The notes under the pieces are model-generated. The model did no database searches. It was given only the letters and a program-made list of their open reading frames with translations, and was not told the origin of the DNA. Shown piece by piece: positions 1 to 64,000 of a stretch of DNA of 64,000 nucleotides (within the stretch, counting starts at the first letter, position 1; the number at the start of each line of letters is the position of its first letter). This stretch comes from Bradyrhizobium amphicarpaeae (GTDB lineage Bacteria > Pseudomonadota > Alphaproteobacteria > Rhizobiales > Xanthobacteraceae). The stretch spans positions 2,076,001 to 2,140,000 of the forward strand of contig NZ_CP029426.2 in assembly GCF_002266435.3 (NCBI RefSeq), given 5' to 3'. The translations under genes were made by a program, and so were the position numbers.

Positions 1-463
1 CTACTTGCGGTGGACGTCAACGGCGAGGCCGCGGTCGACAGCGAGCCGGTTCGCATCCGCCTGGCCGAATGCATGTTGGAGGACGACACGGTTGCGGGAG
101 CACAGATGCCGTCTGATCTGTCCAATGCCGTCGACCGATCGACAAGCCAGCATGGCCGCATCAGGATTTCGATGGACGCATTGGCCCGGGATGCCGCGAT
201 CTCGCCGGAGCCCGCGGCGGGCCGCGGGGGTGCACCGGTTCGAATCGCCATCCCTGCGGATGCCGGGACCGATGCGATGCCGGGCTTGTCCGCCGCAACG
301 AAAGAATTTTGCCTGAAAGAATCGGCTCCGTGCACAGTTGCGCGGCCGGCCGGCGCAATTCGGATCGCGGCATCCGCGTTGTCGTCCAACACGAGTGATA
401 CGAATTCCCGCGTTCGGTTGCCGTAACGCGTATCATCGAGGAAGCAGAAGAAAGTCCAGAATT
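1..463. other. No confident gene
   Basis: Frames are open on both strands here, as is usual in high-GC DNA, but none gives a protein-like composition, a recognisable motif or a good ribosome site. A minus-strand frame ends with a TAG whose complement is at positions 1-3, so the tail of a minus-strand gene cannot be excluded. The stretch probably also carries the promoter of the DUF3467 gene that starts at 464. I see no repeat or terminator. Confidence 0.4.
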
Positions 464-781
464 ATGTCCAACGAAAAAGACACGCCGAATTCAGCCGGGC
501 AACCGAGCAGCACGGCCGCTGCAGCTCCAGCCCAACCCGGGATCAAGGTCGATACCTCCGCGCTGAAGAGCTCGTATTGCAACGTGGTCAGCGGCAACAG
601 CACGCGGGAAGAGGTCGTGCTGTCCTTCGGCGTGAACCAGGACTGGGACATGGGACCGCAGCCGCGTGAGATCCAGTTGCATCATCGCATCATCCTGAGC
701 CCCGGCGCGGCCAAGCGCCTGCTGGAGCTCATGACGAAGCTCGTGCATGATCACGAGGCGCGGCACGGCGAGATCAGATAG
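464..781 (+). CDS. DUF3467 family protein
   Basis: A 105-residue soluble protein. The first 35 residues or so are low-complexity (Ser, Thr, Ala, Pro), and the rest matches the pattern of the DUF3467 family: a strand with YCN, a TREEVVLSFG segment, a predicted strand ending in HHRIILSP, and a C-terminal helix GAAKRLLELM. The molecular function of this family is unknown. I chose the ATG at 464 because the family-like part begins soon after it and the longer upstream frame is not protein-like. It is convergent with the SecA-like gene (28 bp gap), so it is not part of that operon. A role in the export locus is suggested only by proximity. Confidence 0.75.
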   Translation: MSNEKDTPNSAGQPSSTAAAAPAQPGIKVDTSALKSSYCNVVSGNSTREEVVLSFGVNQDWDMGPQPREIQLHHRIILSPGAAKRLLELMTKLVHDHEARHGEIR

Positions 782-808
782 TCCGGACGGGCCTTGCGAT
801 GCGACGCC

Positions 809-2797
809 TCAATCGGGCCTCGCAAAGGCCAGCATGCTGTCGCGCTGGTCCTGAAGCCGGAGCGTCTGCTGCCTGATCCGGTATTGCAGGCGTTGCGCGC
901 GGTTCTGCGCGGAGAGTTGGAGGATATGGGCCAGCGCCTTGGGCAGCGGCGCCTCCTCGCCGGCCAGCATGCGCTTGAGCAGACGTGTGAGGGCAGGGGC
1001 AAAGATGCTCGGCAGCTCGTCGTCGAGTGCTGCGATGACTTCGTAGGTGCCAGGCTGGCCTTGCCGCCCGCCGCGGCCGATCAACTGACGATCGATACGT
1101 GCAGATTCGTGAAATTCGGTCAGCATGACGTGGAGACCGCCGGCGGCCTCGACACCGGGTCCGAGCTTGATGTCCGTGCCTCGGCCGGCCATGTTGGTCG
1201 CCACTGTGACGCGGCCCGCGCGTCCGGCTTCGGCGATGATCGCGGCTTCGTCCCGGTCATGATGCGCGTTCAGGACGACGTGCGCGACGCCGGCCTTGTC
1301 GAGCAGCCGTGACAGCAGCTCCGATGTCTCGATCGCCCGCGTTCCGATCAGTGTCGGCCGTCCCTCGCGATGTCCGGCGCGAACGCTCTCGACCACGGCC
1401 GCCCATTTCTGCTCACTCGTGCGAAACACCCTTGTGCCGCGCGAGCTGCGGCGGCTCGGCCGGTGCGTCGGGATCCGGACCACCGACACGCCGTAGACGG
1501 CGCGGAGCTCGCCGGCGACTTCCGAGATCGTCCCGGACATGCCGCAGAGATGCAAGTATCGCCGGAAGAAGCGCTGATAGGTGATGCTGGTCTGCGTCTG
1601 ATGGCGCGCGGTGATCTCGCATTTTTCCTTGGTCTCGATCAGCTGATGCAGGCCGTGCTGCCAGGACCGTCCCTCGGCGATGCGCCCTGTGAATTCGTCG
1701 ATGATCTCGACCTTTCCGTCCACCACGACATAGTGCTGGTCGATTTTGTAGTGATGCAGGGCCGCGAGCGCGTAATTGACCAGCTCTTCGCGGGCCCTCC
1801 GCGCCTCCCAGGGCCCGCTCAGTCCCTGGCAGAGCGTCTTGAGGGACGCAGAGCCGGCGGCCGTCAGCTCGACATGTCCCGCGTTGCCCGAGATCAGGAA
1901 GTCGATCTTCGGCTTCAGCTTTTCGGCAAAGCCGAGCGCCTGCGCGAATATGGCGTTGGGCAGCGGATTGTCGTCAGCGCCCGCGATGATCAGCGGCGTC
2001 CGGGCCTCGTCGATCAGGATGCTGTCGGCTTCGTCGACGATGGCGAAGTTGAGCCCGCGCAGCAGCAGCGGCGGCATGTCGACGCCGCCAAGCTTTCCGG
2101 CCATCCTGCTGGCATGACTGCGGCGATCACCGAGCTTGAGCCCGTCGCGCAGATAGTCGAAGGCGATCTCCTTGTTGACGCCGTACGTCACGTCGCAGGC
2201 ATAGGCGGCGCGCCGCTGCTCCGGCTCGTCGTCATGCTGGATCACCCCGACGGTGAGGCCGAGGGCGCGATAGATCGGCTCGAGCTCCTCGGCGTCGCGC
2301 GCCGCGAGATAGTCGTTCACCGTGATGACGTGAACGGGGCGCCCCGACAGCGCGGCGGTGATCGCGGCCGGCAGCGCCGTCAGCGTCTTGCCTTCGCCGG
2401 TCTGCATCTCGGCGAAACGGCCGTCGATCATCGTCCAGGCGCCCATCAGCTGCACCGCATGATGACGAAGGCCGAGCTGCCGGAAGGTCGCCTCGCGGAC
2501 CAGAGCGAAGCTCTGCGCGACCAGGTCCTGACGAAAGCCGTGGCGCAAGAGCGGGCCGCGCAATTGCCGCGCTGCAGCCGCGAGCTCCTCGTCGCTGAGG
2601 CCGGCAAAGGATGCAGCACATGCGTCTGCGAGCTTGACGCGGCGGGCGAGCTTGCCGGCGTAGTTCTCCAGGCGTGACAGCAGGCCGCCGAAAGTTCGCG
2701 TGAGCGCAAAATCCAGCGGCGCGATCTTGACGTCGCCACGCTCGGCGTAAGGACTGCGCGAACGCCAGGCCTCGTCCCTGTCCGCCGTTCTGGCCAT
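809..2797 (-). CDS. Short SecA-like preprotein translocase ATPase (SecA paralogue)
   Basis: A 662-residue SecA-family motor. Walker A (QTGEGKT) is at about residues 132-138. Walker B with the SecA signature (VDEADSILIDEARTPLI) is at about 254-270. The second RecA fold carries the TNMAGRGTDIKLG motif and the GRGGRQGQPG motif. It is about 240 residues shorter than housekeeping SecA (about 900). It ends soon after the second RecA fold and lacks the C-terminal zinc-binding CxCxSGxxxxxCHG tail used for SecB and lipid binding. It should therefore be a specialised SecA2-like motor rather than the essential SecA. The start is the ATG at 2797, which overlaps the upstream stop codon by one base (TGATG), so the gene is translationally coupled to the M50-HlyD gene. 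The coupling implies that it energises export of something handled by that membrane protein; this is inference. Confidence 0.85.
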   Translation of the reverse strand: MARTADRDEAWRSRSPYAERGDVKIAPLDFALTRTFGGLLSRLENYAGKLARRVKLADACAASFAGLSDEELAAAARQLRGPLLRHGFRQDLVAQSFALVREATFRQLGLRHHAVQLMGAWTMIDGRFAEMQTGEGKTLTALPAAITAALSGRPVHVITVNDYLAARDAEELEPIYRALGLTVGVIQHDDEPEQRRAAYACDVTYGVNKEIAFDYLRDGLKLGDRRSHASRMAGKLGGVDMPPLLLRGLNFAIVDEADSILIDEARTPLIIAGADDNPLPNAIFAQALGFAEKLKPKIDFLISGNAGHVELTAAGSASLKTLCQGLSGPWEARRAREELVNYALAALHHYKIDQHYVVVDGKVEIIDEFTGRIAEGRSWQHGLHQLIETKEKCEITARHQTQTSITYQRFFRRYLHLCGMSGTISEVAGELRAVYGVSVVRIPTHRPSRRSSRGTRVFRTSEQKWAAVVESVRAGHREGRPTLIGTRAIETSELLSRLLDKAGVAHVVLNAHHDRDEAAIIAEAGRAGRVTVATNMAGRGTDIKLGPGVEAAGGLHVMLTEFHESARIDRQLIGRGGRQGQPGTYEVIAALDDELPSIFAPALTRLLKRMLAGEEAPLPKALAHILQLSAQNRAQRLQYRIRQQTLRLQDQRDSMLAFARPD

Positions 2798-4941
2798 CAG
2801 GCTTCGAACCGCGACAGGAACAACTGCCTCATCCGCCGATACCATTGGGCGGCGAGCGGCTCGAAGCCATGGTCGAACCGGACCAGCACGTGGCTGCCGA
2901 AGTTTGCGCGCGCGGCCTCGGCCGGCAGTTCGAGATCGAATTGGAATGTGCGGGCCAGTGTCTTGAGCTGGTTGCTGTCGCGAGGGTCGGCCGCGAAATG
3001 TCCGCCGCCGGCCTCGGTCAGCGCCCGGCTTGGCAGGCGGTCGGACGCAGCGGGGACCTCGCGCACGATCTTGCTGTGATAGCTGATCGACGGCTGGTTG
3101 GTCAGGCGGACGTCCATCTTCTCGAGCTTGTTGCGCACGAGATCGATGTCGTCCTGCGGGACGACGATCCGGGCGATGCGCGATTGCGGGAAGACCACAT
3201 AGCCGAGCACGTCGCCGCGCTTGACGTAGCGACCGGGAAAGTCTTGCGAGGCTGGAGACAGGAACGTGCCGGTGACAGTGCTGCGGATCGTCAGCGCATC
3301 GCGGCGTTCCGCCGCCCGCGCCAGATTGGTCTGCTTGAGCGCGATTTCCTGGCGCGTAATCTCGGCCTGATTGCGATCGGTGAATTGCTCGGACGCGAGC
3401 CTTCGTCGCAAGCCGTCGATCTCTGACTGCAGGACCTTGATCCGGGCGTCAAGCTCGGGCTCGTCGGCCTCGACCAGCACGTCGCCCGGATGCACGTCGG
3501 CGCCGGAGCTTGCCAGCACCTTGCTGACGAAACCGTTGTCGGCAGCACGGACATAGCTTTCCTCGGGAAGCCAGACCACGCCTTCCGAGACGCTGTAGAG
3601 CGGCACCGGGACCAGGAAGATCGCGCCGACGAACACGCCCACACCCGCAAGGCTGATGGCGATGGCGCGAAGCCGCCGCTTCTCCAGCCGTGGCCCGGTG
3701 AGCAGATATTTGACGCTCTTGTAGACGGGAAGCCCGAGCCCGATCAAAAGCCCCCAGCCGGCAATCAGCGCGCCGACGACGAAATAATGCGCGGCCACGA
3801 AAAGCGAGATGCTGAACAGCATCAGGATGCGATAGGCCAGTGCGAGCGGGGCATAGGCCAGGAACCAGGACCGTTCGCGAGCCGTGGCCGAGGGCGGGGA
3901 ATCGTGGAGGCCAAATCCATAGCGATTGACCAGCCACGTCCAATATTGCGTCGAGCGTGCGCCGAGATTGGGAATCTCGATGATGTCGGACAGGATGTAG
4001 TAGCCGTCGAAGCGCAGCAGCGGATTGATGTTGAACAGGACGGTGGAGACGCCGGCGATGAGCACGGTCTGGTACAACAGCGATCGCACCAGGCCCGGTT
4101 CGACCAACGTCCACAGCACCATGGCGATGGCGGCCACGAACATCTCTGTCAGCATGCCGGCCGCGCCGACCAGGACACGGCGCCATTTGCTGCGGAACGC
4201 GATCGAGGCGGATGCATCGACATACGGCACCGGCGCGAACACCAGCACCATCAGCCCGAGTTCGTGAACCTCGCCGCCGCCGATCTTGGTGGCGTAGGCG
4301 TGGCCGAGCTCGTGGAAGAACTTCAGGACCGGAAACACCATGGCGGTCAGCAGCAGGCTTTCCGCCGCGAGGATGCGGTCTGACATGCCTTCGGAGAGTT
4401 CGCTCCAATGGATGCCGATCAGGACCAGCGCGAACAGCACCGTCGCCAGCCAGAGAGCAGCGCCCGCCCCGGTGAATGCGTAACGAACGACGGGCAGCGT
4501 CGCTTCCAGGAAGCGGTCGGGGTCCCACACCGGCAGGCGCATGGCGAGCGGATTGCCGAAACTGCCGCGGCGTTTGGCCTTGGCGTATCTGCCGTATCGC
4601 GCCAGCATCTCCTGGGCGTTGGGCGCGATGTCGGTTTGCAGGAGGTCGGCGCTGTTCAATTGCGCCAGCAGGCTCACGACCTCGCCTTGTGTCGGCGCGT
4701 CGTCCTTGAGCTGCGACACCGCCTGCTGCCAGATCTCGTCGACTGTGCGCTGTCCATTCATCAGGCCCACGAACAAATACACCGCGGGCGTGAAACGGTG
4801 CGTACGCCCGGAAGCGGTGTCCTCGACGACGTACCAGGCGCTATCGTGATAGCGATGACGGTGCACGCGGACGTGGCTCCGCAGCCTCGGCTTCAAGGGG
4901 CCGATGCGATGCCAGGATGCGTCGAGAAAATTCTCCCTCAT
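2797..4941 (-). CDS. PqqD-like / M50 site-2 protease / HlyD-type fusion membrane protein
   Basis: A 714-residue multi-domain protein. Residues about 45-105 resemble a PqqD-type peptide-binding domain (TPAVYLFVGLMNGQRTVDEIW). A polytopic membrane region (about 155-430) carries the M50 zinc-protease motif HELGH at about 210-214 and the second motif NPLLRFDG at about 306-313. After a further membrane segment comes a biotinyl-lipoyl/HlyD-like periplasmic part from about 450 (NGFVSKVLASSGADVHPGDVL), then a coiled-coil and a barrel-like region. The combination suggests an inner-membrane protein that cleaves or handles a peptide and reaches across the periplasm as an adaptor. It is the middle gene of a tight operon: 4 bp after the GAF-HlyD gene, and overlapping the SecA-like gene. 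Family members are usually annotated as site-2 protease or efflux adaptor; the substrate is unknown. Confidence 0.8.
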   Translation of the reverse strand: MRENFLDASWHRIGPLKPRLRSHVRVHRHRYHDSAWYVVEDTASGRTHRFTPAVYLFVGLMNGQRTVDEIWQQAVSQLKDDAPTQGEVVSLLAQLNSADLLQTDIAPNAQEMLARYGRYAKAKRRGSFGNPLAMRLPVWDPDRFLEATLPVVRYAFTGAGAALWLATVLFALVLIGIHWSELSEGMSDRILAAESLLLTAMVFPVLKFFHELGHAYATKIGGGEVHELGLMVLVFAPVPYVDASASIAFRSKWRRVLVGAAGMLTEMFVAAIAMVLWTLVEPGLVRSLLYQTVLIAGVSTVLFNINPLLRFDGYYILSDIIEIPNLGARSTQYWTWLVNRYGFGLHDSPPSATARERSWFLAYAPLALAYRILMLFSISLFVAAHYFVVGALIAGWGLLIGLGLPVYKSVKYLLTGPRLEKRRLRAIAISLAGVGVFVGAIFLVPVPLYSVSEGVVWLPEESYVRAADNGFVSKVLASSGADVHPGDVLVEADEPELDARIKVLQSEIDGLRRRLASEQFTDRNQAEITRQEIALKQTNLARAAERRDALTIRSTVTGTFLSPASQDFPGRYVKRGDVLGYVVFPQSRIARIVVPQDDIDLVRNKLEKMDVRLTNQPSISYHSKIVREVPAASDRLPSRALTEAGGGHFAADPRDSNQLKTLARTFQFDLELPAEAARANFGSHVLVRFDHGFEPLAAQWYRRMRQLFLSRFEA

Positions 4942-4945
4942 GGCG

Positions 4946-6796
4946 TCAGGGCAGCCATTTCCACGCGGTGATCCGGATCCAGTCGATCAGCGAGCGCGTC
5001 CAGATCGATAGCAGCGAACGGCGGTCGATCGAGATCTTGCCGATGCCCTCCATGCCGGGCCGCAACAAGGGAGCCTCGCCTGGAACGGCGGCTTCGACGC
5101 GAAACTGGTTGTGGCCCTCCGACGCCGTTGCCACGGGCGTGATGAGCTTGACGGTGAACGGCACGGCGTCGCTGGAGAGGCCGGTGAGAACCAGGGTTCC
5201 GTGCTGGCCTTCGGACAGGAACGCGATGTCGCGCTCGTCGACCTGAAGGATGACCCGGAACGATTCCAGCGGCGCCACCTCGAACAGCACCTTGCCTTTC
5301 TCGATCGGCGATCCCACCAGCTGGCGCAGGTCGCCCGACACCACGACGCCGCGGAAAGGTGCCGCGATCGCCGCGCGGGCGAGCTTGTCCTCGATCAACG
5401 AGAGCTGCGCGGCGGTCTGCTCCAGCGAGGCGGACACGACCAGCGCTACCGACCTGTCGTGCTTGGACATGGCGTCGCTGTATTTCAGCGACTGCTGGTC
5501 GCGCTCGCTCTTCCAGCGCGCGGCCTCGAGCCTGAGTTCGCGGTCGTCGAGGGTCGCGAGAACCTGGTCGGCTTCGACGAGATCTCCGGCCTTGACCGGC
5601 GCGCTCGCAACATAGCCGTCGAACGGGGCCACGATGGAGCGCTGCACGGCGCCCTCGACGACGGCCTTGGCGGTGACGCGGAATTCACCTTTGGCAAACG
5701 CCATGGTCCCGAGCACGGCCACCATGACGAGCGCGGCGAGCTTGACGGCCGGCCGTCCGGGACCGAACACCGCGCGCGCGCCCGAGCCGATCGCGGTCAC
5801 CGCGCGGCCGGCGATCAGCTTGTTCGTTTCCGCCTTGGTTTCCAGGCCCGGGCCGACCAGCGCAGCGACGGCTTCCAGTGTTTCAATCGCTGCGTCGTCG
5901 AAGGCCTTGTCGCGGTCCCGCTCGAGCAAAATCACCCCGACGGGGCGGACGCCGTTGGTCATGAGCACCGATGCCACCGCGGAGCCGCCCAGCCGCTTGG
6001 CCAGATCCTCATGGGCAAGCGCAATGCGGCGCTCGGTCCCCTCGGTGGGGGGATACGCCACCGAAGCGTTCTGGTCCGCGGCCTCCTCCATCGCGTTCTC
6101 GATCGTCGAAACGATCTGGCTGTGCTCGCCGAACACCGCAGCATGCGACATGGCGGTGAGCTTGACGCTCTTGCCGTGGACAAAGCCGACGCTGACATTA
6201 TTGCACTCGAGCCGGCTTGCGAGTTCGTTCGCGATCGACAGGGCCGAGGCCCGGAACGCAGAATGTTGCTGCGCCTCCGACAGGATCGAAATCGCGAACC
6301 CCGTGCGCGCCAGCTTGGCCGCGTCGTTGCCGCTTCGCTGCCGGACCAGCAGCACTTCGAGCCAGCCGACGCCCCAGCGCAATTGCCGGATCACGGCAGG
6401 GATGTCCGCCACCCGCTTCAGTTCGACGACCACCACGCCAGCGAGCCGGCCCTGGCTCTCGATCGGCTGGCCGATCTGCGCCGTGCCGGCGCCTGGTGCC
6501 TGGTCGACGAAGCTGGACTTGCGGCTCAACGCCTGTTGTGCCGTGCCAGCGAGAAACGAAAGATCCTGGCGGGGATTGGGCCACCCGGCGACGCTGGAGA
6601 AATGACCCTCGCCGTCGTCGAGCAGCAGCAGCGCGGCGGTCGCGCCGGCGATCTGCTCGCATTGCAAACGCAACCAAGCCTGGCCAAATTCGGGCACATC
6701 GCGCGCTGACGCCAGTACCGCCCAAGGGCTGGTGTCCGGCTTGGCCCCGTGCTCGGGGGCATCCCGCAACGTTATGACCTGGTCCGGTGTTGGCAC
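4946..6796 (-). CDS. GAF-domain / HlyD-type membrane fusion protein
   Basis: About 616 residues from the GTG at 6796. The N-terminal half is cytoplasmic and looks like two GAF-type sensory domains (about 30-150 and 165-320). A single membrane segment lies at about 350-368 (KLAALVMVAVLGTMAFA). Next come a biotinyl-lipoyl half-motif (APFDGYVASAPVKAGDLVEADQ, about 390-411), a coiled coil, the second lipoyl half and a barrel domain, as in periplasmic adaptors of the HlyD/RND type. The start is uncertain. The frame stays open upstream into the divergent HlyD gene, but no ATG occurs in it near the domain boundary; the GTG at 6796 avoids overlap with that gene. It is first in the operon with the M50-HlyD and SecA-like genes. 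The GAF domains may gate transport by a ligand; this is inference. Confidence 0.75.
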   Translation of the reverse strand: MPTPDQVITLRDAPEHGAKPDTSPWAVLASARDVPEFGQAWLRLQCEQIAGATAALLLLDDGEGHFSSVAGWPNPRQDLSFLAGTAQQALSRKSSFVDQAPGAGTAQIGQPIESQGRLAGVVVVELKRVADIPAVIRQLRWGVGWLEVLLVRQRSGNDAAKLARTGFAISILSEAQQHSAFRASALSIANELASRLECNNVSVGFVHGKSVKLTAMSHAAVFGEHSQIVSTIENAMEEAADQNASVAYPPTEGTERRIALAHEDLAKRLGGSAVASVLMTNGVRPVGVILLERDRDKAFDDAAIETLEAVAALVGPGLETKAETNKLIAGRAVTAIGSGARAVFGPGRPAVKLAALVMVAVLGTMAFAKGEFRVTAKAVVEGAVQRSIVAPFDGYVASAPVKAGDLVEADQVLATLDDRELRLEAARWKSERDQQSLKYSDAMSKHDRSVALVVSASLEQTAAQLSLIEDKLARAAIAAPFRGVVVSGDLRQLVGSPIEKGKVLFEVAPLESFRVILQVDERDIAFLSEGQHGTLVLTGLSSDAVPFTVKLITPVATASEGHNQFRVEAAVPGEAPLLRPGMEGIGKISIDRRSLLSIWTRSLIDWIRITAWKWLP

Positions 6797-6913
6797 TTGA
6801 GGCCTGCTGAGAATAGACTGCGAGAAATGTATTTCCGTATCTGTCCAGTATCGGGTCTTGCCGCGGGCAACGCAATGTTCCCATCGGGTTAGGGATGCCC
6901 TGGACGCGGCCGA
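6797..6913. promoter_or_regulatory. Divergent promoter region of the export locus
   Basis: This 117-bp gap separates the GAF-HlyD operon (minus) from the HlyD adaptor gene (plus), so it should contain both promoters. It is more AT-rich than the flanks, for example around AGAAATGTATTTCCGTAT at about 6823-6840. I cannot assign -35/-10 boxes with confidence. Confidence 0.4.
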
Positions 6914-7771
6914 TTGAAGGTAAAGCGCTTGCAAAAAATCCGCTCGAAGCGCCGTTTGGCGCGATGGCTCGTTCCGCCCATCCTGGTGCTTTCGGTTGCA
7001 ATTCAGGATTGTGCTTTTGCACAAAATAGAACTTTTGATTGTATTCTTGAGCCCCGCCTCAAGATCAAGCTGGCGACCCCGGTCTCCGGCGTGCTGAAGG
7101 AGGTCCTGGTCGATCGCGGCGATATCGTCCGCAAAGAACAGATCGTCGCCCAACTCGAATCCGCGGTCGATCAGGCGCTGCTCGATCTTGCCAAGGCCAA
7201 GGCAGAGAGCGATGCGACCGTGAAGGCGCGGGAGGCGCGTCTGGTCTTCCTCACCAAGAAGCGTGAACGAACGACGAGCCTGATGGCCAAGGGCGCGGCC
7301 TCGGCCGCGGCCCTCGACGAGATCGAATCCGATTTCGGCGTGGCGAGTCAGGATCTGCGCGAGGCGCAGGCCAACCTCCGCGTCGCACAGCTCGAAGTCC
7401 AGCGGGCGGAAGAGGTCCTGAAGTTACGCTCGGTCAGAAGCCCGATCGACGGCGTGGTGGCCGAGCGCAATCTTCTCGGCGGCGAATACGCCTACGACCA
7501 GGCGCCGATCATGACCATCGCCCAGATCAATCCGCTCAATGTCGAGGTCTTCGTCCCGATTGCGCTGTACGGGACCATCAAGGCCGGCATGGAAGCGACA
7601 GTGACAGGCGAGGAGCCGGTGGGAGGGCGCTACGTCGCGAAGGTCGAAGTGATCGATCCTCTCATCGATGCCAGAAGCGGCACCTTCGGAATCCGTCTTC
7701 TCCTCCCCAATCCCGACAACAAGCTCCCGGCCGGACTTCGCTGTAAGGTGCAGTTTCCCAATGGATCTTGA
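6914..7771 (+). CDS. HlyD-family periplasmic adaptor subunit
   Basis: A 285-residue secreted or membrane-anchored adaptor. The N-terminus is basic, followed by a hydrophobic segment (WLVPPILVLSVAIQDCAFA, about 18-36) that looks like a signal peptide or anchor. A lipoyl half-domain (TPVSGVLKEVLVDRGDIV) follows, then a long alpha-hairpin (about 80-165), the second lipoyl half (VRSPIDGVVAERNLLGGEY) and a beta-barrel. Short adaptors of this kind bridge an inner-membrane pump and an outer-membrane channel. The start is a TTG at 6914; a second TTG at 6929 has a better-spaced GAAGG ribosome site and may be the true start. It is divergent from the GAF-HlyD/M50-HlyD/SecA operon. No ABC ATPase, RND pump or TolC gene is seen in the window. 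Confidence 0.85.
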   Translation: MKVKRLQKIRSKRRLARWLVPPILVLSVAIQDCAFAQNRTFDCILEPRLKIKLATPVSGVLKEVLVDRGDIVRKEQIVAQLESAVDQALLDLAKAKAESDATVKAREARLVFLTKKRERTTSLMAKGAASAAALDEIESDFGVASQDLREAQANLRVAQLEVQRAEEVLKLRSVRSPIDGVVAERNLLGGEYAYDQAPIMTIAQINPLNVEVFVPIALYGTIKAGMEATVTGEEPVGGRYVAKVEVIDPLIDARSGTFGIRLLLPNPDNKLPAGLRCKVQFPNGS

Positions 7772-8095
7772 TTCAATTCCCGCTCCCGAGGCCGACACGC
7801 CAATGTGCTGAAAAGCCTTGTGAGTTGCCTCGATTTTGGACTTGGTGCCGAGTCCCTTCCCGCTGCCAAATTACCGTCACCATAAGTCGCTGTTTTTGTA
7901 AGCCTTTATCGCTTTATCGCTTTTTATGAGGCTTTGAAGATCTCCGACGATTGTTGTGGCGTGGCCTCACGTACCCGCTTTTGTACCCAAGATTTCGAGG
8001 GGGTTCTTTGATGCTCGATCCGTTTTTCAGCCAGCGCTCCGCTTCTCGAAATCTGGCGAAGCCGGCCTCGTACAGATCCTTTGGCGGGTCCGCGC
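7772..8095. other. Non-coding gap with AT-rich tandem motif
   Basis: No convincing gene. Around 7901-7935 there is a short tandem motif (CTTTATCG twice, then CTTTTTATG) enclosed by AAGCCT and AGGCTT, which could form a six-pair hairpin with a long loop. It may be the terminator region for the HlyD adaptor gene and the minus-strand small gene that ends at 8096. Confidence 0.4.
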
Positions 8096-8413
8096 TTACG
8101 GCGATGCGGCGGCCCAAGGCCGCCGCAGCCGCATCGGGACGCCGCCGCCGGGCGGCGGGTCGTCGTCGTCATCGAGCTTGCGTAGCGCGGTGAGGATGTC
8201 CGCGAGCCGGAGCGGCCGATCGATGCCCGGAATCTCGCGCAGCGCCGGGTGGGATTCGACGGCGTACATGTCCGAGGCCCACGATGACAAGATGATCCGC
8301 TTCTCCGCCGTGGAGAGCTTGCCGTCGTCGAGGACGGCGCTTGGCGATGCATAATGCGCGGCGGGATGGAACAGCGCGCCGAGACCGCCGATGGTCGCAT
8401 TGGCATTGGTCAT
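8096..8413 (-). CDS. Small hypothetical protein near hsp20
   Basis: A 105-residue protein of unknown function. It starts at the ATG at 8413 behind a strong site (AGGGGAG, seven bases upstream). Its body is helical and acidic, with DDGKLSTAEKRIILSSWASD resembling a short metal- or helix-type pairing domain, and a run of five Asp (DDDDD) precedes a Pro/Gly-rich linker and a basic tail. Codon use matches the neighbours and the ribosome site is good, so I take it as real. It lies 100 bp downstream of hsp20 on the same strand and could be co-transcribed with it. Confidence 0.7.
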   Translation of the reverse strand: MTNANATIGGLGALFHPAAHYASPSAVLDDGKLSTAEKRIILSSWASDMYAVESHPALREIPGIDRPLRLADILTALRKLDDDDDPPPGGGVPMRLRRPWAAASP

Positions 8414-8512
8414 CTCTTGTCTCCCCTACACTCCTTTCGAAGGGATGTTCGACCGGCGGATGGCGATCCGCTCGCCATCCGCCATGGTCGTTGTGGAATG
8501 CGTTCGACGGGC

Positions 8513-8968
8513 CTAGGCCGCCTTCTTCTGCTCGATCTGCGGTGACGTAGCCCCCGCGATCTGGATCCGACGCGGCTTCATGGCCTCCGGAATCTCGCGC
8601 AGGAGATCGATGACCAGGAGACCGTCCTGGAAAGCGGCCTGCTTGACCTGGACGTAGTCGGCGAGATTGAACACGCGGCGGAACGGACGCGCGGCGATCC
8701 CCTGATAGAGATATTCGCGGGTGGCGCTGTCGGGCTTCCGGCCCTCGATGGTGAGTGCGTTCTGTTCGGCAGTCACGCTGATGTCGTTGACGCCGAAGCC
8801 CGCCACGGCCAGCGTGATCCGGTATTGGTCTTCGCCGGAGCGCTCGATGTTGTAGGGCGGATAATTGTCTTCGCCAGCCTGGCGCAGCGTGCTGTCGACG
8901 AGGTCGGCCAGATGGTCGAAGCCGATGGTGGAGCGCCACAGCGGCGCGAAGTCAAAGGTGGTCCTCAT
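8513..8968 (-). CDS. Hsp20 family small heat-shock protein (IbpA-like)
   Basis: A 151-residue alpha-crystallin-type chaperone that would bind unfolded proteins in the cytoplasm. The alpha-crystallin domain spans about residues 33-128: it begins at YPPYNIE, contains ITLAVAGFGVNDI and ALTIEGRK, and ends before the C-terminal IxI-like motif (RRIQIAG). The N-terminus MRTTFDFAPLWRSTIGFD is typical of the rhizobial class A proteins. The start at 8968 is chosen over an upstream ATG at 8989 because GGAGGA lies seven to eight bases upstream of it and that site is embedded in a ROSE hairpin. Translation is therefore expected to be switched on by heat. Confidence 0.93.
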   Translation of the reverse strand: MRTTFDFAPLWRSTIGFDHLADLVDSTLRQAGEDNYPPYNIERSGEDQYRITLAVAGFGVNDISVTAEQNALTIEGRKPDSATREYLYQGIAARPFRRVFNLADYVQVKQAAFQDGLLVIDLLREIPEAMKPRRIQIAGATSPQIEQKKAA

Positions 8969-9060
8969 ACCAAGTCCTCCAAAGAGCAAGATGGATACGA
9001 AGGAGCGCCGTTAGGGAATCGGAAACGGATCCGAAGACCCCGGCCCGGCGCCCGCGCCGG
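8969..9060 (-). promoter_or_regulatory. ROSE-type RNA thermometer in the hsp20 leader
   Basis: On the minus strand the last bases before the start codon read CUUGCUCUUUGGAGGACUUGG. The UUGCU element can pair with the Shine-Dalgarno GGAGGA: U-A, U-G, a bulged G, C-G, U-A and C-G, around a short UUUG loop. This is the conserved 3' hairpin of ROSE elements, which block translation at low temperature in rhizobial small heat-shock genes. Further GC-rich complementary segments lie upstream, towards 9060. The proximal hairpin is clear; the outer boundary is approximate. Confidence 0.8.
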
Positions 9061-9102
9061 ACCCGATCGGGCATCCGGCACACCGCTCTCGCGGCGAAAA
9101 AC

Positions 9103-9130
9103 GACTTAGAGCGCCGCAAGGACCTTGCAA
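9103..9130 (-). promoter_or_regulatory. Candidate hsp20 promoter
   Basis: On the minus strand TTGCAA (9130-9125) and TAAGTC (9108-9103) are separated by 16 bases. A transcript starting near 9096 would have a leader of about 128 bases, the right size for a ROSE element. The match to a sigma-32 or housekeeping consensus is only partial. Confidence 0.35.
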
Positions 9131-9193
9131 GAGGGACGTGCAAGTTTTTTTTGGTGCCCTGGGCGTCGTCAAGGAAGCGACGAGAGAGGGGTC

Positions 9194-9221
9194 TTGACAG
9201 GAAATCGAGCTTGAATATTTT
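9194..9221 (+). promoter_or_regulatory. Promoter for the two small genes at 9295-9695
   Basis: TTGACA at 9194-9199 and TATTTT at 9216-9221 are separated by 16 bases, a good match to a vegetative or heat-shock type promoter. The sequence reads CTTGACA, so the -35 also fits the CTTG core used by RpoH. Transcription would start near 9228, giving a leader of about 67 bases. Confidence 0.55.
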
Positions 9222-9294
9222 TTGCGCCGGAAGATGCTTCTTCCGACACCGCAAATTCGAAAAGGACCGTGATAGACCGTCAGGAGTGACGACG

Positions 9295-9519
9295 ATGCTC
9301 GATCAGGATTTCGCCCGCATCCGCGCGCACCGCAACAACCTCTTTCGTTATCGACGCCTGCTCAAGACTGAGCTGTCGGACATTGAGCGCCAGTTTATCG
9401 AACGACGCCTCGCCGAGGAGCAGACCGCGCGCGAGGCTCTCGCCGCCGATGCCTTCCCGCCCGCATTCACGGTTCCGAACACGCCATCGGCCATTGCCGC
9501 GACCGGAGCGGAACGATGA
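9295..9519 (+). CDS. Small helical protein, unknown function
   Basis: A 74-residue protein, unrecognised. The first 50 residues form a charged helix pattern (RAHRNNLFRYRRLLKTELS, then ERQFIERRLAEEQ), followed by a Pro/Ala-rich tail. The ATG at 9295 follows CAGGAG at good spacing, and a promoter-like pair lies about 75 bases upstream. The stop overlaps the start of the next small gene (ATGA), so the two are coupled. It is divergent from hsp20, which suggests a stress-related role. Confidence 0.7.
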   Translation: MLDQDFARIRAHRNNLFRYRRLLKTELSDIERQFIERRLAEEQTAREALAADAFPPAFTVPNTPSAIAATGAER

Positions 9520-9695
9520 GTGACGTCCGCAACCTCCTCATCAGGGGCAGCGAGAAGGTGATCGGGCATTATCGCGTGTTGCTGGCCGGTGCCAGAAGCG
9601 CGAGCGAACGCGAGCTCTATCGCGCCCGGATCGAACGCGAGCAGCGCCTGCTTGACGATCTGCGGGGCGGGCTGCCGGAGCGATCGGCGGCGTGA
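9516..9695 (+). CDS. Small helical protein coupled to the upstream gene
   Basis: A 59-residue protein, unrecognised. It begins at the ATG at 9516 inside the ATGA overlap with the preceding gene and ends with TGA at 9693-9695. The sequence is an amphipathic, charged helix (EKVIGHYRVLLAGARSASER, then a REQRLLDDLR segment). It shares the YR-R-LL and charged repeats of its upstream partner, so the two may be related or may interact. Its size and coupling support it as real, but no function can be given. Confidence 0.65.
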   Translation: MSDVRNLLIRGSEKVIGHYRVLLAGARSASERELYRARIEREQRLLDDLRGGLPERSAA

Positions 9696-9704
9696 GGGGA
9701 AGAG

Positions 9705-10193
9705 CTACGCCAGCGCGGCCGACAATTTGCGCATCACCCGGTCGAGCACCACCACCTCCTCGGCGGTCAGCGCCCCAAGCAGCTTCGTCTCCCGCGCCAA
9801 TGCGTAGGGCACGATCTTGCGATAAAGCGCGCGACCGGCCGGGGTCAGCGCGACGATCAGCTCGCGCCGGTCGTCGGGGTAATGCTTGCGGCTGGCGATG
9901 CCGCGCGACTCCAGGCCTTGCACGGCACGGCTGACCTGCATCTTGTCGAGCGTCGTCAGCGGGCCGATCTCCTTGGTCGCGATCGCTGAACGCATGCCGA
10001 GAATGGCAAGCACGCGCCATTCCTGCCGCGTCAGCGCGAAGCGCTCGGAATAGACCTCGGCCACCGCCAGCGACACCTGCTCGGCGAGGCGCGCCAGCCG
10101 GTACGGAAAATATCGCTGCAGGTCCAGCTCGACGCCATCCTGCGCCGCTGTGGCCTTGGCTGCATTCCCGCGCGCCACGCTCGGATGTCTCAT
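9705..10193 (-). CDS. MarR family transcriptional regulator
   Basis: A 162-residue winged-helix regulator. The helix-turn-helix covers about residues 66-100 (SAIATKEIGPLTTLDKMQVS, RAVQGLESRGI), and the wing is HYPDDRRELIVALTPAG. MarR proteins are dimeric repressors released by small, often phenolic, ligands. The gene is divergent from the VOC/monooxygenase operon, the usual arrangement for a local repressor of an aromatic catabolic operon. I chose the ATG at 10193; an in-frame ATG at 10250 is possible and would leave a 66-bp intergenic region. Neither has a strong ribosome site. Confidence 0.85.
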   Translation of the reverse strand: MRHPSVARGNAAKATAAQDGVELDLQRYFPYRLARLAEQVSLAVAEVYSERFALTRQEWRVLAILGMRSAIATKEIGPLTTLDKMQVSRAVQGLESRGIASRKHYPDDRRELIVALTPAGRALYRKIVPYALARETKLLGALTAEEVVVLDRVMRKLSAALA

Positions 10194-10316
10194 CACGCGA
10201 GTCCCGTCCGTCGATCCGCCCGGAAAATTCTTCCGAGACGGTTGATCCATATCAAATTCAGGAGATAGTAACATCTGATACCAATTTCGCAACCGCAGAT
10301 CCAGGGAGCGAACGCC

Positions 10317-10859
10317 ATGAAAATCGAGAAGATCCATCACGTCGCCTATCGCTGCGTCGACGCCAAGGCGACCGTCGAGTTCTACAAGACCGTCATGAAC
10401 ATGGATCTTCTCGGCGCCATTGCCGAGGACCGGGTGCCTTCGACCAAGGCGCCCGATCCCTACATGCACATTTTCCTCGACGCCGGGAACGGCAACATCC
10501 TCGCCTTCTTCGAGCTGCCGAACTCGCCGCCGATGGGCCGCGATCCCAACACGCCGGAATGGACCCAGCACATCGCCTTCCAGGTCAAGGACCTTGCCGA
10601 GCTCGAAGAGGCCAAGGCGCGCGCGGAGGCTGCCGGCCTCGACGTCGTCGGCGTCACCGACCACACCATCTTCAAGTCGATCTATTTCCGCGACCCCAGC
10701 GGGCATCGCCTGGAGATCGCGGCCTGGACCGCGACACCCGAGCAGATCGACCGCATGAAATCGGTCGCGCACGAAATGGTCGAGGAATGGTCACGCACCA
10801 AGCGTCCGCCGCGCCATACCGCCTGGATGCACGAGAAGGAATTCGCGGACGCGCATTGA
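10317..10859 (+). CDS. VOC family protein (glyoxalase/extradiol dioxygenase fold)
   Basis: A 180-residue protein with the beta-alpha-beta-beta-beta modules of the vicinal oxygen chelate fold. Likely metal ligands are H8 (IHHVAYRC), H84 (WTQHIAFQV) and the Glu in HRLEIAAW. The Phe-rich first module (VEFYKTVMNMDL) is typical. It is expected to be a cytoplasmic metal enzyme, for example a ring-cleavage or lyase step. It is first in an operon with a flavin monooxygenase (28 bp gap) and a DUF2783 protein, so it probably acts on the hydroxylated product. The ATG follows AGGGAG at good spacing. Confidence 0.85.
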   Translation: MKIEKIHHVAYRCVDAKATVEFYKTVMNMDLLGAIAEDRVPSTKAPDPYMHIFLDAGNGNILAFFELPNSPPMGRDPNTPEWTQHIAFQVKDLAELEEAKARAEAAGLDVVGVTDHTIFKSIYFRDPSGHRLEIAAWTATPEQIDRMKSVAHEMVEEWSRTKRPPRHTAWMHEKEFADAH

Positions 10860-10887
10860 TCCCCGGCACGCGCATCAGGAAGCGAAC

Positions 10888-12525
10888 ATGACGAGCTACA
10901 TCTATCCGAAGTTCGGCTATCGGCGTTCCCAGGAGCAGTCCGAGGGGATCGTGAAGCGGCATCCGATCGTGGTGATCGGCGCGGGTCCCATCGGCCTGAC
11001 CGCGGCGCTCGACTGCGCGGCGCGCGGCCAGCCGGTCGTGGTGCTCGACGACAACGACACCGTCTCGATCGGCTCGCGCGCGGTCTGTTACGCCAAGCGT
11101 CCGCTCGAAATCTGGGACCGCCTCGGTTGCGCGGCGCCCATGGTCGAGCGCGGCGTCAGCTGGAACGTCGGCAAGGTCTTCTTCCAGGACCAGATGTCCT
11201 ACCAGTTCGATCTGTTGCCCGAGGCCGGCCACCAATGGCCGGCCATGATCAATCTGCAGCAATATCATCTGGAAGAAATGCTGGTCGCCAAATGCAGGGC
11301 CAACCCGCTGATCGATCTGCGCTGGAAGCATCGCCTGATCAGCCTCAAGCAGGATGCCGACCATGCGGTGCTGGCGGTGGAGACGCCCGACGGCATCTTC
11401 ACCATGGAAGCGCAATGGGTGATTGCCTGCGACGGGGCCAATTCCGACGTGCGCAAGATGGTCGGCGCCGAGTTCACGGGACAGTTCTTCCAGGACCGAT
11501 TCCTGATCGCCGACGTCGCCATGAAGGCGGATTTCCCGACCGAGCGCTGGTTCTGGTTCGACCCGCCGTTCCACCGCGGCCAGTCCGTGCTGCTGCACCG
11601 GCAGGCCGACAATCTGTGGCGCATCGACTTCCAGCTCGGCTGGGAAGCCGACCCCGATGAGGAAAAAAGGCCGGAGCGGGTGATTCCGCGCATCCGCGCC
11701 ATGCTCGGCGAGGACACCGAGTTCGTGCTCGAATGGGTCTCGATCTATCAGTTCGCCTGCCGGCGCATCGACAATTTCCGCCAGGGCCGGGTGCTGTTCG
11801 CGGGCGATGCCGCGCACCAGGTCTCGCCGTTCGGCGCGCGCGGCGCCAATACCGGCGTCCAGGACATCGACAATCTCGCCTGGAAACTCGCGATGGTGTT
11901 GCGCGGCGAAGCGTCGGAAGCGCTGCTCGACAGCTATCACGAGGAGCGCGCCTATGCCGCCGACGACAACATCCTGAACTCGACGCGCGCCACCGACTTC
12001 ATCACGCCGAAGACGAAAGCGAGCCGTTATTTCCGTGACGCCGCGCTGGAGCTCGCCCGGCATCACGGCTTTGCGCGACCTCTGGTCAACAGCGGCCGTC
12101 TCTCGACGCCGACGCCCTATGTGACGTCGGCGCTCAACACCCCCGATGACGACGCGATGACGGGCGGCGTGCGGCCTGGCACCAATGCCGCCGATGCGCC
12201 GATCACGGCGGATGGCAAGCCCGGCTGGTTCCTCCATTGCCTCGGCGACGCATTCACGGTCATGGTTTTCGGCAAGGAGACCGACAAGACCGAGATCGCG
12301 GTGGGTCCGCTCAAAGCGAAGCTCATCGTCGTCGGCCGCGACATCGCCGACCCCTCCGGCCTGCTTGCCGAGCGTTACGGCGCTTCGCCCGGGACCACCT
12401 ACCTCTTCCGCCCCGATCAATATGTCGCCGCACGCTGGACCGGATTCGACGAGGCGGGGATCGCGGATGCGATGTTGCGGGCCTCCGGGCACGACATCGC
12501 CGGACAAAAGGAGCTGGCGGCATGA
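10888..12525 (+). CDS. FAD-dependent aromatic monooxygenase (MhpA/PheA class)
   Basis: A 545-residue group A flavoprotein hydroxylase. The FAD-binding GAGPIGLTAALD motif is at about residues 31-42, and the second FAD motif (LFAGDAAHQVSPFGARGANT) is at about 307-326. The C-terminal 150 residues fit the thioredoxin-like domain of this family. It should hydroxylate an aromatic ring with NAD(P)H and O2 in the cytoplasm. The neighbours are a VOC enzyme upstream and a DUF2783 protein whose start overlaps this stop (ATGA). The exact substrate cannot be read from the sequence; 3-hydroxyphenylpropionate-like or resorcinol-type compounds are possibilities. Confidence 0.88.
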   Translation: MTSYIYPKFGYRRSQEQSEGIVKRHPIVVIGAGPIGLTAALDCAARGQPVVVLDDNDTVSIGSRAVCYAKRPLEIWDRLGCAAPMVERGVSWNVGKVFFQDQMSYQFDLLPEAGHQWPAMINLQQYHLEEMLVAKCRANPLIDLRWKHRLISLKQDADHAVLAVETPDGIFTMEAQWVIACDGANSDVRKMVGAEFTGQFFQDRFLIADVAMKADFPTERWFWFDPPFHRGQSVLLHRQADNLWRIDFQLGWEADPDEEKRPERVIPRIRAMLGEDTEFVLEWVSIYQFACRRIDNFRQGRVLFAGDAAHQVSPFGARGANTGVQDIDNLAWKLAMVLRGEASEALLDSYHEERAYAADDNILNSTRATDFITPKTKASRYFRDAALELARHHGFARPLVNSGRLSTPTPYVTSALNTPDDDAMTGGVRPGTNAADAPITADGKPGWFLHCLGDAFTVMVFGKETDKTEIAVGPLKAKLIVVGRDIADPSGLLAERYGASPGTTYLFRPDQYVAARWTGFDEAGIADAMLRASGHDIAGQKELAA

Positions 12526-12716
12526 CGCTCAATTTGTCCCCCAACATCGCCGATCCCGACGATTTCTATGCCGAGCTGATCAACAGCCAGCGTGACCTCG
12601 ACGAGGAGCAGGCGCTGCGCATGAACGCGCGGCTGATCCTGCTGCTCGCCAATCACATCGGCGACCGCAAGGTGCTCACGGAAGCGATCGGCTGCGCCCG
12701 TACCGGCGGCGGCTAG
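12522..12716 (+). CDS. DUF2783 domain protein
   Basis: A 64-residue protein matching the DUF2783 pattern: DPDDFYAELINSQRDLDEEQ followed by a helix NARLILLLANHIGD. The family is found next to aromatic flavin monooxygenases, and its role is unknown. It overlaps the upstream stop by four bases (ATGA), so it is translated with the monooxygenase and may be a small helper subunit. Confidence 0.85.
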   Translation: MTLNLSPNIADPDDFYAELINSQRDLDEEQALRMNARLILLLANHIGDRKVLTEAIGCARTGGG

Positions 12717-12775
12717 GTCGCGGCCGAGCGCGCCGGGTTGTTTCCCCCGGGCCGGCGTGCCGCGCGACGGCCATG

Positions 12776-12789
12776 TTGATACAGCTCAA
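12776..12789 (+). promoter_or_regulatory. FixK/FNR-type box upstream of the P1B-5 ATPase
   Basis: The sequence TTGATACAGCTCAA matches the anaerobox consensus TTGAT-N4-ATCAA in nine of ten conserved positions. A FixK-activated promoter centred here (about 12782) would start near 12824, about 35 bases before the ATG at 12859. This supports oxygen-responsive expression and the downstream start codon. Confidence 0.6.
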
Positions 12790-12858
12790 CTGGCAAAGCA
12801 GGTTTCGGCGCAGGATCATTCGCATCCAGCCGTGGAAACCGAACTATGTTTGCAAGCC

Positions 12859-15144
12859 ATGTCGTTTGATCGGGTCCTGCGATGGGCTCTGGTTGCGATC
12901 GCAATCGCAGGATTGACTGCGGGTGCTCTCGCGCGAGCCGCGGGCCGGCCTGATCTCGCCGACCTCGCGTGGGCGCTCGGCACGGCGCCCGTGATTGCGG
13001 GATTGGCGGTCTCGATCGTCAGGGATCTCTTGAGCGGCCGCGTCGGCGTGGACGCGATCGCGCTGCTGTCGATGAGTGCGGCCCTGGCGCTCGGACAGCC
13101 GCTCGCCGGCGCCGTGGTCGCGCTGATGTACTCCGGCGGCAACGTGCTGGAGGAGATCGCGGTCGCACGGGCGGAGCATGATCTGCGCTCGCTGGTTGAT
13201 CGGGCGCCGCGGCAAGTGCATCGCAAATCCGGCGAGCGGATCGAGGATGCTCCGGTCGAGGACGTCGCGGTCGGTGAAGAGCTTTTGGTCAAGGCCGGCG
13301 AAATCGTACCGGTCGACGGTGTCGTTGCGTCGGCCTCTGCCACCATCGACGAATCTACGGTGACCGGCGAACCGATTCCGGTGGAGAAGACGCGCGGAAC
13401 CGCCGTTCTTTCCGGTTCTCTGAACGCGGGCGAGACCTTCCAATTGACCGTGACGGCGGTGGCCAGCGAGAGTACTTACGCCGGCATCGTGCGCATGGTG
13501 ACTGCGGCGCAGACTGCGAAAGCCCCCTTCGTGCGGATGGCCGACCGCTATGCGCTGATATTTCTGCCGCTGACACTCGTCATCGCCTTCGTGGCATGGC
13601 GCATCTCCGGCGACTTGACCCGCAGCCTTGCCGTGCTGGTGGCGGCGACGCCTTGCCCCCTGATTCTGGCCGCACCCGTCGCCTTCATCGCCGGGGTGGC
13701 GCAGGCGGCCCGCCGCGGCATCCTGGCCAAGGGCGGGAGCGCGCTGGAGTCGCTGGCCCGTGCGCACACCGTGCTGTTCGACAAGACCGGGACCCTGACG
13801 GTGGGCGGAGCACGGTTGCTGTCCGTCGAAGTCGCGCCGGGCGAGGATCCGGATGAGGTCCTCAGGCTCGGAGCGTCGCTCGAGCAAGCGTCGCATCACG
13901 TGCTTGCGAAGGCCGTCGTTGCCGCGGCCCTCGATCGCGGGCTCAAGCTGGAGCCCCCCGAACAAGTCAAGGAGATCATGGGGTCCGGCCTCGGCGGCCA
14001 GATCGGCGGACGCCACGTCGTGGCGGGCTCGCGAGAGATGCTTCTCTCGCATGCCGAGCTGTCGCCATGGGAGTTGCGGGCGATAAGACGTGCCTCGTGG
14101 CGCTCGGCGCTGATCGTCTTCGTCGCGGTGGACGGCCGCCTGATCGGTGCACTGCTGCTGGCCGACGAGTTGCGGGCCGACACGCCACGCGCGATCCGGC
14201 TGCTGCGCGACGCCGGCATCGCGCGGATGGTGATGGTCACCGGTGATCGCGCCGCAGCGGCGCAGGCCATCGGAGCGGCGCTCGATCTCGATGCCGTGCT
14301 GGCTGACCGCGTCCCTGCGGACAAGGTCGAAGCGGTGCGGAGCGAGCAGCGGCTGCATCCGACCATCATGGTCGGCGACGGCATCAATGACGCCCCGGCG
14401 CTGGCCATGGCTGATACCGGAATCGCGCTCGGCGCGCGTGGTGCAAGCGCCTCCTCCGAGGCGGCAGATGTGGTGATTCTCACGGACCGGCTGGATCGGG
14501 TCGGCGAAGCGATCATCATCGCGCAGCGGACGCGGCGCATTGCCCTGCAGAGCATCTTCGCCGGGATGGGATTGTCGTTGGTCGCCATGGTCGCGGCGGC
14601 CTTTGGCTGGCTCGATCCCGTGCCCGCCGCGATTGTCCAGGAGGTGATCGATGTCGCCGTCATCCTGAACGCGCTGCGGGCGCTCAAGCCGCCCCTCGTC
14701 TGGAGTGGTCCGCGCCTCACCGCAGAGCAGGGACTTACGTTGCATCATGATCATCAGGCCTTGCTCAGGGATCTCGACCGCTTGCGCCAGATCGTCGATG
14801 CGCTCGACGACGCGGTGCCCGAATCCGTCGCTGCCTTGATCGGCGAGGCCGACCGGCTGGTCCAGAGCAGCGTCGTGATGCACGAACGCGAGGATGAAGA
14901 CAGCGTCTATCCGAAGCTCACGGAGGTGCTGCGCGACCGCCACGGGCTCTCCGCCATGAGCCGCGCGCATCGCGAGATCCTGCATCTCGCGCGGTTGCTC
15001 GCCCGGATCGCGGAGGACCTGCCGTCCGAGAAGATCGATCGCTACCTCGTTCGCGACGCCCAGCGGGTGATCGAGGCGATCGAAACGCTGGTGCGCATGC
15101 ACACGGCCCAGGAGGAAGATATCTACGAGGCCGTCGCCGCATAG
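12859..15144 (+). CDS. P1B-5 type metal ATPase with C-terminal hemerythrin domain
   Basis: About 761 residues from the ATG at 12859. It is a heavy-metal P-type ATPase without an N-terminal metal-binding (HMA) domain. Visible motifs: TGEP at about 169-172, the membrane metal-site motif TPCP at about 264-267, the phosphorylation site DKTGT at about 308-312, SHH in place of the usual SxHP at about 345-347, and GDGINDAP at about 506-513. The last 140 residues form a hemerythrin-like bundle with His at about 629, 630, 632, 675, 704, 709 and 748. TPCP plus a hemerythrin tail defines the P1B-5 group, whose Sinorhizobium member Nia exports Ni and Fe in nodules. A GTG at 12757 would extend the frame, but a FixK-like box lies inside that extension. 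The changed HP motif is odd and may alter nucleotide binding. Confidence 0.85.
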   Translation: MSFDRVLRWALVAIAIAGLTAGALARAAGRPDLADLAWALGTAPVIAGLAVSIVRDLLSGRVGVDAIALLSMSAALALGQPLAGAVVALMYSGGNVLEEIAVARAEHDLRSLVDRAPRQVHRKSGERIEDAPVEDVAVGEELLVKAGEIVPVDGVVASASATIDESTVTGEPIPVEKTRGTAVLSGSLNAGETFQLTVTAVASESTYAGIVRMVTAAQTAKAPFVRMADRYALIFLPLTLVIAFVAWRISGDLTRSLAVLVAATPCPLILAAPVAFIAGVAQAARRGILAKGGSALESLARAHTVLFDKTGTLTVGGARLLSVEVAPGEDPDEVLRLGASLEQASHHVLAKAVVAAALDRGLKLEPPEQVKEIMGSGLGGQIGGRHVVAGSREMLLSHAELSPWELRAIRRASWRSALIVFVAVDGRLIGALLLADELRADTPRAIRLLRDAGIARMVMVTGDRAAAAQAIGAALDLDAVLADRVPADKVEAVRSEQRLHPTIMVGDGINDAPALAMADTGIALGARGASASSEAADVVILTDRLDRVGEAIIIAQRTRRIALQSIFAGMGLSLVAMVAAAFGWLDPVPAAIVQEVIDVAVILNALRALKPPLVWSGPRLTAEQGLTLHHDHQALLRDLDRLRQIVDALDDAVPESVAALIGEADRLVQSSVVMHEREDEDSVYPKLTEVLRDRHGLSAMSRAHREILHLARLLARIAEDLPSEKIDRYLVRDAQRVIEAIETLVRMHTAQEEDIYEAVAA

Positions 15145-15222
15145 GCGACAACCGCTGGCGCTTCCCAACTTGCCCCGGCGGCCAGTCCCTGTAATCTGCA
15201 CCAAACGACAGGGAAGGATTCT

Positions 15223-16410
15223 ATGGGAGGAGTCTTGGAGGGGGTGCGGGTGCTCGATTTCGGGCGCTATATCGCAGGGCCCTATTGCGCGACCTTGCTG
15301 GCCGAATTCGGCGCCGAGGTCATTCGCGTCGAGAAGCGCGAGGGCAGCGAGGATCGCTTCGTCGCGCCGGTCGGCGAAGGCGGCGAGGGCGCGCTGTTCC
15401 TCCAAATCAACCGCAACAAGAAGTGCGTCACGCTCGATCCGATGAAGCCGGAGGGCCAGGAGGTGATGCGCCGCCTGGTCGCGACCGCGGATGTCGTCGT
15501 CGCCAATTTGCCGCCGCAGACCTTGCGTGCGATGAAGCTCGACTACGAGTCCTTGAAGGCGATCAAGCCCGACATCATCCTGACGACGGCGACTGCGTTC
15601 GGCGGTCCGGGGCCGTGGTCCGACCGGGTCGGTTTCGACGGCGTCGGGCAGGTCATGTCGGGATCGGTGTACATGACCGGCGCCGGCGACCCGCCGTATC
15701 GCGCCGCGGTGAACTGGGTCGATTTCGGCACCGCGCTGCACTGCGCATTCGGCACGCTCGCAGCGCTGATCGAGCGCGGCAAATCCGGGCGTGGGCAGGT
15801 CGTCGAGGGCGCGCTGCTCGCAACCGCGCTGTCCTTCACCAATGCGACGCTGATCGAGCAGGCGGTGATCAACGTCAATCGCGTGCCGACGGGGAATCTC
15901 GGCCAGACCGCGGCGCCCGCCGACATCTACCGCACGCGGGACGGCTGGGTGCTGTGCCAGGTCACGGGACATCCGCTGTTCAAGCGCTGGGCGAGGTTGA
16001 TGGGCGAGGAGGAATTTTGGCTGAACGATCCGCGCTTCGCCGACGACATCAGCCGCGGCAACAACGGCCCTGTCATCAGCGAGCGGATGGCGCGCTGGTG
16101 TGCCGAGCGCACCACGCAGGAAGCCGTCGACGCGCTGGGACGTGCGATGATCCCGACCGGGCCCGTGCTCTCACCGCAACAGGCGCTGGATCATCCGCAC
16201 ATCCGCGCCGCCGGCTTCATGCAGGACGTCGATTATCCCGGTCTGCCGAAGCCCGCCCCGGTGACGCGTGCTGCGGTCCGGCTGTCGGAAACGCCGGGTG
16301 AGATTGCGAGCCGACCGCCGACGCTCGGGGAACATACCGATCTGGTTCTCGCCGAGCTCGGTTACGGCAAGGCGGAGATCGCGGCGCTGCGGCAAGGCGG
16401 TGCCATCTAG
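15223..16410 (+). CDS. CaiB/BaiF family CoA-transferase (class III)
   Basis: A 395-residue class III CoA-transferase. The N-terminus VRVLDFGRYIAGPYCATLLA and the following DFGAEVIRVEK-like segment (EFGAEVIRVEKREG) are characteristic. The expected catalytic Asp sits in the GFDGVGQVMSGS region (about residue 139). It would move CoA from one acyl-CoA to a free acid in the cytoplasm, usually in a catabolic pathway. It stands alone on the plus strand and overlaps the end of the M20 hydrolase by four bases tail to tail. A GGGAAGG site precedes the ATG. Substrate unknown. Confidence 0.9.
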   Translation: MGGVLEGVRVLDFGRYIAGPYCATLLAEFGAEVIRVEKREGSEDRFVAPVGEGGEGALFLQINRNKKCVTLDPMKPEGQEVMRRLVATADVVVANLPPQTLRAMKLDYESLKAIKPDIILTTATAFGGPGPWSDRVGFDGVGQVMSGSVYMTGAGDPPYRAAVNWVDFGTALHCAFGTLAALIERGKSGRGQVVEGALLATALSFTNATLIEQAVINVNRVPTGNLGQTAAPADIYRTRDGWVLCQVTGHPLFKRWARLMGEEEFWLNDPRFADDISRGNNGPVISERMARWCAERTTQEAVDALGRAMIPTGPVLSPQQALDHPHIRAAGFMQDVDYPGLPKPAPVTRAAVRLSETPGEIASRPPTLGEHTDLVLAELGYGKAEIAALRQGGAI

Positions 16411-17594
16411 TTCGACGCCAGCGCAGTCTTGGCCACTTCCGCCATCCAGCCGGAGGCGACCGGCAGGATCGCGTCGTTGAAATCGTAGCGCGGGCCGTGC
16501 AGTTCGGCGCCGTCACGCAATTCACCATTGCCGATCCAGACGAAGGCGCCCGGCCGCTGCTGGAGATAGTGGGCAAAATCCTCGCCGGCCATGCTGGGCG
16601 CGAGGTCGCGCCGCAGCTCGGCCTGCACCTTCTCGGCGGCGATCCGCGCAAGGTCCGCCTCATCAGGCGTGTTGACCACGACGCCGACGCCCATCACGAT
16701 CTCGGGCGTCACCTTGACGCCCAAGCTCGTCGCAATCCCGGCGCAGGTCCGCTCGATGCCGTCGAGGATGACGTCCTTGACCGCCTCGCGATGGAACCGC
16801 AGCGTGCCGCGGATGGTGACGCGTCCCGCGATCTGGTTCGGCGCGGTGCCGCCTTCGATGGTGCAGAGCGAGAGCACGGCGGTATCGAGCGGATCGACGC
16901 TGCGCGAGGTGATCGACTGCAGCGCCACGATCAGATGGCCGGCCGCCACCACCGGATCGCGCGTCAGATGCGGCATGCCGGCATGGCCGGCATGACCCTC
17001 GATGACGATGGTGATGCGCCCGCCGGAAGCCATGACGACGCCGTCGTGCACGGCGATGGTGCCGGCGGCAAGGCCCGGCCAGTTGTGGAAGCCGAACACG
17101 CGCTCCATCGGAAAGCGGTCGAACAGCCCGGCCGCGACCATCGCGCGCGAGCCGCCAAAGCCTTCCTCGGCCGGCTGGAAGATGAAATCGACCGTGCCGC
17201 TCCAGCTGCTGTCGGCAGCGAGCAGCGCGGCGGCACCGAGCAGCGAGGCGGTGTGCCCGTCATGGCCGCAGGCATGCATCACGCCTGATGTCCTGGAAGC
17301 GTAGGCAAGCCCGGTGTCCTCGGTGATCGGCAGCGCATCCATGTCGGCGCGCAGGCCGACCCGCCTTTGCGCATGTCCGCGCGTCAGGGTCGCGACGACG
17401 CCATGGCCGCCGATGCCGGCCTCGAAGGGAATGCCGAGCTCGGTGAGCTTCTCCTGTACGAAGGCAGCGGTCTCCTTCTCCTGGAGCGACAGCTCCGGGT
17501 GCGCATGAAGGTGCCGGCGCCATTCAGTCAGTTTCTGGTGCAGTTCGGGTGTCAAGGGAGGCGTCTCTCGCAGGGTCTCGGTTGCCGTCACCAT
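16407..17594 (-). CDS. M20 family amidohydrolase (hippurate hydrolase type)
   Basis: A 395-residue M20D metallopeptidase-like amidohydrolase. The metal-binding CGHDGHTASLL motif is at about residues 108-118, DALPITEDTG lies just before it, and the catalytic EEGFGG is at about 146-151. HAGHAGMPHLTRDP is the dimerisation-domain His motif. Members hydrolyse N-acyl amino acids such as hippurate or indole-acetyl amino acids. No signal peptide, so cytoplasmic. It is convergent with the CoA-transferase gene and separated from the enolase-superfamily gene upstream by a REP-like palindrome. Confidence 0.9.
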   Translation of the reverse strand: MVTATETLRETPPLTPELHQKLTEWRRHLHAHPELSLQEKETAAFVQEKLTELGIPFEAGIGGHGVVATLTRGHAQRRVGLRADMDALPITEDTGLAYASRTSGVMHACGHDGHTASLLGAAALLAADSSWSGTVDFIFQPAEEGFGGSRAMVAAGLFDRFPMERVFGFHNWPGLAAGTIAVHDGVVMASGGRITIVIEGHAGHAGMPHLTRDPVVAAGHLIVALQSITSRSVDPLDTAVLSLCTIEGGTAPNQIAGRVTIRGTLRFHREAVKDVILDGIERTCAGIATSLGVKVTPEIVMGVGVVVNTPDEADLARIAAEKVQAELRRDLAPSMAGEDFAHYLQQRPGAFVWIGNGELRDGAELHGPRYDFNDAILPVASGWMAEVAKTALASN

Positions 17595-17698
17595 AGCGGA
17601 TTATCCGCGGCATGCATCACGCGTTAGGGAATGGCTCGCGTGCGGCAAGAGTCCGCTGGTGGTCGGTTCCAATGAACGGAGCCGCGAGGTCCCCTTCA

Positions 17699-17720
17699 CC
17701 TCTCCCGCAAGCGGGAGAGG
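17699..17720. repeat. REP-like palindrome (short copy)
   Basis: CCTCTCCCGC-AA-GCGGGAGAGG is a perfect 10-bp inverted repeat with a two-base loop, in the 155-bp gap between two minus-strand genes. The same core occurs at 42587 and 59103 in longer composite copies. Confidence 0.85.
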
Positions 17721-17749
17721 GGGCGCATCTCGCTCGTCGTCGCTCGATC

Positions 17750-18838
17750 CTAAGCCCTCAGCTTCGCCAGCCCTTCCCAATCGAAGCTGATGCCGTGCCC
17801 GGGGCGGTCCGGCGCCAGCGCCTTGCCGTCCTGAAGCACCAGCGGGTGCTCGATGTAGGTGTCCAGCCCGAAGCCGTGCGCCTCCAGATAGGAGCGGTTC
17901 GGGCAGGCCGCGAGCAGATGCACGGTGATGTCGTGCGCGCCGTGGCTGGTGACGGGCAGGTTGAACGCTTCCGCCAGCCGCGCGATCTTCATGAAGGCGC
18001 TGACGCCGCCGCAATTGGTGACGTCAGGCTCCGGATACGACACCGCGCCCGCCGCGATGTAGTTCTTGAACTCCCACAGCGAGCGCAAATTCTCGCCGGC
18101 CGCGATCGGAACGCCACCTTCCTGCATGATGCGCGCGTGGCCGGCGACGTCGTCGGGAATGATCGGTTCCTCGAGCCAGGTGAGGTCGTAGGGAACGAAG
18201 GCGCGCGCGGCGCGGATGGCCTCTTCGACCGTCCATTTCATGTTGGCGTCCACCATCAGCGGAAAGCCGTCGCCGAGATGCTGCCGCATCGCGGCGACCT
18301 TGGCGAGGTCGGATTTCAGGTCGGGCCGGCCGACCTTCATCTTGATGGCGCGGAAGCCTTTGGCGAGATTGCCGTCGGTCTGCTTGATCAGTTCGTCCGC
18401 GGAGAGATCGAGGTCGATGCCGCCGGCATAGCACGGCACGCGCGCATCGAACCCGCCGAGCAATTGGTACAGCGGCAGCTTGGCGCGCCGCGCCTTCAGA
18501 TCCCACAGCGCGATGTCGAGCGCGGACAGCGCCAGCACCACCGGCCCGCCGCGTCCGCCATAGTGTTGCGCCCACCAGACGTGATGCCAGATCGCTTCGG
18601 TATAGTCAGCCTCGCGTCCCTCGACCAGCGGGCTGATTTCGCGCCTGAGGATGTCCGCGACCGCGCCGCCGTTGCGGCCCACGGTGTAGGTGTAGCCCAC
18701 GCCCTCGGCGCCATCGGCATCGCGGATGCGGCAGGTGATCAGCTCGAACGCGGTGATCTCGCCATGCGTGGAGTCGGAGAGTGTGACGGGGAGGGGGATC
18801 CGATAGAGGGCGGATTCGATGTTTGCGATAAGCGGCAT
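17750..18838 (-). CDS. Mandelate racemase / muconate lactonizing enzyme family protein
   Basis: A 362-residue enolase-superfamily enzyme. The catalytic KMKV (KGFRAIKMKVGRP, about residues 160-172) supplies the base. Metal ligands are expected in MVDANMKW (about 195-202), WLEEPI (about 220-225) and AAGENL (about 245-250). The SHGAHDITVHL segment carries the second base His on the opposite face. The family abstracts the alpha-proton of a carboxylate to give dehydration, racemisation or cycloisomerisation. No sugar-acid or aromatic partner genes adjoin it, so the substrate is open. It ends a minus-strand pair with the M20 hydrolase. Confidence 0.88.
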   Translation of the reverse strand: MPLIANIESALYRIPLPVTLSDSTHGEITAFELITCRIRDADGAEGVGYTYTVGRNGGAVADILRREISPLVEGREADYTEAIWHHVWWAQHYGGRGGPVVLALSALDIALWDLKARRAKLPLYQLLGGFDARVPCYAGGIDLDLSADELIKQTDGNLAKGFRAIKMKVGRPDLKSDLAKVAAMRQHLGDGFPLMVDANMKWTVEEAIRAARAFVPYDLTWLEEPIIPDDVAGHARIMQEGGVPIAAGENLRSLWEFKNYIAAGAVSYPEPDVTNCGGVSAFMKIARLAEAFNLPVTSHGAHDITVHLLAACPNRSYLEAHGFGLDTYIEHPLVLQDGKALAPDRPGHGISFDWEGLAKLRA

Positions 18839-18864
18839 GGTGCCTCCCTGCTTCTTCTTTTCTG

Positions 18865-19000
18865 GTAGGGTGGGTTAGCTGAGCAGATGCGCGTAGCGTA
18901 TCTGCTCGGCGTAACCCACCACTTCTGTTTCCACGGTGAAAAAGTTGGTGGGTTACGCCGTCGACTGCGCTTCGCGCATCCGCCGTCTAACCCACCCTAC
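18865..19000. repeat. Nested inverted repeat (136 bp)
   Basis: Outer arms GTAGGGTGGGTTAG (18865-18878) and CTAACCCACCCTAC (18987-19000) are perfect complements. Inner arms GGCGTAACCCACCA (18908-18921) and TGGTGGGTTACGCC (18946-18959) are also perfect complements. The result is a cruciform-capable element of MITE or REP-composite type that fills the gap between two minus-strand genes. No open frame lies inside. Confidence 0.85.
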
Positions 19001-19011
19001 GCACCGCAAAT

Positions 19012-20217
19012 TCATCGCATCGTTGCAATCTGCACCGCCAGCGCGCAGGCGCGGTCATATTCGTCGAGATTGATCCACTCGTCGATCGTGTGGGCCTCGT
19101 TCTGGCCGGCACCGAAGGTCACGGTCGGAATGCCGTGACGTACCATCCAGTTGGCATCGAGGCCGCCATTGGCAGTGCGCACGTTCGGAGTGCCGCCGAC
19201 CGCGGACACCGCCTCGACCGCGCGCTTGATCACAGGCTGGCTGTCCTTCATGCGGAACGGAAAATAGTCGGTCTCGGCCTTGAACTTGACCTTGCCGGAC
19301 TTGCCTTGCGCATTGGTCACCTTCTTGGCCGCCTTCTCGAACGCGGCCTTGTAGGCCTTGGTGATCTCCTTGAAGAACTTGCCGTCGTGGCTGCGGCTTT
19401 CGCCGCGCACATGCACGTAATCGGTGACGACATTGGTGGCATCGCCCGCCGGGCGGCCTTCGCCGCCGGTGACGGGGCCGACATTGCTGGTGCCCATCCG
19501 CGCGCTCGCGCCCTTGCCTTTGACGACCTTGCCGAACCAGCCGCCAGCCTTCACCTCGGCAAGCGCCAGCGCCATGATCATGGTCGAGGAGATGCCGCGC
19601 TCCGGCGCGACGCCGGCATGCGAGGCGCGGCCAAAAATCTCGACGCTCCAGCGGTCGGCGCCGACCGCGCCGATGACGACATTGGAAGCCGAGCCGCCGT
19701 CATAGTTGAACGCCATCACCGGCGAGCCCAGTTCGTCCAGCTTGACGTGGCGCGCGCCGTAGAGCCCGCTCTCCTCGCGGACGCAGAACAACAGCGTGAT
19801 CGGCGGATGGTCGAGCTTGTGCTTCTCGAGTTCGGCCGCCAGCGTCACCAGCACGCCGCAGCCGCAGCGGTTGTCGCCGCCGAGCGCGGTCCTGGCTTCG
19901 TTGACGATCTTGCGGCCGGACTTCTTCGGTTTGGCGCCGGCGCAGAGCGGCACGGTGTCCATATGGGTCATGAACATGATACGCGGCTGGTTATGCAGCG
20001 CGCCGCGGCCGGGCAGGTCGACGATGAGGTTACCGGTCTCGGTCGGAACCGGAATGCGCGTGTTGGCATCGTCGAGCCGGATCGCCTTCGCCGGCACGCC
20101 GCTTTCCTTCAGCGCGGCGCTGAGCTCACGCCCGATCGCCGCCTCCTGCCCGGTCACGCCCTCGACGGCGAGGAAGCGCATGAGGCGGTCGGTGGCGGCT
20201 TTGGTGTCGACAGGCAT
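19012..20217 (-). CDS. M20/M25/M40 family metallo-hydrolase (tripeptidase-like)
   Basis: A 401-residue zinc peptidase-like protein. Metal-site motifs are FMTHMDTVPLC (His/Asp, about residues 82-92), GGDNRCGCGVLV (Asp, about 115-126) and CVREESGLYGA (Glu pair, about 147-157). The lid-domain segment GRASHAGVAPERG and the C-terminal NEAHTIDEW His complete the set. It resembles PepT-type di- and tripeptidases, here with Cys residues near the metal site. The start is the ATG at 20217 with AAGGAAAG upstream; an upstream extension to 20322 lacks protein character. It is bounded by the nested repeat and the Crp/Fnr gene. Confidence 0.88.
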   Translation of the reverse strand: MPVDTKAATDRLMRFLAVEGVTGQEAAIGRELSAALKESGVPAKAIRLDDANTRIPVPTETGNLIVDLPGRGALHNQPRIMFMTHMDTVPLCAGAKPKKSGRKIVNEARTALGGDNRCGCGVLVTLAAELEKHKLDHPPITLLFCVREESGLYGARHVKLDELGSPVMAFNYDGGSASNVVIGAVGADRWSVEIFGRASHAGVAPERGISSTMIMALALAEVKAGGWFGKVVKGKGASARMGTSNVGPVTGGEGRPAGDATNVVTDYVHVRGESRSHDGKFFKEITKAYKAAFEKAAKKVTNAQGKSGKVKFKAETDYFPFRMKDSQPVIKRAVEAVSAVGGTPNVRTANGGLDANWMVRHGIPTVTFGAGQNEAHTIDEWINLDEYDRACALAVQIATMR

Positions 20218-20358
20218 GAGGGTCTTTCCTTTGGATGCGGTTCCCCAGCATCCTTTGGAGCGGCCTGTTTCGCAAGCCGACCTCAACGCATGAACGAGGG
20301 CGCTGCGTTGCTGTCCGTGCATGGTGCCAGAGCCGGCCTCGCCGCCGCGGCACGCACC

Positions 20359-21072
20359 TCAAGTGAGCGGGTTGCGCTTCAGTTGGCTCAGCTCATTCTT
20401 CACCGTGCCGTAGCACTCGCAAGCTATGGCTTCCAGTTTTATGGCATCCGTGATCAGGATCCGACCTCGGTTGAAGCGTATCGCGCCCTTTTTCTGGAGT
20501 TCGGCGGCCACGTAAGACACGGCATTCCGTCTCACGCCCAGCATTTGTCCGAGAAATTCCTGGGTGAAGTCCAGTTCGTCGCAACCGCCGGCGTCCTTGG
20601 CGCGCAGCAGCCACCGTGCAAGCCGGGCCATGGCGGGATGAGATGCGATGCATCCGGCCGACTGCTGCGCCTGCACGAATATCGCCTGCTCATGTCTTAT
20701 GAGGATCGCACGCAGCGTTGGACTTTGGTCCGCCGCCTCCTTGAGACGCCTTATTGGCATCGCAGAACAGGTGCCCGGCGATTGTATGACGGCGGTGGTC
20801 AGAGCCGTGGGGCCTGCAAGCGCGGCTGACGCTCCGAACACGCTGTCCCTGCCGATCATTGCGATCTCGGTGGCCTCGCCTCCGGTCAGGCGCACGACCA
20901 GCGAAATGACCCCGCTATGGGGAAAATAGGCATCGACCAGATCGTCTCCCGCAGCCACAAGCTCCGCTGCGTGAACAAGCTGGGTGGTTCTGAGATGGCC
21001 GCCGACCAGGTCAAAATCGTCGCGGCTCAAATGCGCCAGCAATCGATTGGGTGAACGCTGGACAAACTCCAT
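20359..21072 (-). CDS. Crp/Fnr family transcriptional regulator
   Basis: A 237-residue regulator. The N-terminal cyclic-nucleotide-binding-like jelly roll covers about 10-125 (YFPHSGVISLVVRLTGGEAT). The C-terminal winged helix covers about 150-215, with the recognition helix region LGVRRNAVSYVAAELQKKG. It lacks the N-terminal Cys cluster of FNR, so it is not an Fe-S oxygen sensor of that kind. It belongs to the group often found in rhizobia with no assigned ligand. The ATG at 21072 is preceded by GGAGG at six bases. It is divergent from the receiver and hybrid-kinase genes. Confidence 0.9.
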   Translation of the reverse strand: MEFVQRSPNRLLAHLSRDDFDLVGGHLRTTQLVHAAELVAAGDDLVDAYFPHSGVISLVVRLTGGEATEIAMIGRDSVFGASAALAGPTALTTAVIQSPGTCSAMPIRRLKEAADQSPTLRAILIRHEQAIFVQAQQSAGCIASHPAMARLARWLLRAKDAGGCDELDFTQEFLGQMLGVRRNAVSYVAAELQKKGAIRFNRGRILITDAIKLEAIACECYGTVKNELSQLKRNPLT

Positions 21073-21399
21073 GGCGGCCTCCGGCCTAAAGGCGGGAGCG
21101 CTATTGGTCTCTCTGTCGTCGACGCCCAATATTCGCAGTCAACAATACAACGAATATGGGTGCTGTTGCTGAAAGAAGCAAGCTCCCGGGAGCGCGGGCC
21201 TTATATCGGCACGGTTCCATACGCACCCATGCGTGCAGAAACGACAGCCCGTAGCGGGGCACCACCCCGCCGGTTGCGGAGTTTATTCCGTGCACGGTCT
21301 GGTGCAGACGCAAAATAGCCTTTGTCTCAGAATCGCAATGATTCGTTTTGCAAGAGGCTGAATTGCCCGCAGGTCATTTGAAATGCAGGGGGAACATGG
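21073..21399. promoter_or_regulatory. Divergent regulatory region between Crp/Fnr and receiver genes
   Basis: This 327-bp gap has no gene. It contains an inverted repeat, ATATTCG (21129-21135) and CGAATAT (21151-21157), extendable to eight of ten pairs, and the perfect palindrome GCTCCCGGGAGC at 21182-21193. These are candidate operators for autoregulation by the Crp/Fnr protein, but neither matches a known consensus, so the assignment is speculative. Confidence 0.4.
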
Positions 21400-21813
21400 A
21401 TGTCGCGCATTCTCGTGGTCGACGACGACTGGCTGGTATGTTCGGCGATCAAGGCGGTGCTCAAAACGGCAGGCCATAAAGTCGTCATCGCTGATGGCGC
21501 CACGTCCGGACTGAAGGCGCTGAAGGAAACTCCCTTCGATCTGATGGTTGTCGATATTTTCATGCCGCACATGCACGGCCTTGAATCCATAAGCCTGTTT
21601 CACAAGAGCGCGCCGAGCGTCCCGCTTGTCGCGATATCCGACTACGTGTTTGCCGAGCCGCGAACACAGGCGCCGGAATTTCTGCTGATGGCTCTCAAGC
21701 TCGGCGCGTCCCATTGTTTGAAGAAGCCCTTCACGACCAGCGCGCTGCTGTACATCGTCGGGGAGTGCCTGGAGACAGCCGTCGCCTCTGAACTTGTGGC
21801 ACAGGGCACCTGA
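21400..21813 (+). CDS. Single-domain response regulator (receiver only)
   Basis: A 137-residue CheY-like receiver. The acidic pocket is DDD at residues 8-10, the phospho-acceptor is D52 (LMVVDIFMPHMHG), and the conserved Lys is in CLKKPFTT (about residue 110). There is no output domain, so it probably relays phosphate or binds a partner. It lies 127 bp upstream of the hybrid kinase gene on the same strand and is a likely partner. The alpha4 region has an insertion (SDYVFAEPRTQAPEFLLMAL) that is longer than usual. Confidence 0.88.
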   Translation: MSRILVVDDDWLVCSAIKAVLKTAGHKVVIADGATSGLKALKETPFDLMVVDIFMPHMHGLESISLFHKSAPSVPLVAISDYVFAEPRTQAPEFLLMALKLGASHCLKKPFTTSALLYIVGECLETAVASELVAQGT

Positions 21814-21940
21814 ATGCCCGCAGCCTGCTGTTCGCGAAAACGAAAGTTCGAGAGCAGCACGACTTCGGCAACCAGAACAAGCCGTCGTTGCTTCGGCATC
21901 GTCAGGACCGAGAAGACGCGAACGCAGTCCGAAGGAATTC

Positions 21941-24253
21941 ATGCGCATTCTTGTTATTGACGACGAACTGGCCGTTCGTGCCACCATTTCGATGGCTCTG
22001 CGCTTCAAGGGATTTGAGGCGGTGGCAGTTGAAAGTCTGGCTGCCGGTCTGCGCGAGTTGAACGGTTCGAACTTCGACCTGGCGATCGTCGACATGTTCG
22101 TGCGGGGCGTCATGACTGGCGTCGCTGCAATACGCGCGTTGCGCGAACGCGCGCCGGGCGTGTCGATCATAGCGATATCGGGAGTGACGGCGATGGAGCT
22201 CGACGCGCAGGATCCGGACATGAACGATGTGAAATTCCTGTCCAAGCCGTTCCGCCCCAACGAATTGGTGCGCGCGATTGACGAAGCAGTTCGCGCCCGT
22301 CCGAGTGTTGCCACGGAGCGTGGTCCATCGGAAGAAAACCGCGAACAGCTTTTTGTCGCAGCGGTCGAATCTTCGGACGACGCGATCATTACGAAGAGTC
22401 TCGATGGAATCATCACCGGATGGAATCACGCTGCACAGATCTTGTTCGGGTTCGCCCCATCGGAAGCCATTGGCCAGAGCATCGACATCATCGTGCCGGA
22501 GGAATTGCGCTCCGAGGTTCGAACAATCCTGGCAAAAATCAGGAACGGCGAGAAAATCAGTCATCACGATACGGTCCGGATGACAAAGGACGGGCGGCGA
22601 ATCGGCGTCTCTCTCAGTGTTTCGGCCGTGAAATCCCGTTCGGGCGCCATCATCGGAGCCGCCAAGGTCGCCCGCGACAACACCGCGAAATTGCGCGAAC
22701 ACAAGGCCCTGCTCGAGAGCGAGCAGTTGGCGCAAGCCATCATCGAATCATCACTCGATGCCTTCGTCCAGCTCGACCATGCCGGTACGATTCTGCGCTG
22801 GTCTCCGAACGCCGAGTCCATGTTGGGCTGGTCTCGAGGTGAAGCTGTCGGACGCCATCTGCGCGATCTGATCATGCCGGAGGACCGGCGCGCGGCGGAT
22901 ATGCAAAGATTGAACGAGTTTCTGCAGGAGTTCGAAAAGGGCCTGCCTGGGTGGCGCTACGAGTCTCCATCGTTGCGGCGCGACGGCACCGAAATCTTGA
23001 CGGAGGTCTCGTTGACTGCGCTCCGTCGCGATCAGGGCTACATCATCAATGGTTTCGTGAGAGACATAACCGAAAGGCGCGCTGCGGAGGAGCAACTCAC
23101 ACAGGCCCAGAAGATGGAGTCGGTCGGCCAGTTGACTGGCGGCATCGCCCACGATTTCAACAATATGCTCGCGGTTATCACGGGGACGGTCGACATATTG
23201 GCAACGGGAGTCGCCGATCGAACCGATCTTGCGGGAATCGTGAAATTGATCAGCGATGCTGCGGACCGTGGCGCGGAGCTGACCTCGCGGCTGCTGGCCT
23301 TTTCCCGTCAGCAGCCCTTGCAGCCGCGTGCGGTGGACGTCAACCATCTGGTGGCGGACGTCGCTAGGTTTTTGCGTCCCACTTTGGGCGAAGAGATCGA
23401 AATCAGCATGACCTCGACGGCGGAAGCCTGCGCGGCGCTGGTCGATCCGAACCAGCTCAGTGCAGCCATTGTAAATCTGGCCATCAATGCGCGCGACGCC
23501 ATGCCGCAAGGCGGCAAACTCGAAATCCAGACGAGCAACATCGTGTTTGACCCGGGTGAGGTCAAGTCGGACGACGACGTTCCGTCGGGCGACTACGTGC
23601 TCATCGCAATTAGCGATACCGGTATCGGTATTCCGCCGGCACTGCTGACTAAGGTGTTCGAGCCGTTCTTCACGACGAAGGAGGCCGGCGCGGGAACGGG
23701 TTTGGGATTGAGCATGGTCTACGGCTTCGTCAAACAATCCGGGGGGCAAATCCGGATTTACAGCGAGGAAGGATGCGGCACGACATTCAAGATCTTTCTG
23801 CCAAGGGCAGGCCGGACGGCGGATCTGGCTTCCGACCAGTTGCAGGAGATATTCGAGGGCGGATCGGAAACAATTCTTGCGGTGGAGGACAATGACGCCG
23901 TCCGTAGGTCGGTGATCGCTCAACTTCGATTGCTCGGTTACAGGACTCTGCTCGCCGCCAACGCAACAGAGGCCCTCGCAATCGTGGATGAGGGCGCGGC
24001 CTTCGATCTCTTGTTCACGGACGTGATCATGCCCGGACCAATGAACGGCACCCAATTGGCTCTGGAGGTTGCCCGGCGTCGGCCCTCGGTCAAGGTGCTG
24101 TTCACATCGGGCTATCCGCAAGACGCGCTGAGCCATCAGGGGCGAATTGACCCGGGCGTGTTGCTGCTCTCCAAGCCCTATCGGCGGGCAGACCTCGCAC
24201 GAATGCTCCGTTTGGCGATAGAGAACAAGGCCGAATTGGTTGCCGTCGGATGA
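21941..24253 (+). CDS. Hybrid sensor histidine kinase (REC-PAS-PAS-HisKA-HATPase-REC)
   Basis: A 770-residue cytoplasmic kinase with no membrane segments. An N-terminal receiver (about 1-120, D51) is followed by two PAS domains (about 140-265 and 270-390). The HisKA H-box [13 protein letters not shown] puts the phospho-His at about 404. An HK4-type ATPase domain follows, with [17 protein letters not shown] and [11 protein letters not shown], and then a C-terminal receiver with D694 ([10 protein letters not shown]). The ATG at 21941 follows GAAGGA at good spacing. Receivers at both ends plus the separate receiver gene upstream imply a phosphorelay. No output regulator is adjacent except the divergent Crp/Fnr gene. 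Confidence 0.92.
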
Positions 24254-24317
24254 TGGTGCAGAGATTGCTTCAGGCGCGACGAAATCGCTGAAGACATTCG
24301 CAGGTAGCTCGTCTATC

Positions 24318-25565
24318 TCAAGAACGCGGCGACGTCGTGTAAGTCAGAAACAACAGCACGCCGACAGCGAGCATCGCCGCCATGAATAGGAGCACCGCCG
24401 GCAGCCCGGCGAGCGCCGCCACCGCTCCCGTCAGCGACTGCATCAAGGCCGCACCGAGAAAGAAGGCGAGGTTCACGGCCGCCAGCGCCTTGCCCGCCAT
24501 CTGCGCGTCGACCAGCTGCCGCGACATGCCGAACAGCAGCGGCTGGGCGGATGTCGCAAGGCCGATCAGCACGAACAGCACGAGGTCGTATTGCGACGGC
24601 ATCACGGTCATGCCTGACAGCACGGACACCGCGTAATGCGGCGCCCCGAGCGCCATCAGCGCCAGCAGCAACGCCCCGACCATGTGCGAGCCTGCCACCA
24701 GCGCGCGGCGGCGGCCGAGCCTGCGGTCGATCATGCCGATGCACAATGGCCCCGCGATCATCGCCAGCGTGAATGCGCCGAGCTGATTGCCGGCTTCGAC
24801 CCGCGACAAGCCCTTCACGTCCATCAGCCACGGGCCGCCCCACAGGCCGCGCAGCACCAATGATGTCGCCAGCGACACCAGCGCGAGCGCGATCAACCCG
24901 CGCAGGGGGCGCGAAAGGCCGAGCCTGAGCACCTCGATCATCTGCGACAAGGGCGAGGACTCGTCCTTGTGCTCGGCCGGCTGCTGCGGCACCAGCGCGA
25001 ACACCGCGAGCGCCACTGCAACGCCGCCGAGAGCGGATATCCAGTATCCCGCGCGCCAGCCGCAAGCGTCGATCACGAAGGCTAGCGGGCTCGACGACAA
25101 CAGCATGCCGATATTGCCGATCGAGAGGATCGCGCCGGACCACAGCCCGAACCGGGCCGCCGACAATTGCTTGGCCGCCAGCGTCATCGGGCACATCAGC
25201 ATGCCCGAGGTGGCGACCCCCAGCATGAACTGCCCGACAGCAAAGCTCGCGGCCCCCGTGGCAAATCCCGACGCCACCGCGCCGAGCACGGTTCCCGCGA
25301 GCAGGCTTAGCGACACCGGCCGCACGCCGAACCGATCCATCGCAGCCCCGACCGGGATCTGCGCTGCGGCGAACGCGAACGGATAGATCGAGGTGAGGCT
25401 CGCCAGCGCCTGCGGCTCGATGTGGAAATCCGCCGCCATCAGGTCGAGGCTCACCGCGGGAATGGTGCGCAGCAAGGTGGAGAGCATGTGACCGCAGGCG
25501 AGCGCGAGCAGCGCGAAGATCAGCGCGCGGGTGGCCGTGCCCGCGTCGTCGGCAGCAGTCTCCAT
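24318..25565 (-). CDS. MFS transporter
   Basis: A 415-residue membrane protein with about twelve hydrophobic segments. The loop 2-3 motif of the major facilitator superfamily appears as GAAMDRFGVRPV (about residues 73-84), and a related loop 8-9 motif is IDRRLGRRRAL (about 279-289). It would move a small solute across the inner membrane by ion coupling. It stands alone on the minus strand. The substrate cannot be inferred. Confidence 0.88.
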   Translation of the reverse strand: METAADDAGTATRALIFALLALACGHMLSTLLRTIPAVSLDLMAADFHIEPQALASLTSIYPFAFAAAQIPVGAAMDRFGVRPVSLSLLAGTVLGAVASGFATGAASFAVGQFMLGVATSGMLMCPMTLAAKQLSAARFGLWSGAILSIGNIGMLLSSSPLAFVIDACGWRAGYWISALGGVAVALAVFALVPQQPAEHKDESSPLSQMIEVLRLGLSRPLRGLIALALVSLATSLVLRGLWGGPWLMDVKGLSRVEAGNQLGAFTLAMIAGPLCIGMIDRRLGRRRALVAGSHMVGALLLALMALGAPHYAVSVLSGMTVMPSQYDLVLFVLIGLATSAQPLLFGMSRQLVDAQMAGKALAAVNLAFFLGAALMQSLTGAVAALAGLPAVLLFMAAMLAVGVLLFLTYTTSPRS

Positions 25566-25830
25566 GAGTGTCTCGTCCCGGCTGGTTTTAGGTGGGATTA
25601 CAGGATTGGGGCGGAGGGCTCAACCCATCCTACGAGCTACTCCTGCATGAAGCGTCGAGCAGGAAGCGGACATGTTGCGACAGAATGTTTGTTGCATTGG
25701 CAAACCGTCCCTGATCGCCGACAACCAGGTCGTAGGCCGGAAGGAACTGCGTAATGAATTGCTCTTAAGAGCACTTATTGCTGGTTTATGTTCTCTCAAG
25801 AGCGTTTTTGCGCAGTTTTCTCCTCGCGGC
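25566..25830. other. Non-coding gap with two related palindromes
   Basis: No gene. TGCTCTTAAGAGCA at 25760-25773 is a perfect 14-bp palindrome. A related, imperfect copy TTCTCTCAAGAGCG lies at 25791-25804, 31 bp away, about three helical turns. The DNA here is clearly more AT-rich than its surroundings. The pair could be an operator or tandem terminator hairpins for the minus-strand gene that ends at 25831. Confidence 0.5.
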
Positions 25831-26109
25831 CTACCGGAATTTCGCCGTCTCCGTCAGCAGCTTCCCTGCCTCGTCGAGCAGCTCCCGGATCGCCCGTCGC
25901 TCCGCGATCTGCTCGCGCGTGAAGGCGCCATGCTTTTGCGCATTGCGGTTTGCCCTCGGCGCGCCCGATCCGGGCGCGCCGCCGTGCATGCGGCAGCGGA
26001 GCCTGCCGCGCATCGCGGGCGCGCGGCAGGCGTGGCCTTCGCGGGTGCCGGCGCCGCAGCGCGGGCTCGCCGCCATCGCGCGCGTGTTGCGGGTGTGACC
26101 GGCGATCAC
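25831..26109 (-). CDS. Small HGG-motif (HGGxSTG-like) protein
   Basis: A 92-residue basic protein. It has the Cys pattern RCGAGTREGHACRAP...RCRMHGGAPGSG, a putative zinc-binding CxxxxxxGxxCxxP...CxxHGG module, followed by NAQKHGAFTREQI and a C-terminal helix. Proteins of this kind are common in rhizobia, often near phage-like genes, and are annotated as HGGxSTG-domain proteins of unknown function. The start overlaps the stop of the upstream gene (ATGA), so the two are one unit. Confidence 0.7.
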   Translation of the reverse strand: MIAGHTRNTRAMAASPRCGAGTREGHACRAPAMRGRLRCRMHGGAPGSGAPRANRNAQKHGAFTREQIAERRAIRELLDEAGKLLTETAKFR

Positions 26110-26720
26110 GCGGTGGCGCCTTGTATGGCTGCGGTCGGTCCCGCGTCCGTCGCGGTGCCCGGCTCGGCAGCGATCAGATTCGCCTGTTGCGTGACATTCC
26201 CCACGATCGCGCTGCCGCCATCCTGCACCGACAGGTTCTGCACCGTGATCTGACGATCGCCGTTGCCGCGGTGACGATTGAGGGCTTCCATCTGGGCGGT
26301 GAAGGAGCGGGCCAGCCGGGTCAAGATGCGGGAGATGCCCTCTTGCTCCGGAAGCGCTTCGGCGAAGGCGAGGCGGCAGGTAAAGCGCATGGTCGCGACG
26401 TGGACGGACACCATCTGCGCCGTCAGCATGGCCTCGAGCGAATCCCGAGGCGCGATGCTCTTCATCATCGAGATCATGAAGGCCAGATTGTCCTCATCCG
26501 GCTTCCGCAGGATCACGCTGGCCTTCATCAATTGCTTGAGGATGCCGTGCAGGGCGTCCTGGTCGACCGCACCGAGCGCCTCGGCCAACAGGCGCTCTCC
26601 GGTCTCTACGTCCGGATGCTGAATTGCGATCCGCTGTTCACTGAGCTTGACCCGCGGAGTAGGCCTGCTGGCGTATCTGGCGATTGGTGTCGTGCTGTTG
26701 CGTGTCATGGCTGTCGTCAT
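26106..26720 (-). CDS. Hypothetical protein coupled to the HGG-motif protein
   Basis: A 204-residue protein of unknown function. After a basic, disordered start (about 1-35) it is mostly helical, including GERLLAEALGAVDQDALHGI and a segment LEAMLTAQMVSVHVATMRF. A Gln/Asn-rich C-terminal strand region (QITVQNLSVQDGGSAIVGNV) follows. The start at 26720 has AGGGAG upstream. It overlaps the HGG gene by four bases. The pair may be a mobile-element remnant, since HGG proteins often sit near phage packaging genes, but no phage gene is present here. Confidence 0.65.
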   Translation of the reverse strand: MTTAMTRNSTTPIARYASRPTPRVKLSEQRIAIQHPDVETGERLLAEALGAVDQDALHGILKQLMKASVILRKPDEDNLAFMISMMKSIAPRDSLEAMLTAQMVSVHVATMRFTCRLAFAEALPEQEGISRILTRLARSFTAQMEALNRHRGNGDRQITVQNLSVQDGGSAIVGNVTQQANLIAAEPGTATDAGPTAAIQGATA

Positions 26721-27174
26721 GTCGATGTCTCCCTTGGGCCCACGGCACACGCGAGAGGGCTCCGCCAATGCGAAACCGGCACGCGTATTCACCGTGCGGC
26801 GGTGGCGTTTCAGATGTCGATGCTGGGCTTGTGCGCGACCGAAATGAGTCCCACATGGCCGTGGAGGCCGGGTGCTGACGCGTATCGCGATGATGGCATT
26901 ATGCCCCTGTTTTGCCCGACGAGTCAAAATTGATTTCGTAACATCCGAAGCTTGTGGCCTGGCGTAAGTCGTTGTTTCGACAAGGGCCGTCTACTGTGCA
27001 TGGGGTTGTTTTCGCATTTTTTGCTTGCAGGCGGCCCGCACCTGCCGTGCGGCGGAATGCCGGCGCCCCAGCGCGATTGCGAAATCCGGCGTGACCGCTA
27101 TTCATGATCTTCGAACGCGTCGCGCCAACAAGCCTGCACAAGCGGCGCTGCCGAAGTCCGGGGAGAGAGAACCA
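26721..27174. other. Divergent intergenic region
   Basis: This 454-bp gap between the minus-strand hypothetical gene and the plus-strand binding-protein gene has no supportable gene. The part around 26920-27030 is AT-rich (for example CAAAATTGATTTCGTAAC and GTTGTTTTCGCATTTTTTGC) and likely holds the promoters of both. No clear operator is seen. Confidence 0.45.
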
Positions 27175-28158
27175 ATGCAACGAACCATCCGCCTGCTGGT
27201 CGTCATCGCCGGACTATGCGCCGCTGCGCTGACGACGGAGGCATCGGCGCAGAAATATCCGGTGCGGCCGGTCAAGGTCATGGTCGGCTTCAGCGCCGGC
27301 GGGCCGGTCGATGTCGTCGCGCGCATCGTCGGCGATCGCCTGGGCAACAAGCTCGGGCAGCCCTTCGTGGTCGAGAACCGCGCCGGCGCCAACGGCATGA
27401 TCGCCGCAGAGGGCGTCGCACGTGCGGACGGCGACGGCTACACCATGCTCGCCTGCAACTCGTCCACCATCACGCTCAACAAGACGCTGTTCAGGGATAT
27501 CCGCTACGATCCGCAAAAGGACTTCGCGCCGCTCACCACCGTCGTCTCGGCGCCGCTCGTGCTCGTGGTCAATCCGGAGAATCCCAAGACGGCCGACATC
27601 AAGACAGTGGCCGATCTCGTCGCGGCGGCGAAGGCTGCACCCGGTGCGTTGGCTTACGGCTCGGGCGGCAACGGCAACCTTGCCCATCTCGCCATGGAGC
27701 TGCTGAGCCAGAAGGCCGGCATCAAGCTGATCCACGTGCCCTATCGCGGCGGCGCGGCTTCCGAGGTCGGCATCCTCGCCCAGGAGGTGCTGGCCGTGTT
27801 CGATCCGCTCTCCGCGGTGCCGCTGGTCAAGGCCGGCAAGCTGCGTGCGCTGGCGGTGTCGTCCGCCGAACGGCTGCCGGCGCTGCCTGATGTCCCGACT
27901 GTGGCGGAAGCCGGTTATCCCGGCTTCGACATCTCGTTCTGGGTCGGCTTCTTCATGCCGAAGTCAACGCCGGCGCCGATCCTTGAGACGCTGCACCGGG
28001 AGATCGTTGCGGCGGCGAGAGATCCGGCGGTCGCTGACAAGCTGGGCTCGCAGGGCGTCGTCAGCGTGCTGACACCGGCCGAGTATGCCGCGAAGATCAC
28101 CAAGGAGACCAAGGAGCTTGCCGAGGTCGTCGTGGCCGCGGATATCAAGGCGGAGTAG
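27175..28158 (+). CDS. Bug family (TctC-like) periplasmic solute-binding protein
   Basis: A 327-residue protein with a signal peptide (MQRTIRLLVVIAGLCAAALT, cleaved near ASA-QKYP). The family signatures are PVKVMVGFSAGGPVDVVAR (about 33-51), VVENRAGANGMIAAE (about 64-78), and YGSGGNGNLAHLAMELL with HVPYRGGA in the second lobe. Bug proteins bind small carboxylates for tripartite tricarboxylate transporters or as sensors. No TctA/TctB genes adjoin it, so it is an orphan, as is common in beta- and alphaproteobacteria. The ATG at 27175 follows GGGGAGAGA. Confidence 0.92.
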   Translation: MQRTIRLLVVIAGLCAAALTTEASAQKYPVRPVKVMVGFSAGGPVDVVARIVGDRLGNKLGQPFVVENRAGANGMIAAEGVARADGDGYTMLACNSSTITLNKTLFRDIRYDPQKDFAPLTTVVSAPLVLVVNPENPKTADIKTVADLVAAAKAAPGALAYGSGGNGNLAHLAMELLSQKAGIKLIHVPYRGGAASEVGILAQEVLAVFDPLSAVPLVKAGKLRALAVSSAERLPALPDVPTVAEAGYPGFDISFWVGFFMPKSTPAPILETLHREIVAAARDPAVADKLGSQGVVSVLTPAEYAAKITKETKELAEVVVAADIKAE

Positions 28159-28197
28159 GGACGCGGTCGCGTCGAAGGCGCGGGTGAGGTCGGCGCC

Positions 28198-29157
28198 TCA
28201 GCTCGCCGGGCGCTCGCGCTCCGCGACGCGGATGGCGCGGGCCTTGGTGCCCTTCGCCGCACGGACGGCGATCATGCTCCTGGCCTTGCCGCGAGCCGGG
28301 GCGTTCTTGTGGAGCAGGGAGACGAACCGTTTGCGCGCCCGGTTCGTTCTCAGGCGCGCGGCGAGCTGTTCGGCCTTGCGAATGAAAGCAGTCGCGGACG
28401 GCGTCAAGTTGACTGGAACCCAGGCGACGTGCCGGGCCTTGGAGAGACTGCCGATGCCCTCGCATGGCGCTTCGCGTGGCAGGTCGATACGGATCGCGAG
28501 CGCCTCGGACCGCTCGGTCCAGTCTTCGGCGTTGGTGCCGGTGACGATGCGGACATAGTCGCGGGTCTCTCGCGGCAGCTCGCTCTCCTTGGCGAGCCAC
28601 TTCTGAACCCGGCCGGGACCGGCATTATAGGCTGCCGCCGCGAGGCCGAGATTGCCGAAATCATCGCGCAGCTTGCGCAGGAACCTGGCCGATGCGGGCA
28701 GCGCCTTGATGGGATCGAAGGGGTCGTCGAGCCCGACTTCGGCGGCCGTCTCCGGCATGAATTGAGCGACGCCCTGTGCGCCGGCCTGGCTGACTTCGTC
28801 GGACTTGAAGCGGCTCTCCTGCCAGAGCAGGCGGGCAAAGAACGGCACGGGAATGCCGCTGGCCTCGGCGGCCTGTCGAAGCGCATGGCAGAATCGTTCG
28901 GTCGATGAAACCGGCGCCTGTGCGGCAGCTTCGACGGCTGGCGGCGGCTCGATCGCTTGCTCAAAGGCAGCGCGCGCATTGGCAAGTTCGATGGCCTGCA
29001 CGCTCGCGAGGAACAGCTCGACGACCGGAACGAGCGGGGATGCCTGAGTGTCTTGAAGGCGGGCGCTGTCGAAAGTCGATACCTGCCGCGACGCCGCGAG
29101 GTCGAAGTCGCACATCAGGATGAAAAGCGCGGCACAAGCCGCGACGACAAATCGCAT
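28198..29157 (-). CDS. Lytic transglycosylase (SLT domain)
   Basis: A 319-residue exported murein hydrolase. A signal peptide (MRFVVAACAALFILMC) comes first, then a helical linker (about 40-85) and the SLT domain (about 90-215). The catalytic Glu is E114 in LLWQESRFK. The GAQGVAQFMP and AAAYNAGPGRVQKWL motifs confirm the fold. It would cleave peptidoglycan with formation of anhydro-muramic ends. The C-terminal 70 residues are very basic (KARSMIAVRAAKGTKARAIR), which is unusual and may bind the cell wall. It is transcribed alone. Confidence 0.9.
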   Translation of the reverse strand: MRFVVAACAALFILMCDFDLAASRQVSTFDSARLQDTQASPLVPVVELFLASVQAIELANARAAFEQAIEPPPAVEAAAQAPVSSTERFCHALRQAAEASGIPVPFFARLLWQESRFKSDEVSQAGAQGVAQFMPETAAEVGLDDPFDPIKALPASARFLRKLRDDFGNLGLAAAAYNAGPGRVQKWLAKESELPRETRDYVRIVTGTNAEDWTERSEALAIRIDLPREAPCEGIGSLSKARHVAWVPVNLTPSATAFIRKAEQLAARLRTNRARKRFVSLLHKNAPARGKARSMIAVRAAKGTKARAIRVAERERPAS

Positions 29158-29344
29158 CTCTGTGGAAGTCCTCGAACCGTGGGGAACGCGCGGCGACGCG
29201 CCGGTGACAAGGACTTGTTAACCGCAATTGCGGCGAAGCTGCGATTCCGCAAAGCGACCGGTGTTAGTACGGTGTTCCACTACGGGAAGCCATCGTCGTG
29301 TTCCCCGGAGCGTCCGGAGCTGCGACGAATGCCGGATGTATCGG

Positions 29345-29620
29345 TTATTCCTTCGGGAAATCCTTTCGCATCGCGATCTCGGCGGCATCGCCGGGCGACA
29401 GCACGGTCTGGTCGAAGGCCGCTTGCGGCGTCGTCATGATGTCGTAGAGCGAGATGCCTTTGATCGGCTTGCCCATCAGCTCGCGGACGCAGTCGGCCAG
29501 CGTGCCGTTGTAGACGAGATAGGGCGGACCCCGGTCCTTCTGCCGCTCACCCCTCAGCGACGGCCACTTCTTCAGTTCGGCCGGCGCCTCATAGGCGATC
29601 GGCGATCCCTCTTTGAACAT
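29345..29620 (-). CDS. Small hypothetical protein
   Basis: A 91-residue soluble protein, unrecognised. The sequence is well ordered (APAELKKWPSLRGERQKDRG, PPYLVYNGTLADCVRELMGK, then a KGISLYDIMTT turn) and has normal codon use, so it looks like a real gene. There is one Cys. It lies between the lytic transglycosylase and the VOC gene on the minus strand. The ATG at 29620 has only a weak ribosome site. Confidence 0.6.
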   Translation of the reverse strand: MFKEGSPIAYEAPAELKKWPSLRGERQKDRGPPYLVYNGTLADCVRELMGKPIKGISLYDIMTTPQAAFDQTVLSPGDAAEIAMRKDFPKE

Positions 29621-29697
29621 GCGCTTCGCCCCGGTGGCTTGGATCGCGAGAGATCCTAGAGCCGCCGGGTAAACGCGCGTTAAAGAATTGGTTCAAA

Positions 29698-30555
29698 TCA
29701 ACCGGCAACGAAGGCGAGCAGGGTGCCGTTGGCCTTGGCCGGCGGCACACAGATCGCGGGCCCGCTGCGCACGGCTGCCGAACCCAGCGCCTTCTCGGTC
29801 GCCGCCAGATCGCCGCTGACGAGCACCAGCGCCGCGCCGCCGCGCTCGGACAGACCTGTGAGCGGCACGCCGGGATAGCGCTTTCCGAGCTGCTCCAGCG
29901 ACAGATAGACGAAGTCGGCACGATCGCCGCCGGAGCGCACCGTGACCGCGCCATCGGCCTCGGCGAACGGCTCGCGGTCGATCAGCCGGCCAAGATGCGC
30001 GGCCTCCTTCGCGGGCTCGGGTGTTGCGATCAGCGCCTGCCTGATCCGCTTCGCCGCATTGGCGTGCTTCATCAGTTGGGGAATCCAGACCGTCTCGCGG
30101 GTCTTGTGCTGGCAGGCGAAGATGCGCACGCCCCCGGGCGCTTCCGCGGTCGGCCACATGAAGGTGCGGAATTTTGCCGCCGAGACCGTGCCGTCAGGCA
30201 AGGTCACCGGACGCTCGAAATCGGTCGGGCCGACAGGCGTGAAGCCGCGTGCGCGAATCTCTTCGGCGCCGGCAGTGGAATCGACCGCCGTGAAGGCGAT
30301 GCGCTCGATGCCTTCGCCGCGCTTGTCGAGGAAGGCGCGCGCCGGCGCGTTGTGCTCGGTCGCGGCGAGCACGCCGAGCAGCTCCATATAATCGGGGTCG
30401 AACATGATGGTGTAATTGCCGGTGCCCATATGCGCGCTGTGGGTGCCGCGCGGCGACACGGTGAAGCCGAGCTGCCGATAATTCTCGGCGGCCTTGTCGA
30501 GGTCCTTCACCATGACCACGGCGTGGTCGATACCGATGACGTTCTTGAGGGCCAC
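29698..30555 (-). CDS. VOC family protein (glyoxalase-like domain)
   Basis: A 285-residue protein with an N-terminal VOC module (IGIDHAVVMVKDLDKAAENY, His about residue 9) and a second, more divergent half. The order HSAHMGTGNYTIMFDPDYMELLGV fits the glyoxalase-like family with a metal Glu. Such proteins are often of unknown substrate. I chose the GTG at 30555, which has GGGGATAAG upstream and puts the VOC strand at the start; the frame extends to 30642 without protein character. It lies downstream of puuD but 144 bp apart. Confidence 0.8.
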   Translation of the reverse strand: MALKNVIGIDHAVVMVKDLDKAAENYRQLGFTVSPRGTHSAHMGTGNYTIMFDPDYMELLGVLAATEHNAPARAFLDKRGEGIERIAFTAVDSTAGAEEIRARGFTPVGPTDFERPVTLPDGTVSAAKFRTFMWPTAEAPGGVRIFACQHKTRETVWIPQLMKHANAAKRIRQALIATPEPAKEAAHLGRLIDREPFAEADGAVTVRSGGDRADFVYLSLEQLGKRYPGVPLTGLSERGGAALVLVSGDLAATEKALGSAAVRSGPAICVPPAKANGTLLAFVAG

Positions 30556-30699
30556 TTTTCTTATCCCCGAATGCAAGCTGACTTTGCGCCGCGGCGGCGG
30601 CTGGTCCTGTCTACGCCGGATAGGCGGCCAAGTCATTTTCAATTCGATGCGGATTACGGAATTTCGTTCCGCGAAATGCTTCGCCGACGCGCGGCAGCA

Positions 30700-31896
30700 T
30701 CAGCGGGCTTGCTCGAGATAGGCAGCAAGGATCGCGCGCTCCTCGCTGGTCATTTCGGTGATGTTGCCCGGCGGCATCGCATTGGACCAGGCCGCGACGC
30801 GGCCGATCAGGCGGATGTTGCGGTGGATGTGCTCGGGCGCATCGAGCAGGATGCCCTTCGGCGCGGTGACGATGCCGACCCAGACCGGCTCGGCGGCGTG
30901 GCACATGCTGCAACGGGACGTCACGATCTCCTCGACGGCGGCGAGGGTCGGCTGCGCTGCCAGCGCGCCTGTCTTCACCTCGCGCGGGCCGGCTGCGGAA
31001 AGCAAGAGGATCGCAATCACGCCGATTGCAGCGACGCCCCACACCCACCATGGCGATTTGCGCCCGGCGTGGCGCTCGTTGAAGAAATGGCGGATCACGG
31101 GTCCCAGCGCCAGGATGATGGCGACGATGATCCAGTTGAAACGCGTGGCGTAGAGCAGGGGATAGTGGTTGCTGATCATCAGCACGACCACGGGCAGGGT
31201 CAGGTAGTTGTTGTGGACCGAGCGCTCCTTGCTGGCCTTGCCGAGCTTCGGATCTGGCGCCTGTCCCGCGATCAGGCTGGCCACGATCTTCTTCTGGTTC
31301 GGGATGATCAGCGCAAAGACATTGGCCACCATGATGGTGCCGATGATCGCGCCGATCTGGTTGAAGGCGCCACGGCCGCTCAGCACATGGGTGAAGGCGT
31401 AGGTCAGCGCGACCAGGAACAGGTAGCCGCCGATTGCAAAGGGCAATTCGCGCTGCGCAAGACCGGAACGGCAGGCGGCTTCATAGAGCAGCCACGCCAA
31501 CGCGAGGCTGCAGAAGCTGAACAGCCCGGCCTGGAATGGCGTGAGGTCGAGGATCGACTTGTCGACCAGGAACAAATCGGCCTCGAGATAATAGACCACC
31601 ACCATCAGCGCGAAGCCGGACAGCCAGGTGGTGTAAGCTTCCCATTTGAACCAGGTCAGCTCGTCCGGCATCTGAGAGGGTGCGACCAGATATTTCATGA
31701 TCCGGTAGAAGCCGCCGCCATGGACCTGCCAGGCCTCGCCCTGCACGCCGTCGGGCAGGTCACTTCTGGATTTGAGGCTGAGGTCGAGGGCGATGAAATA
31801 GAAGGAACTGCCGATCCATGCGATCGCCGCCACCACGTGGAGCCAGCGCAGCAGCAGGCTCGCCCATTCCGATATGATGGATCCCCACATGATCAT
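30700..31896 (-). CDS. puuD: Urate hydroxylase PuuD (membrane-bound, cytochrome c domain)
   Basis: A 398-residue membrane protein with about eight hydrophobic segments in the first 300 residues and a C-terminal cytochrome c domain. The heme motif CSMCH is at about 331-335, and the axial Met is likely in MPPGNITEMTSEER. Conserved His residues occur in the membrane part (for example RWLHVVAAIAWIGSS). This matches PuuD, which oxidises urate to 5-hydroxyisourate and passes electrons to the respiratory chain. No other purine-catabolism genes lie next to it. It is divergent from the sugar dehydrogenase gene. Confidence 0.9.
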   Translation of the reverse strand: MIMWGSIISEWASLLLRWLHVVAAIAWIGSSFYFIALDLSLKSRSDLPDGVQGEAWQVHGGGFYRIMKYLVAPSQMPDELTWFKWEAYTTWLSGFALMVVVYYLEADLFLVDKSILDLTPFQAGLFSFCSLALAWLLYEAACRSGLAQRELPFAIGGYLFLVALTYAFTHVLSGRGAFNQIGAIIGTIMVANVFALIIPNQKKIVASLIAGQAPDPKLGKASKERSVHNNYLTLPVVVLMISNHYPLLYATRFNWIIVAIILALGPVIRHFFNERHAGRKSPWWVWGVAAIGVIAILLLSAAGPREVKTGALAAQPTLAAVEEIVTSRCSMCHAAEPVWVGIVTAPKGILLDAPEHIHRNIRLIGRVAAWSNAMPPGNITEMTSEERAILAAYLEQAR

Positions 31897-32067
31897 CCCG
31901 TCAAAAGCGACAGCGATGCCGCAGCTATGATGACCGCAACCTCCGCCCTACCAATGTGTCGCACCTATCCGCGACGTTTTCCAGTACGATGGGTTGGAGC
32001 CGATGCACATCGTGCGGGCATCGATTGACGTGGGATGCGGCAGGGCATTGTTGACCGGGAGGACGAC

Positions 32068-33402
32068 TTGAAGAGCAGGATTTTGTCTGTCGCGATATTC
32101 GCGGGGCTGCTGGTTGCGACCGGTGCGCAGGCCGAGCCGGTGTTGCAGGGCAAGGACGCCTATGGCGACTGGCAGGCCGACAAGCCGGGCACAATCCGGC
32201 TGATCCGCCCGCAGGATCTGGTCAAGCCCGGTGCGACGCGGTCGGTGGCGAGCTCGTCGCGCGTGGTGCCGCGTCCGCCGGAGGCTGGGCTCCAGGTGCC
32301 GGCGGGATTCAAGGTCGAGCTGTTTGCCGAAGGTCTGCGCGCGCCGCGCATCATCAGGGTGGCGCCGAACGGCGATGTCTTCGTCGCGGAGACGCGGGCC
32401 GGCACCATCCGCGTGCTGGGCGCCGGGGAGGGCAACAAGCTCGCGACCAATGAAGTGTTCGCCAGCGGTCTGAAGCAGCCATTCGGCATCGCCTTCTTCC
32501 CGAGCGGTGACAATCCGCAATGGGTCTATGTCGCCAACACCGACAGCGTCGTTCGCTTTCCCTATCAGGCCGGCGATCTCAAGGCGCGCGGCAAGGCCGA
32601 GACGATCGTGGCAAGCCTGCCGCATGACGGCGGCCATTCCACCCGCGACATCGTCTTCACGCCCGACAACAAGCGCATGCTCGTCTCCGTCGGCTCGCTC
32701 AGCAATGTCGCGGAAGGTTTGGGCACGCCGCCGGGCGGAATGGAGGCGTGGTCGAAAGCGCAGCCACTCGGCGCGGCATGGGCCAGCGAGACCGAACGCG
32801 CCGCGGTGCTGGCTTTCAATCCTGATGGCAAGGAGCGGAAGATCTACGCCACCGGCATCCGCAATTGCGTCGGCCTCGCGATCCAGCCGCAGACGGGGCT
32901 GCCCTGGTGCTCGACCAACGAGCGCGACGGTCTCGGCGACGATCTCGTGCCCGATTACGTCACCAGCGTGAAGGAAGGCGCGTTCTACGGCTGGCCGTGG
33001 TTCTATATCGGCGGCAACGAAGACCCGCGCCATGCCGGCGCGCGACCCGATATCAAGGACAGAGTGACGGTGCCCGATGTGCTGGTGCAGCCGCATTCGG
33101 CCTCGCTCGGCATGGCCTTCTACCAGGGCACGCAGTTTCCGTCCGAGTACCAGGGCGACGCCTTCGCCGCCGAGCACGGCTCGTGGAACCGGTCGAAGCG
33201 CACCGGCTACAAGGTCATCCGCATCCGCATGAAGGACGGCAAGCCGACGGGCGAGTACGAGGATTTCGTCACGGGCTTTGTCGTCAGCGACACGGACGTT
33301 TGGGGGCGGCCGGTCGGCGTTGCCGTCGCAAAGGATGGATCGCTGCTGGTGTCGGAGGATGGCAACGGCACGATCTGGCGGGTGAGCCGACAGCCACAGT
33401 GA
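32068..33402 (+). CDS. PQQ-dependent sugar (sorbosone-type) dehydrogenase
   Basis: A 444-residue periplasmic beta-propeller enzyme. A signal peptide (SRILSVAIFAGLLVATGAQA) comes first. The family pattern of NGDVFVAETRAGTIRVL, PHDGGHSTRDIVFTPD and EHGSWNRSKRTGYKV fits soluble glucose/sorbosone dehydrogenases that use PQQ. The FAFYGWPW-like segment (GAFYGWPWFYIGG) is also typical. The start is a TTG at 32068 with GGGAGGA upstream; an ATG-like frame extension to 32035 is not needed. It is divergent from puuD, with no PQQ genes nearby. Confidence 0.82.
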   Translation: MKSRILSVAIFAGLLVATGAQAEPVLQGKDAYGDWQADKPGTIRLIRPQDLVKPGATRSVASSSRVVPRPPEAGLQVPAGFKVELFAEGLRAPRIIRVAPNGDVFVAETRAGTIRVLGAGEGNKLATNEVFASGLKQPFGIAFFPSGDNPQWVYVANTDSVVRFPYQAGDLKARGKAETIVASLPHDGGHSTRDIVFTPDNKRMLVSVGSLSNVAEGLGTPPGGMEAWSKAQPLGAAWASETERAAVLAFNPDGKERKIYATGIRNCVGLAIQPQTGLPWCSTNERDGLGDDLVPDYVTSVKEGAFYGWPWFYIGGNEDPRHAGARPDIKDRVTVPDVLVQPHSASLGMAFYQGTQFPSEYQGDAFAAEHGSWNRSKRTGYKVIRIRMKDGKPTGEYEDFVTGFVVSDTDVWGRPVGVAVAKDGSLLVSEDGNGTIWRVSRQPQ

Positions 33403-33409
33403 CGGTGTA

Positions 33410-33453
33410 CCCTCTTCCCTTGAGGGAGAGGGTGGCTTCGCGATAGCGAAGCC
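33410..33453. terminator. Two hairpins between convergent genes
   Basis: CCCTCTTCCCT (33410-33420) pairs with AGGGAGAGGG (33423-33432) with one mismatch. Directly after it GGCTTCGC (33434-33441) and GCGAAGCC (33446-33453) form a perfect 8-bp hairpin with a GATA loop. They sit between the ends of a plus-strand and a minus-strand gene, so a bidirectional terminator or REP-like element is likely. No T-run follows. Confidence 0.55.
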
Positions 33454-33473
33454 GGCACTGAGTTCGCTTCGAC

Positions 33474-34274
33474 CTACCCCCGCCTCACGCTGGCCCCGCC
33501 ATCTACCGGCAGCGTCACGCCGGTGATGAAGTTCGCCTCGTCCGACGCCAGGAACAGCGCGGCGTTGGCGACGTCCCAGCCGGTGCCCATTTTCTTGCGT
33601 AGCGGTACCTTGCTGTCGCGTTCGGCTTCGACCTCGGCGCGGGTCTTGTGCCATTCGCGGGCGCGGGTGTCGACGGCCATCGGGGTGTTCATCAGGCCGG
33701 GCAGGATGACGTTGGCGCGGATGCCGTATTCGGCATTCTGGTAGGCGAGCTGTTCGGTGAAGGCGATCATCGCCGACTTCGTCGCCTTGTAGGCGACGTA
33801 GGGATAATTCGTGATCGCCGCCATCGAAGAGATGTTGATGATGGCGCCGCTGCCTTGCGTACGCATGATCGGGATCACTTCTTTCGCCGCGAGAATGCAG
33901 CTCTTCAGGTTGATGGCGACGACACGGTCGAACGCTTCCTCGGTCAGTTGCAGCAGCTCGGCATCGCCGCCGGACAGGCTGACGCCGACATTGTTATGCA
34001 GCACGTCGATCCGGCCCCAGCGCGACTGTGCGTCCTTCACCATCGCCTTGATGTCGGCGGACTTCGTGACGTCGGCCCTGAAGGCCGCGGCGGAGCCATG
34101 TTTCGCGGTGATCATCGCCACCGTCTCCTGCGCAGATTCCAGATGATGATCGACGCACAGGACCATTGCGCCCTCGCGCGCGAAGGTCAGGGCGGTGGCG
34201 CGGCCATTGCCCATGCCTTCGCCGGGGCTCTGGCCGGCGCCGACGACGATTGCAACCTTGTCTTTCAGGCGCAT
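33474..34274 (-). CDS. SDR family oxidoreductase
   Basis: A 266-residue short-chain dehydrogenase. The cofactor loop is unusual: VVGAGQSPGEGMGNGRATA (about residues 11-29), with a longer Gly loop than the usual TGxxxGxG. The NNVGVSL segment and the catalytic Tyr-Lys pair in YVAYKATKSAM (about 155-165) are present, and a Ser precedes them. It ends with the NFITGVTLPVDGG motif. It is last in a three-gene operon after a carboxymuconolactone-decarboxylase-like gene (1 bp gap). A related SDR opens the operon, so the pathway probably oxidises or reduces two related alcohols. Confidence 0.9.
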   Translation of the reverse strand: MRLKDKVAIVVGAGQSPGEGMGNGRATALTFAREGAMVLCVDHHLESAQETVAMITAKHGSAAAFRADVTKSADIKAMVKDAQSRWGRIDVLHNNVGVSLSGGDAELLQLTEEAFDRVVAINLKSCILAAKEVIPIMRTQGSGAIINISSMAAITNYPYVAYKATKSAMIAFTEQLAYQNAEYGIRANVILPGLMNTPMAVDTRAREWHKTRAEVEAERDSKVPLRKKMGTGWDVANAALFLASDEANFITGVTLPVDGGASVRRG

Positions 34275-34275
34275 C

Positions 34276-34830
34276 TCAGTTCACTCCCGGGATCGGGTAC
34301 TGCTGGAGTACCTCTTTGTAATAGGGCTCGTTGTCGATCTTCATGGTGGCGAGCACGCGCACCACGCCGCAATAAAAGCCGATGGTCAGGACGAGATCGA
34401 CCATGTGCTCGTCGGAGAGGTGCCGCTTGATCTCGGCGAAGGTGACGTCCGTCATTGCAAGCTGCCGAACCATCTCGCGGGCGCCTTTCAGGATCGCCCT
34501 GGCCAGCGGCTCGAGCTTCGAGGGCTTACCCTCGGTCTCCGCCATCAGGCCGGCGATGTCCTCGTCGGTGACGCCGAACTCCTTACCAATCTTCACATGA
34601 TGGGTGAACTCGTATTCCGATTTTTCCATCCAGCCGACCTGGAGGATCGCGAGCTCGCGCAGACGCGGGTCGAGCTGGCTCTTGAAGCGGATATAGCCGC
34701 CGATGCCGTTGAAGGCGCGCGCCATCTCCGGCGAGTTGACCAGCAGCTTGTGCAGATTCGTGTTGCGCTTGAGCATGTCGCGATATTCGGGCGCGACCTG
34801 GTCGGCCTCGAGATAGGGCAGGCGGGCCAT
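34276..34830 (-). CDS. Carboxymuconolactone decarboxylase family protein
   Basis: A 184-residue helical protein of the CMD/AhpD fold: DPRLRELAILQVGWMEKSEYEFTHH (as a shared segment, about residues 55-79) is the core family motif. The CxxC pair of AhpD-type peroxidase partners is absent, so a redox role is unlikely; a lyase or hydrolase role fits better. It lies between two SDR genes (gaps of 1 and 12 bp), a context known for aromatic or terpenoid catabolism. Substrate unknown. Confidence 0.85.
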   Translation of the reverse strand: MARLPYLEADQVAPEYRDMLKRNTNLHKLLVNSPEMARAFNGIGGYIRFKSQLDPRLRELAILQVGWMEKSEYEFTHHVKIGKEFGVTDEDIAGLMAETEGKPSKLEPLARAILKGAREMVRQLAMTDVTFAEIKRHLSDEHMVDLVLTIGFYCGVVRVLATMKIDNEPYYKEVLQQYPIPGVN

Positions 34831-34842
34831 CGTGTGTTTCCT

Positions 34843-35655
34843 CTAATGTTCTTGTGACTCGCGTTCGGGGGCTTGCAGCGTGACGCCGCCGTCCACCACC
34901 AGCACCTGGCCGGTGATGTAGCGGGAAAAGTTGCTGAGCAGGAACTTGACGGCGTGGCCGACGTCCCAGCCGGTGCCTTCGGTCTTGAGCACGGAGGCTT
35001 CGGCGCGCTGGGCGCGGGCCTGCTCGCTCATGCCGCGGGCATAGACCATCGGTGTGTACATCGGGCCCGGGCAGATGCAGTTGACGCGGATCTTGTCGCG
35101 GCCGTGATCGACCGCCATCGCGCGCGTCAGGCCGATGATGGCGGCCTTCGACGTCGTGTAGGTCGTGAGCCCGCGCGGCCGCAGCGCCGAGATCGAGGAG
35201 ATGTTGACGATCGCGCCGCCCTTGGCGGTCTTGATCATGGCGGGGATCGCGTGCTTGGAGAGCAGGAACATGGTCTCGACATTGACCTGCATGACGCGGC
35301 GATATTGTTCGGGCGCCTCGTCGACCACGCTGCCGCGGCTGCCGATGCCGACATTGTTGTCGAGGAAATCGAGCCGGCTCCAGCGATCGAGCGCAGCTTC
35401 GACCAGCAGCCGGCAATCGGTCTCGCTGGTGACATCGCCGCCATGGACCGCGGCCGTGCCGCCCTCGGCCGCGATCATCTCCACAGTGCGTTCGGCGAGC
35501 TTGAGGTCGCGATCGGCGACAAGCACCTTGGCGCCGGCACGGGCCAGCAAGATTGCTGCAGCGCGGCCGTTGCCGACGCCGTCGCCCGCGGCGCCGCCGC
35601 CGCTGATCAGCGCAACCTTGCCGGCGAGACCGGCATCGTCCTCAGGGCCCTGCAT
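34843..35655 (-). CDS. SDR family oxidoreductase
   Basis: A 270-residue short-chain dehydrogenase, first in the operon. The nucleotide loop is ISGGGAAGDGVGNGRAAAIL, again with a long Gly-rich loop ending GNGRA, as in its downstream relative. NNVGIGSRG follows, then the catalytic Ser region and YTTSKAAIIGL (Tyr-Lys pair). The C-terminus is RYITGQVLVVDGG. Shared loop features with the third gene point to duplication within the operon. Confidence 0.9.
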   Translation of the reverse strand: MQGPEDDAGLAGKVALISGGGAAGDGVGNGRAAAILLARAGAKVLVADRDLKLAERTVEMIAAEGGTAAVHGGDVTSETDCRLLVEAALDRWSRLDFLDNNVGIGSRGSVVDEAPEQYRRVMQVNVETMFLLSKHAIPAMIKTAKGGAIVNISSISALRPRGLTTYTTSKAAIIGLTRAMAVDHGRDKIRVNCICPGPMYTPMVYARGMSEQARAQRAEASVLKTEGTGWDVGHAVKFLLSNFSRYITGQVLVVDGGVTLQAPERESQEH

Positions 35656-35889
35656 GTCGTTTCATCCCAATTATTTTCGTGCAGATTAGCAATCGCCCTG
35701 ACAGGAGAGAAGGCCGGCAGTCCCGCGCAGATGCCATTGACATCGCATGGAATTGCATGCCGCCGGGCGGCACGGCAGGTGATTGAGCCGGGCATATGGC
35801 GGAACCGTTGTCACGCGCTTGCGTTTGTTGCGGAGCCTTTCCCGCGCTAGGCTGTGTCCAGGGGCTTCCCAACCGCCAGTGGCTTGCCG

Positions 35890-36723
35890 ATGAATCTGCT
35901 TGACCCACAAGGGCCTGTGGCCGCGGCCAACAGCACCATTCTGGTCGATTCCGTCTTCATCATGCTCGTGATCGTGGTGCCGACCATTTTCGCGATTCTC
36001 GGCTTTGCATTCTGGTTTCGCGCCTCGAATTCAAAAGCGCGCTACCGGCCTGACTTCGTCTACTCCGGCCGCGTCGAGATGGTGGTGTGGGCAATCCCCG
36101 CGCTCACCGTCATTCTGCTCGGCGGCGTCGCCTGGATCGGCTCGCACCAGCTCGATCCCGCAGCACCAGTGCCGGGGACCGGAAGCCCCGTGCGGATCCA
36201 GGCGGTCTCGCTCGACTGGAAATGGCTGTTCATCTATCCGGACCAGCGCATCGCCACCGTCAACACGTTGACCGTGCCGGCCGGGGCCGAGCTGAACTTT
36301 CAGCTGACCTCGTCGAGCGTGATGAACACGTTCTTCATTCCGCAGCTCGGCAGCATGATCTACACCATGAACGGCATGGTGACGAAGCTGAACCTGCGCG
36401 CCGACAATGAAGGCAAGCTCAAGGGATTGTCGGCGCATTTTTCCGGCGACGGTTTTCCGGACATGATGTTCGACGTCAACGTGGTCTCGCCGCTCGCCTT
36501 TCCGGATTGGGTGGCGGCGACGGCGAAGTCCGACGCCGTGCTGAACGAGGACAGCTACAGGAAGCTGATGCAACAGGGCATCGAGAAGGGCAGGCCGACC
36601 TACCGTCTCGAAGACCCCAGGCTGTTCGACCTGATCGCAAACCAGCACATTCCGCCGGGGCCGGGGCCGGAGCTGATCTCCGATGCGGGACGTCCGCACA
36701 GTGGAGGGCACGATGCTCGGTAA
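35890..36723 (+). CDS. cyoA: Cytochrome bo3-type quinol oxidase subunit II (CyoA)
   Basis: A 277-residue subunit. Two membrane segments ([20 protein letters not shown] and [20 protein letters not shown]) are followed by a periplasmic cupredoxin-like domain. The CuA ligand Cys pair of cytochrome c oxidases is absent, and the segment [20 protein letters not shown] with [12 protein letters not shown] is that of quinol oxidases. It would take part in ubiquinol oxidation in the inner membrane. I chose the ATG at 35890; a GTG at 35854 is in frame but adds only a short non-membrane stretch. It overlaps cyoB by 11 bp. Confidence 0.93.
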
Positions 36724-38716
36724 GCTCGATTGGTCGGCCATTCCGTTCGATCAGCCAATACCGCTCATCGCCGGCGCGATTGTGCTGGTCGCGATCCTGG
36801 GCGTGCTGACCTGGGTCGTGGTGAAGGGGCACCTGCCTTATCTCTGGAGCGAATGGATCACCAGCGTCGATCACAAGCGCATCGGGGTCATGTACATCCT
36901 GCTGGCCTCCGTGATGCTGCTGCGCGGCGGCAGCGATGCCATCATGATGCGGATCCAGCAGGCGGTCGCCTACCAGTCGCAGGGCTATCTGCCGCCGGAG
37001 CACTACAACCAGATCTTCTCGGCGCACGGCACCATCATGATCTTCTTCGTGGCGATGCCGTTCGTGATCGGGCTGATGAACCTCGTCGTGCCGCTCCAGC
37101 TCGGCGTGCGCGACGTCGCGTTCCCGACGCTCAATTCGGTCGGGTTCTGGCTGACCGCGACCGGCGCGCTGCTGGTCAATCTCTCGCTCGTGGTCGGGGA
37201 GTTCGCGCGTACCGGCTGGCTCGCCTTTCCGCCGCTGTCGGAGCTGTCCTATTCGCCGGGCGTCGGCGTCGATTATTACGCTTGGTCGCTCCAGATCTCC
37301 GGCGTCGGTACGCTGGTGGCCGGCATCAATCTCGTCACCACGGTGCTGAAGCTGCGCACCAAGGGCATGAATTACCTGCGCATGCCGATGTTCTGCTGGA
37401 CCACGCTGGCTTCCAACCTCCTCATCGTCGCGGCGTTCCCGATCCTCACCGCCACGCTCGCGATGCTGCTGCTCGACCGTTACCTCGGCTTCCATTTCTT
37501 CACCAACGAGGCCGGCGGCAACATCATGATGTTCATGAACCTGATCTGGGCCTGGGGACATCCGGAGGTCTATATCCTGGTGCTGCCGGCGTTCGGCATC
37601 TTCTCCGAGGTGGTGTCGACCTTCTCCGGCAAGGCGCTGTTCGGCTATCGCTCCATGGTGCTGGCGACCATGGCGATCTGCGTCATCTCCTTCATGGTCT
37701 GGCTGCATCATTTCTTCACGATGGGGGCGGGCCCCGACGTCAACGCCATCTTCGGCATCGCCAGCATGATCATCGCGGTGCCGACGGGCGTGAAGATCTA
37801 CAATTGGCTGTTCACGATGTATGGCGGGCGCATCCGCTTCGCGACGCCGATGCTGTGGGCGGTCGGTTTCATGGTCACCTTCATCGTCGGCGGATTGACC
37901 GGTGTCTTGCTCGCGGTGCCGCCGGCCGACTTCATGCTCCATAACAGCATGTTCCTGGTGGCGCATTTCCACAACGTCATCATCGGCGGCGTGCTGTTCG
38001 GTGCCTTCGCCGGCTTCGAATACTGGTTTCCCAAGGCGTTTGGCTTCCGCCTCGACGAACGCTGGGGCAAGCTGGCGTTCTGGTTCACCTTCCTCGGCTT
38101 CTTCATCACCTTCGTCCCGCTCTACATTGCCGGCATGCTCGGCATGACCCGCCGCATGCAGCACTACGACGTCGCGGCGTGGCGGCCCTGGATGATCGTT
38201 GCAGCCATTGGCATGGCCGTGCTGACGATCGGCGTGATCTGCCAGATCGTGCAGATCGTGGTCAGCATCCGCAATCGCGAGGCGCTGCGCGACCGCACCG
38301 GCGATCCCTGGGACGGCCGATCGCTGGAATGGGCAACCTCGTCGCCGCCGCCGGTGTTCAACTTCGCCTTCAATCCCGACGTACGCGGCGAGGACGCCTA
38401 TTGGGACATGAAGGCCCGCGCCCAGCAGCAATCGCTCGAACGCGACAGGCCGGACTATCAGGACATCGAGATGCCCCGGAATTCCCCGACCGGCTTCGTC
38501 TGCGCGTTCTTCGCCACCATCATGGGCTTTGCGCTGATCTGGCACATCTGGTGGATGGTGATTTTGGGTGGTCTCGGCGCGTGGGCGACGTTCGTGGTGT
38601 TCGCCTGGCGTGACCATGACGAATACGTCATTCCGGCCGAGGAAGTCGCATCGATCGACCGCGTCAATATCGAGGAGCGGCGCAACCTCGTCAGCATGGC
38701 GGGGGCAGCCCGATGA
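36713..38716 (+). CDS. cyoB: Quinol oxidase subunit I (CyoB)
   Basis: A 667-residue heme-copper oxidase subunit I with about 14-15 membrane segments. The heme and CuB region shows [19 protein letters not shown] (about residues 279-297) and [10 protein letters not shown] (about 330). Distal signatures [13 protein letters not shown] confirm the His ligands. It reduces O2 to water and pumps protons. GTGGAGGG precedes the ATG at 36713, and the stop overlaps cyoC (ATGA). The C-terminal extension (about 560-667) has an added membrane segment, as in CyoB. Confidence 0.95.
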
Positions 38717-39354
38717 CGATGACCGCGACCGCCGGCCACGCGCAGGCCGATCCCCATCACGTCGGGCTCGTCATCGAGCATCCCGGACCCGCGCCAAAAC
38801 GGATCGTGACCGCCTACGGCTTCTGGATATTCCTGCTTTCCGACATCGTGATGTTCTCCTGCTTCTTCGCGGCCTATGCGGTGCTGTCTGGCCAGACCGC
38901 CGGCGGCCCGAGGGGCTCGGAGATCTTCGAGCAGAGAAACGTCGCGATCGAGACGGTCTGCCTGCTGTTGTCGAGCTTCACCTGTGGCATGGCCAGCATT
39001 GCTGCCGATGTGCGCAACCGGTTCTGGTTCTATCTCGGCATGACCGTGACTTGTCTGTTGGGACTCATATTCCTCGTGATCGAGTTCCGCGAATTCGCCG
39101 ACCTCGTCGCGCGCGGCTATGGCCCTTCCCGCAGTGCCTTCCTGACCGCGTTCTTCTCGCTGGTCGGCTGCCACGGCCTGCATGTTTCGGCCGGCGTGCT
39201 CTGGCTGCTCACCATGATGGCGCAAGTGTTCGCGAAGGGCTTTCGCGCCGACGTCCTGCGCCGGATGATGTGCTTCGCGCTGTTCTGGCACGCGCTCGAC
39301 ATCGTCTGGGTCGGGGTGTTCTCCGTCGTCTATTTGCTTGGGAGCGCCGCATGA
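38713..39354 (+). CDS. cyoC: Quinol oxidase subunit III (CyoC)
   Basis: A 213-residue subunit with five membrane segments, beginning [20 protein letters not shown], the typical start of subunit III in bo3 oxidases. The conserved Glu of this family appears in the third-fourth segment region ([10 protein letters not shown]). It stabilises the oxidase in the inner membrane. Its start overlaps cyoB and its stop overlaps cyoD, both by ATGA. Confidence 0.93.
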
Positions 39355-39737
39355 GCGATCAGAGCCACGTGCGAATCGACCATGACCTCGCACCGGGCGA
39401 GGAAGAACAACACAGTGTCGGCGCCCGGATCCTTGGCTACGTCGTCGGGCTCGCGCTCGCGCTGGTGCTGACGGCGACGTCGTTCTTCATCGCGGGCACC
39501 GATCTGGTCTGGCAGCCTTCCATTCCGGTGGCGCTGATCGTGCTGGCGATCGCGCAGATGGGGGTGCACCTGGTGTTCTTCCTGCACATCACGACCGGCC
39601 CCGACAACACCAACAACGTGCTGGCGCTGGCCTTCGGACTGCTGGTGGTCTTCCTGGTCGTGGGTGGCACCGTCTGGATCATGGCGCATCTCAACGCGAA
39701 CATGCCGCCGATGGACCACATCATGCGGATGCAGTGA
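39351..39737 (+). CDS. cyoD: Quinol oxidase subunit IV (CyoD)
   Basis: A 128-residue subunit with three membrane segments (ILGYVVGLALALVLTATSFF, VALIVLAIAQMGVHLVFFLH, VLALAFGLLVVFLVVGGTVW). The SVGARILGYVVGL start and HLVFFLHI segment match CyoD. It is the last gene of the operon and overlaps cyoC by four bases. No heme-O synthase (cyoE) follows; a hairpin lies 22 bp downstream. Confidence 0.92.
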   Translation: MSDQSHVRIDHDLAPGEEEQHSVGARILGYVVGLALALVLTATSFFIAGTDLVWQPSIPVALIVLAIAQMGVHLVFFLHITTGPDNTNNVLALAFGLLVVFLVVGGTVWIMAHLNANMPPMDHIMRMQ

Positions 39738-39747
39738 CGGAGCCGCC

Positions 39748-39780
39748 CAAAAAGAAGAGCCGCTTGTTTTGACAAGCGGC
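39748..39780 (-). terminator. Terminator hairpin
   Basis: GCCGCTTGT (39759-39767), loop TTTG, ACAAGCGGC (39772-39780) form a perfect 9-bp stem. On the minus strand the stem is followed by CTCTTCTTTTT (39758-39748), giving a good intrinsic terminator for transcripts coming from the minus-strand nuclease gene. It may also stop cyo transcription in the other direction, though there it lacks a T-run. Confidence 0.7.
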
Positions 39781-39956
39781 CCAAGTCTAGGGAGGAAACG
39801 CCCAAGCAAGACAATCGGGCCGGAGCCGGATTGCTGCCAAGGAAACGCCCGCGCAAGCGCTTGCGTACACATACAAATGCAGCAACTCCCGATGAAGTTC
39901 AATTCCGGATCAATACGGTCCCGGACCACCACTCCTGGCTGCGTGAGCGACTTTGC

Positions 39957-40745
39957 TCACTTTGGCCGGCGGCAATTGTAGGCCTTGCGGAATCCGGCCG
40001 CCTGGGCGTCGTCCTCCGAGCAGAACCAGCGGTCCGGCTTGGTGGTCGCCGGGTAGCTCGGGCAGCCCCTCAGATGATAGATGCCGATATTGCCGGTGAC
40101 GCGGGCGCGCACCGCGAGCTTGCCCTTGATGCTGCAACTCGGCGGCATCGTCAGGTCCTCCGGGAACAGCACAGCGCGGATTTCCTTGTCGCGGTCGGCG
40201 CGGCAGGCGGCGCCGAGCAGCGCGCCGTCCTTCTTGCCGGCGCGGAAGTCTTGCGGTGCAACGAAGCAACCCTTCCAGATTCCGGCCGAGGCCGTCTTGG
40301 CTTCGCCCGCCGCGGGCTTGACGTTCGCCTTGATCGGTTCGCGGGCGATGGCAAAGCCGAGCTTGACCAGCTGCTCGTTCAAGGTCGCCTTGTCGCCCTC
40401 GGCCGTGCAGATCGCCCGGTGCCGCTTGCCAAAACTCTTCTCCGGCCCGACATCGTCGCACCGCACGGAGCGCTTGTTGATCAGCTTCGCAAGCTGGTCG
40501 CGGGCCTCGATACCGCAGGTCCAGGGATCGGCGTGATCGTCGATGCAGACCTGGTCCAGCTCGGGCGCGTCGACGCCGTCGAGCCGGTAGGTGACGTCGC
40601 CAAGCTGGACGGAGTTGCCGTCACGGACTGTCGCGGCGGCGGTCAGCGCGGACGCCGGCTCGGCAGACGCCAGAAATCCGGACAAGGCGAAAAACAAAAT
40701 CAGCGCAAAAGCGCGGGCGGCGGCAAAGACATTTCGGAAGGACAT
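39957..40745 (-). CDS. Thermonuclease (SNase-like) family protein
   Basis: A 262-residue exported protein with a signal peptide ([20 protein letters not shown]). The OB-fold of staphylococcal-type nuclease is suggested by [27 protein letters not shown] (shared segment) and [12 protein letters not shown], then [22 protein letters not shown]. The first catalytic Arg (RLDGVDAPE) is seen; the second is less clear, so nuclease activity is uncertain. A C-terminal Cys-rich extension (about 195-262, for example [14 protein letters not shown]) resembles a cell-surface excalibur-like part. It stands alone. Confidence 0.8.
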
Positions 40746-40946
40746 ACGATCTCGCTATCGATGGCTCGTGCACCTCGTTCCTAGCATCCGGATGTGGCGA
40801 TACCAATGGTCTGCGCCCTGCGAAGTGCGACATTCCGGCCCCGCGGCTTTACTCCCCGCCCGCTCTGACCCTATCGTTCGCAGGCCTTGCCGACCGTGCA
40901 GGCCGAATCGCCCGGGAAGCGGCGAGGGCGGGAGGACAAGATTGCG

Positions 40947-42545
40947 ATGAAAGACCCCGTGGACGTCCTGATCATCGGCGCCGGCGCTTCGGGCGCGGCG
41001 GTGGCGTGGTCGCTGGCCGAGACCAAGATGCACATTCTCTGCCTGGAGCAGGGCGGCTGGATGAACCCGGCGGAATATCCCAGCACGGGCCGCGACTGGG
41101 AGGCCAAGTTCTACGGCGAGTGGTCGTCGAGCCCGAACGTGCGCGGCCGTCCCGAGGACTATCCAATCAACGACGACGGCTCGCCGATCAAGGTCGTGAA
41201 CTATAATGCGGTCGGCGGCTCGACCGTGATGTACACCGCGCATTGGCCGCGGCTGCATCCCTCCGATTTCAAGGTGAGGACGCTCGACGGCGTCGCCGAC
41301 GACTGGCCGATCGACTACGACGCGCTGACCCCGTTCTTCGAAGAGAACGACCGGATCATGGGCACGTCCGGTCTGTCAGGCGATCCGCTCTCGCCGTTGA
41401 CGCATCCGCCGATGCCGCAACAGCCGATGGGATTGTCCGGTGCCATCATCGGCAAGGCCATGAACAAGCTCGGCTGGCACTGGTGGCCGTCGGATACGAC
41501 GGTCGCGACGATGGACTATGAGGGCCGCGCGCGCTGCATCAATCTCGGCCATTGCACGCCGGCCTGCGCGCAAGGCGCAAAGTCCTCGACCGACATTACC
41601 TATTGGCCGCAGGCGATCCGCGCCGGTGTCGAGCTTCGCACCCATTGCCGGGTGCGCGAGATCACCACCGACGAGAACGGCATGGCCTCGGGCGTGGTCT
41701 ATTACGACAAGGACGGCGTCGAGCAGTTTCAGCCGGCGCATGTCGTGATCATCGCCTGCAACGGCGTCGGCACGCCGCGGCTGTTGCTCAACTCGAAATC
41801 CGACCGCTTCCCGAACGGCCTTGCCAATTCGTCCGGCCTCGTCGGCAAGAATTTGATGTTCCATCCCTATGCGCAGATCTACGGGCATGTGAAGGAACCG
41901 ACCGACTCCAACCGTGCGCCGCCGACCTGCCTGTGGAGCAAGCAGTGGTACGACACCGACCTGTCGCGTGGCTTCGTGCGCGGCTACGGCGTGCAGTTCG
42001 TGCGCGGCGCCGGGCCGGTGTTCGAGGCGGTCGTCAGCGAGCAGAGGGGAATTCTGCCCTGGGGCGAGGATCATCACCGTGTCTTCCGCAAGCTGAACGG
42101 CCACCGGCTCGGATTTTCCGCGATCTGCGAGGATCTGCCGGAGGAGCACAACCGGGTTACGCTGGACCCCGTGCTGAAGGACAGCCACGGCATACCCGCG
42201 CCAAAGATCAGCTACACCATCAGCGAGAATAGTCAGAAGATGATGGACTATGCGCTGGCGCGCGGCCGCGAAATTCTGGAGACCGCTGGGGCGACCGACA
42301 TCTGCGTCAACTCTCCGATCCCCTGGGGCGGCTGGCACTTGCTCGGCACCGCGCGGATGGGCACCGATCCGAAGAAATCCGTCGTCAACGAATGGGGCCG
42401 CACCCACGACGTGAAGAACCTCTTCATCGTCGACGGGAGCATCTTCGTCACCTCGGGCGGCGTGAACCCGACCTCCACCATCCAGGCCCTCGCGCTCTAC
42501 ATCGCCGACCAGATGAAGCAGCGTTTGGCCAATTTGTTCGATTGA
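40947..42545 (+). CDS. GMC family oxidoreductase
   Basis: A 532-residue FAD oxidoreductase. The N-terminal dinucleotide motif is GAGASGAAVAWSLAETK (about residues 12-28). GGSTVMYTAHWPRLH is the second FAD-contact region, and GTARMGTDPKKSVVNEWGRT with NLFIVDGS near the end is the GMC signature with the catalytic His-Asn region (PWGGWHLLGTARM). It probably oxidises an alcohol or sugar at the periplasmic or cytoplasmic face and passes electrons on. No signal peptide is seen. A small partner gene follows after a repeat-filled gap. Confidence 0.9.
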   Translation: MKDPVDVLIIGAGASGAAVAWSLAETKMHILCLEQGGWMNPAEYPSTGRDWEAKFYGEWSSSPNVRGRPEDYPINDDGSPIKVVNYNAVGGSTVMYTAHWPRLHPSDFKVRTLDGVADDWPIDYDALTPFFEENDRIMGTSGLSGDPLSPLTHPPMPQQPMGLSGAIIGKAMNKLGWHWWPSDTTVATMDYEGRARCINLGHCTPACAQGAKSSTDITYWPQAIRAGVELRTHCRVREITTDENGMASGVVYYDKDGVEQFQPAHVVIIACNGVGTPRLLLNSKSDRFPNGLANSSGLVGKNLMFHPYAQIYGHVKEPTDSNRAPPTCLWSKQWYDTDLSRGFVRGYGVQFVRGAGPVFEAVVSEQRGILPWGEDHHRVFRKLNGHRLGFSAICEDLPEEHNRVTLDPVLKDSHGIPAPKISYTISENSQKMMDYALARGREILETAGATDICVNSPIPWGGWHLLGTARMGTDPKKSVVNEWGRTHDVKNLFIVDGSIFVTSGGVNPTSTIQALALYIADQMKQRLANLFD

Positions 42546-42586
42546 GGCGCGCGATGTGGATCCAGGCGAGCGGCGACCTCGGTGCA

Positions 42587-42702
42587 CCTCTCCCGCTTGC
42601 GGGAGAGGTCGGCGCGAAGCGCCGGGTGAGGGTTCTTTCCTCTGGGGGAGTCCCTCCGTGGAGACACCCTCTCCCCAACCCTCCCCCGCGAGCGGGGGAG
42701 GG
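42587..42702. repeat. Composite REP-like element (long copy)
   Basis: Two palindromes frame this 116-bp element: CCTCTCCCGC-TT-GCGGGAGAGG (42587-42608) and CCCTCCCCCGC-GA-GCGGGGGAGGG (42679-42702). The middle contains GGTGAGGGTTCTTTCC. The same composite order recurs at 59103-59220. It separates the GMC gene from its small partner. Confidence 0.85.
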
Positions 42703-42737
42703 AGCAGACCTTCATCGTGGCGCCATAAGAGGACACA

Positions 42738-43187
42738 ATGTCTGAGCAACTTTCCCTGACGCCGCGGCAGCGCGATGATCTCCGCGTCATTGCGGCGATG
42801 ATCATTCCCGCCAGCGACGAATACCGGGTGCCTGGTGCCGACGATCCCGTGATCCAGGCCGACATGCTGGCAACGCTCGGGCGCGACACCAAATTGGTCA
42901 CGGCGGCGCTGGATAATCTGGCGCGGTTGGCAGGAGCGCCGCTCGCCGAGCTCGATGCCGCGAGACGGGATGCGGTGGCGCAGGAGTTTCGCACCTCTGG
43001 CGGCGTCGCCGCCGCGACGCTCGTCCGTGTCGTGCTGCAATGCTACTACCGCGACGACCGCGTGCTGCGCTCGCTCGGGATCGAACTGCGCGCGCCGTTC
43101 CCCAAGGGTCATGTGCTGCCGGACGGCGACTGGTCGCTGCTCGATCCGGTCAGGGCGAGGGGCGGCTCGCTGAGGCAAGTCCCCTAG
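42738..43187 (+). CDS. Small partner of a GMC oxidoreductase (gluconate-2-dehydrogenase subunit 3-like)
   Basis: A 149-residue protein, mostly helical. The pattern RQRDDLRVIAAMIIPASDEY near the N-terminus, with a PGADDP turn, resembles subunit 3 of gluconate 2-dehydrogenases and other small GMC partners (usually 150-240 residues). It lacks the usual Tat signal and is shorter at the N-terminus, so it may be cytoplasmic. It follows the GMC gene by 192 bp, a gap filled by a REP-composite, and the pair probably works together. Confidence 0.6.
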   Translation: MSEQLSLTPRQRDDLRVIAAMIIPASDEYRVPGADDPVIQADMLATLGRDTKLVTAALDNLARLAGAPLAELDAARRDAVAQEFRTSGGVAAATLVRVVLQCYYRDDRVLRSLGIELRAPFPKGHVLPDGDWSLLDPVRARGGSLRQVP

Positions 43188-43280
43188 CCATCCGGGCAGT
43201 CCAGCCCTGCACTCCGGGGCGGGCACCTTGCGCGGCAAGGAGCAGGGCACCATCTGTGTGAGCCTCAAGGGACTCCTGCC

Positions 43281-44300
43281 ATGTTGGACTTCACCTCGGA
43301 TATCGTCGATGACGCCTCGTCATCGCGAACGACAGCATCTGCGCCGGCCGATGACCGGGCGTTGCTGGACGCCTATTCCAATGCCGTGATCGATGTGACC
43401 GACCGCGTCGGTCCCGCCGTCGTGCGGGTCGAGACTGGGCCGAAAGTGCCTGACAGACGCGAGCGCGGCGGGCTCGGCTCGGGCATCGTGATCTCGCCCG
43501 ATGGCCTCGTCCTCACCAACAGCCACGTGGTCGGCACCTCGAAGGAGATCCGGCTGCGCGACGTGGAGGGCCATGTCGGCGATGCCCAGGTGCTCGGCGT
43601 CGACCCTGATACGGATCTGGCGCTGCTGCGGGCCAACGGCGCGCGCCATCTGCCTTATGCCGCGCTCGGCAATTCCAAGACCTTGCGCCGCGGCCAGCTC
43701 GTGATCGCGATCGGCAATCCGCTCGGCTTCGAATCGACCGTGACCGCCGGCGTGGTCTCGGCGCTCGGCCGCTCGATCCGCTCGGTCAGCGGACGCACCA
43801 TCGAGGATGTGATCCAGACCGATGCCGCGCTCAACCCCGGAAATTCCGGCGGCCCTCTGCTGTCGTCGAATGCCGAGGTGATCGGCATCAACACCGCCAT
43901 CATCAATGGCGCGCAGGGCATCTGCTTCGCGGTTGCCAGCAACACCGCGCAATTCGTGCTGTCGGAGATCATCCGTCACGGCTATGTCCGCCGCGCCTAT
44001 ATCGGCGTTGCCGGACAGACCGCGCCGGTGCCGCGGCGGCACGCGGTGCTGGCCGGCATTGAAAACAAGATGGGCGCGCTGCTCGCCCAGATCGAGCCTG
44101 ACGGGCCCGCGGCAAAGGCGGGCTTGTTGCCCGGCGACGTCGTGATCAGGCTCGACGGTGTCGAGATCAACGGCGTCGACGATCTGATCCGCGTGCTTGA
44201 CCGCGACCGCATCGGCCGGCGGCTTGCCATGGACGTGCTGCGGCTCGGCCGCCTGCGGGCGATCGACATCGATCCGATCGAGCGCAAGCCGGCGCGCTAG
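43281..44300 (+). CDS. Trypsin-like serine protease with PDZ domain (HtrA/DegP-like)
   Basis: A 339-residue S1C protease. The catalytic triad is His in LTNSHVVG (about residue 80), Asp in DPDTDLALLR (about 110) and Ser in NPGNSGGPLL (about 193). One PDZ domain follows (about 240-335, GALLAQIEPDGPAAKAGLLP). It lacks a signal peptide, which is unusual for HtrA proteins and suggests a cytoplasmic location or another export route. It follows the GMC pair by 93 bp. Confidence 0.9.
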   Translation: MLDFTSDIVDDASSSRTTASAPADDRALLDAYSNAVIDVTDRVGPAVVRVETGPKVPDRRERGGLGSGIVISPDGLVLTNSHVVGTSKEIRLRDVEGHVGDAQVLGVDPDTDLALLRANGARHLPYAALGNSKTLRRGQLVIAIGNPLGFESTVTAGVVSALGRSIRSVSGRTIEDVIQTDAALNPGNSGGPLLSSNAEVIGINTAIINGAQGICFAVASNTAQFVLSEIIRHGYVRRAYIGVAGQTAPVPRRHAVLAGIENKMGALLAQIEPDGPAAKAGLLPGDVVIRLDGVEINGVDDLIRVLDRDRIGRRLAMDVLRLGRLRAIDIDPIERKPAR

Positions 44301-44359
44301 CGCCGGGCCGGCAAGGCGAGGTATGACGGTGTCATGCCTCGCCCCCGGAAACCCGCCGC

Positions 44360-46081
44360 ATGATGCCGGCGCACGAGACCTACGACGTCATTGTCATCGG
44401 CGCCGGTGCCGGTGGCATGACGGCCGCGGCCGTTGCCGCTGCGCAAGGCCTGCGCGTGCTGGTGATCGAGAAGACCGCGTTCGTCGGCGGCACCACGGCG
44501 TGGTCCGCCGGCATGGTCTGGATTCCCGCCAATGCCAAGCTGAAGGAGGTCGGGCTCTCCGACAGCGTCGCGGATGCCGTCCAATATCTGTCGGGCACGG
44601 TGCCCGGGCCCGTCAATGCCGGCTTGCGCGCCGCCTTCCTCGCGCGCGGGCCCGAGGCGATCGCCTGGCTCGAAGCCAATACGGAAGTTCGCCTCCAACC
44701 GGTCATGGCCTGTCCGGATTGCTATCCGGAGCGGCTGGGCGCAACGGCTGGCGGCCGCGTGCTGGAGCCGGTCGGTTTCGATGGCAGGCAGCTGGGTGAA
44801 GCTTTTGCACGATTGCGGCCGCTACCGCCGGAGTTCACGCCGTTCGGTGGGATGATGGTCGATCCTCTCGACGTCGCGCATTTGCGCAGCGTTGGAAAAT
44901 CGCTGCGTTCGACCCTGGGCGCGGCACGGCTGGTCGCTCGCTATGCGCTGCAGCGGCTGCGCAGCCCGCGGGGAACGTCGCTGTATCTCGGCAACGCGCT
45001 TGCCGCGCGGCTCTACGCTTCGCTGCTGGCGCGGCGGGTCGAGGTTCTCTTCAACGCCGATGTCGAAGACCTCTCGATGCAGGGCGATCGCGTCGGCGGC
45101 GTGGTCATCCGCCATGGCTCGCGCGACCGGCCGATCGCAGCGCGCCGCGGCGTGGTGCTGGCGACCGGCGGCTTCTCGCACGATTCGAGCTTGCGGAAGC
45201 GCTGCTTCCCGGCGGCGGCTGGATTCGTTTCGGCGGCCAACCCTTCCAGCACCGGCGATGGGATTCGGCTCGCGGCGACCGCAGGTGCCGCGCTCAACAC
45301 GGACGCGACCAGCCCGGCCTGTTGGGTGCCGGCTTCGCTGTTCCGCCGCGCCGACGGCAGCCGCGGCGTGTTTCCGCACATGGCCGATTGCGCCAAGCCG
45401 GGCGTGATAGCGATTAACGCAGCGGGCCGGCGTTTCGTCAACGAGGCGGCGTCCCACCACGAATTCGTGCTGGCGATGCTGCGCGAGAGCAATGGTAAGC
45501 CGGACCGGCCGTTCTATTTGCTCTGCGACCGCCGGTTCCTGTGGGCCTACGGTCTCGGCCGCATCAAGCCGTTCACGCGGCGTTATCGGCGCTACGTGGC
45601 GAGCGGCGAGTTGATCGAGGCGCCCGATCTCGCAGAGCTCGCGGTGAGGATCGGCGTCGAACCGCCGGTGCTTGCGGCGACGATCGCGAGCTACAACGAA
45701 GGCGCAGGAGAAGGGCGCGATCCTGAATTCGGCCGCGGCAGCACGGTCTATCAGCGCCATCTGGGCGATATCGGGCACAAGCCCAACCCTTGCGTTGCGC
45801 CGATCCTCCGCGCGCCCTTCTTTGCCATGCGCATCTACCCGGCCGATCTCGGCACAGCGATCGGCGTGCAGGTGGACGCGCAGGCCCGCGTGCTGCGCGC
45901 GGACGGTACGCCGATCGCGGGTCTCTACGCCTGCGGCAGCGACATGGGCTCGATCATGAATGGGAATTATCCGGCGCCGGGGATCATGCTCGGGCCGGCG
46001 CTGACGTTCGGGTACATCGCCGGGCGGCATCTGTCGGAGGGAGCGGTGGCGGCGACGGCCGCCGCGAGCGCATCTGCCTGA
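44360..46081 (+). CDS. FAD-binding protein, KstD-like dehydrogenase
   Basis: A 573-residue flavoprotein of the fumarate reductase/3-oxosteroid 1-dehydrogenase type. The FAD loop is GAGAGGMTAAAVAAAQGL (about residues 13-30), followed by EKTAFVGGTTAWSAGMVW. The segment RGVVLATGGFSHDSSLRKR is the third FAD motif, and PAPGIMLGPALTFGYIAGRH lies at the end. Homologues dehydrogenate ring ketones or reduce enoates; the KstD catalytic Tyr pair cannot be assigned by eye. It starts at 44360 (or the next codon, 44363) on the plus strand after the protease gene. Confidence 0.82.
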   Translation: MMPAHETYDVIVIGAGAGGMTAAAVAAAQGLRVLVIEKTAFVGGTTAWSAGMVWIPANAKLKEVGLSDSVADAVQYLSGTVPGPVNAGLRAAFLARGPEAIAWLEANTEVRLQPVMACPDCYPERLGATAGGRVLEPVGFDGRQLGEAFARLRPLPPEFTPFGGMMVDPLDVAHLRSVGKSLRSTLGAARLVARYALQRLRSPRGTSLYLGNALAARLYASLLARRVEVLFNADVEDLSMQGDRVGGVVIRHGSRDRPIAARRGVVLATGGFSHDSSLRKRCFPAAAGFVSAANPSSTGDGIRLAATAGAALNTDATSPACWVPASLFRRADGSRGVFPHMADCAKPGVIAINAAGRRFVNEAASHHEFVLAMLRESNGKPDRPFYLLCDRRFLWAYGLGRIKPFTRRYRRYVASGELIEAPDLAELAVRIGVEPPVLAATIASYNEGAGEGRDPEFGRGSTVYQRHLGDIGHKPNPCVAPILRAPFFAMRIYPADLGTAIGVQVDAQARVLRADGTPIAGLYACGSDMGSIMNGNYPAPGIMLGPALTFGYIAGRHLSEGAVAATAAASASA

Positions 46082-46102
46082 TCGTTGCCATCGCCATATC
46101 CA

Positions 46103-46137
46103 CGTCGTTGCGAGCGCAGCGACTCCTCGCAATGACG
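46103..46137. repeat. Short inverted repeat of a dispersed rhizobial type
   Basis: CGTCGTTGCGAG (46103-46114) and CTCGCAATGACG (46126-46137) pair over 12 bases with one G-T. The sequence resembles the CGTCATTGCGAGGAG element found in many copies in Bradyrhizobium genomes. It sits between two convergent genes and could also act as a terminator. Confidence 0.6.
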
Positions 46138-46162
46138 GGGATAGAGTAGTGCCGCGCCGCAG

Positions 46163-49100
46163 CTACTCCGCCGCCGTCGCAAAGCGGCTGTTCTCCAGCT
46201 CCGCTTCCAGCCGCGCCGTCTCGGCCGCTGCCAGCTTGACGTTGGCTTCCTTGACGTGACCGAAGCCCCGGATCGTCTCCGGCACGCGGGCGAGCCTTGC
46301 CAGTAGCGGGATCTGCTCCGCCTTCAGCGCAGCGACGCGCTGGTCGATCATGCCGAGATAATCCGCCACCAGTTTGCGCTCTGTCCGGCGCTCCTCGGTG
46401 CGGCCGAACGGATCGAACGCGCCGCCGCGCAGGAATTTGAGCCTGGCGAGCACGCGGAAGGCATGGATCATCCAGCCGCCGAATTCTTGCTTCTGGAGAT
46501 GCCCGGTGGTCTTGTCGCGCTTGGCGAAGATCGGCGGTGCGAGGTGGTATTTCAGCTTGAAATCGCCGTCGAACTTCTCCGACACCTTTCTGGCGAAGCT
46601 GCCATCGGTGTAGAGCCGCGCGACCTCGTATTCGTCCTTGTACGACATCAGCTTGAATAGGTTCTTCGCGACCGCCTCGGTCAGTTCCGTGGAGGAGGGC
46701 GAGGCCGCGCTCTCCGCCTTCCGCACCTTGATCACAGCCGCGAGATAGCGGTCGGCATAGGCCTTGTCCTGATAGCTCGTCAAAAACTCGGCGCGGGTCG
46801 CGATGATGTCGTCGAGGGACTTGGTCGGAGCGGACGCGCGGCTCTTGAACTGCAGCACGCTGCGCACCCGCGACATGTCGTGGGCGGCCAGCCGCCCCCA
46901 GGTGAAGGCGAGCTTGTTCATTTCGATGGCGGCGCCGTTGATCTCGATGGCGCGGAGCAGCGCCTCCAGCGTCAGCGGAATCGCGCCCTTCTGGAAGGCG
47001 AAGCCGAGCATGAAGGGGTTGGTGGCAATGCTGTCGCCCATCAGCGCTGCGGCGATGGCTGTGGCATCGATGATATCGAGGTTCTTGTCGCCGACGGCGT
47101 CGCGCAGCACGGTCTGCATCGTACCCATCTCGAAATCGAGATCGGGGTTTTGCACGAAGCTCGCGGTCGGCTGCAGATCGGCGTTGATGTAGGCTTTGGT
47201 CACGCCGCGCTCAGCGCGGCTCAGCGCGGAGGGGCCGGCCGAGACGATCATGTCGCAGCCGAGGATGACGTCAGCGCCGCCGGTGGTGATGCGGACCGCG
47301 GAGATATCTTCAGGCCTCCGTGCGATGCGCACATGGCTCATCACCGCGCCGTTCTTCTGCGACAGGCCGGTGAAGTCGAGCGCCGAGCAGCCGCGGCCGT
47401 CGACATGGGCGGCCATGCCGAGCAGCGCGCCGATGGTGATGACGCCGGTGCCGCCGATGCCGGTGACGAGGATGTTGTAGGGTGCGTCCAGTTCGCGCGC
47501 GGGTGGTAGCGGCAAATCTGCGAACAGCTGGCCGGAATCGACCGCCGAGGTCTTCATGCGCTTGAGCGAACCGCCGTGCACGGTCACGAAGCTCGGGCAG
47601 AAACCCTCGACGCAGGAGAAGTCCTTGTTGCAGTTGGACTGGTCGATCTGGCGCTTACGGCCGAACTCGGTCTCCAGCGGCTGCACGGAGACGCAGTTCG
47701 AAGCCTGCGAGCAGTCGCCGCAGCCTTCGCAGACCAGCTCGTTGATGAAGGCGCGTTTCGCGGGATCGGGATAGAGCCCGCGCTTGCGGCGGCGGCGCTT
47801 TTCAGCGGCGCAAGTCTGGTCGTAGACGATGACCGAGAGACCCTCGACGTCGCGCAGTTCGCGCTGCACGGCATCGAGCTCGCGACGGTGATGGATGGTC
47901 GCGCCTTGCGGGAAGTAGTTGCCTTGCGGGTACTTGCCCGGATCGTCCGAGACGATCGCAAGACGCTTGACGCCCTCGGCCCAGACCTGATGCGCGATCT
48001 GCGCGACGTTGAAGGCGCCTTCGGCGGGCTGCCCGCCGGTCATCGCGACGGCGTCGTTGTAGAGGATCTTGTAAGTGATGTTGATGCCGGCCGCCGAGGC
48101 GGCGCGAAGGGCGAGAAGCCCGGAATGGGTGTAGGTGCCGTCGCCGAGATTCTGGAAGATGTGCTTCTCGTTGGTAAATGGCGACTGGCCGATCCAGTTC
48201 ACGCCCTCCGCGCCCATGTGCGAGATCAGATCGGTGCGGCGGGTCGGCATGCTCAGCGCCATGCCGTGGCAGCCGATGCCGGCCATGGCGCGGCTGCCCT
48301 CGGGGACGCGCGTCGAGGTATTGTGCGGGCAGCCCGAGCAGAAGAACGGCGTGCGTGCGAGCTTGATCTGGGTGCTGGTGGTGACCGGATTGTCGAAGGC
48401 CTCCAGCCGCGCGAGGCGCTGCTCCAGCACAGGGCTGTGATGGCCGAGCTTGCGCAAGCGCGCCACCAGCGCGCCGGCGACGATGGTCGGCGTCAGCTCG
48501 CCCTCGCTCGGCAGCAGCGGTGCGCCGCGCTCGTCGCGCTTGCCGGTGACGGTCGGGCGCTTCGACGCATCGATGTTGTAGAGGATGCGCATCAGCTGGT
48601 CTTCGATGAAGCCGCGCTTCTCCTCGACCACGAGCACGTCCTGTAGCCCTTCGGCGAAGCGCTTGGCGCCGCTTTCCTCCAGCGGCCAGGTCAGCGCGAC
48701 CTTGTAGATGCGCAGGCCCAGATCCTGCGCGTCCTTGTCGGTGATTCCCAAGTCGGCGAGCGCCTGGCGGAGGTCGAGATAGGCCTTGCCGGTCGCGACG
48801 ATGCCGAGCCGCGCCGGCTTTGAATCGAGCACGATGCGGTCGAGCTGGTTGGCGCGGGCGAAGGCCTGTACCGCGGCCATCTTCGGCCCGAACAGGCGCC
48901 TCTCCGCTTCCAGCGGCGGATCAGGCCAGCGGATGTTGAGGCCGCCGGGCGGCATCTCGAAATCGTCGGGCAGCACGATCTTGATGCGCTCAGGGTCGCT
49001 GTCGATCGAGGCCGAGCTTTCCACGGTCTCGCTGATCGCCTTGAAGCCGACCCAGCAGCCGGAGAAGCGCGATAGCGCGAAGCCCAAGAGGCCGAGATCG

Positions 49101-49639
49101 AGATAATCCTGCAGCGTCGCCGGATTGATCACGGGGATCAGCGCCGCCGCGAACACCTGCTCGCTCTGATGCGCCAGCGTCGAGGACTGGCAGCCGTGGT
49201 CGTCACCGGCGAGCGCGAGCACACCGCCGTTGAGCGAGGTGCCGGCCGCGTTGGCATGCTTGAGCGCATCGACCGAGCGGTCGACCCCGGGGCCCTTGCC
49301 GTACCAGACGCCGAACACGCCATCGACCTTGGCGCCGGGAAACAGCCCGACCTGCTGGCTGCCCCAGACCGCGGTGGCCGCCAGATCCTCGTTCAAGCCG
49401 GGGACGAAGGCGATGTCGTGCTGGGCGAGGTGCGACTTCGCGCGCCACAACGCGTGGTCGTACATGCCGAGCGGGGAACCGCGATAGCCCGAGATAAATC
49501 CGCCGGTGTTGAGGCCCTGGAGCCGGTCGCGTTCGCGCTGCAACATCGGCAAGCGGACCAGGGCCTGTGTGCCGGACAGGAAGATCCGCTTCGATTCGAG
49601 CCGGTATTTATCGTCCAGCTCGACCTGCAACAGCGTCAT
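46163..49639 (-). CDS. Indolepyruvate ferredoxin oxidoreductase, fused subunits
   Basis: A 1158-residue enzyme that oxidises aryl- or branched-chain 2-oxoacids to acyl-CoA with ferredoxin. The N-terminal pyrimidine-binding part starts with GFISGYRGSPLGMYD (about residues 32-46). A TPP-binding region lies around FFCSGCPHNTSTRVPEG to GIGCHGMALSM, with Cys pairs. An Fe-S segment has CEGCGDCSQASNC and NCNKDFSCVEGFCP. The gamma-like part (GIGGTGVITIGALLGMAAHV) follows, and a helical C-terminus ends the chain. This fused, roughly 1150-residue form occurs in aerobic alphaproteobacteria. The ATG at 49639 is preceded by AAGGATCC. It is divergent from a hotdog-type gene. Confidence 0.93.
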   Translation of the reverse strand: MTLLQVELDDKYRLESKRIFLSGTQALVRLPMLQRERDRLQGLNTGGFISGYRGSPLGMYDHALWRAKSHLAQHDIAFVPGLNEDLAATAVWGSQQVGLFPGAKVDGVFGVWYGKGPGVDRSVDALKHANAAGTSLNGGVLALAGDDHGCQSSTLAHQSEQVFAAALIPVINPATLQDYLDLGLLGFALSRFSGCWVGFKAISETVESSASIDSDPERIKIVLPDDFEMPPGGLNIRWPDPPLEAERRLFGPKMAAVQAFARANQLDRIVLDSKPARLGIVATGKAYLDLRQALADLGITDKDAQDLGLRIYKVALTWPLEESGAKRFAEGLQDVLVVEEKRGFIEDQLMRILYNIDASKRPTVTGKRDERGAPLLPSEGELTPTIVAGALVARLRKLGHHSPVLEQRLARLEAFDNPVTTSTQIKLARTPFFCSGCPHNTSTRVPEGSRAMAGIGCHGMALSMPTRRTDLISHMGAEGVNWIGQSPFTNEKHIFQNLGDGTYTHSGLLALRAASAAGINITYKILYNDAVAMTGGQPAEGAFNVAQIAHQVWAEGVKRLAIVSDDPGKYPQGNYFPQGATIHHRRELDAVQRELRDVEGLSVIVYDQTCAAEKRRRRKRGLYPDPAKRAFINELVCEGCGDCSQASNCVSVQPLETEFGRKRQIDQSNCNKDFSCVEGFCPSFVTVHGGSLKRMKTSAVDSGQLFADLPLPPARELDAPYNILVTGIGGTGVITIGALLGMAAHVDGRGCSALDFTGLSQKNGAVMSHVRIARRPEDISAVRITTGGADVILGCDMIVSAGPSALSRAERGVTKAYINADLQPTASFVQNPDLDFEMGTMQTVLRDAVGDKNLDIIDATAIAAALMGDSIATNPFMLGFAFQKGAIPLTLEALLRAIEINGAAIEMNKLAFTWGRLAAHDMSRVRSVLQFKSRASAPTKSLDDIIATRAEFLTSYQDKAYADRYLAAVIKVRKAESAASPSSTELTEAVAKNLFKLMSYKDEYEVARLYTDGSFARKVSEKFDGDFKLKYHLAPPIFAKRDKTTGHLQKQEFGGWMIHAFRVLARLKFLRGGAFDPFGRTEERRTERKLVADYLGMIDQRVAALKAEQIPLLARLARVPETIRGFGHVKEANVKLAAAETARLEAELENSRFATAAE

Positions 49640-49805
49640 TTCGGGGATCCTTGTTGTCCTGGTCCGGCGAGGGATTTTGCGCCGCGGGAGGCTTGCGGCT
49701 TTGCGAAGCGGAAGAGCGCAGTCAAGAGCATGGGCCGGCGAAGTCAATACGGCTAGCCGCATCCGTGGCGCTCCTGCTAGTCATGGCTTGCTAGCGGAGA
49801 ACATC

Positions 49806-50750
49806 ATGGCTGCAGATGCATTCGAGACCGAGATCGCCGAGACGGCCGAGGCCCTGATCGGGCCCTGGCGCCAACCGCGTCAGATGCTGCAGGCGCAAAC
49901 CTACGACGCGCACGCGTCCATTCACGACGACACCACCGCGCAGAAGCTCGGCTTCAAGGGCGGCACCATCGAAGGCCCGACGCATTTCAGCCAGTTCGCC
50001 CCGCTCGGCGCGCGTCTGTGGGGACAGGCCTGGTTCGAGACTGGCTGCCTGTCCGCGCATTATCGCAGCGTTTGCTATGAGGGTGAGGAGGTGCAGGCGA
50101 TCCTGTCGAAGCCGCTGCCCGGGACAAGCCAGTGCCAGATCCAGATGGTCAAGCGCGACGCCACCGAGGTACTGCGCGGCACGGCCTCCGTTGGCGAACC
50201 GCATGCAGCGACTGCGCTGGAGGCCCGCCTCGCCGAGCTCAAGCCGCTCGCCGACCCCGTGATCCTGCGCGACGTCAAGGTGGCGCATACCGGCAAGCGG
50301 CAGACCGTCCGCATGGCGTTCGATCAGACCATGGGCGACCTCTATCCCTTCTCGCTGCGGCAGAAGCTCGCCGTCATCACCGAAAACTCGCCTTATTACT
50401 CAGGCGCCGACAATCCGTGGGGCAGGGCCATCATCCCGATGGAGATGCTGAGCGTGCTTTTCCAGTACCGCTCCAAGGACGATCCGCTGCCGGCCAAGGG
50501 GCCGGCCGTCGGCTTGTTCGCCGATCAGGAGATCCGGCTGATCAAGGGCCCGCTCTTCGTCGATGAGGACTACGAGGTCGAGCGCGAGGTGGTCGCGCTC
50601 TCCGGCAGCCGCCGCACCGAAAGTGCCTGGGCCAGGACGCGCGTTTTCGACAAGGCGGGTGCGGTGGTGGCGACCATGCTGCTCAACATGGCGACGCTGA
50701 AGGATTCCTACGCGCCGTATGAAGAGGAGTATCGGCGGCTGTATGGATGA
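49806..50750 (+). CDS. Hotdog-fold (MaoC-like acyl dehydratase) protein
   Basis: A 314-residue protein with two hotdog-like halves. The first half has YDAHASIHDDTTAQKLGFKG and GGTIEGPTHFSQFAPLG, matching the MaoC region where a catalytic Asp/His pair sits. The second half starts near RQTVRMAFDQTM. It may hydrate or dehydrate acyl-CoA esters in the cytoplasm. The ATG at 49806 follows GCGGAGAAC. It is divergent from the indolepyruvate oxidoreductase gene, so the two may serve one amino-acid or aryl-acid route. Substrate not known. Confidence 0.75.
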   Translation: MAADAFETEIAETAEALIGPWRQPRQMLQAQTYDAHASIHDDTTAQKLGFKGGTIEGPTHFSQFAPLGARLWGQAWFETGCLSAHYRSVCYEGEEVQAILSKPLPGTSQCQIQMVKRDATEVLRGTASVGEPHAATALEARLAELKPLADPVILRDVKVAHTGKRQTVRMAFDQTMGDLYPFSLRQKLAVITENSPYYSGADNPWGRAIIPMEMLSVLFQYRSKDDPLPAKGPAVGLFADQEIRLIKGPLFVDEDYEVEREVVALSGSRRTESAWARTRVFDKAGAVVATMLLNMATLKDSYAPYEEEYRRLYG

Positions 50751-50854
50751 GTGGGCGCGGGCTAGCGCTGACACCGAGGCGCTGACCAATTGCGCAGTGG
50801 AATTCAACTTCAGAGGGCGTTAGGATCGACCGGTACCTGTTACGGGAGTTGGCC

Positions 50855-53035
50855 ATGACGGAAGCCATGAAACCTTCTGCGGACACAGGCAGGCCGCCGA
50901 CGGTCAAAGACATCGTGACGTTCCTCTTGGCGTTCTTTGGTCAGGAGTTGAAGCCCGGGGCCGCCGTCCAGCCCACGACGGATATCAGGACAAAGCTAGG
51001 CTTGTCCGACGCCGATTGGACGGCGTTTGCAGACAGGATCAATGCGCATCCGCCGATCCAGGCGGCCCGCTTGAGCATTTCCCGCGGGCAAATGATCAAT
51101 GCACGTTCCGTCGTCGACATCGCCAATATCATGCTTGCCGGTTTCGGCGAGAAGCCAAGGACCCTTGCAGTTCCGGCCCAGCCCGGTCGCCGGAAGGCTG
51201 CCAGCAAAGGACGGCCCGCTCTGGAACGGAACATGGAATTCCGGGGGCCGGGCGGCGATATGTCTTTCCTTGAAGAGTTGTTGAGGGCGGATAGCGCGAA
51301 AACCATTGTCGAGAACGCGCCCATCGAGGTGGAGAAGGCGCCTCCAGCCCCTCGCGATCTGCCGCAGGCCAAGGCCGGCGACGAGAAGGCGGCGCCGGGG
51401 CACGAGGAAACGGGTGCAGGCGATTCTGCGTCGTTCTTTTTCGCGCTGGAGAGCAAGCCCACGTCGGGTCGCAAGACCGTGCAAGGCAACGAGGTCTTGT
51501 GGGGTGAAGAATTCGATCTCCTCTTTCTCTACGGTCGCTTGACCGACAATGCGTTCGCCGTTGTCGACGGCGCCCGCGGATTGGAGGCAGTGAAGCAGGG
51601 GAAGGTCGCACTCGGCGTCGAAGTCATCCCGAAAGGTCTGACGCTCGCAAAGGGAGGCGCATTCAGGCTGGTCGAGATCAAGGACGGCAAGCTCGTCGGA
51701 GAGCCGCCTCGTTTCGAGTTGACGGCGCCGAAGCGGAGCGACGCGGAGCCTGGTCCGGCCGGCGCCTACGTTACGTTCACGGTCAATGGGGCTGCGATCT
51801 ATACTTTCTTTCTCGAGCTTCGCTTGACTGACAAGCTATCGGACAGCCCGGCTCCTCCTCGAACGATAAATCTCGATCTTGAGCACGTGACAGCGAGCGC
51901 CAATGTCGAGCCGCGATATGCTCGGTTCACTATCCGTAAGAGAGGCGGACCTTGGCAGGTCTACGGATCAATACGGAACGGGGACGACGAACTCCTGCCC
52001 GACGATACGACGATCATCAACGAAAGCAGTCTCGATACCGTCTATAGGGAAAGCATTGTCCCGGTCCTGAGGAAGGTTGCCGACGAAACGGCATGGAAGT
52101 TCGTGGGCGACGATCTGAAATTGCCGGCGGAACACGATGCGGCGGCCCGAGCTTGCATGCAGAAGACCATGACCATTGGATATCGGCTCTACCGGCGGTT
52201 TTCGGAGGATCCGGTCTTCAAGAAGATGGTCGACATGATCGAAGCGCTTCCTGACGGATCGAAGATCACCATCACGACGGATCGCGAGGTTTTTCCTTGG
52301 GAAATGTTTTATCCCCTGCACTACGTCGATGACGACGTTCCGGCGAATTTTCAGCCCAGCAGGTTCTGGGGCAACCGCTTCCTGATCGAATCGCTTCTGT
52401 TGCCAACGTCGCATGATGAAAAGATCCCCGCGCGCCGGCAGCAAGTCGGGCCATTATATGTGAGCATGGGACTGAACCGCGGGATCGACGCCGAGGCACC
52501 GTGGGCGGGTCGAGAGCCTTTGCCGGTCGACGTTCAGCACACATTCTTCAACAAAGATCTGAAGGGCCGCGGACGCTATTGCGAACAGTACGACGACATC
52601 GTCAAGAATATCCGCGATGCCGATCCGGCGAGCGTGATCTACTTCTTCTGTCACGGCACGGCGAAGGAGCTCAAATTCGACAACACGGAGCGCCGGCTGG
52701 TCGCAGACCATCTGGACGGAGGGGAGAACTATCCGGGGTGGCCGCTGGTATTCATCAATGCCTGCGACGCCGGCGATCTCTCGCCTCTCTCGTTCTATTC
52801 ATTCCGCACGGAATTCCGCAAGCGCAAGGCGGCCGGGCTGATTGCGCCATGCTTTCCGGTGCCGACGATGTTCGCCGCGATGTTCGCCAAAAGATTCCTG
52901 GCTGCTTATTGCGAGCGGCAATCGGTCGGGGCGACACTGTTCAACATCCGTCGCGAACTGATTGCGAGGAACAACCCATTAGGGCTGTGGTATTCGCTAC
53001 AGTGCCCGCTGGATCTCAAGGGGCCGGAGGCATAG
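50855..53035 (+). CDS. CHAT domain (caspase-like) protein with N-terminal ACP-like segment
   Basis: A 726-residue protein. The C-terminal third is a CHAT/caspase-like peptidase: PWEMFYP (about 481-487), the catalytic His in VIYFFCHGTAKE (H600), the catalytic Cys in VFINACDAGD (C637), and the conserved FPVPTMFAAMFAKRFL helix after it. Residues about 16-97 have the spacing of an acyl-carrier-like helical bundle (LGLSDADW) but without the usual DSL serine. A Pro/Ala/Glu-rich linker (about 160-190) and an all-beta region (about 195-380) lie between. CHAT proteases cleave partner proteins in cell-death and defence systems. The start at 50855 has GGGAG upstream. The stop abuts the phosphoesterase start directly. 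GC falls to 48-53% in two lines I counted, clearly below the flanks. Confidence 0.85.
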   Translation: MTEAMKPSADTGRPPTVKDIVTFLLAFFGQELKPGAAVQPTTDIRTKLGLSDADWTAFADRINAHPPIQAARLSISRGQMINARSVVDIANIMLAGFGEKPRTLAVPAQPGRRKAASKGRPALERNMEFRGPGGDMSFLEELLRADSAKTIVENAPIEVEKAPPAPRDLPQAKAGDEKAAPGHEETGAGDSASFFFALESKPTSGRKTVQGNEVLWGEEFDLLFLYGRLTDNAFAVVDGARGLEAVKQGKVALGVEVIPKGLTLAKGGAFRLVEIKDGKLVGEPPRFELTAPKRSDAEPGPAGAYVTFTVNGAAIYTFFLELRLTDKLSDSPAPPRTINLDLEHVTASANVEPRYARFTIRKRGGPWQVYGSIRNGDDELLPDDTTIINESSLDTVYRESIVPVLRKVADETAWKFVGDDLKLPAEHDAAARACMQKTMTIGYRLYRRFSEDPVFKKMVDMIEALPDGSKITITTDREVFPWEMFYPLHYVDDDVPANFQPSRFWGNRFLIESLLLPTSHDEKIPARRQQVGPLYVSMGLNRGIDAEAPWAGREPLPVDVQHTFFNKDLKGRGRYCEQYDDIVKNIRDADPASVIYFFCHGTAKELKFDNTERRLVADHLDGGENYPGWPLVFINACDAGDLSPLSFYSFRTEFRKRKAAGLIAPCFPVPTMFAAMFAKRFLAAYCERQSVGATLFNIRRELIARNNPLGLWYSLQCPLDLKGPEA

Positions 53036-54361
53036 ATGTCCCAGAAGCGCGTGACTCTCATCGTCAGCGACCTGCACATGGGAGACGGCGGGGCGGGCGA
53101 CGATTTCGTCGACGACCGGCATCAATTCGCGACGTTCCTTCGCGCCCAGGCGGCCAGGCCGGAAGGGCGTGCCGGCGAGGTCGAACTGATCATCAACGGC
53201 GATTTCCTCGAAATGGTGCAGGTGCTGCCTGACGCCTACAAGGGGAACCCCTCGGACGCCTGGTGCTCGGAAACGGAATCGGTCGAGAAGCTCGAATGCA
53301 TTCTGAAGGGGCATCCTCTTGTCTTCGACGCGCTCGCGGAACTCCAAGCGGCCGGCAATCAGGTCACGCTGTTTCCGGGCAACCACGACGTCGACCTCTA
53401 TTGGCCGGAGGTCAGGGCAAGGCTTCAGACGAAGGTCCCCGGCATTCGGATCGAGAACGAAATCGTCTACACGCGGTACGATGACAGACTCCGCATCAGC
53501 CATGGTCACCTGCTCAAGAGCATCGATCCGGCCAACGGGTTCGAGCATCCCGATCATCCGATCGTCAACACGAACACCCCGCCACGTCTCGAGATCTGTC
53601 CTGGGACGCTCTTCATGGTCAAGTTCGTGAATCTGATGGAGGCGAAGTATCCCTTCGCGGACAATCTCAGCCCGGTGACGGCCCTGATCAGAATTCTCGC
53701 GCGAGAAGACCGCTGGGGACTGACCTCGCTCGCGTGGATGTTCACACGGTTTGCCGCGCGATATCCCTCGGCCCTGCTCGGCGAAGGGACGTCGCAGGGG
53801 CAGGTTGGAGCGCAGTTGCTGAACGCAATTCAGGGCGACCGATACCTGCGGCAGGACATCGCCGCTTTCTGCAAGGAACTGCTCGGCCGCGAGGTGACCG
53901 AAGCCGACATTCGGCGACAATTGTCGACGGAGGACGCCGTTGCGGACCTTATTGGAGAGTTCTTTCGTGCCGATCCCACCTTGGGCAAATGGGTGTCGAT
54001 CTTCGACGGCGCGAAGCCCGGAACGTTGGGCGAGGCGGGTGGCGGGACATTGTCGATCGTGGAATCCGGCAACACGGATGCGCGCGGGGCCTGCACGGAG
54101 ATCGCCCGGAATTATTGCAATGCCGGAGCCCAGGTCTTCGTCCTCGGTCATACGCATCTGCCTCAACAGATGTCGTTTGGCGCGAGCCGGTACTACAACC
54201 CCGGCTCATGGACCCGTTACGTCGAGGATACGTCGAAGCTGACGCTGAAGATGCTCGAGGATGAAACTGCGTTTCCGTATGAGCTGAATTGCGTCCGGGT
54301 TGAGGACGGCGGCGCTCCGCTTCTGAAGAGCGAGATGATCACGGTCGAGAAGCGTCGCTGA
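53036..54361 (+). CDS. Calcineurin-like metallophosphoesterase paired with the CHAT protein
   Basis: A 441-residue metal-dependent phosphoesterase. The motifs are SDLHMGD (D12, H14), INGDFLEM (G55-D56), FPGNHDVDLYW (N116-H117-D118), RISHGHLL (H about 158) and VLGHTHLPQ (H-T-H about 372-374), the full set for a di-metal site. Between about 165 and 330 a helical insertion (for example FVNLMEAKYPFADNLSPVTA) separates the last His pair from the rest, which is longer than in typical family members. The substrate could be a phosphoester, a nucleotide second messenger or DNA/RNA. It starts on the base after the CHAT stop codon with GGAGG in the CHAT end, so the two are made together. Confidence 0.88.
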   Translation: MSQKRVTLIVSDLHMGDGGAGDDFVDDRHQFATFLRAQAARPEGRAGEVELIINGDFLEMVQVLPDAYKGNPSDAWCSETESVEKLECILKGHPLVFDALAELQAAGNQVTLFPGNHDVDLYWPEVRARLQTKVPGIRIENEIVYTRYDDRLRISHGHLLKSIDPANGFEHPDHPIVNTNTPPRLEICPGTLFMVKFVNLMEAKYPFADNLSPVTALIRILAREDRWGLTSLAWMFTRFAARYPSALLGEGTSQGQVGAQLLNAIQGDRYLRQDIAAFCKELLGREVTEADIRRQLSTEDAVADLIGEFFRADPTLGKWVSIFDGAKPGTLGEAGGGTLSIVESGNTDARGACTEIARNYCNAGAQVFVLGHTHLPQQMSFGASRYYNPGSWTRYVEDTSKLTLKMLEDETAFPYELNCVRVEDGGAPLLKSEMITVEKRR

Positions 54362-54626
54362 GCGCGTGGTGAGGCACATGCGATCTGCTGGCCGCCGGGC
54401 CGGCTCGCTGATGCAGGCCGAACGCGAGCGGCGGAATTCCGCACAAGCTTTGAGCAATTGCACCTCGTCAAGCCGTCGCACAGCCAATGAGCAGGCGCGG
54501 GCGTGCGGGATAACCTTTTGAGCGGGTTGCGAATTCTTCTGCGACCGCGAAGCTGCTGCAATTGTACACAATGGCACGGCGCTTGCAGAACTCTTGCAAA
54601 GAGAGTTCTCGCGAGGGGCTAGCGTC
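54362..54626. other. Intergenic region upstream of the hydrolase/permease genes
   Basis: No gene in these 265 bp. They contain the sigma-54 promoter at 54572-54587 and a possible NtrC half-site TGCACC at 54459-54464, about 130 bases upstream of the predicted start of transcription. The GC-rich segment GGCCGCCGGGCCGGC near 54389-54403 could be the terminator of the phosphoesterase gene, but no T-run follows. Confidence 0.45.
54572..54587 (+). promoter_or_regulatory. Sigma-54 (RpoN) promoter
   Basis: TGGCACGGCGCTTGCA matches the -24/-12 consensus TGGCACG-N4-TTGCA at every key base, with GG (54573-54574) and GC (54585-54586) 12 bases apart. Transcription should start near 54598, 29 bases before the ATG at 54627. 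This implies control by an enhancer-binding protein such as NtrC. Confidence 0.88.
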
Positions 54627-55325
54627 ATGCTGAACTCGGGCAAGCCGACACTGGGCGTCATCAGCGCCGAGCCGGAGCCGATCAAGCTCGACTGGCTGAG
54701 TACCGCGCTTCTCATCATCGACATGCAGCGCGACTTCATGGAGCCCGGCGGCTTCGGCGAGACGCTCGGCAACGACGTCAGCCAGCTTGCGCGCGCGGTG
54801 AAGCCGATCGGCGCGGTGCTCACGGCGGCGCGCGACACCGGCATGCTGGTGATCCACACGCGCGAGGGCCATCTGCCTGATCTCTCCGATGCGCCGCCTG
54901 CCAAAGTCGAGCGCGGCGCGCCGAGCCTTCGTATCGGCGATCCCGGCCCGATGGGCCGCATCCTGATCCGCGGCGAGGCCGGCCACGACATCATTCCCGA
55001 GCTCTATCCGCTCGACAGCGAGATCGTGATCGACAAGCCCGGCAAGGGCGCGTTCTACGCCACCGAGCTTACGGACGTGCTGGAGAAATACGGCATCGAG
55101 AATCTGCTGGTGTGCGGTGTCACGACTGAGGTGTGCGTCAACACCACGGTGCGCGAGGCCAATGACCGCGGCTACCGCTGCGTTGTCATGTCGGACGGCT
55201 GCGCGTCCTACTTCCCCGAGTTTCACGAGATGGGCCTGAAGATGATCAAGGCCCAGGGCGGCATCTTCGGCTGGGTCGCGAGCTCAGCTGCGGTCCTGGA
55301 GGCAATGAAGGTTTCGACCACATAG
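54627..55325 (+). CDS. Cysteine hydrolase of the isochorismatase family (biuret-hydrolase-like)
   Basis: A 232-residue cytoplasmic amidohydrolase. The triad is D32 in [11 protein letters not shown]137 in [10 protein letters not shown] and C170 in [11 protein letters not shown], with VREANDRGY following. The segments [27 protein letters not shown] and [11 protein letters not shown] are close to those of the Rhizobium biuret amidohydrolase, which splits biuret to allophanate. A related amide or ureide could also be the substrate. The ATG at 54627 has GCGAGGGG upstream. It is followed after 10 bp by an NCS2-type permease and is driven by a sigma-54 promoter, consistent with nitrogen scavenging. 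Confidence 0.85.
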
Positions 55326-55335
55326 GGGTATTGTC

Positions 55336-57003
55336 ATGAGCACACTGACGGGGACAGCCGGCAAGTCAGAACTGAACAAGTCCGAGTTCAAGCCGGTACT
55401 ATGGACATCAGGCGACTGGAACGCGTTCTTCGGCTTCGGCACCAACATCCTCGTCAACATGCTGGTGCTCACCGGCCTGTTGCGCTTCGTCTTGAAGATG
55501 CCGGACAGTCTCGTGTTCGGCCGCATCCTGCCCGCGCTCGGGCTGATGATGTGCCTCTCGACCTTCTACTACGCCTACCTCGCCTATCGCCTGGCGCAGA
55601 AGACCGGTCGCAACGATGTCTGCGCGCTGCCCTCGGGCGTCAGCGTGCCGCACATGTTCATCGTCACCTTTGTGATCATGCTGCCGATCACGATCAAGAC
55701 CGGTGACCCGCTCAAGGGCTGGTCGGCCGGCCTCGTCTGGGTGTTCTTCCAGAGCTTCATTCTCATGATCGGCGGCTTCATTGCGCCACTCATCCGCAAG
55801 ATCACGCCGCGCGCGGCGCTGCTCGGCACACTCGCCGGCGTTTCCGTCACCTTCATCTCAATGCGGCCGGCGTTGGAGATGTACATGACGCCGCAGATCG
55901 GTCTGGTCTGCTTCGCCATCATCCTGGTGAGCTGGTTCGGCGGCGTGAAATACTGGCGCGGCATTCCCGCGGGCCTCGTCGCGATCGCGGCCGGCATGAT
56001 CATCGCCTGGGGCTCGAACCTGTTCGGGCTCGGTCTCGGCGGCCTGAGCGTGAAGGGCGTCGGCGATGCCTTCGCCAATTTCGGCTTCTCGGTGCCGATT
56101 CCCGCCGTGGGCTACGTCTTCTCCGGCTTCGAATTCCTCGGCATCATTCTCGTCACCGCCATCCCGTTCGGCATCTACGACCTCGTCGAAGCCATGGACA
56201 ATGTCGAGAGCGCGGAAGCGGCCGGCGATGAATATCCGACCACGCGCGTGCTCACGGCCGACGGCATCGTCAGCCTGATCGGCTGCCTGATGGGCAATCC
56301 CTTCATCAACGCGGTCTATATCGGCCATCCCGGCTGGAAGGCGATGGGCGGCCGCATCGGCTACTCGGCCGCGACCGGCCTCATGGTGATCGTGCTGGCC
56401 TGGTTCGGCATCATCTCGGTGCTGCTGGCACTCGTGCCCGTGGTCGCGATCTCGCCGATCCTGCTCTACATCGGCATGCTGATCGGCGCGCAGGCGTTCC
56501 AGACCACGCCGGTCAAGCATGCGCCGGCGATCGTGCTGGCGCTGACGCCGCATCTGGCCGCCTGGGCCAAGCTGCAGATCGACACCATGCTCGGCTCGAC
56601 CATGAATGCGGCGGCCACCGTCGGCGGCATGGCGGCCGACAAGGCCGACGCCGTGAAGGCTGCCGCGATCGCCGCGCTGCCGCAGCAGGGCGTATTCTAC
56701 CACGGACTCGAAGTGATGGGCGGCGGCTCCATCCTTGGCGGCCTCATCCTGGGTGCGATCGGCGTCTTCATCATCGAGCGCGATTTCGAGAAGGCATCAG
56801 GCTTCGCCCTGGTCGGTGCGATCCTGACCTATTTCGGCTTCATGCACGGCGAGGCCGTCGGCATCGGCGGCGGATTTGGCGTCACGCCCGCCGTCGCGCT
56901 GGCCTATGCCGCGATGGCCGCCGGCCTGTTCGCGGCCAGCAAGCTCGGCGCCAGCGAACACTATGCCGCGCATCCGGAGATGTCGGCCGCGCCGGCGGAG
57001 TAG
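55336..57003 (+). CDS. NCS2/AzgA-like permease (xanthine/uracil family)
   Basis: A 555-residue membrane protein with about 13-14 hydrophobic segments. It starts with a soluble stretch and then NAFFGFGTNILVNMLVLTGL, and the NCS2-type region GNPFINAVYIGHPGWKAMGG follows near 325. AIPFGIYDLVEAMDNVESAE carries conserved acidic residues of the transport site. It likely imports a ureide, purine or biuret-like nitrogen source. It lies 10 bp after the hydrolase gene in a sigma-54-controlled operon. The long C-terminal Ala-rich tail is unusual. Confidence 0.85.
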   Translation: MSTLTGTAGKSELNKSEFKPVLWTSGDWNAFFGFGTNILVNMLVLTGLLRFVLKMPDSLVFGRILPALGLMMCLSTFYYAYLAYRLAQKTGRNDVCALPSGVSVPHMFIVTFVIMLPITIKTGDPLKGWSAGLVWVFFQSFILMIGGFIAPLIRKITPRAALLGTLAGVSVTFISMRPALEMYMTPQIGLVCFAIILVSWFGGVKYWRGIPAGLVAIAAGMIIAWGSNLFGLGLGGLSVKGVGDAFANFGFSVPIPAVGYVFSGFEFLGIILVTAIPFGIYDLVEAMDNVESAEAAGDEYPTTRVLTADGIVSLIGCLMGNPFINAVYIGHPGWKAMGGRIGYSAATGLMVIVLAWFGIISVLLALVPVVAISPILLYIGMLIGAQAFQTTPVKHAPAIVLALTPHLAAWAKLQIDTMLGSTMNAAATVGGMAADKADAVKAAAIAALPQQGVFYHGLEVMGGGSILGGLILGAIGVFIIERDFEKASGFALVGAILTYFGFMHGEAVGIGGGFGVTPAVALAYAAMAAGLFAASKLGASEHYAAHPEMSAAPAE

Positions 57004-57023
57004 GTCACGGCGCGAAATTCTGC

Positions 57024-57051
57024 AAAGCGGCCGGCAATCGCCGGCTGCTTT
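57024..57051. terminator. Bidirectional terminator
   Basis: AAAGC-G-GCCGGC (57024-57035), loop AATC, GCCGGC-T-GCTTT (57040-57051) form an 11-pair stem with one mismatch and A/T-rich flanks on both sides. It sits in the 52-bp gap between the permease (plus) and soxA (minus) ends, so it can stop both transcripts. Confidence 0.75.
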
Positions 57052-57055
57052 CGTC

Positions 57056-57835
57056 TCACGGCCGCACCGCCGGCGCCTCCATTGGCAGGCCGCGCGCCCG
57101 TGACATCAAATAGAGCTCGAGCGCGACCAGTTCGGGCGAGCCGTAATCGTAGGCCTGGGCGCGCACGCCGCTCATGCAGCTGCGCAAGCGTCGCTCCAGC
57201 GAACCCAGCGACTGCCATTCCAGGCGGTAGAGCGGATAGCCGGTCGGCTGTCCTTGCGTGATCGGCGCGCCCGCGAGGTGCTTGTCGAAATTGTCGTCAT
57301 GGCAATTGGTGCAGGCGAGGTTGAGTTGGCCTTCGCGCTGCATGAAGAGGTCGCGGCCCTGTTCCACGAAGGGTTCTGCTTGCGGATCGTCGCCGGCGGT
57401 GATCGCGACGCCGCGCGATTGATGGGCGACGAAGGCGGAGAGCGCCAGGAGGTCGCGGCTCTCGTAGGGCAGGGGCGAAGCCTGCTGATGATTGGCGCGG
57501 CAGAGATTGATGCGCTGGTCGAGCGTGACAGGGCGACCGAGCGCCTTGTCGATGGCGGGATAGCGCGCCGCGACACCCTTCATGCTGCTGCGCGCATCGC
57601 CATGGCAATCCGCGCAAGCTTTCTCCGCGCTGCCGGTCTTCTTCGTCCAGAGCTGTTCGCCGTCGAGCACGAACAGCATGCCGGGATTTGAGGTGTCGTC
57701 GTCCTGCATGGCGCGCGTGTCGGGGCCCATGAAGGAATAGCCGGAGCGGCGCGCATCGGGCGGGATTTCACCGGCAAGCAGGGCAGGGGCCGCGGCAACC
57801 AGGGCCGCCGCTGCTATCGCACGCCAAACGCTCAT
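57056..57835 (-). CDS. soxA: Sulfur oxidation c-type cytochrome SoxA
   Basis: A 259-residue periplasmic diheme cytochrome with a signal peptide (WRAIAAAALVAAAPALLAGE). Heme motifs are CADCH (about residues 74-78) and CTNCH (about 175-179). The catalytic Cys that becomes a persulfide lies in RSCMSGVRAQAYDYGS. SoxA with SoxX links a sulfur substrate to the SoxY Cys. It is the last gene of the operon, its start overlapping the stop of soxZ (ATGA), and convergent with the permease. Confidence 0.93.
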   Translation of the reverse strand: MSVWRAIAAAALVAAAPALLAGEIPPDARRSGYSFMGPDTRAMQDDDTSNPGMLFVLDGEQLWTKKTGSAEKACADCHGDARSSMKGVAARYPAIDKALGRPVTLDQRINLCRANHQQASPLPYESRDLLALSAFVAHQSRGVAITAGDDPQAEPFVEQGRDLFMQREGQLNLACTNCHDDNFDKHLAGAPITQGQPTGYPLYRLEWQSLGSLERRLRSCMSGVRAQAYDYGSPELVALELYLMSRARGLPMEAPAVRP

Positions 57836-58152
57836 TCGACAATGATCGATGCCGAGGCGGTTGACGAATAGCCGTTGTCACCGATCCATTCGAACTCGAA
57901 CCTGCCACTCTCCTTGGCGACCGCGAAGAAGGACAGATAGGGATTGGCCGCGATTGCCGGAAACAAATCGGCGCGGAAGATCTCGGCGCCGTTGTAGCGG
58001 CAGGTGAAGCTCGTGATGATGTCGCGCGGCACCAGCTTGCCGTCCGCGGTGTGGCGGAAGCCTGTCTCCATGATGTGCGAGGTCAGCGTGCGGATCTCGA
58101 TGATGTCGCCGCGCCTGGCCTTGGCGGGAACGTTGATGAGCGCGGCCATCAA
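57832..58152 (-). CDS. soxZ: Thiosulfate oxidation carrier complex protein SoxZ
   Basis: A 106-residue protein of beta-sandwich type. The segments INVPAKARRGDIIEIRTLTS, PRDIITSFTCRYNGAEIF and a C-terminal GDNGYSSTASASI match SoxZ, the partner of SoxY. It has no signal peptide and is normally exported together with SoxY. The first ATG at 58152 overlaps the soxY stop; the next codon is also ATG. Confidence 0.92.
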   Translation of the reverse strand: MMAALINVPAKARRGDIIEIRTLTSHIMETGFRHTADGKLVPRDIITSFTCRYNGAEIFRADLFPAIAANPYLSFFAVAKESGRFEFEWIGDNGYSSTASASIIVE

Positions 58153-58616
58153 TTCATCTCCTCTGTGCAGGCGGCCAGCGTCACGACGACATCGACGGCG
58201 ACCTGCCAGAAACTGTCGTCGGAGAGGCGGGCGATCGCCACCACCTTCTGGGTATCGGCGAGCCGGATTCGTGTCGCCACCTGGGCCCGGCCGGAGGAGG
58301 GGCCGAGATAGAAATTGCCAATGTTGGGCTGCGGGTTCTTCTCGTTGAAGACGTGGATACTCTTGACGTGGTCGTCAGCCGTCATCGGGCTTGCGACGGT
58401 GACCGTCATCGGCACGGTATTGCCGTTCTCGACCAGCGGCGGAATGTCGAGCTTGACCTTGCCGGTGCGAATCGGCGCTTCGCCGACGACATTGCGGATC
58501 GCGGTGTTGAGCATCGCTGGCGTCGCCTGTAGCGGACGCAGGGTGACGATCGGGATCGTCCCGGCGGCAGCGACGCCTCCGGCAAGGCTCAAAAATTGTC
58601 GTCGCGTGGTTGGCAT
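58149..58616 (-). CDS. soxY: Sulfur carrier protein SoxY with atypical C-terminus
   Basis: A 155-residue protein with a Tat signal (PTTRRQFLSLAGGVAAAG). The core fits SoxY (APIRTGKVKLDIPPLVENGN, TVPMTVTVASPM and RIRLADTQKVVAIARLSD). The substrate-carrying Cys is usually in a terminal GGCGG arm; here the protein ends VVTLAACTEEMN, so the Cys is present but the Gly arm is replaced and extended. This may change how sulfur is carried or be a variant form. It overlaps soxZ (ATGA) and follows soxX by 8 bp. Confidence 0.88.
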   Translation of the reverse strand: MPTTRRQFLSLAGGVAAAGTIPIVTLRPLQATPAMLNTAIRNVVGEAPIRTGKVKLDIPPLVENGNTVPMTVTVASPMTADDHVKSIHVFNEKNPQPNIGNFYLGPSSGRAQVATRIRLADTQKVVAIARLSDDSFWQVAVDVVVTLAACTEEMN

Positions 58617-58624
58617 GAACAGTC

Positions 58625-59254
58625 CTAGTCGCGAAGCGTTGCAAGAAAAGCCACGATGTCCTCGATCTCCGCGGCCGACAAGATCGGCTTGCCGGTAAAA
58701 TTGCGCCCCACCCGCACAAGGTCGGCGTTGCGATAGTAGGACGGCATGATGGTCTCTGCGTTGAAGCGCGATGCATCGACCAGTCGAAGTCGCAACTGGC
58801 TTGCCGTCCACCGGTTCCCGGCGCCGGCGAGGTCGGGTGCGAGATCGCCCTGGAATCGCGTCTCGGGGAAGGGGCCGGAATGGCAGAGGATGCAGGTCGT
58901 GGTGCGCGCCAGCACCAGCGCGCGGCCGCGCACGGCATCGCCGGTCGTGCCGGTGAGCGATTGCGGGATGCCGTCGCCGACAATGCTGTAGGCGGCGAGT
59001 TCGTCCGCCTTGGCAGGCGAAGAGAGGGCCAGGCTCGCCGCGATGAATGCAGCGATCGCAAATATCGGAGGGCGTGCACGGTGCTGCCGCGAGCTCCAGT
59101 TGCCTCTCCCGCTTGCGGAAGGGGTCGAGCCGAAGGCGAGGGTGAGGGTTCTCTCTTCTTGGGGAGTATCGCAAGCGGAGGCACCCTCTCCCCAGCCCTC
59201 CCCCGCAGGCGGGGGAGGGGGCGCAGCTTGCTCGCGGCGACAGCTTGATCTCAT
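58625..59254 (-). CDS. soxX: Cytochrome c SoxX, 5' end disrupted by a repeat
   Basis: A monoheme periplasmic cytochrome. The heme motif TCILCHSGPFPETRF and the axial-Met segment MPSYYRNADLVRVGRNFTGK are those of SoxX, and it ends IEDIVAFLATLRD. A signal peptide (IFAIAAFIAASLALSSPAKA) is seen about 60 residues into the frame. The only in-frame ATG is at 59254. The part between it and the signal peptide is a composite REP-like element (59103-59220), so the true start is uncertain, and the repeat may have replaced the original start. The partner SoxA is encoded downstream. Confidence 0.82.
   Translation of the reverse strand: MRSSCRREQAAPPPPPAGEGWGEGASACDTPQEERTLTLAFGSTPSASGRGNWSSRQHRARPPIFAIAAFIAASLALSSPAKADELAAYSIVGDGIPQSLTGTTGDAVRGRALVLARTTTCILCHSGPFPETRFQGDLAPDLAGAGNRWTASQLRLRLVDASRFNAETIMPSYYRNADLVRVGRNFTGKPILSAAEIEDIVAFLATLRD
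59103..59220. repeat. Composite REP-like element inside the soxX 5' region
   Basis: CCTCTCCCGC-TT-GCGGAAGGGG (59103-59124) and CCCTCCCCCGCAGGCGGGGGAGGG (about 59196-59219, in two arms) frame the element, and GGTGAGGGTTCTCTCTTC lies between them. The order and spacing match the copy at 42587-42702. This copy lies within the only in-frame coding extension of soxX and between soxF and soxX. Confidence 0.85.
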
Positions 59255-59260
59255 CTCGTG

Positions 59261-60535
59261 CTAGCCAAAGGTGTCCGCCGTGATGGTTTGAAACCAGCGT
59301 TCGGCCTCCGCCGCCTCGCGCGCCCGGAGCTCGCGCGGCGCATCGACCGGGCTCGTCGCGCCGCCCTCAACTTCGGCGAAGATGTCGCCCTTGGGCTGGT
59401 AATTGCCCGCGAGCGAGAAGCCGTAGTCGGGCGCGACGGTGTTGTAGCAGACGCCGGTCAGCTGCGGCGGCTCCGGCGTGCGGCCGGCGAGCAAAGCGAC
59501 GATCGCGGCAGCGCAGGCCTTGCCTTGCGCGCCGGCAGCGGAAGCCGATTTGGGAATGCCGCCCCCAAGGCAGGCATCGCCGATGACATGGATGTTCTTG
59601 ACGAGTTTCGACTCGAACGTGACAGGATCGATCGGACACCAACCGGTCGCATCCGCCGCACCCGCAATCTCGGCGATATGTCCGGCGCGCTGTGGCGGAA
59701 TGACGTTGGCGACGTCAGGGGTGTAGTTGCCGAACTCGGTGACGATCGTCATGGTCGCCGGATCGACCGAGGTGACGCGGCCGCCTTGCGACAGGCCGAT
59801 CCGCTCGATCATGTCGCCGTACAGCTCCTTCCATGCCTTCTCGAACAGCCGCTGCTGGGAGAAACTGTCCTTGGCGTCGAGCACCAGAACCTTTGACCGC
59901 GGCTTCTTCGCCTTCAGATAATGCGCGATCAGGCTGGCGCGCTCGTAAGGCGCGGGCGGGCAGCGCGAGGGATTGGCCGGGATTGCGATGGCGACTGTGC
60001 CGCCGTCGGCCATTGCCTCCAACTGCCTGCGCAGCAACAGCGTTTGCGCGCCCGCCTTCCAGGCGTGCGGCATTTTCTCCGATGCGGCATTGTCATAGCC
60101 GGGCAGCGCTTCGAAATGGAAGTCGATGCCGGGCGAGAGCACGAGACGGTCATAGGGCAGCGCGACGCCGTCATTCGTCACGACGCTGCGCCGCTCCGGG
60201 TCGATCGTGGTCACGGCCTGACCGATGACCGTGACGCCATCGGCGGCAATCCTGTCGTAGCCGAACTGCTGCGCCTCGATGTCGCGAAGGCCCGCAATCA
60301 CCGCGTTGCTGAAGGGGCAGGACGTGAAGACCGCGTTGGGCTCGATCAGGATCACTTGCATATTTTTCTGCGCGCGCTTCAGCGCGCGGGCGCAAGCCGC
60401 GCCGCCGAATCCGCCGCCGACCACGACGACACGTCCTGCAGATTGCGCACGCAGCATCGATGGCCGCGCCAGCGTTGCGGTTGCCGCGGCGATGCCGAGC
60501 ACGGCATCGCGCCGTGTCAGCGGGCGCCTTTTCAT
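59261..60535 (-). CDS. soxF: Flavocytochrome c sulfide dehydrogenase flavoprotein (SoxF/FccB)
   Basis: A 424-residue Tat-exported flavoprotein (TRRDAVLGIAAATATLARPS). The FAD loop is VVVVGGGFGGAACARALKRA (about residues 35-54). The flavin-linking Cys is in TSCPFSNAVIAG (about 73-84), as in FccB, and the second FAD region is NIHVIGDACLGGGIPKSASA. It would oxidise sulfide or a sulfur intermediate in the periplasm and pass electrons to a c-type cytochrome, possibly SoxX or a partner. The start is the ATG at 60535, with another ATG nine bases upstream (60544). It follows the molybdenum oxidoreductase by 53 bp. Confidence 0.88.
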   Translation of the reverse strand: MKRRPLTRRDAVLGIAAATATLARPSMLRAQSAGRVVVVGGGFGGAACARALKRAQKNMQVILIEPNAVFTSCPFSNAVIAGLRDIEAQQFGYDRIAADGVTVIGQAVTTIDPERRSVVTNDGVALPYDRLVLSPGIDFHFEALPGYDNAASEKMPHAWKAGAQTLLLRRQLEAMADGGTVAIAIPANPSRCPPAPYERASLIAHYLKAKKPRSKVLVLDAKDSFSQQRLFEKAWKELYGDMIERIGLSQGGRVTSVDPATMTIVTEFGNYTPDVANVIPPQRAGHIAEIAGAADATGWCPIDPVTFESKLVKNIHVIGDACLGGGIPKSASAAGAQGKACAAAIVALLAGRTPEPPQLTGVCYNTVAPDYGFSLAGNYQPKGDIFAEVEGGATSPVDAPRELRAREAAEAERWFQTITADTFG

Positions 60536-60588
60536 CGGGATCATCCAGCAAAATGCCGCGGCGGCCGCAATGGCCGCCGCAGCTGCTC

Positions 60589-62775
60589 TCAGGCGAAGGT
60601 GATGTTCTGGTCCCGCAGCGGCATCGAGCGGATCCGTTTGCCCGTCGCTGCGAAATACGCATTGAGCACCGCCGGCGCTGCGACGCCGATGGTTGGCTCG
60701 CCGACGCCGCCCCAGAACCCGCCGCTCGGCACCATCACCGATTCCACCTTCGGCATCTCGTTGATGCGCATCGAATTGTAGGTGTCGAAGTTGGTTTGCT
60801 CGATCTTGCCGTCCTTGACGGTGCAGCCACCATAGAACAGCGCCGAGAGGCCGTAGACGAAGGAGCCCGCGATCTGCCGCTCCACCTGGGCCGGGTTGAC
60901 GACGTAGCCGGGATCGGTGGAGGCGACGATGCGAAGCACCTTGATCTTGTTGCCGTCGGTCACCGAGATTTCGGCGGCGCCGGCGACATAGCTGCCATAG
61001 CCCATGACTTGGGCGATGCCGCGATAGACGCCCTGCGGCGCCGGCGTGCTCCAGCCGATCTTCTCGGCGACCGCATTGAGCACCGCGAGGTGCTTGGGGT
61101 GCTTGCCCATCAGCTTGCGGCGGAACTCGAGCGGGTCCTGGCCTGCGGCCTGGGCCAGCTCGTCCATGAAGCACTCCATGTAGATCGCGTTGTGATTGAC
61201 GTTGACGCCGCGCCAGAAGCCGGGCGGGACGTGCGGGTTGCGCATCGCGTGCTCGACCAGCAGGTTCGGCACCGAATAGCCGAACGCAGCTTCGCCGGAT
61301 TGGGCGACGCCCTGGAAGGCAGCGGGGTCCATGCCGTTCTGCAGCGCTTCGGGGCGCAGCGAGAACAGGATCGACTGCCCGGACAAGCGGTAGTGCAGCG
61401 CGACCAGATTGTTGTCGGCATCGAACGCGCCGGTCATCTTGCATTGGGTGATCGGGTGATACCGGCCGTGCGCCATGTCCTCTTCGCGCGACCACAACAG
61501 CTTGACCGGCGTGCCCGGCATCTCTTTGGCGATCATGACGGCCTGGCGGACATAGTCGGTCTGGCCGCGCCGGCCGAACCCGCCGCCGGGCATGACCTTG
61601 TGCACGTCGCATTTGTCCGCCGGCAGGCCGGAGGCCTCGAGCACCGCTGCGAACGCGGCCTCGCCATTCTGCGTGCCGCACCAGACCTCGCATTTGTCCG
61701 CGGTGTAGAGCGCGGTGGCGTTCATCGGCTCCATCGTGGCGTGGTTCTGGTAGGGATAGGCGTAGACGGCCTCGACCTTCTTGGCCGCACTCGCAATCGC
61801 CGCCTTGGCGTCGCCGTTCTTGTTGCCGACATAGGCCGGCTGGTCGTTGTTGAGGCCTTCGGCCAGCCACTTCGCAATGGACTCGCTGGAGACTTTTGCG
61901 TTGTCGCCCTCGTCCCAGACGATCGGCAGCGCATCCAGCGCGGTCTTGGCGTGCCACCAGGTGTCGGCAACGACCGCGACCGCGGTATCGCCGACCTTGA
62001 CGACCTTCTTGACGCCTTTCATGCCGGCGATCTTGGCTTCGTCAAAACTCTTCAGCTTGCCGCCGAACACCGGGCAGTCCTTGATCGCGGCGTTCAGCAT
62101 GCCCGGCAGCTTGACGTCGACGCCGTAGATCATGGCGCCAGTGGTCTTGTCGGCGGTGTCGAGCCGCTTCACGCCCTTGCCGATCAGCTTCCAGTCCTTC
62201 GGATCCTTCAGCTTGACCTCGGCCGGCGGCGTCAGCTTCGCGGCGGCCTCGGCGACTTTGCCATAAGTCGTGGTCCGGCCCGACGGCGTATGGGTGATGA
62301 CGCTGTTCGCGGCCGCGCATTCGGAGACGGGAACCTTCCATGCGTCGGCCGCGGCCTGGATCAGCATCACGCGCGCGGTGGCGCCGCCCTTGCGGACATA
62401 GTCCTGCGAGGAGCGGATGCCGCGGCTGCCGCCGGTCGAGAAATCGCCCCAGACGCGCTTGCGGGCGACGCTCTGGCCGGGCGTCGGATATTCGGTCGTG
62501 ACCTTGGTCCAGTCGCATTCGAGTTCCTCGGCGACGAGCTGGGCGAGGCCGGTCAGCGAGCCCTGACCCATCTCGGAGCGGGCGATGCGAATCACGACGG
62601 TGTCGTCAGGCCTGATTACGACCCAGGCGCCGATCTCGGGCGAGCCGTCGGCGGCGCGGACCGCGGCGGGCCCACCGAAGGGGATGTCGAGGCCGATGGC
62701 AAGGCCTGCGCCAAGCGTGGCGCTGCCGATGACGAAGGCACGGCGGTTCATTCTGGGAGAAACATGCTTGTTCAT
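60589..62775 (-). CDS. Molybdopterin-binding oxidoreductase large subunit (isoquinoline 1-oxidoreductase beta type)
   Basis: A 728-residue xanthine-oxidase-family enzyme with a Tat signal (NRRAFVIGSATLGAGLAIG). The molybdopterin segments ARSEMGQGSLTGLAQLVAEE (about residue 76) and PGGGFGRRGQTDYVRQAV (about 395) mark the cofactor site. A catalytic Glu is expected near the C-terminus but not assigned here. The large and small subunit pair oxidises an aldehyde or N-heterocycle in the periplasm with electrons going to a cytochrome. The ATG at 62775 has AAGGAG upstream, and the small subunit gene precedes it by 11 bp. Confidence 0.88.
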   Translation of the reverse strand: MNKHVSPRMNRRAFVIGSATLGAGLAIGLDIPFGGPAAVRAADGSPEIGAWVVIRPDDTVVIRIARSEMGQGSLTGLAQLVAEELECDWTKVTTEYPTPGQSVARKRVWGDFSTGGSRGIRSSQDYVRKGGATARVMLIQAAADAWKVPVSECAAANSVITHTPSGRTTTYGKVAEAAAKLTPPAEVKLKDPKDWKLIGKGVKRLDTADKTTGAMIYGVDVKLPGMLNAAIKDCPVFGGKLKSFDEAKIAGMKGVKKVVKVGDTAVAVVADTWWHAKTALDALPIVWDEGDNAKVSSESIAKWLAEGLNNDQPAYVGNKNGDAKAAIASAAKKVEAVYAYPYQNHATMEPMNATALYTADKCEVWCGTQNGEAAFAAVLEASGLPADKCDVHKVMPGGGFGRRGQTDYVRQAVMIAKEMPGTPVKLLWSREEDMAHGRYHPITQCKMTGAFDADNNLVALHYRLSGQSILFSLRPEALQNGMDPAAFQGVAQSGEAAFGYSVPNLLVEHAMRNPHVPPGFWRGVNVNHNAIYMECFMDELAQAAGQDPLEFRRKLMGKHPKHLAVLNAVAEKIGWSTPAPQGVYRGIAQVMGYGSYVAGAAEISVTDGNKIKVLRIVASTDPGYVVNPAQVERQIAGSFVYGLSALFYGGCTVKDGKIEQTNFDTYNSMRINEMPKVESVMVPSGGFWGGVGEPTIGVAAPAVLNAYFAATGKRIRSMPLRDQNITFA

Positions 62776-62786
62776 GGGGCGGCTCC

Positions 62787-63236
62787 TTACGCGCTTGCGA
62801 TCGTGTGGATCGCTTCGCGCACCTGCTGGAAGGTGCCGCAGCGGCAGATATTGGTGATGGCCTCGTCGATATCGGCGTCGGTCGGCTTCGGCTTCTCGCT
62901 CAGCAGCGCCGCCACCGCCATGATCATGCCGCTCTGGCAATAGCCGCATTGCGGAACGTCCTGGGCGATCCAGGCTTCCTGCACCTTGTGCAAGGCATCG
63001 CGTGAGCCGAGCCCCTCGATGGTCGTGATTTTCTTGCCCTCGGCTTCGCTGACGGAGACGCCGCAGGAGCGGGACGCGACGCCATCGATGTGCACGGTGC
63101 AGGCGCCGCATTGTGCAATGCCGCAACCGTATTTGGTGCCGGTGAGACCGGCATTCTCGCGGATCGCCCAAAGCAGCGGCGTATCCGGCTCGACGTCGAG
63201 TGTGAAGGTTTTTCCGTTGATTGTTAGGTTTGCCAT
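62787..63236 (-). CDS. (2Fe-2S)-binding small subunit of the molybdenum oxidoreductase
   Basis: A 149-residue protein with two 2Fe-2S clusters. The plant-type site is [16 protein letters not shown] with a later C (RSCGVSV), and the second site is CGYCQSGM and CRCGTF. It delivers electrons from the molybdenum site. The start at 63236 has CAGGGGAC upstream; an extension to 63263 is not needed. It is the first gene of the minus-strand run that continues into the sox genes, so it is probably co-transcribed with them. Confidence 0.92.
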
Positions 63237-63566
63237 CGCAGTCCCCTGATTGGCCCAATCCACCGACTGAACTCAGAGGCGCAATGTGTCCGGCAAATTG
63301 GAACTGTTCAAATCAATAGTGCGAGGGGTGAAATGCAAAGAATTGCGATACCGAAGGAAGATTGTGGGGTGAGCGGTGTTTTGTCTCACCCCCATCATGG
63401 TCGATCCGATCGACTTTCCGCGGGCGCCAGTCCTCAGGCCTGAGGCGACACGCAGCTGTGAACGCGGGTTCCATGCGCTGTCTGGCCACGGCGACAGTTT
63501 GTCCCTTTTGCCGAGATGCAAGGCGCTCGTTGTTTGGTACACTGCGCCGACGCCAGAAGGAGTTCC
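63237..63566. promoter_or_regulatory. Divergent regulatory region of the molybdenum/sox operon and radical SAM gene
   Basis: This 330-bp gap has no convincing gene. It contains the perfect palindrome CCTCAGGCCTGAGG at 63432-63445 and AT-rich blocks (TTCAAATCAATAG and AAAGAATTGCGATACC near 63309 and 63336), so promoters for both directions are likely. The palindrome is a candidate operator; its factor is unknown. Confidence 0.45.
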
Positions 63567-64000
63567 ATGAAATTGCCGAGTCCTAACGTGCTGATGCTGT
63601 ACCCGCTGTTTTCCGCGGAATCCTTTTGGACCTTTGGCGAATCCTGCAAGGTGTTGGGCGTAAAGCGCCCGGCCGCCCCCTTGGGCCTGATCACGGTTGC
63701 CGCGATGCTGCCCGAAAGCTGGACGGTCCGGCTGATCGATTGCAACACGGCGGCCTTCAGCGACGAGGATCTGGCCTGGGCCGACGCCGTCTTCACCGGC
63801 GGGATGTTGCCCCAGCAGGCCGACACGCTGCGCCTCATCGAGATTTGCCGTGCCGCAGGCAAGCCGGTTGTCGTGGGCGGACCGGATCCGACCTCGAGCC
63901 CGCACATCTATGAACGGGCCGACTTCAGGGTGCTCGGCGAAGCCGAGAGCGTCATCGACGATTTCATCGCAGCCTGGGAAGGCGGCGCGCGGTCAGGCAC
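63567..64000 (+). CDS. B12-binding domain radical SAM protein (N-terminal part)
   Basis: The first 144 residues are in the window; the gene runs off the end. They form a Rossmann-like B12-binding domain: MKLPSPNVLMLYPLFSAESF, KRPAAPLGLITVAAMLPES, then ADAVFTGGMLPQQADTLRLI and VVVGGPDPTSSPHIYERADF. The AAPLGL start and FTGGMLPQQADTLRLI segment are typical of the DUF4070 radical SAM group that includes hopanoid methylases such as HpnP/HpnR, but the CxxxCxxC motif is outside the window, so the exact member cannot be named. AGAAGGAG precedes the ATG at 63567. It is divergent from the molybdenum/sox operon. Confidence 0.85.
   Translation, partial: MKLPSPNVLMLYPLFSAESFWTFGESCKVLGVKRPAAPLGLITVAAMLPESWTVRLIDCNTAAFSDEDLAWADAVFTGGMLPQQADTLRLIEICRAAGKPVVVGGPDPTSSPHIYERADFRVLGEAESVIDDFIAAWEGGARSG

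Follow-up and report, generated by a model that had tools for sequence, protein, structure and literature searches.

At positions 50855 to 54361 of the window (the whole 64,000-nucleotide stretch of DNA analysed), two genes follow each other on the forward strand. The first (50855..53035, +) encodes a CHAT/separase-like protease of 726 aa, and the second (53036..54361, +) an LpxH-like metallophosphoesterase (MPE) of 441 aa, which begins immediately after the CHAT stop codon and whose ribosome-binding site, GGAGG as read from the sequence, lies within the end of the CHAT gene (53026..53030, +). The initial annotation had described a CHAT protein with an intact His600/Cys637 pair, directly followed by a full-motif metallophosphoesterase whose ribosome site falls in the CHAT end, and all of these elements were borne out.

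The CHAT protein opens with an all-helical domain that is a candidate EAD-like adaptor (residues 14-95, 50894..51139, +; model helices at 17-95, block pLDDT mostly 77-92), followed by a predicted disordered linker (residues 97-189, 51143..51421, +; pLDDT <50 over 97-189). From residue 194 begins a core that is constant among relatives, including a beta-sandwich part defined by the structure model and core comparison (residues 193-389, 51431..52021, +), and the catalytic region (residues 470-716, 52262..53002, +) matches the folds of separase and Csx29. His600 (52652-52654, +) and Cys637 (52763-52765, +) are invariant in 22 aligned sequences. The Pfam CHAT score is 19.4 against a cut-off of 24, which was passed by two relatives (L025, 27.7; P0131, 24.4), most other scanned relatives also lying below it; membership of the separase/CHAT fold was found by fold match of the model. 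Judged from its residues and modelled fold, the protein is a separase/CHAT-type (clan CD) cysteine protease with predicted proteolytic activity.

The 441-aa protein is by its sequence a member of the calcineurin-like metallophosphoesterase superfamily, with predicted activity: the metal motifs DxH...GD...GNHD...GHTH are all present, the Pfam model scores above its cut-off, and GNHD is invariant in 26 MPE sequences. Its two metal-binding halves are separated by a mostly helical insert delimited by alignment of the model to LpxH (residues 189-350, 53600..54085, +). LpxH, whose catalytic core has the same fold, is the nearest structural match. LpxH has an arginine in its GN[R]D motif and is a protein of ~240 aa; the MPE differs from it by GNHD in place of this arginine motif, by the much larger insert, by a size that is nearly double, and by the CHAT gene upstream.

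A CHAT gene lies directly upstream of the MPE gene in 15/15 close-family MPE loci with upstream sequence, distributed over four phyla. Neither the CHAT core nor the MPE is exchanged, and the two are inherited together (16 pairs; Mantel r 0.896, p 0.0002). CHAT-MPE is a conserved two-gene unit, a finding that extends the initial annotation. That the MPE stands in for the lipid A enzyme LpxH and has the protease as a chance neighbour is very improbable, given the linkage in 15/15 loci together with the size and the GNHD motif of the protein; moreover, the genome already encodes LpxI (LpxI_C 151 bits, above cut-off), and an LpxH role was rejected on the presence of LpxI and GNHD. Nor does every LpxH-like MPE have a CHAT partner, since the distant loci L027-L040 had a CHAT core in 0/14 cases (no match at E<=1 in ORFs of >=90 aa, several of these loci ending short). 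Four Chloroflexi MPE partners scanned among them were NurA, and the MPEs of L029 and L032 have other neighbours. Three divergent relatives, here called type II as opposed to the CHAT-first type I, form MPE-CHAT-nSTAND1 operons in which the MPE comes first; in one of them the NTPase is a fusion with patatin. In the window's own genome, nSTAND1 searches gave weak P-loop-type matches and one frame above cut-off, none of them near the pair.

Comparison with related loci indicated that the pair was acquired horizontally as an isolated block (50751..54438, +, ends approximate). The site lacks the pair in 11/19 loci examined in related genomes, and at these empty sites the left-hand match, which ends at ~50746, is separated by 15-324 bp from the right-hand match, which begins at 54439-54570. 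The block contains the two genes alone, with flanks of ~100 bp and 78 bp, and no integrase or IS was found among its ORFs. The transfer proposed by the initial annotation is thus upheld by the empty sites; of its argument from a much lower GC content, the direction stands (0.601 for the pair vs 0.646) but the difference is modest. Close MPE relatives are rare, being found in 2/146 genomes of the genus and 1/398 of the phylum, own genome counted. Carriage by phages or plasmids was rejected, as the MPE, the only query used, had no relative in phage, plasmid and IMG/VR collections at the sensitivity used, with one viral_contigs scan of 8.

The CHAT core bears very different N-terminal heads: the helical adaptor in the window and, in relatives, patatin, caspase, trypsin, a winged helix, EF-Tu, EAD8 or a phage-type endolysin, the Pfam families represented being EAD8, Peptidase_C14, Trypsin_2 with TPR-S, and patatin. 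Two relatives (P0134 and P0135) are 82% identical across an alignment of 550 aa beginning close to the core, and show no similarity N-terminal to it. The N-terminal module is therefore swapped on a constant core, and the swaps are located on the CHAT protein, none being seen on the MPE. The 15 N-terminal clusters overcount the kinds of head because P0138, placed in a separate cluster, has a patatin too; the clustering also includes one mis-split protein (L013, N length 0) and one partly mis-split (P0143). Membrane anchors, judged by eye, also occur among the heads. The small helical domain of the window (residues 14-95) is found on different enzymes, as expected of an EAD, since it also forms the N-terminal part of DUF900 hydrolases in two of the genus genomes. 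No second copy was detected in the window's genome at E<=0.01, a threshold that a very diverged copy could escape, and no Pfam EAD family matched it at E<=1. Its identification as EAD8, suggested by a likeness to L026, was rejected, as an unmasked BLAST E of 7.7e-4 was not significant after masking; an EAD8 search of 60 genomes gave no match, but with the control genomes silent too this negative carries no weight.

The payload-like character of the patatin, endolysin and caspase N-termini raises the alternative that the CHAT protein is itself the effector, through proteolysis or payload release, and that the MPE is an off-switch or antidote removing a phosphate-containing activating signal in the manner of a ring nuclease. 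A constant MPE under variable heads would suit such a common regulator, as would the CHAT-then-MPE order of all 15 close-family loci. However, no SAVED- or CARF-type family was present among the Pfam matches of the scanned CHAT proteins, the MPE precedes CHAT in the divergent type II operons, and the large MPE insert and the conserved loop within it are left unexplained. We regard this alternative as unlikely, while giving it real weight.

This loop (residues 324-341, 54005..54058, +) is a candidate site of recognition or cleavage by CHAT, on the basis of low pLDDT and residue conservation. In the MPE model, residues 324-338 have pLDDT <50; T338 (103/118) ends the stretch, and L339 (116/118) and I341 (95/118) come directly after. 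The near-invariant Thr-Leu closing the loop is common to both pair types: the loop pattern, a regular expression written post hoc after sight of the sequences, is present in 18/19 MPEs of type I and 3/3 of type II; the corresponding figures are 1/10 for Chloroflexi MPEs that have no CHAT, 0/3 for trypsin-linked MPEs and 0/2 for exported ones. In this count L040 and L060 were removed beforehand, L065, without a readable GHTH, was scored as a miss, L010 misses the pattern despite having STLS, and in several rows of type I the match is to Ser-Leu, Val-Leu, His-Leu or an adjoining stretch instead of Thr-Leu. Two loci depart from the association, since the MPE of L066 has a CHAT neighbour and no loop pattern, and L039, classified as 'other' and devoid of CHAT, carries it. 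A second low-confidence stretch of the MPE (247-257) also adjoins conserved residues (L248 106/118, G258 107/118), so that the cut site, if any, could be there instead. The low pLDDT of the loop may stem from a shallow alignment (26 rows), and the loop could also be a substrate lid. As the tree was drawn midpoint-rooted, with support of 84/49 for type I as one clade, we claim the loop neither as ancestral nor as convergent.

The L066 MPE, with its CHAT partner and no loop pattern, would also fit two independent effectors, CHAT and MPE being recruited by the N-terminal adaptor to separate targets and neither acting on the other. EAD-type recruitment of several effectors is a published logic (Kaur et al., 2020; PMC7159879), and the occurrence of the window's helical domain on DUF900 hydrolases is compatible with it. 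Nevertheless, the swapped head sits on the CHAT protein and none was seen on the MPE, and the loop pattern is common to type I and type II pairs, which makes independent action improbable.

The genomic surroundings were surveyed in 88 ORFs within 5 kb. Besides the window itself, upstream sequence was available for 16 pair loci, of which 13 were used (all but L018, L020 and L022); an initial set of 90 ORFs lost three of L056 and gained one of L011. Some of these ORFs are probably spurious frames, having been chosen by a greedy longest-ORF rule. Among the families listed (the first 25 of 112 Pfam and 25 of 122 PADLOC families), most are housekeeping, which leans against a location in defence islands. 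The rest of the families listed comprise AbiEi, AbiEii and RT, once each, and several PD-T4-6/kinase models, the AbiE pair being assigned to L016 and the kinase to L026 by reading the sequences; the other exceptions are an NACHT-FGE gene in L013 and a further CHAT gene in each of L011 and L025. The initial annotation had proposed a defence or cell-death module and suggested enrichment next to defence genes as a check. The enrichment was not supported among the families listed, and the neighbours lean towards the core contexts that the annotation held would refute its proposal; conflict-system features were nevertheless found in the swapped modules, in the nSTAND1 genes of the three divergent relatives and in the conserved, predicted flexible MPE loop. 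Its statement that no named system has this gene order is uncontradicted, as no PADLOC family matched either protein at E<=1 and no description of a CHAT-MPE pair appeared among the literature matches listed.

The housekeeping neighbours would accord with regulated stress, envelope or developmental proteolysis with no anti-phage role, for example membrane remodelling by a protease-controlled LpxH-like enzyme. LpxH is the nearest fold of the MPE, several heads are envelope-related (patatin, endolysin and the anchors judged by eye), and a structure match found a CHAT-like fold in the anti-sigma factor DdvA too. In addition, the two Zoogloea loci examined have the pair at one common site, which counts against a mobile conflict module, as a housekeeping gene would do likewise. 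In contrast, the rarity and patchiness of the pair, its isolated insertion, the different heads on cores 82% identical, and the connections to EAD8, TPR-S, EF-Tu and nSTAND1 speak against this alternative, which we consider rather unlikely.

Our preferred reading, put forward tentatively and at somewhat less than even confidence, is that the pair is a mobile two-gene conflict module, acting through cell death or dormancy, in which CHAT gates the MPE under an exchangeable head. It starts from directly established features, namely a conserved pair with exchanged heads, intact catalytic residues and a horizontal origin, and adds to them predicted folds and a predicted MPE loop. Heads such as EAD8, Peptidase_C14, Trypsin_2 with TPR-S, patatin, endolysin and EF-Tu are conflict-type modules and count in its favour, as do the linkage and co-inheritance of the genes, the nSTAND1 operons of type II, the loop pattern, the sparse distribution and the empty sites. 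Against it stand the mostly housekeeping neighbours among the families listed, the lack of a PADLOC match, the phage, plasmid and IMG/VR searches in which the MPE had no relative, and the single match of the helical head in its own genome. The N-terminal module, a small helical adaptor in the window, would sense, anchor, recruit or be the payload; a trigger, possibly phage, would be detected by it or recruit it; and clustering or conformational change would activate the CHAT core. CHAT would then cut the flexible Thr-Leu loop in the helical insert and open the active site of the MPE, which as the freed effector might, by its likeness to LpxH, hydrolyse an essential lipid-linked or nucleotide phosphate ester, so that the infected or stressed cell would be stopped. 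A bolder and rather doubtful version is that constant CHAT and gated MPE form an immune chassis on which some heads, namely full-length EF-Tu and the phage-type endolysin, are baits contacted by phage proteins or in the course of infection, whose damage or binding would fire CHAT, the cut Thr-Leu loop unlocking a lipid- or nucleotide-destroying MPE. Confidence in both proposals is lowered by L066, by the second low-confidence stretch, and by a negative group that is not uniformly NurA-linked.

If the conflict-module reading is true, the protease-activated effectors recently discovered in bacterial immunity would gain a phosphoesterase branch, in a compact two-gene design with an exchangeable head. 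With heads as different as EF-Tu, endolysin, patatin and caspase on a common chassis, the use of integrated baits by bacterial immune proteases could be tested directly, and one conserved loop could be tested as a cut site across four phyla.

Among known systems, the TPR-CHAT of Craspase (Csx29) and the SAVED-CHAT of type III CRISPR were compared by structures; the window protein has no TPR or SAVED part according to Pfam and the structure model, and its partner is an MPE instead. In the EAD/TRADD-N conflict systems, small helical adaptors and highly variable N-termini occur as in CHAT-MPE, with exchangeable effectors that include calcineurin-like phosphoesterases and caspases (Kaur et al., 2021; PMC8195603); the parts of that account available to us contain no CHAT-MPE pair, and the helical domain of the window matches no Pfam EAD. 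The EACC1 system has, like CHAT-MPE, a two-gene core whose caspase-superfamily protease occurs in fusions with a great variety of domains, including EF-Tu, and release through autoproteolysis was proposed for it (Kaur et al., 2020; PMC7159879). In that system, however, a one-TM EACC1 protein is the constant partner and the variable domain lies at the C-terminus; here an enzyme takes the partner's place, and the variable module is N-terminal, with the protease C-terminal; the caspase head of L012 scored 90.7 against the EACC1-associated caspase model, below the cut-off of 140. A tested precedent for protease-gated effectors is provided by the gated nuclease-protease pairs, or canu (caspase-nuclease) loci (Tuck et al., 2025; PMC12799240). 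As in CHAT-MPE, a protease gene accompanies a hydrolase whose active site is proposed to be occluded by insertions, conserved residues lie in disordered insertions, CanA too has an Ig-like fold, and the systems occur with different sensing systems. In contrast, the canu pairs combine an MBL-fold nuclease with a trypsin or caspase, instead of a calcineurin-like LpxH-type MPE with a separase/CHAT protease, and they reside in defence islands whereas the CHAT-MPE neighbours are mostly housekeeping among the families listed; in CHAT-MPE, proteolytic activation of the partner would act through the candidate loop.

The initial annotation had placed a CHAT protease gene (CHAT, here assigned to the separase/CHAT type) directly before a metallophosphoesterase gene (MPE, here assigned as LpxH-like), and ORF calls on the plus strand recovered both at the same positions (50855-53035, 726 aa, and 53036-54361, 441 aa), with zero spacing and with the ribosome site of the second gene, a GGAGG read from the plus-strand sequence at 53026-53030, inside the CHAT end as had been claimed. 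The source of the window is a single 7.03-Mb contig (positions 2076001-2140000), and each protein has one match in this genome (E<=0.001). The MPE matches Metallophos_2 above cut-off, the CHAT protein gives weak Peptidase_C25 and CHAT matches that each fall below cut-off, and PADLOC has a model for neither. Elsewhere in the window, Rfam matches mark a ROSE thermosensor (8962-9078, minus strand) and an mmgR/suhB sRNA (39742-39819, minus strand), and a tRNA-Thr call within a long open frame (59597-59676, minus strand) is possibly a false positive.

A scan of GTDB genome contigs with an MPE alignment yielded 31 loci, 17 of which (L010-L026) belong to the close family (type I). These close-family loci come from Pseudomonadota, Myxococcota, Acidobacteriota and Nitrospirota. 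All 15 of them that include upstream DNA (L014 and L023 end at a contig edge) have a CHAT-core ORF immediately 5' of the MPE, divided between two ORFs in L015 and L022; in the 14 distant loci (L027-L040) no CHAT-core match was obtained. CHAT (last 380 aa) and MPE diverge in step: with L018 omitted, their sequence distances in 16 of the 17 available pairs give a Mantel r of 0.896 (p 0.0002). A possible rival reading is that the two proteins are independent effectors recruited together. Counting the genome of the window, strong matches occur in 2 of 146 genus genomes for CHAT (8 at E<=0.001), in 2 of 146 for the MPE (15 at E<=0.001) and in 1 of 398 phylum genomes for the MPE (3 at E<=1e-10); the unit is rare among the genomes sampled. 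In four scanned Chloroflexi loci (L028, L030, L033, L036), an LpxH-like MPE is directly followed by a NurA-domain gene, another recurrent MPE partnership, for which a role in DNA repair is possible.

Transfer had been suspected from a much lower GC; the GC was found to be modestly lower (0.601 against 0.646; GC3 0.73 and 0.77 against 0.82-0.89). Acquisition as a block is backed by related genomes. With the downstream gene as query, 29 of 41 genomes matched and loci were taken from 20, 19 of them outside the genome of the window. In 11 of these 19, both flanks of the pair lie only 15-324 bp apart, so that the two genes cannot fit between them, the upstream-side match in L072 and L074 being to the end of the upstream gene only; the remaining 8 are uninformative, since the right flank alone was seen. 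No integrase or IS was found among the ORFs of the inserted block. The empty site of L070, L072, L073, L075 and L079, where the pair is absent, carries an intergenic palindromic CGTCATTCCGGGGC...CCCCGGAATGACG-type repeat.

In cleanly split CHAT proteins, a core of 488-556 aa follows an N-terminal head of 59-457 aa that is exchangeable. Heads include patatin (L003/L056 above cut-off, L010 below), an OmpR-type winged helix (L011), caspase (L012, L013), EAD8 (L026), an endolysin plus peptidoglycan-binding domain (proteins P0131 and P0136; phrog_181, E 3e-44 and 1e-38), a three-domain EF-Tu (L024; equivalog TIGR00485, cut-off 522, score 576 bits) and, judged by eye, membrane-anchored forms (L016, L021), while TPR-S and trypsin lie on the upstream ORF of L015. 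The EF-Tu of L024 (2409-5360), from a Burkholderiaceae genome, is complete and fused to the CHAT N-terminus, next to the MPE. Single-linkage grouped 39 N-termini of at least 30 aa into 15 clusters, at least two of which contain patatin-type heads, and in which the joining of L026 to the window's group is not robust. P0135 shares 82% identity with the patatin protein P0134 once the core is reached, roughly at its start, but no N-terminal similarity. By sequence match, the window's own helical head is also found on DUF900 hydrolases in two genomes, G068 and, at E 1.1e-4, G137, as would be expected of an adaptor. The genome of the window has no second copy of this head, which therefore lacks here one of the defining features of an EAD.

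Weaker MPE matches were present in 13 other genus genomes, 10 of which were examined over 19-20 kb each (G001, G053 and G117 were left out). Three loci (L057, L058, L059) hold divergent MPE-CHAT-nSTAND1 operons (type II); in L059 (11782-14199) the third gene encodes an nSTAND1 NTPase fused to patatin. In L062 (9578-15176) and L064 (7221-12881) the MPE precedes a gene matching trypsin and EAD1, one of the two just below cut-off in each, and then a third gene; L065 appears from sequence to be arranged likewise. In L062 the third gene encodes pentapeptide repeats and matches nSTAND1 and TPR-S below threshold, and the protease of L064 weakly matches Avs1b, far under its cut-off. In L066 the MPE is followed by CHAT-TPR-S, and the neighbour in L060 matches CHAT marginally (E 0.0055). 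The long neighbours in L061 and L063 match nothing in Pfam and look like exported CHAT-like proteins on visual inspection alone. Protease partners thus recur in the wider MPE family, several with conflict-system domains.

Among the families listed for 88 neighbour ORFs of 13 loci, housekeeping predominates, which argues against a defence role. A stress or envelope module is a possible alternative. Exceptions to the housekeeping pattern are L016 (10779-13385), where an AbiEii/AbiEi pair and what looks by eye like an AlpA-like gene lie just 3' of the MPE; L013 (3271-6042, Accumulibacter), where a divergent NACHT-FGE-sulfatase gene adjoins the caspase-CHAT and MPE pair; L011 (7338-10670), whose third gene after the MPE encodes a CHAT protein of 1110 aa with ankyrin and Sel1 repeats; and L025 (4156-6612, Nitrospira), with a further CHAT gene (818 aa, 106 bits) directly 5' of the pair.

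A loop of the MPE (residues 324-341) is a candidate recognition site for CHAT. Model confidence for the MPE is lowest over residues 324-338 (block means 44 and 34). Of 118 MPEs of at least 400 aa, 103 conserve the last residue of this stretch, T338, while L339 is shared by 116 and I341 by 95; the other low-confidence stretch, 247-257, is likewise flanked by conserved residues (L248 in 106, G258 in 107). The Thr-Leu loop pattern, defined post hoc on sequences already seen, occurs in 18 of 19 type I and 3 of 3 type II MPEs, against 1 of 10 Chloroflexi, 0 of 3 trypsin-linked, 0 of 2 exported and 1 of 4 other MPEs and 6% of shuffled loops. L066, one of the four other MPEs, has a CHAT neighbour without the pattern, which counts against the idea. 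In the drawn tree, whose root is arbitrary, type II stands beside rows without the pattern and apart from type I. The loop may instead be a substrate lid, and its low confidence an artefact of shallow alignment.

Tuck et al. (PMC12799240) describe gated MBL nucleases unlocked by proteases in several defence systems, and canu gating insertions that are predicted to be disordered and carry conserved glycines. Because of the likeness to these protease-gated nucleases, we propose that CHAT would unlock the MPE; it is also possible that the MPE acts as an off-switch. The literature searched, beyond whose reach most subscription papers and preprints lay, held no description of the CHAT-MPE pair. We place it within a known kind of conflict module, wired by proteolysis and built from interchangeable parts, and comparable with the EACC1 systems (PMC7159879), in which one protease is combined with many exchangeable domains, EF-Tu included.
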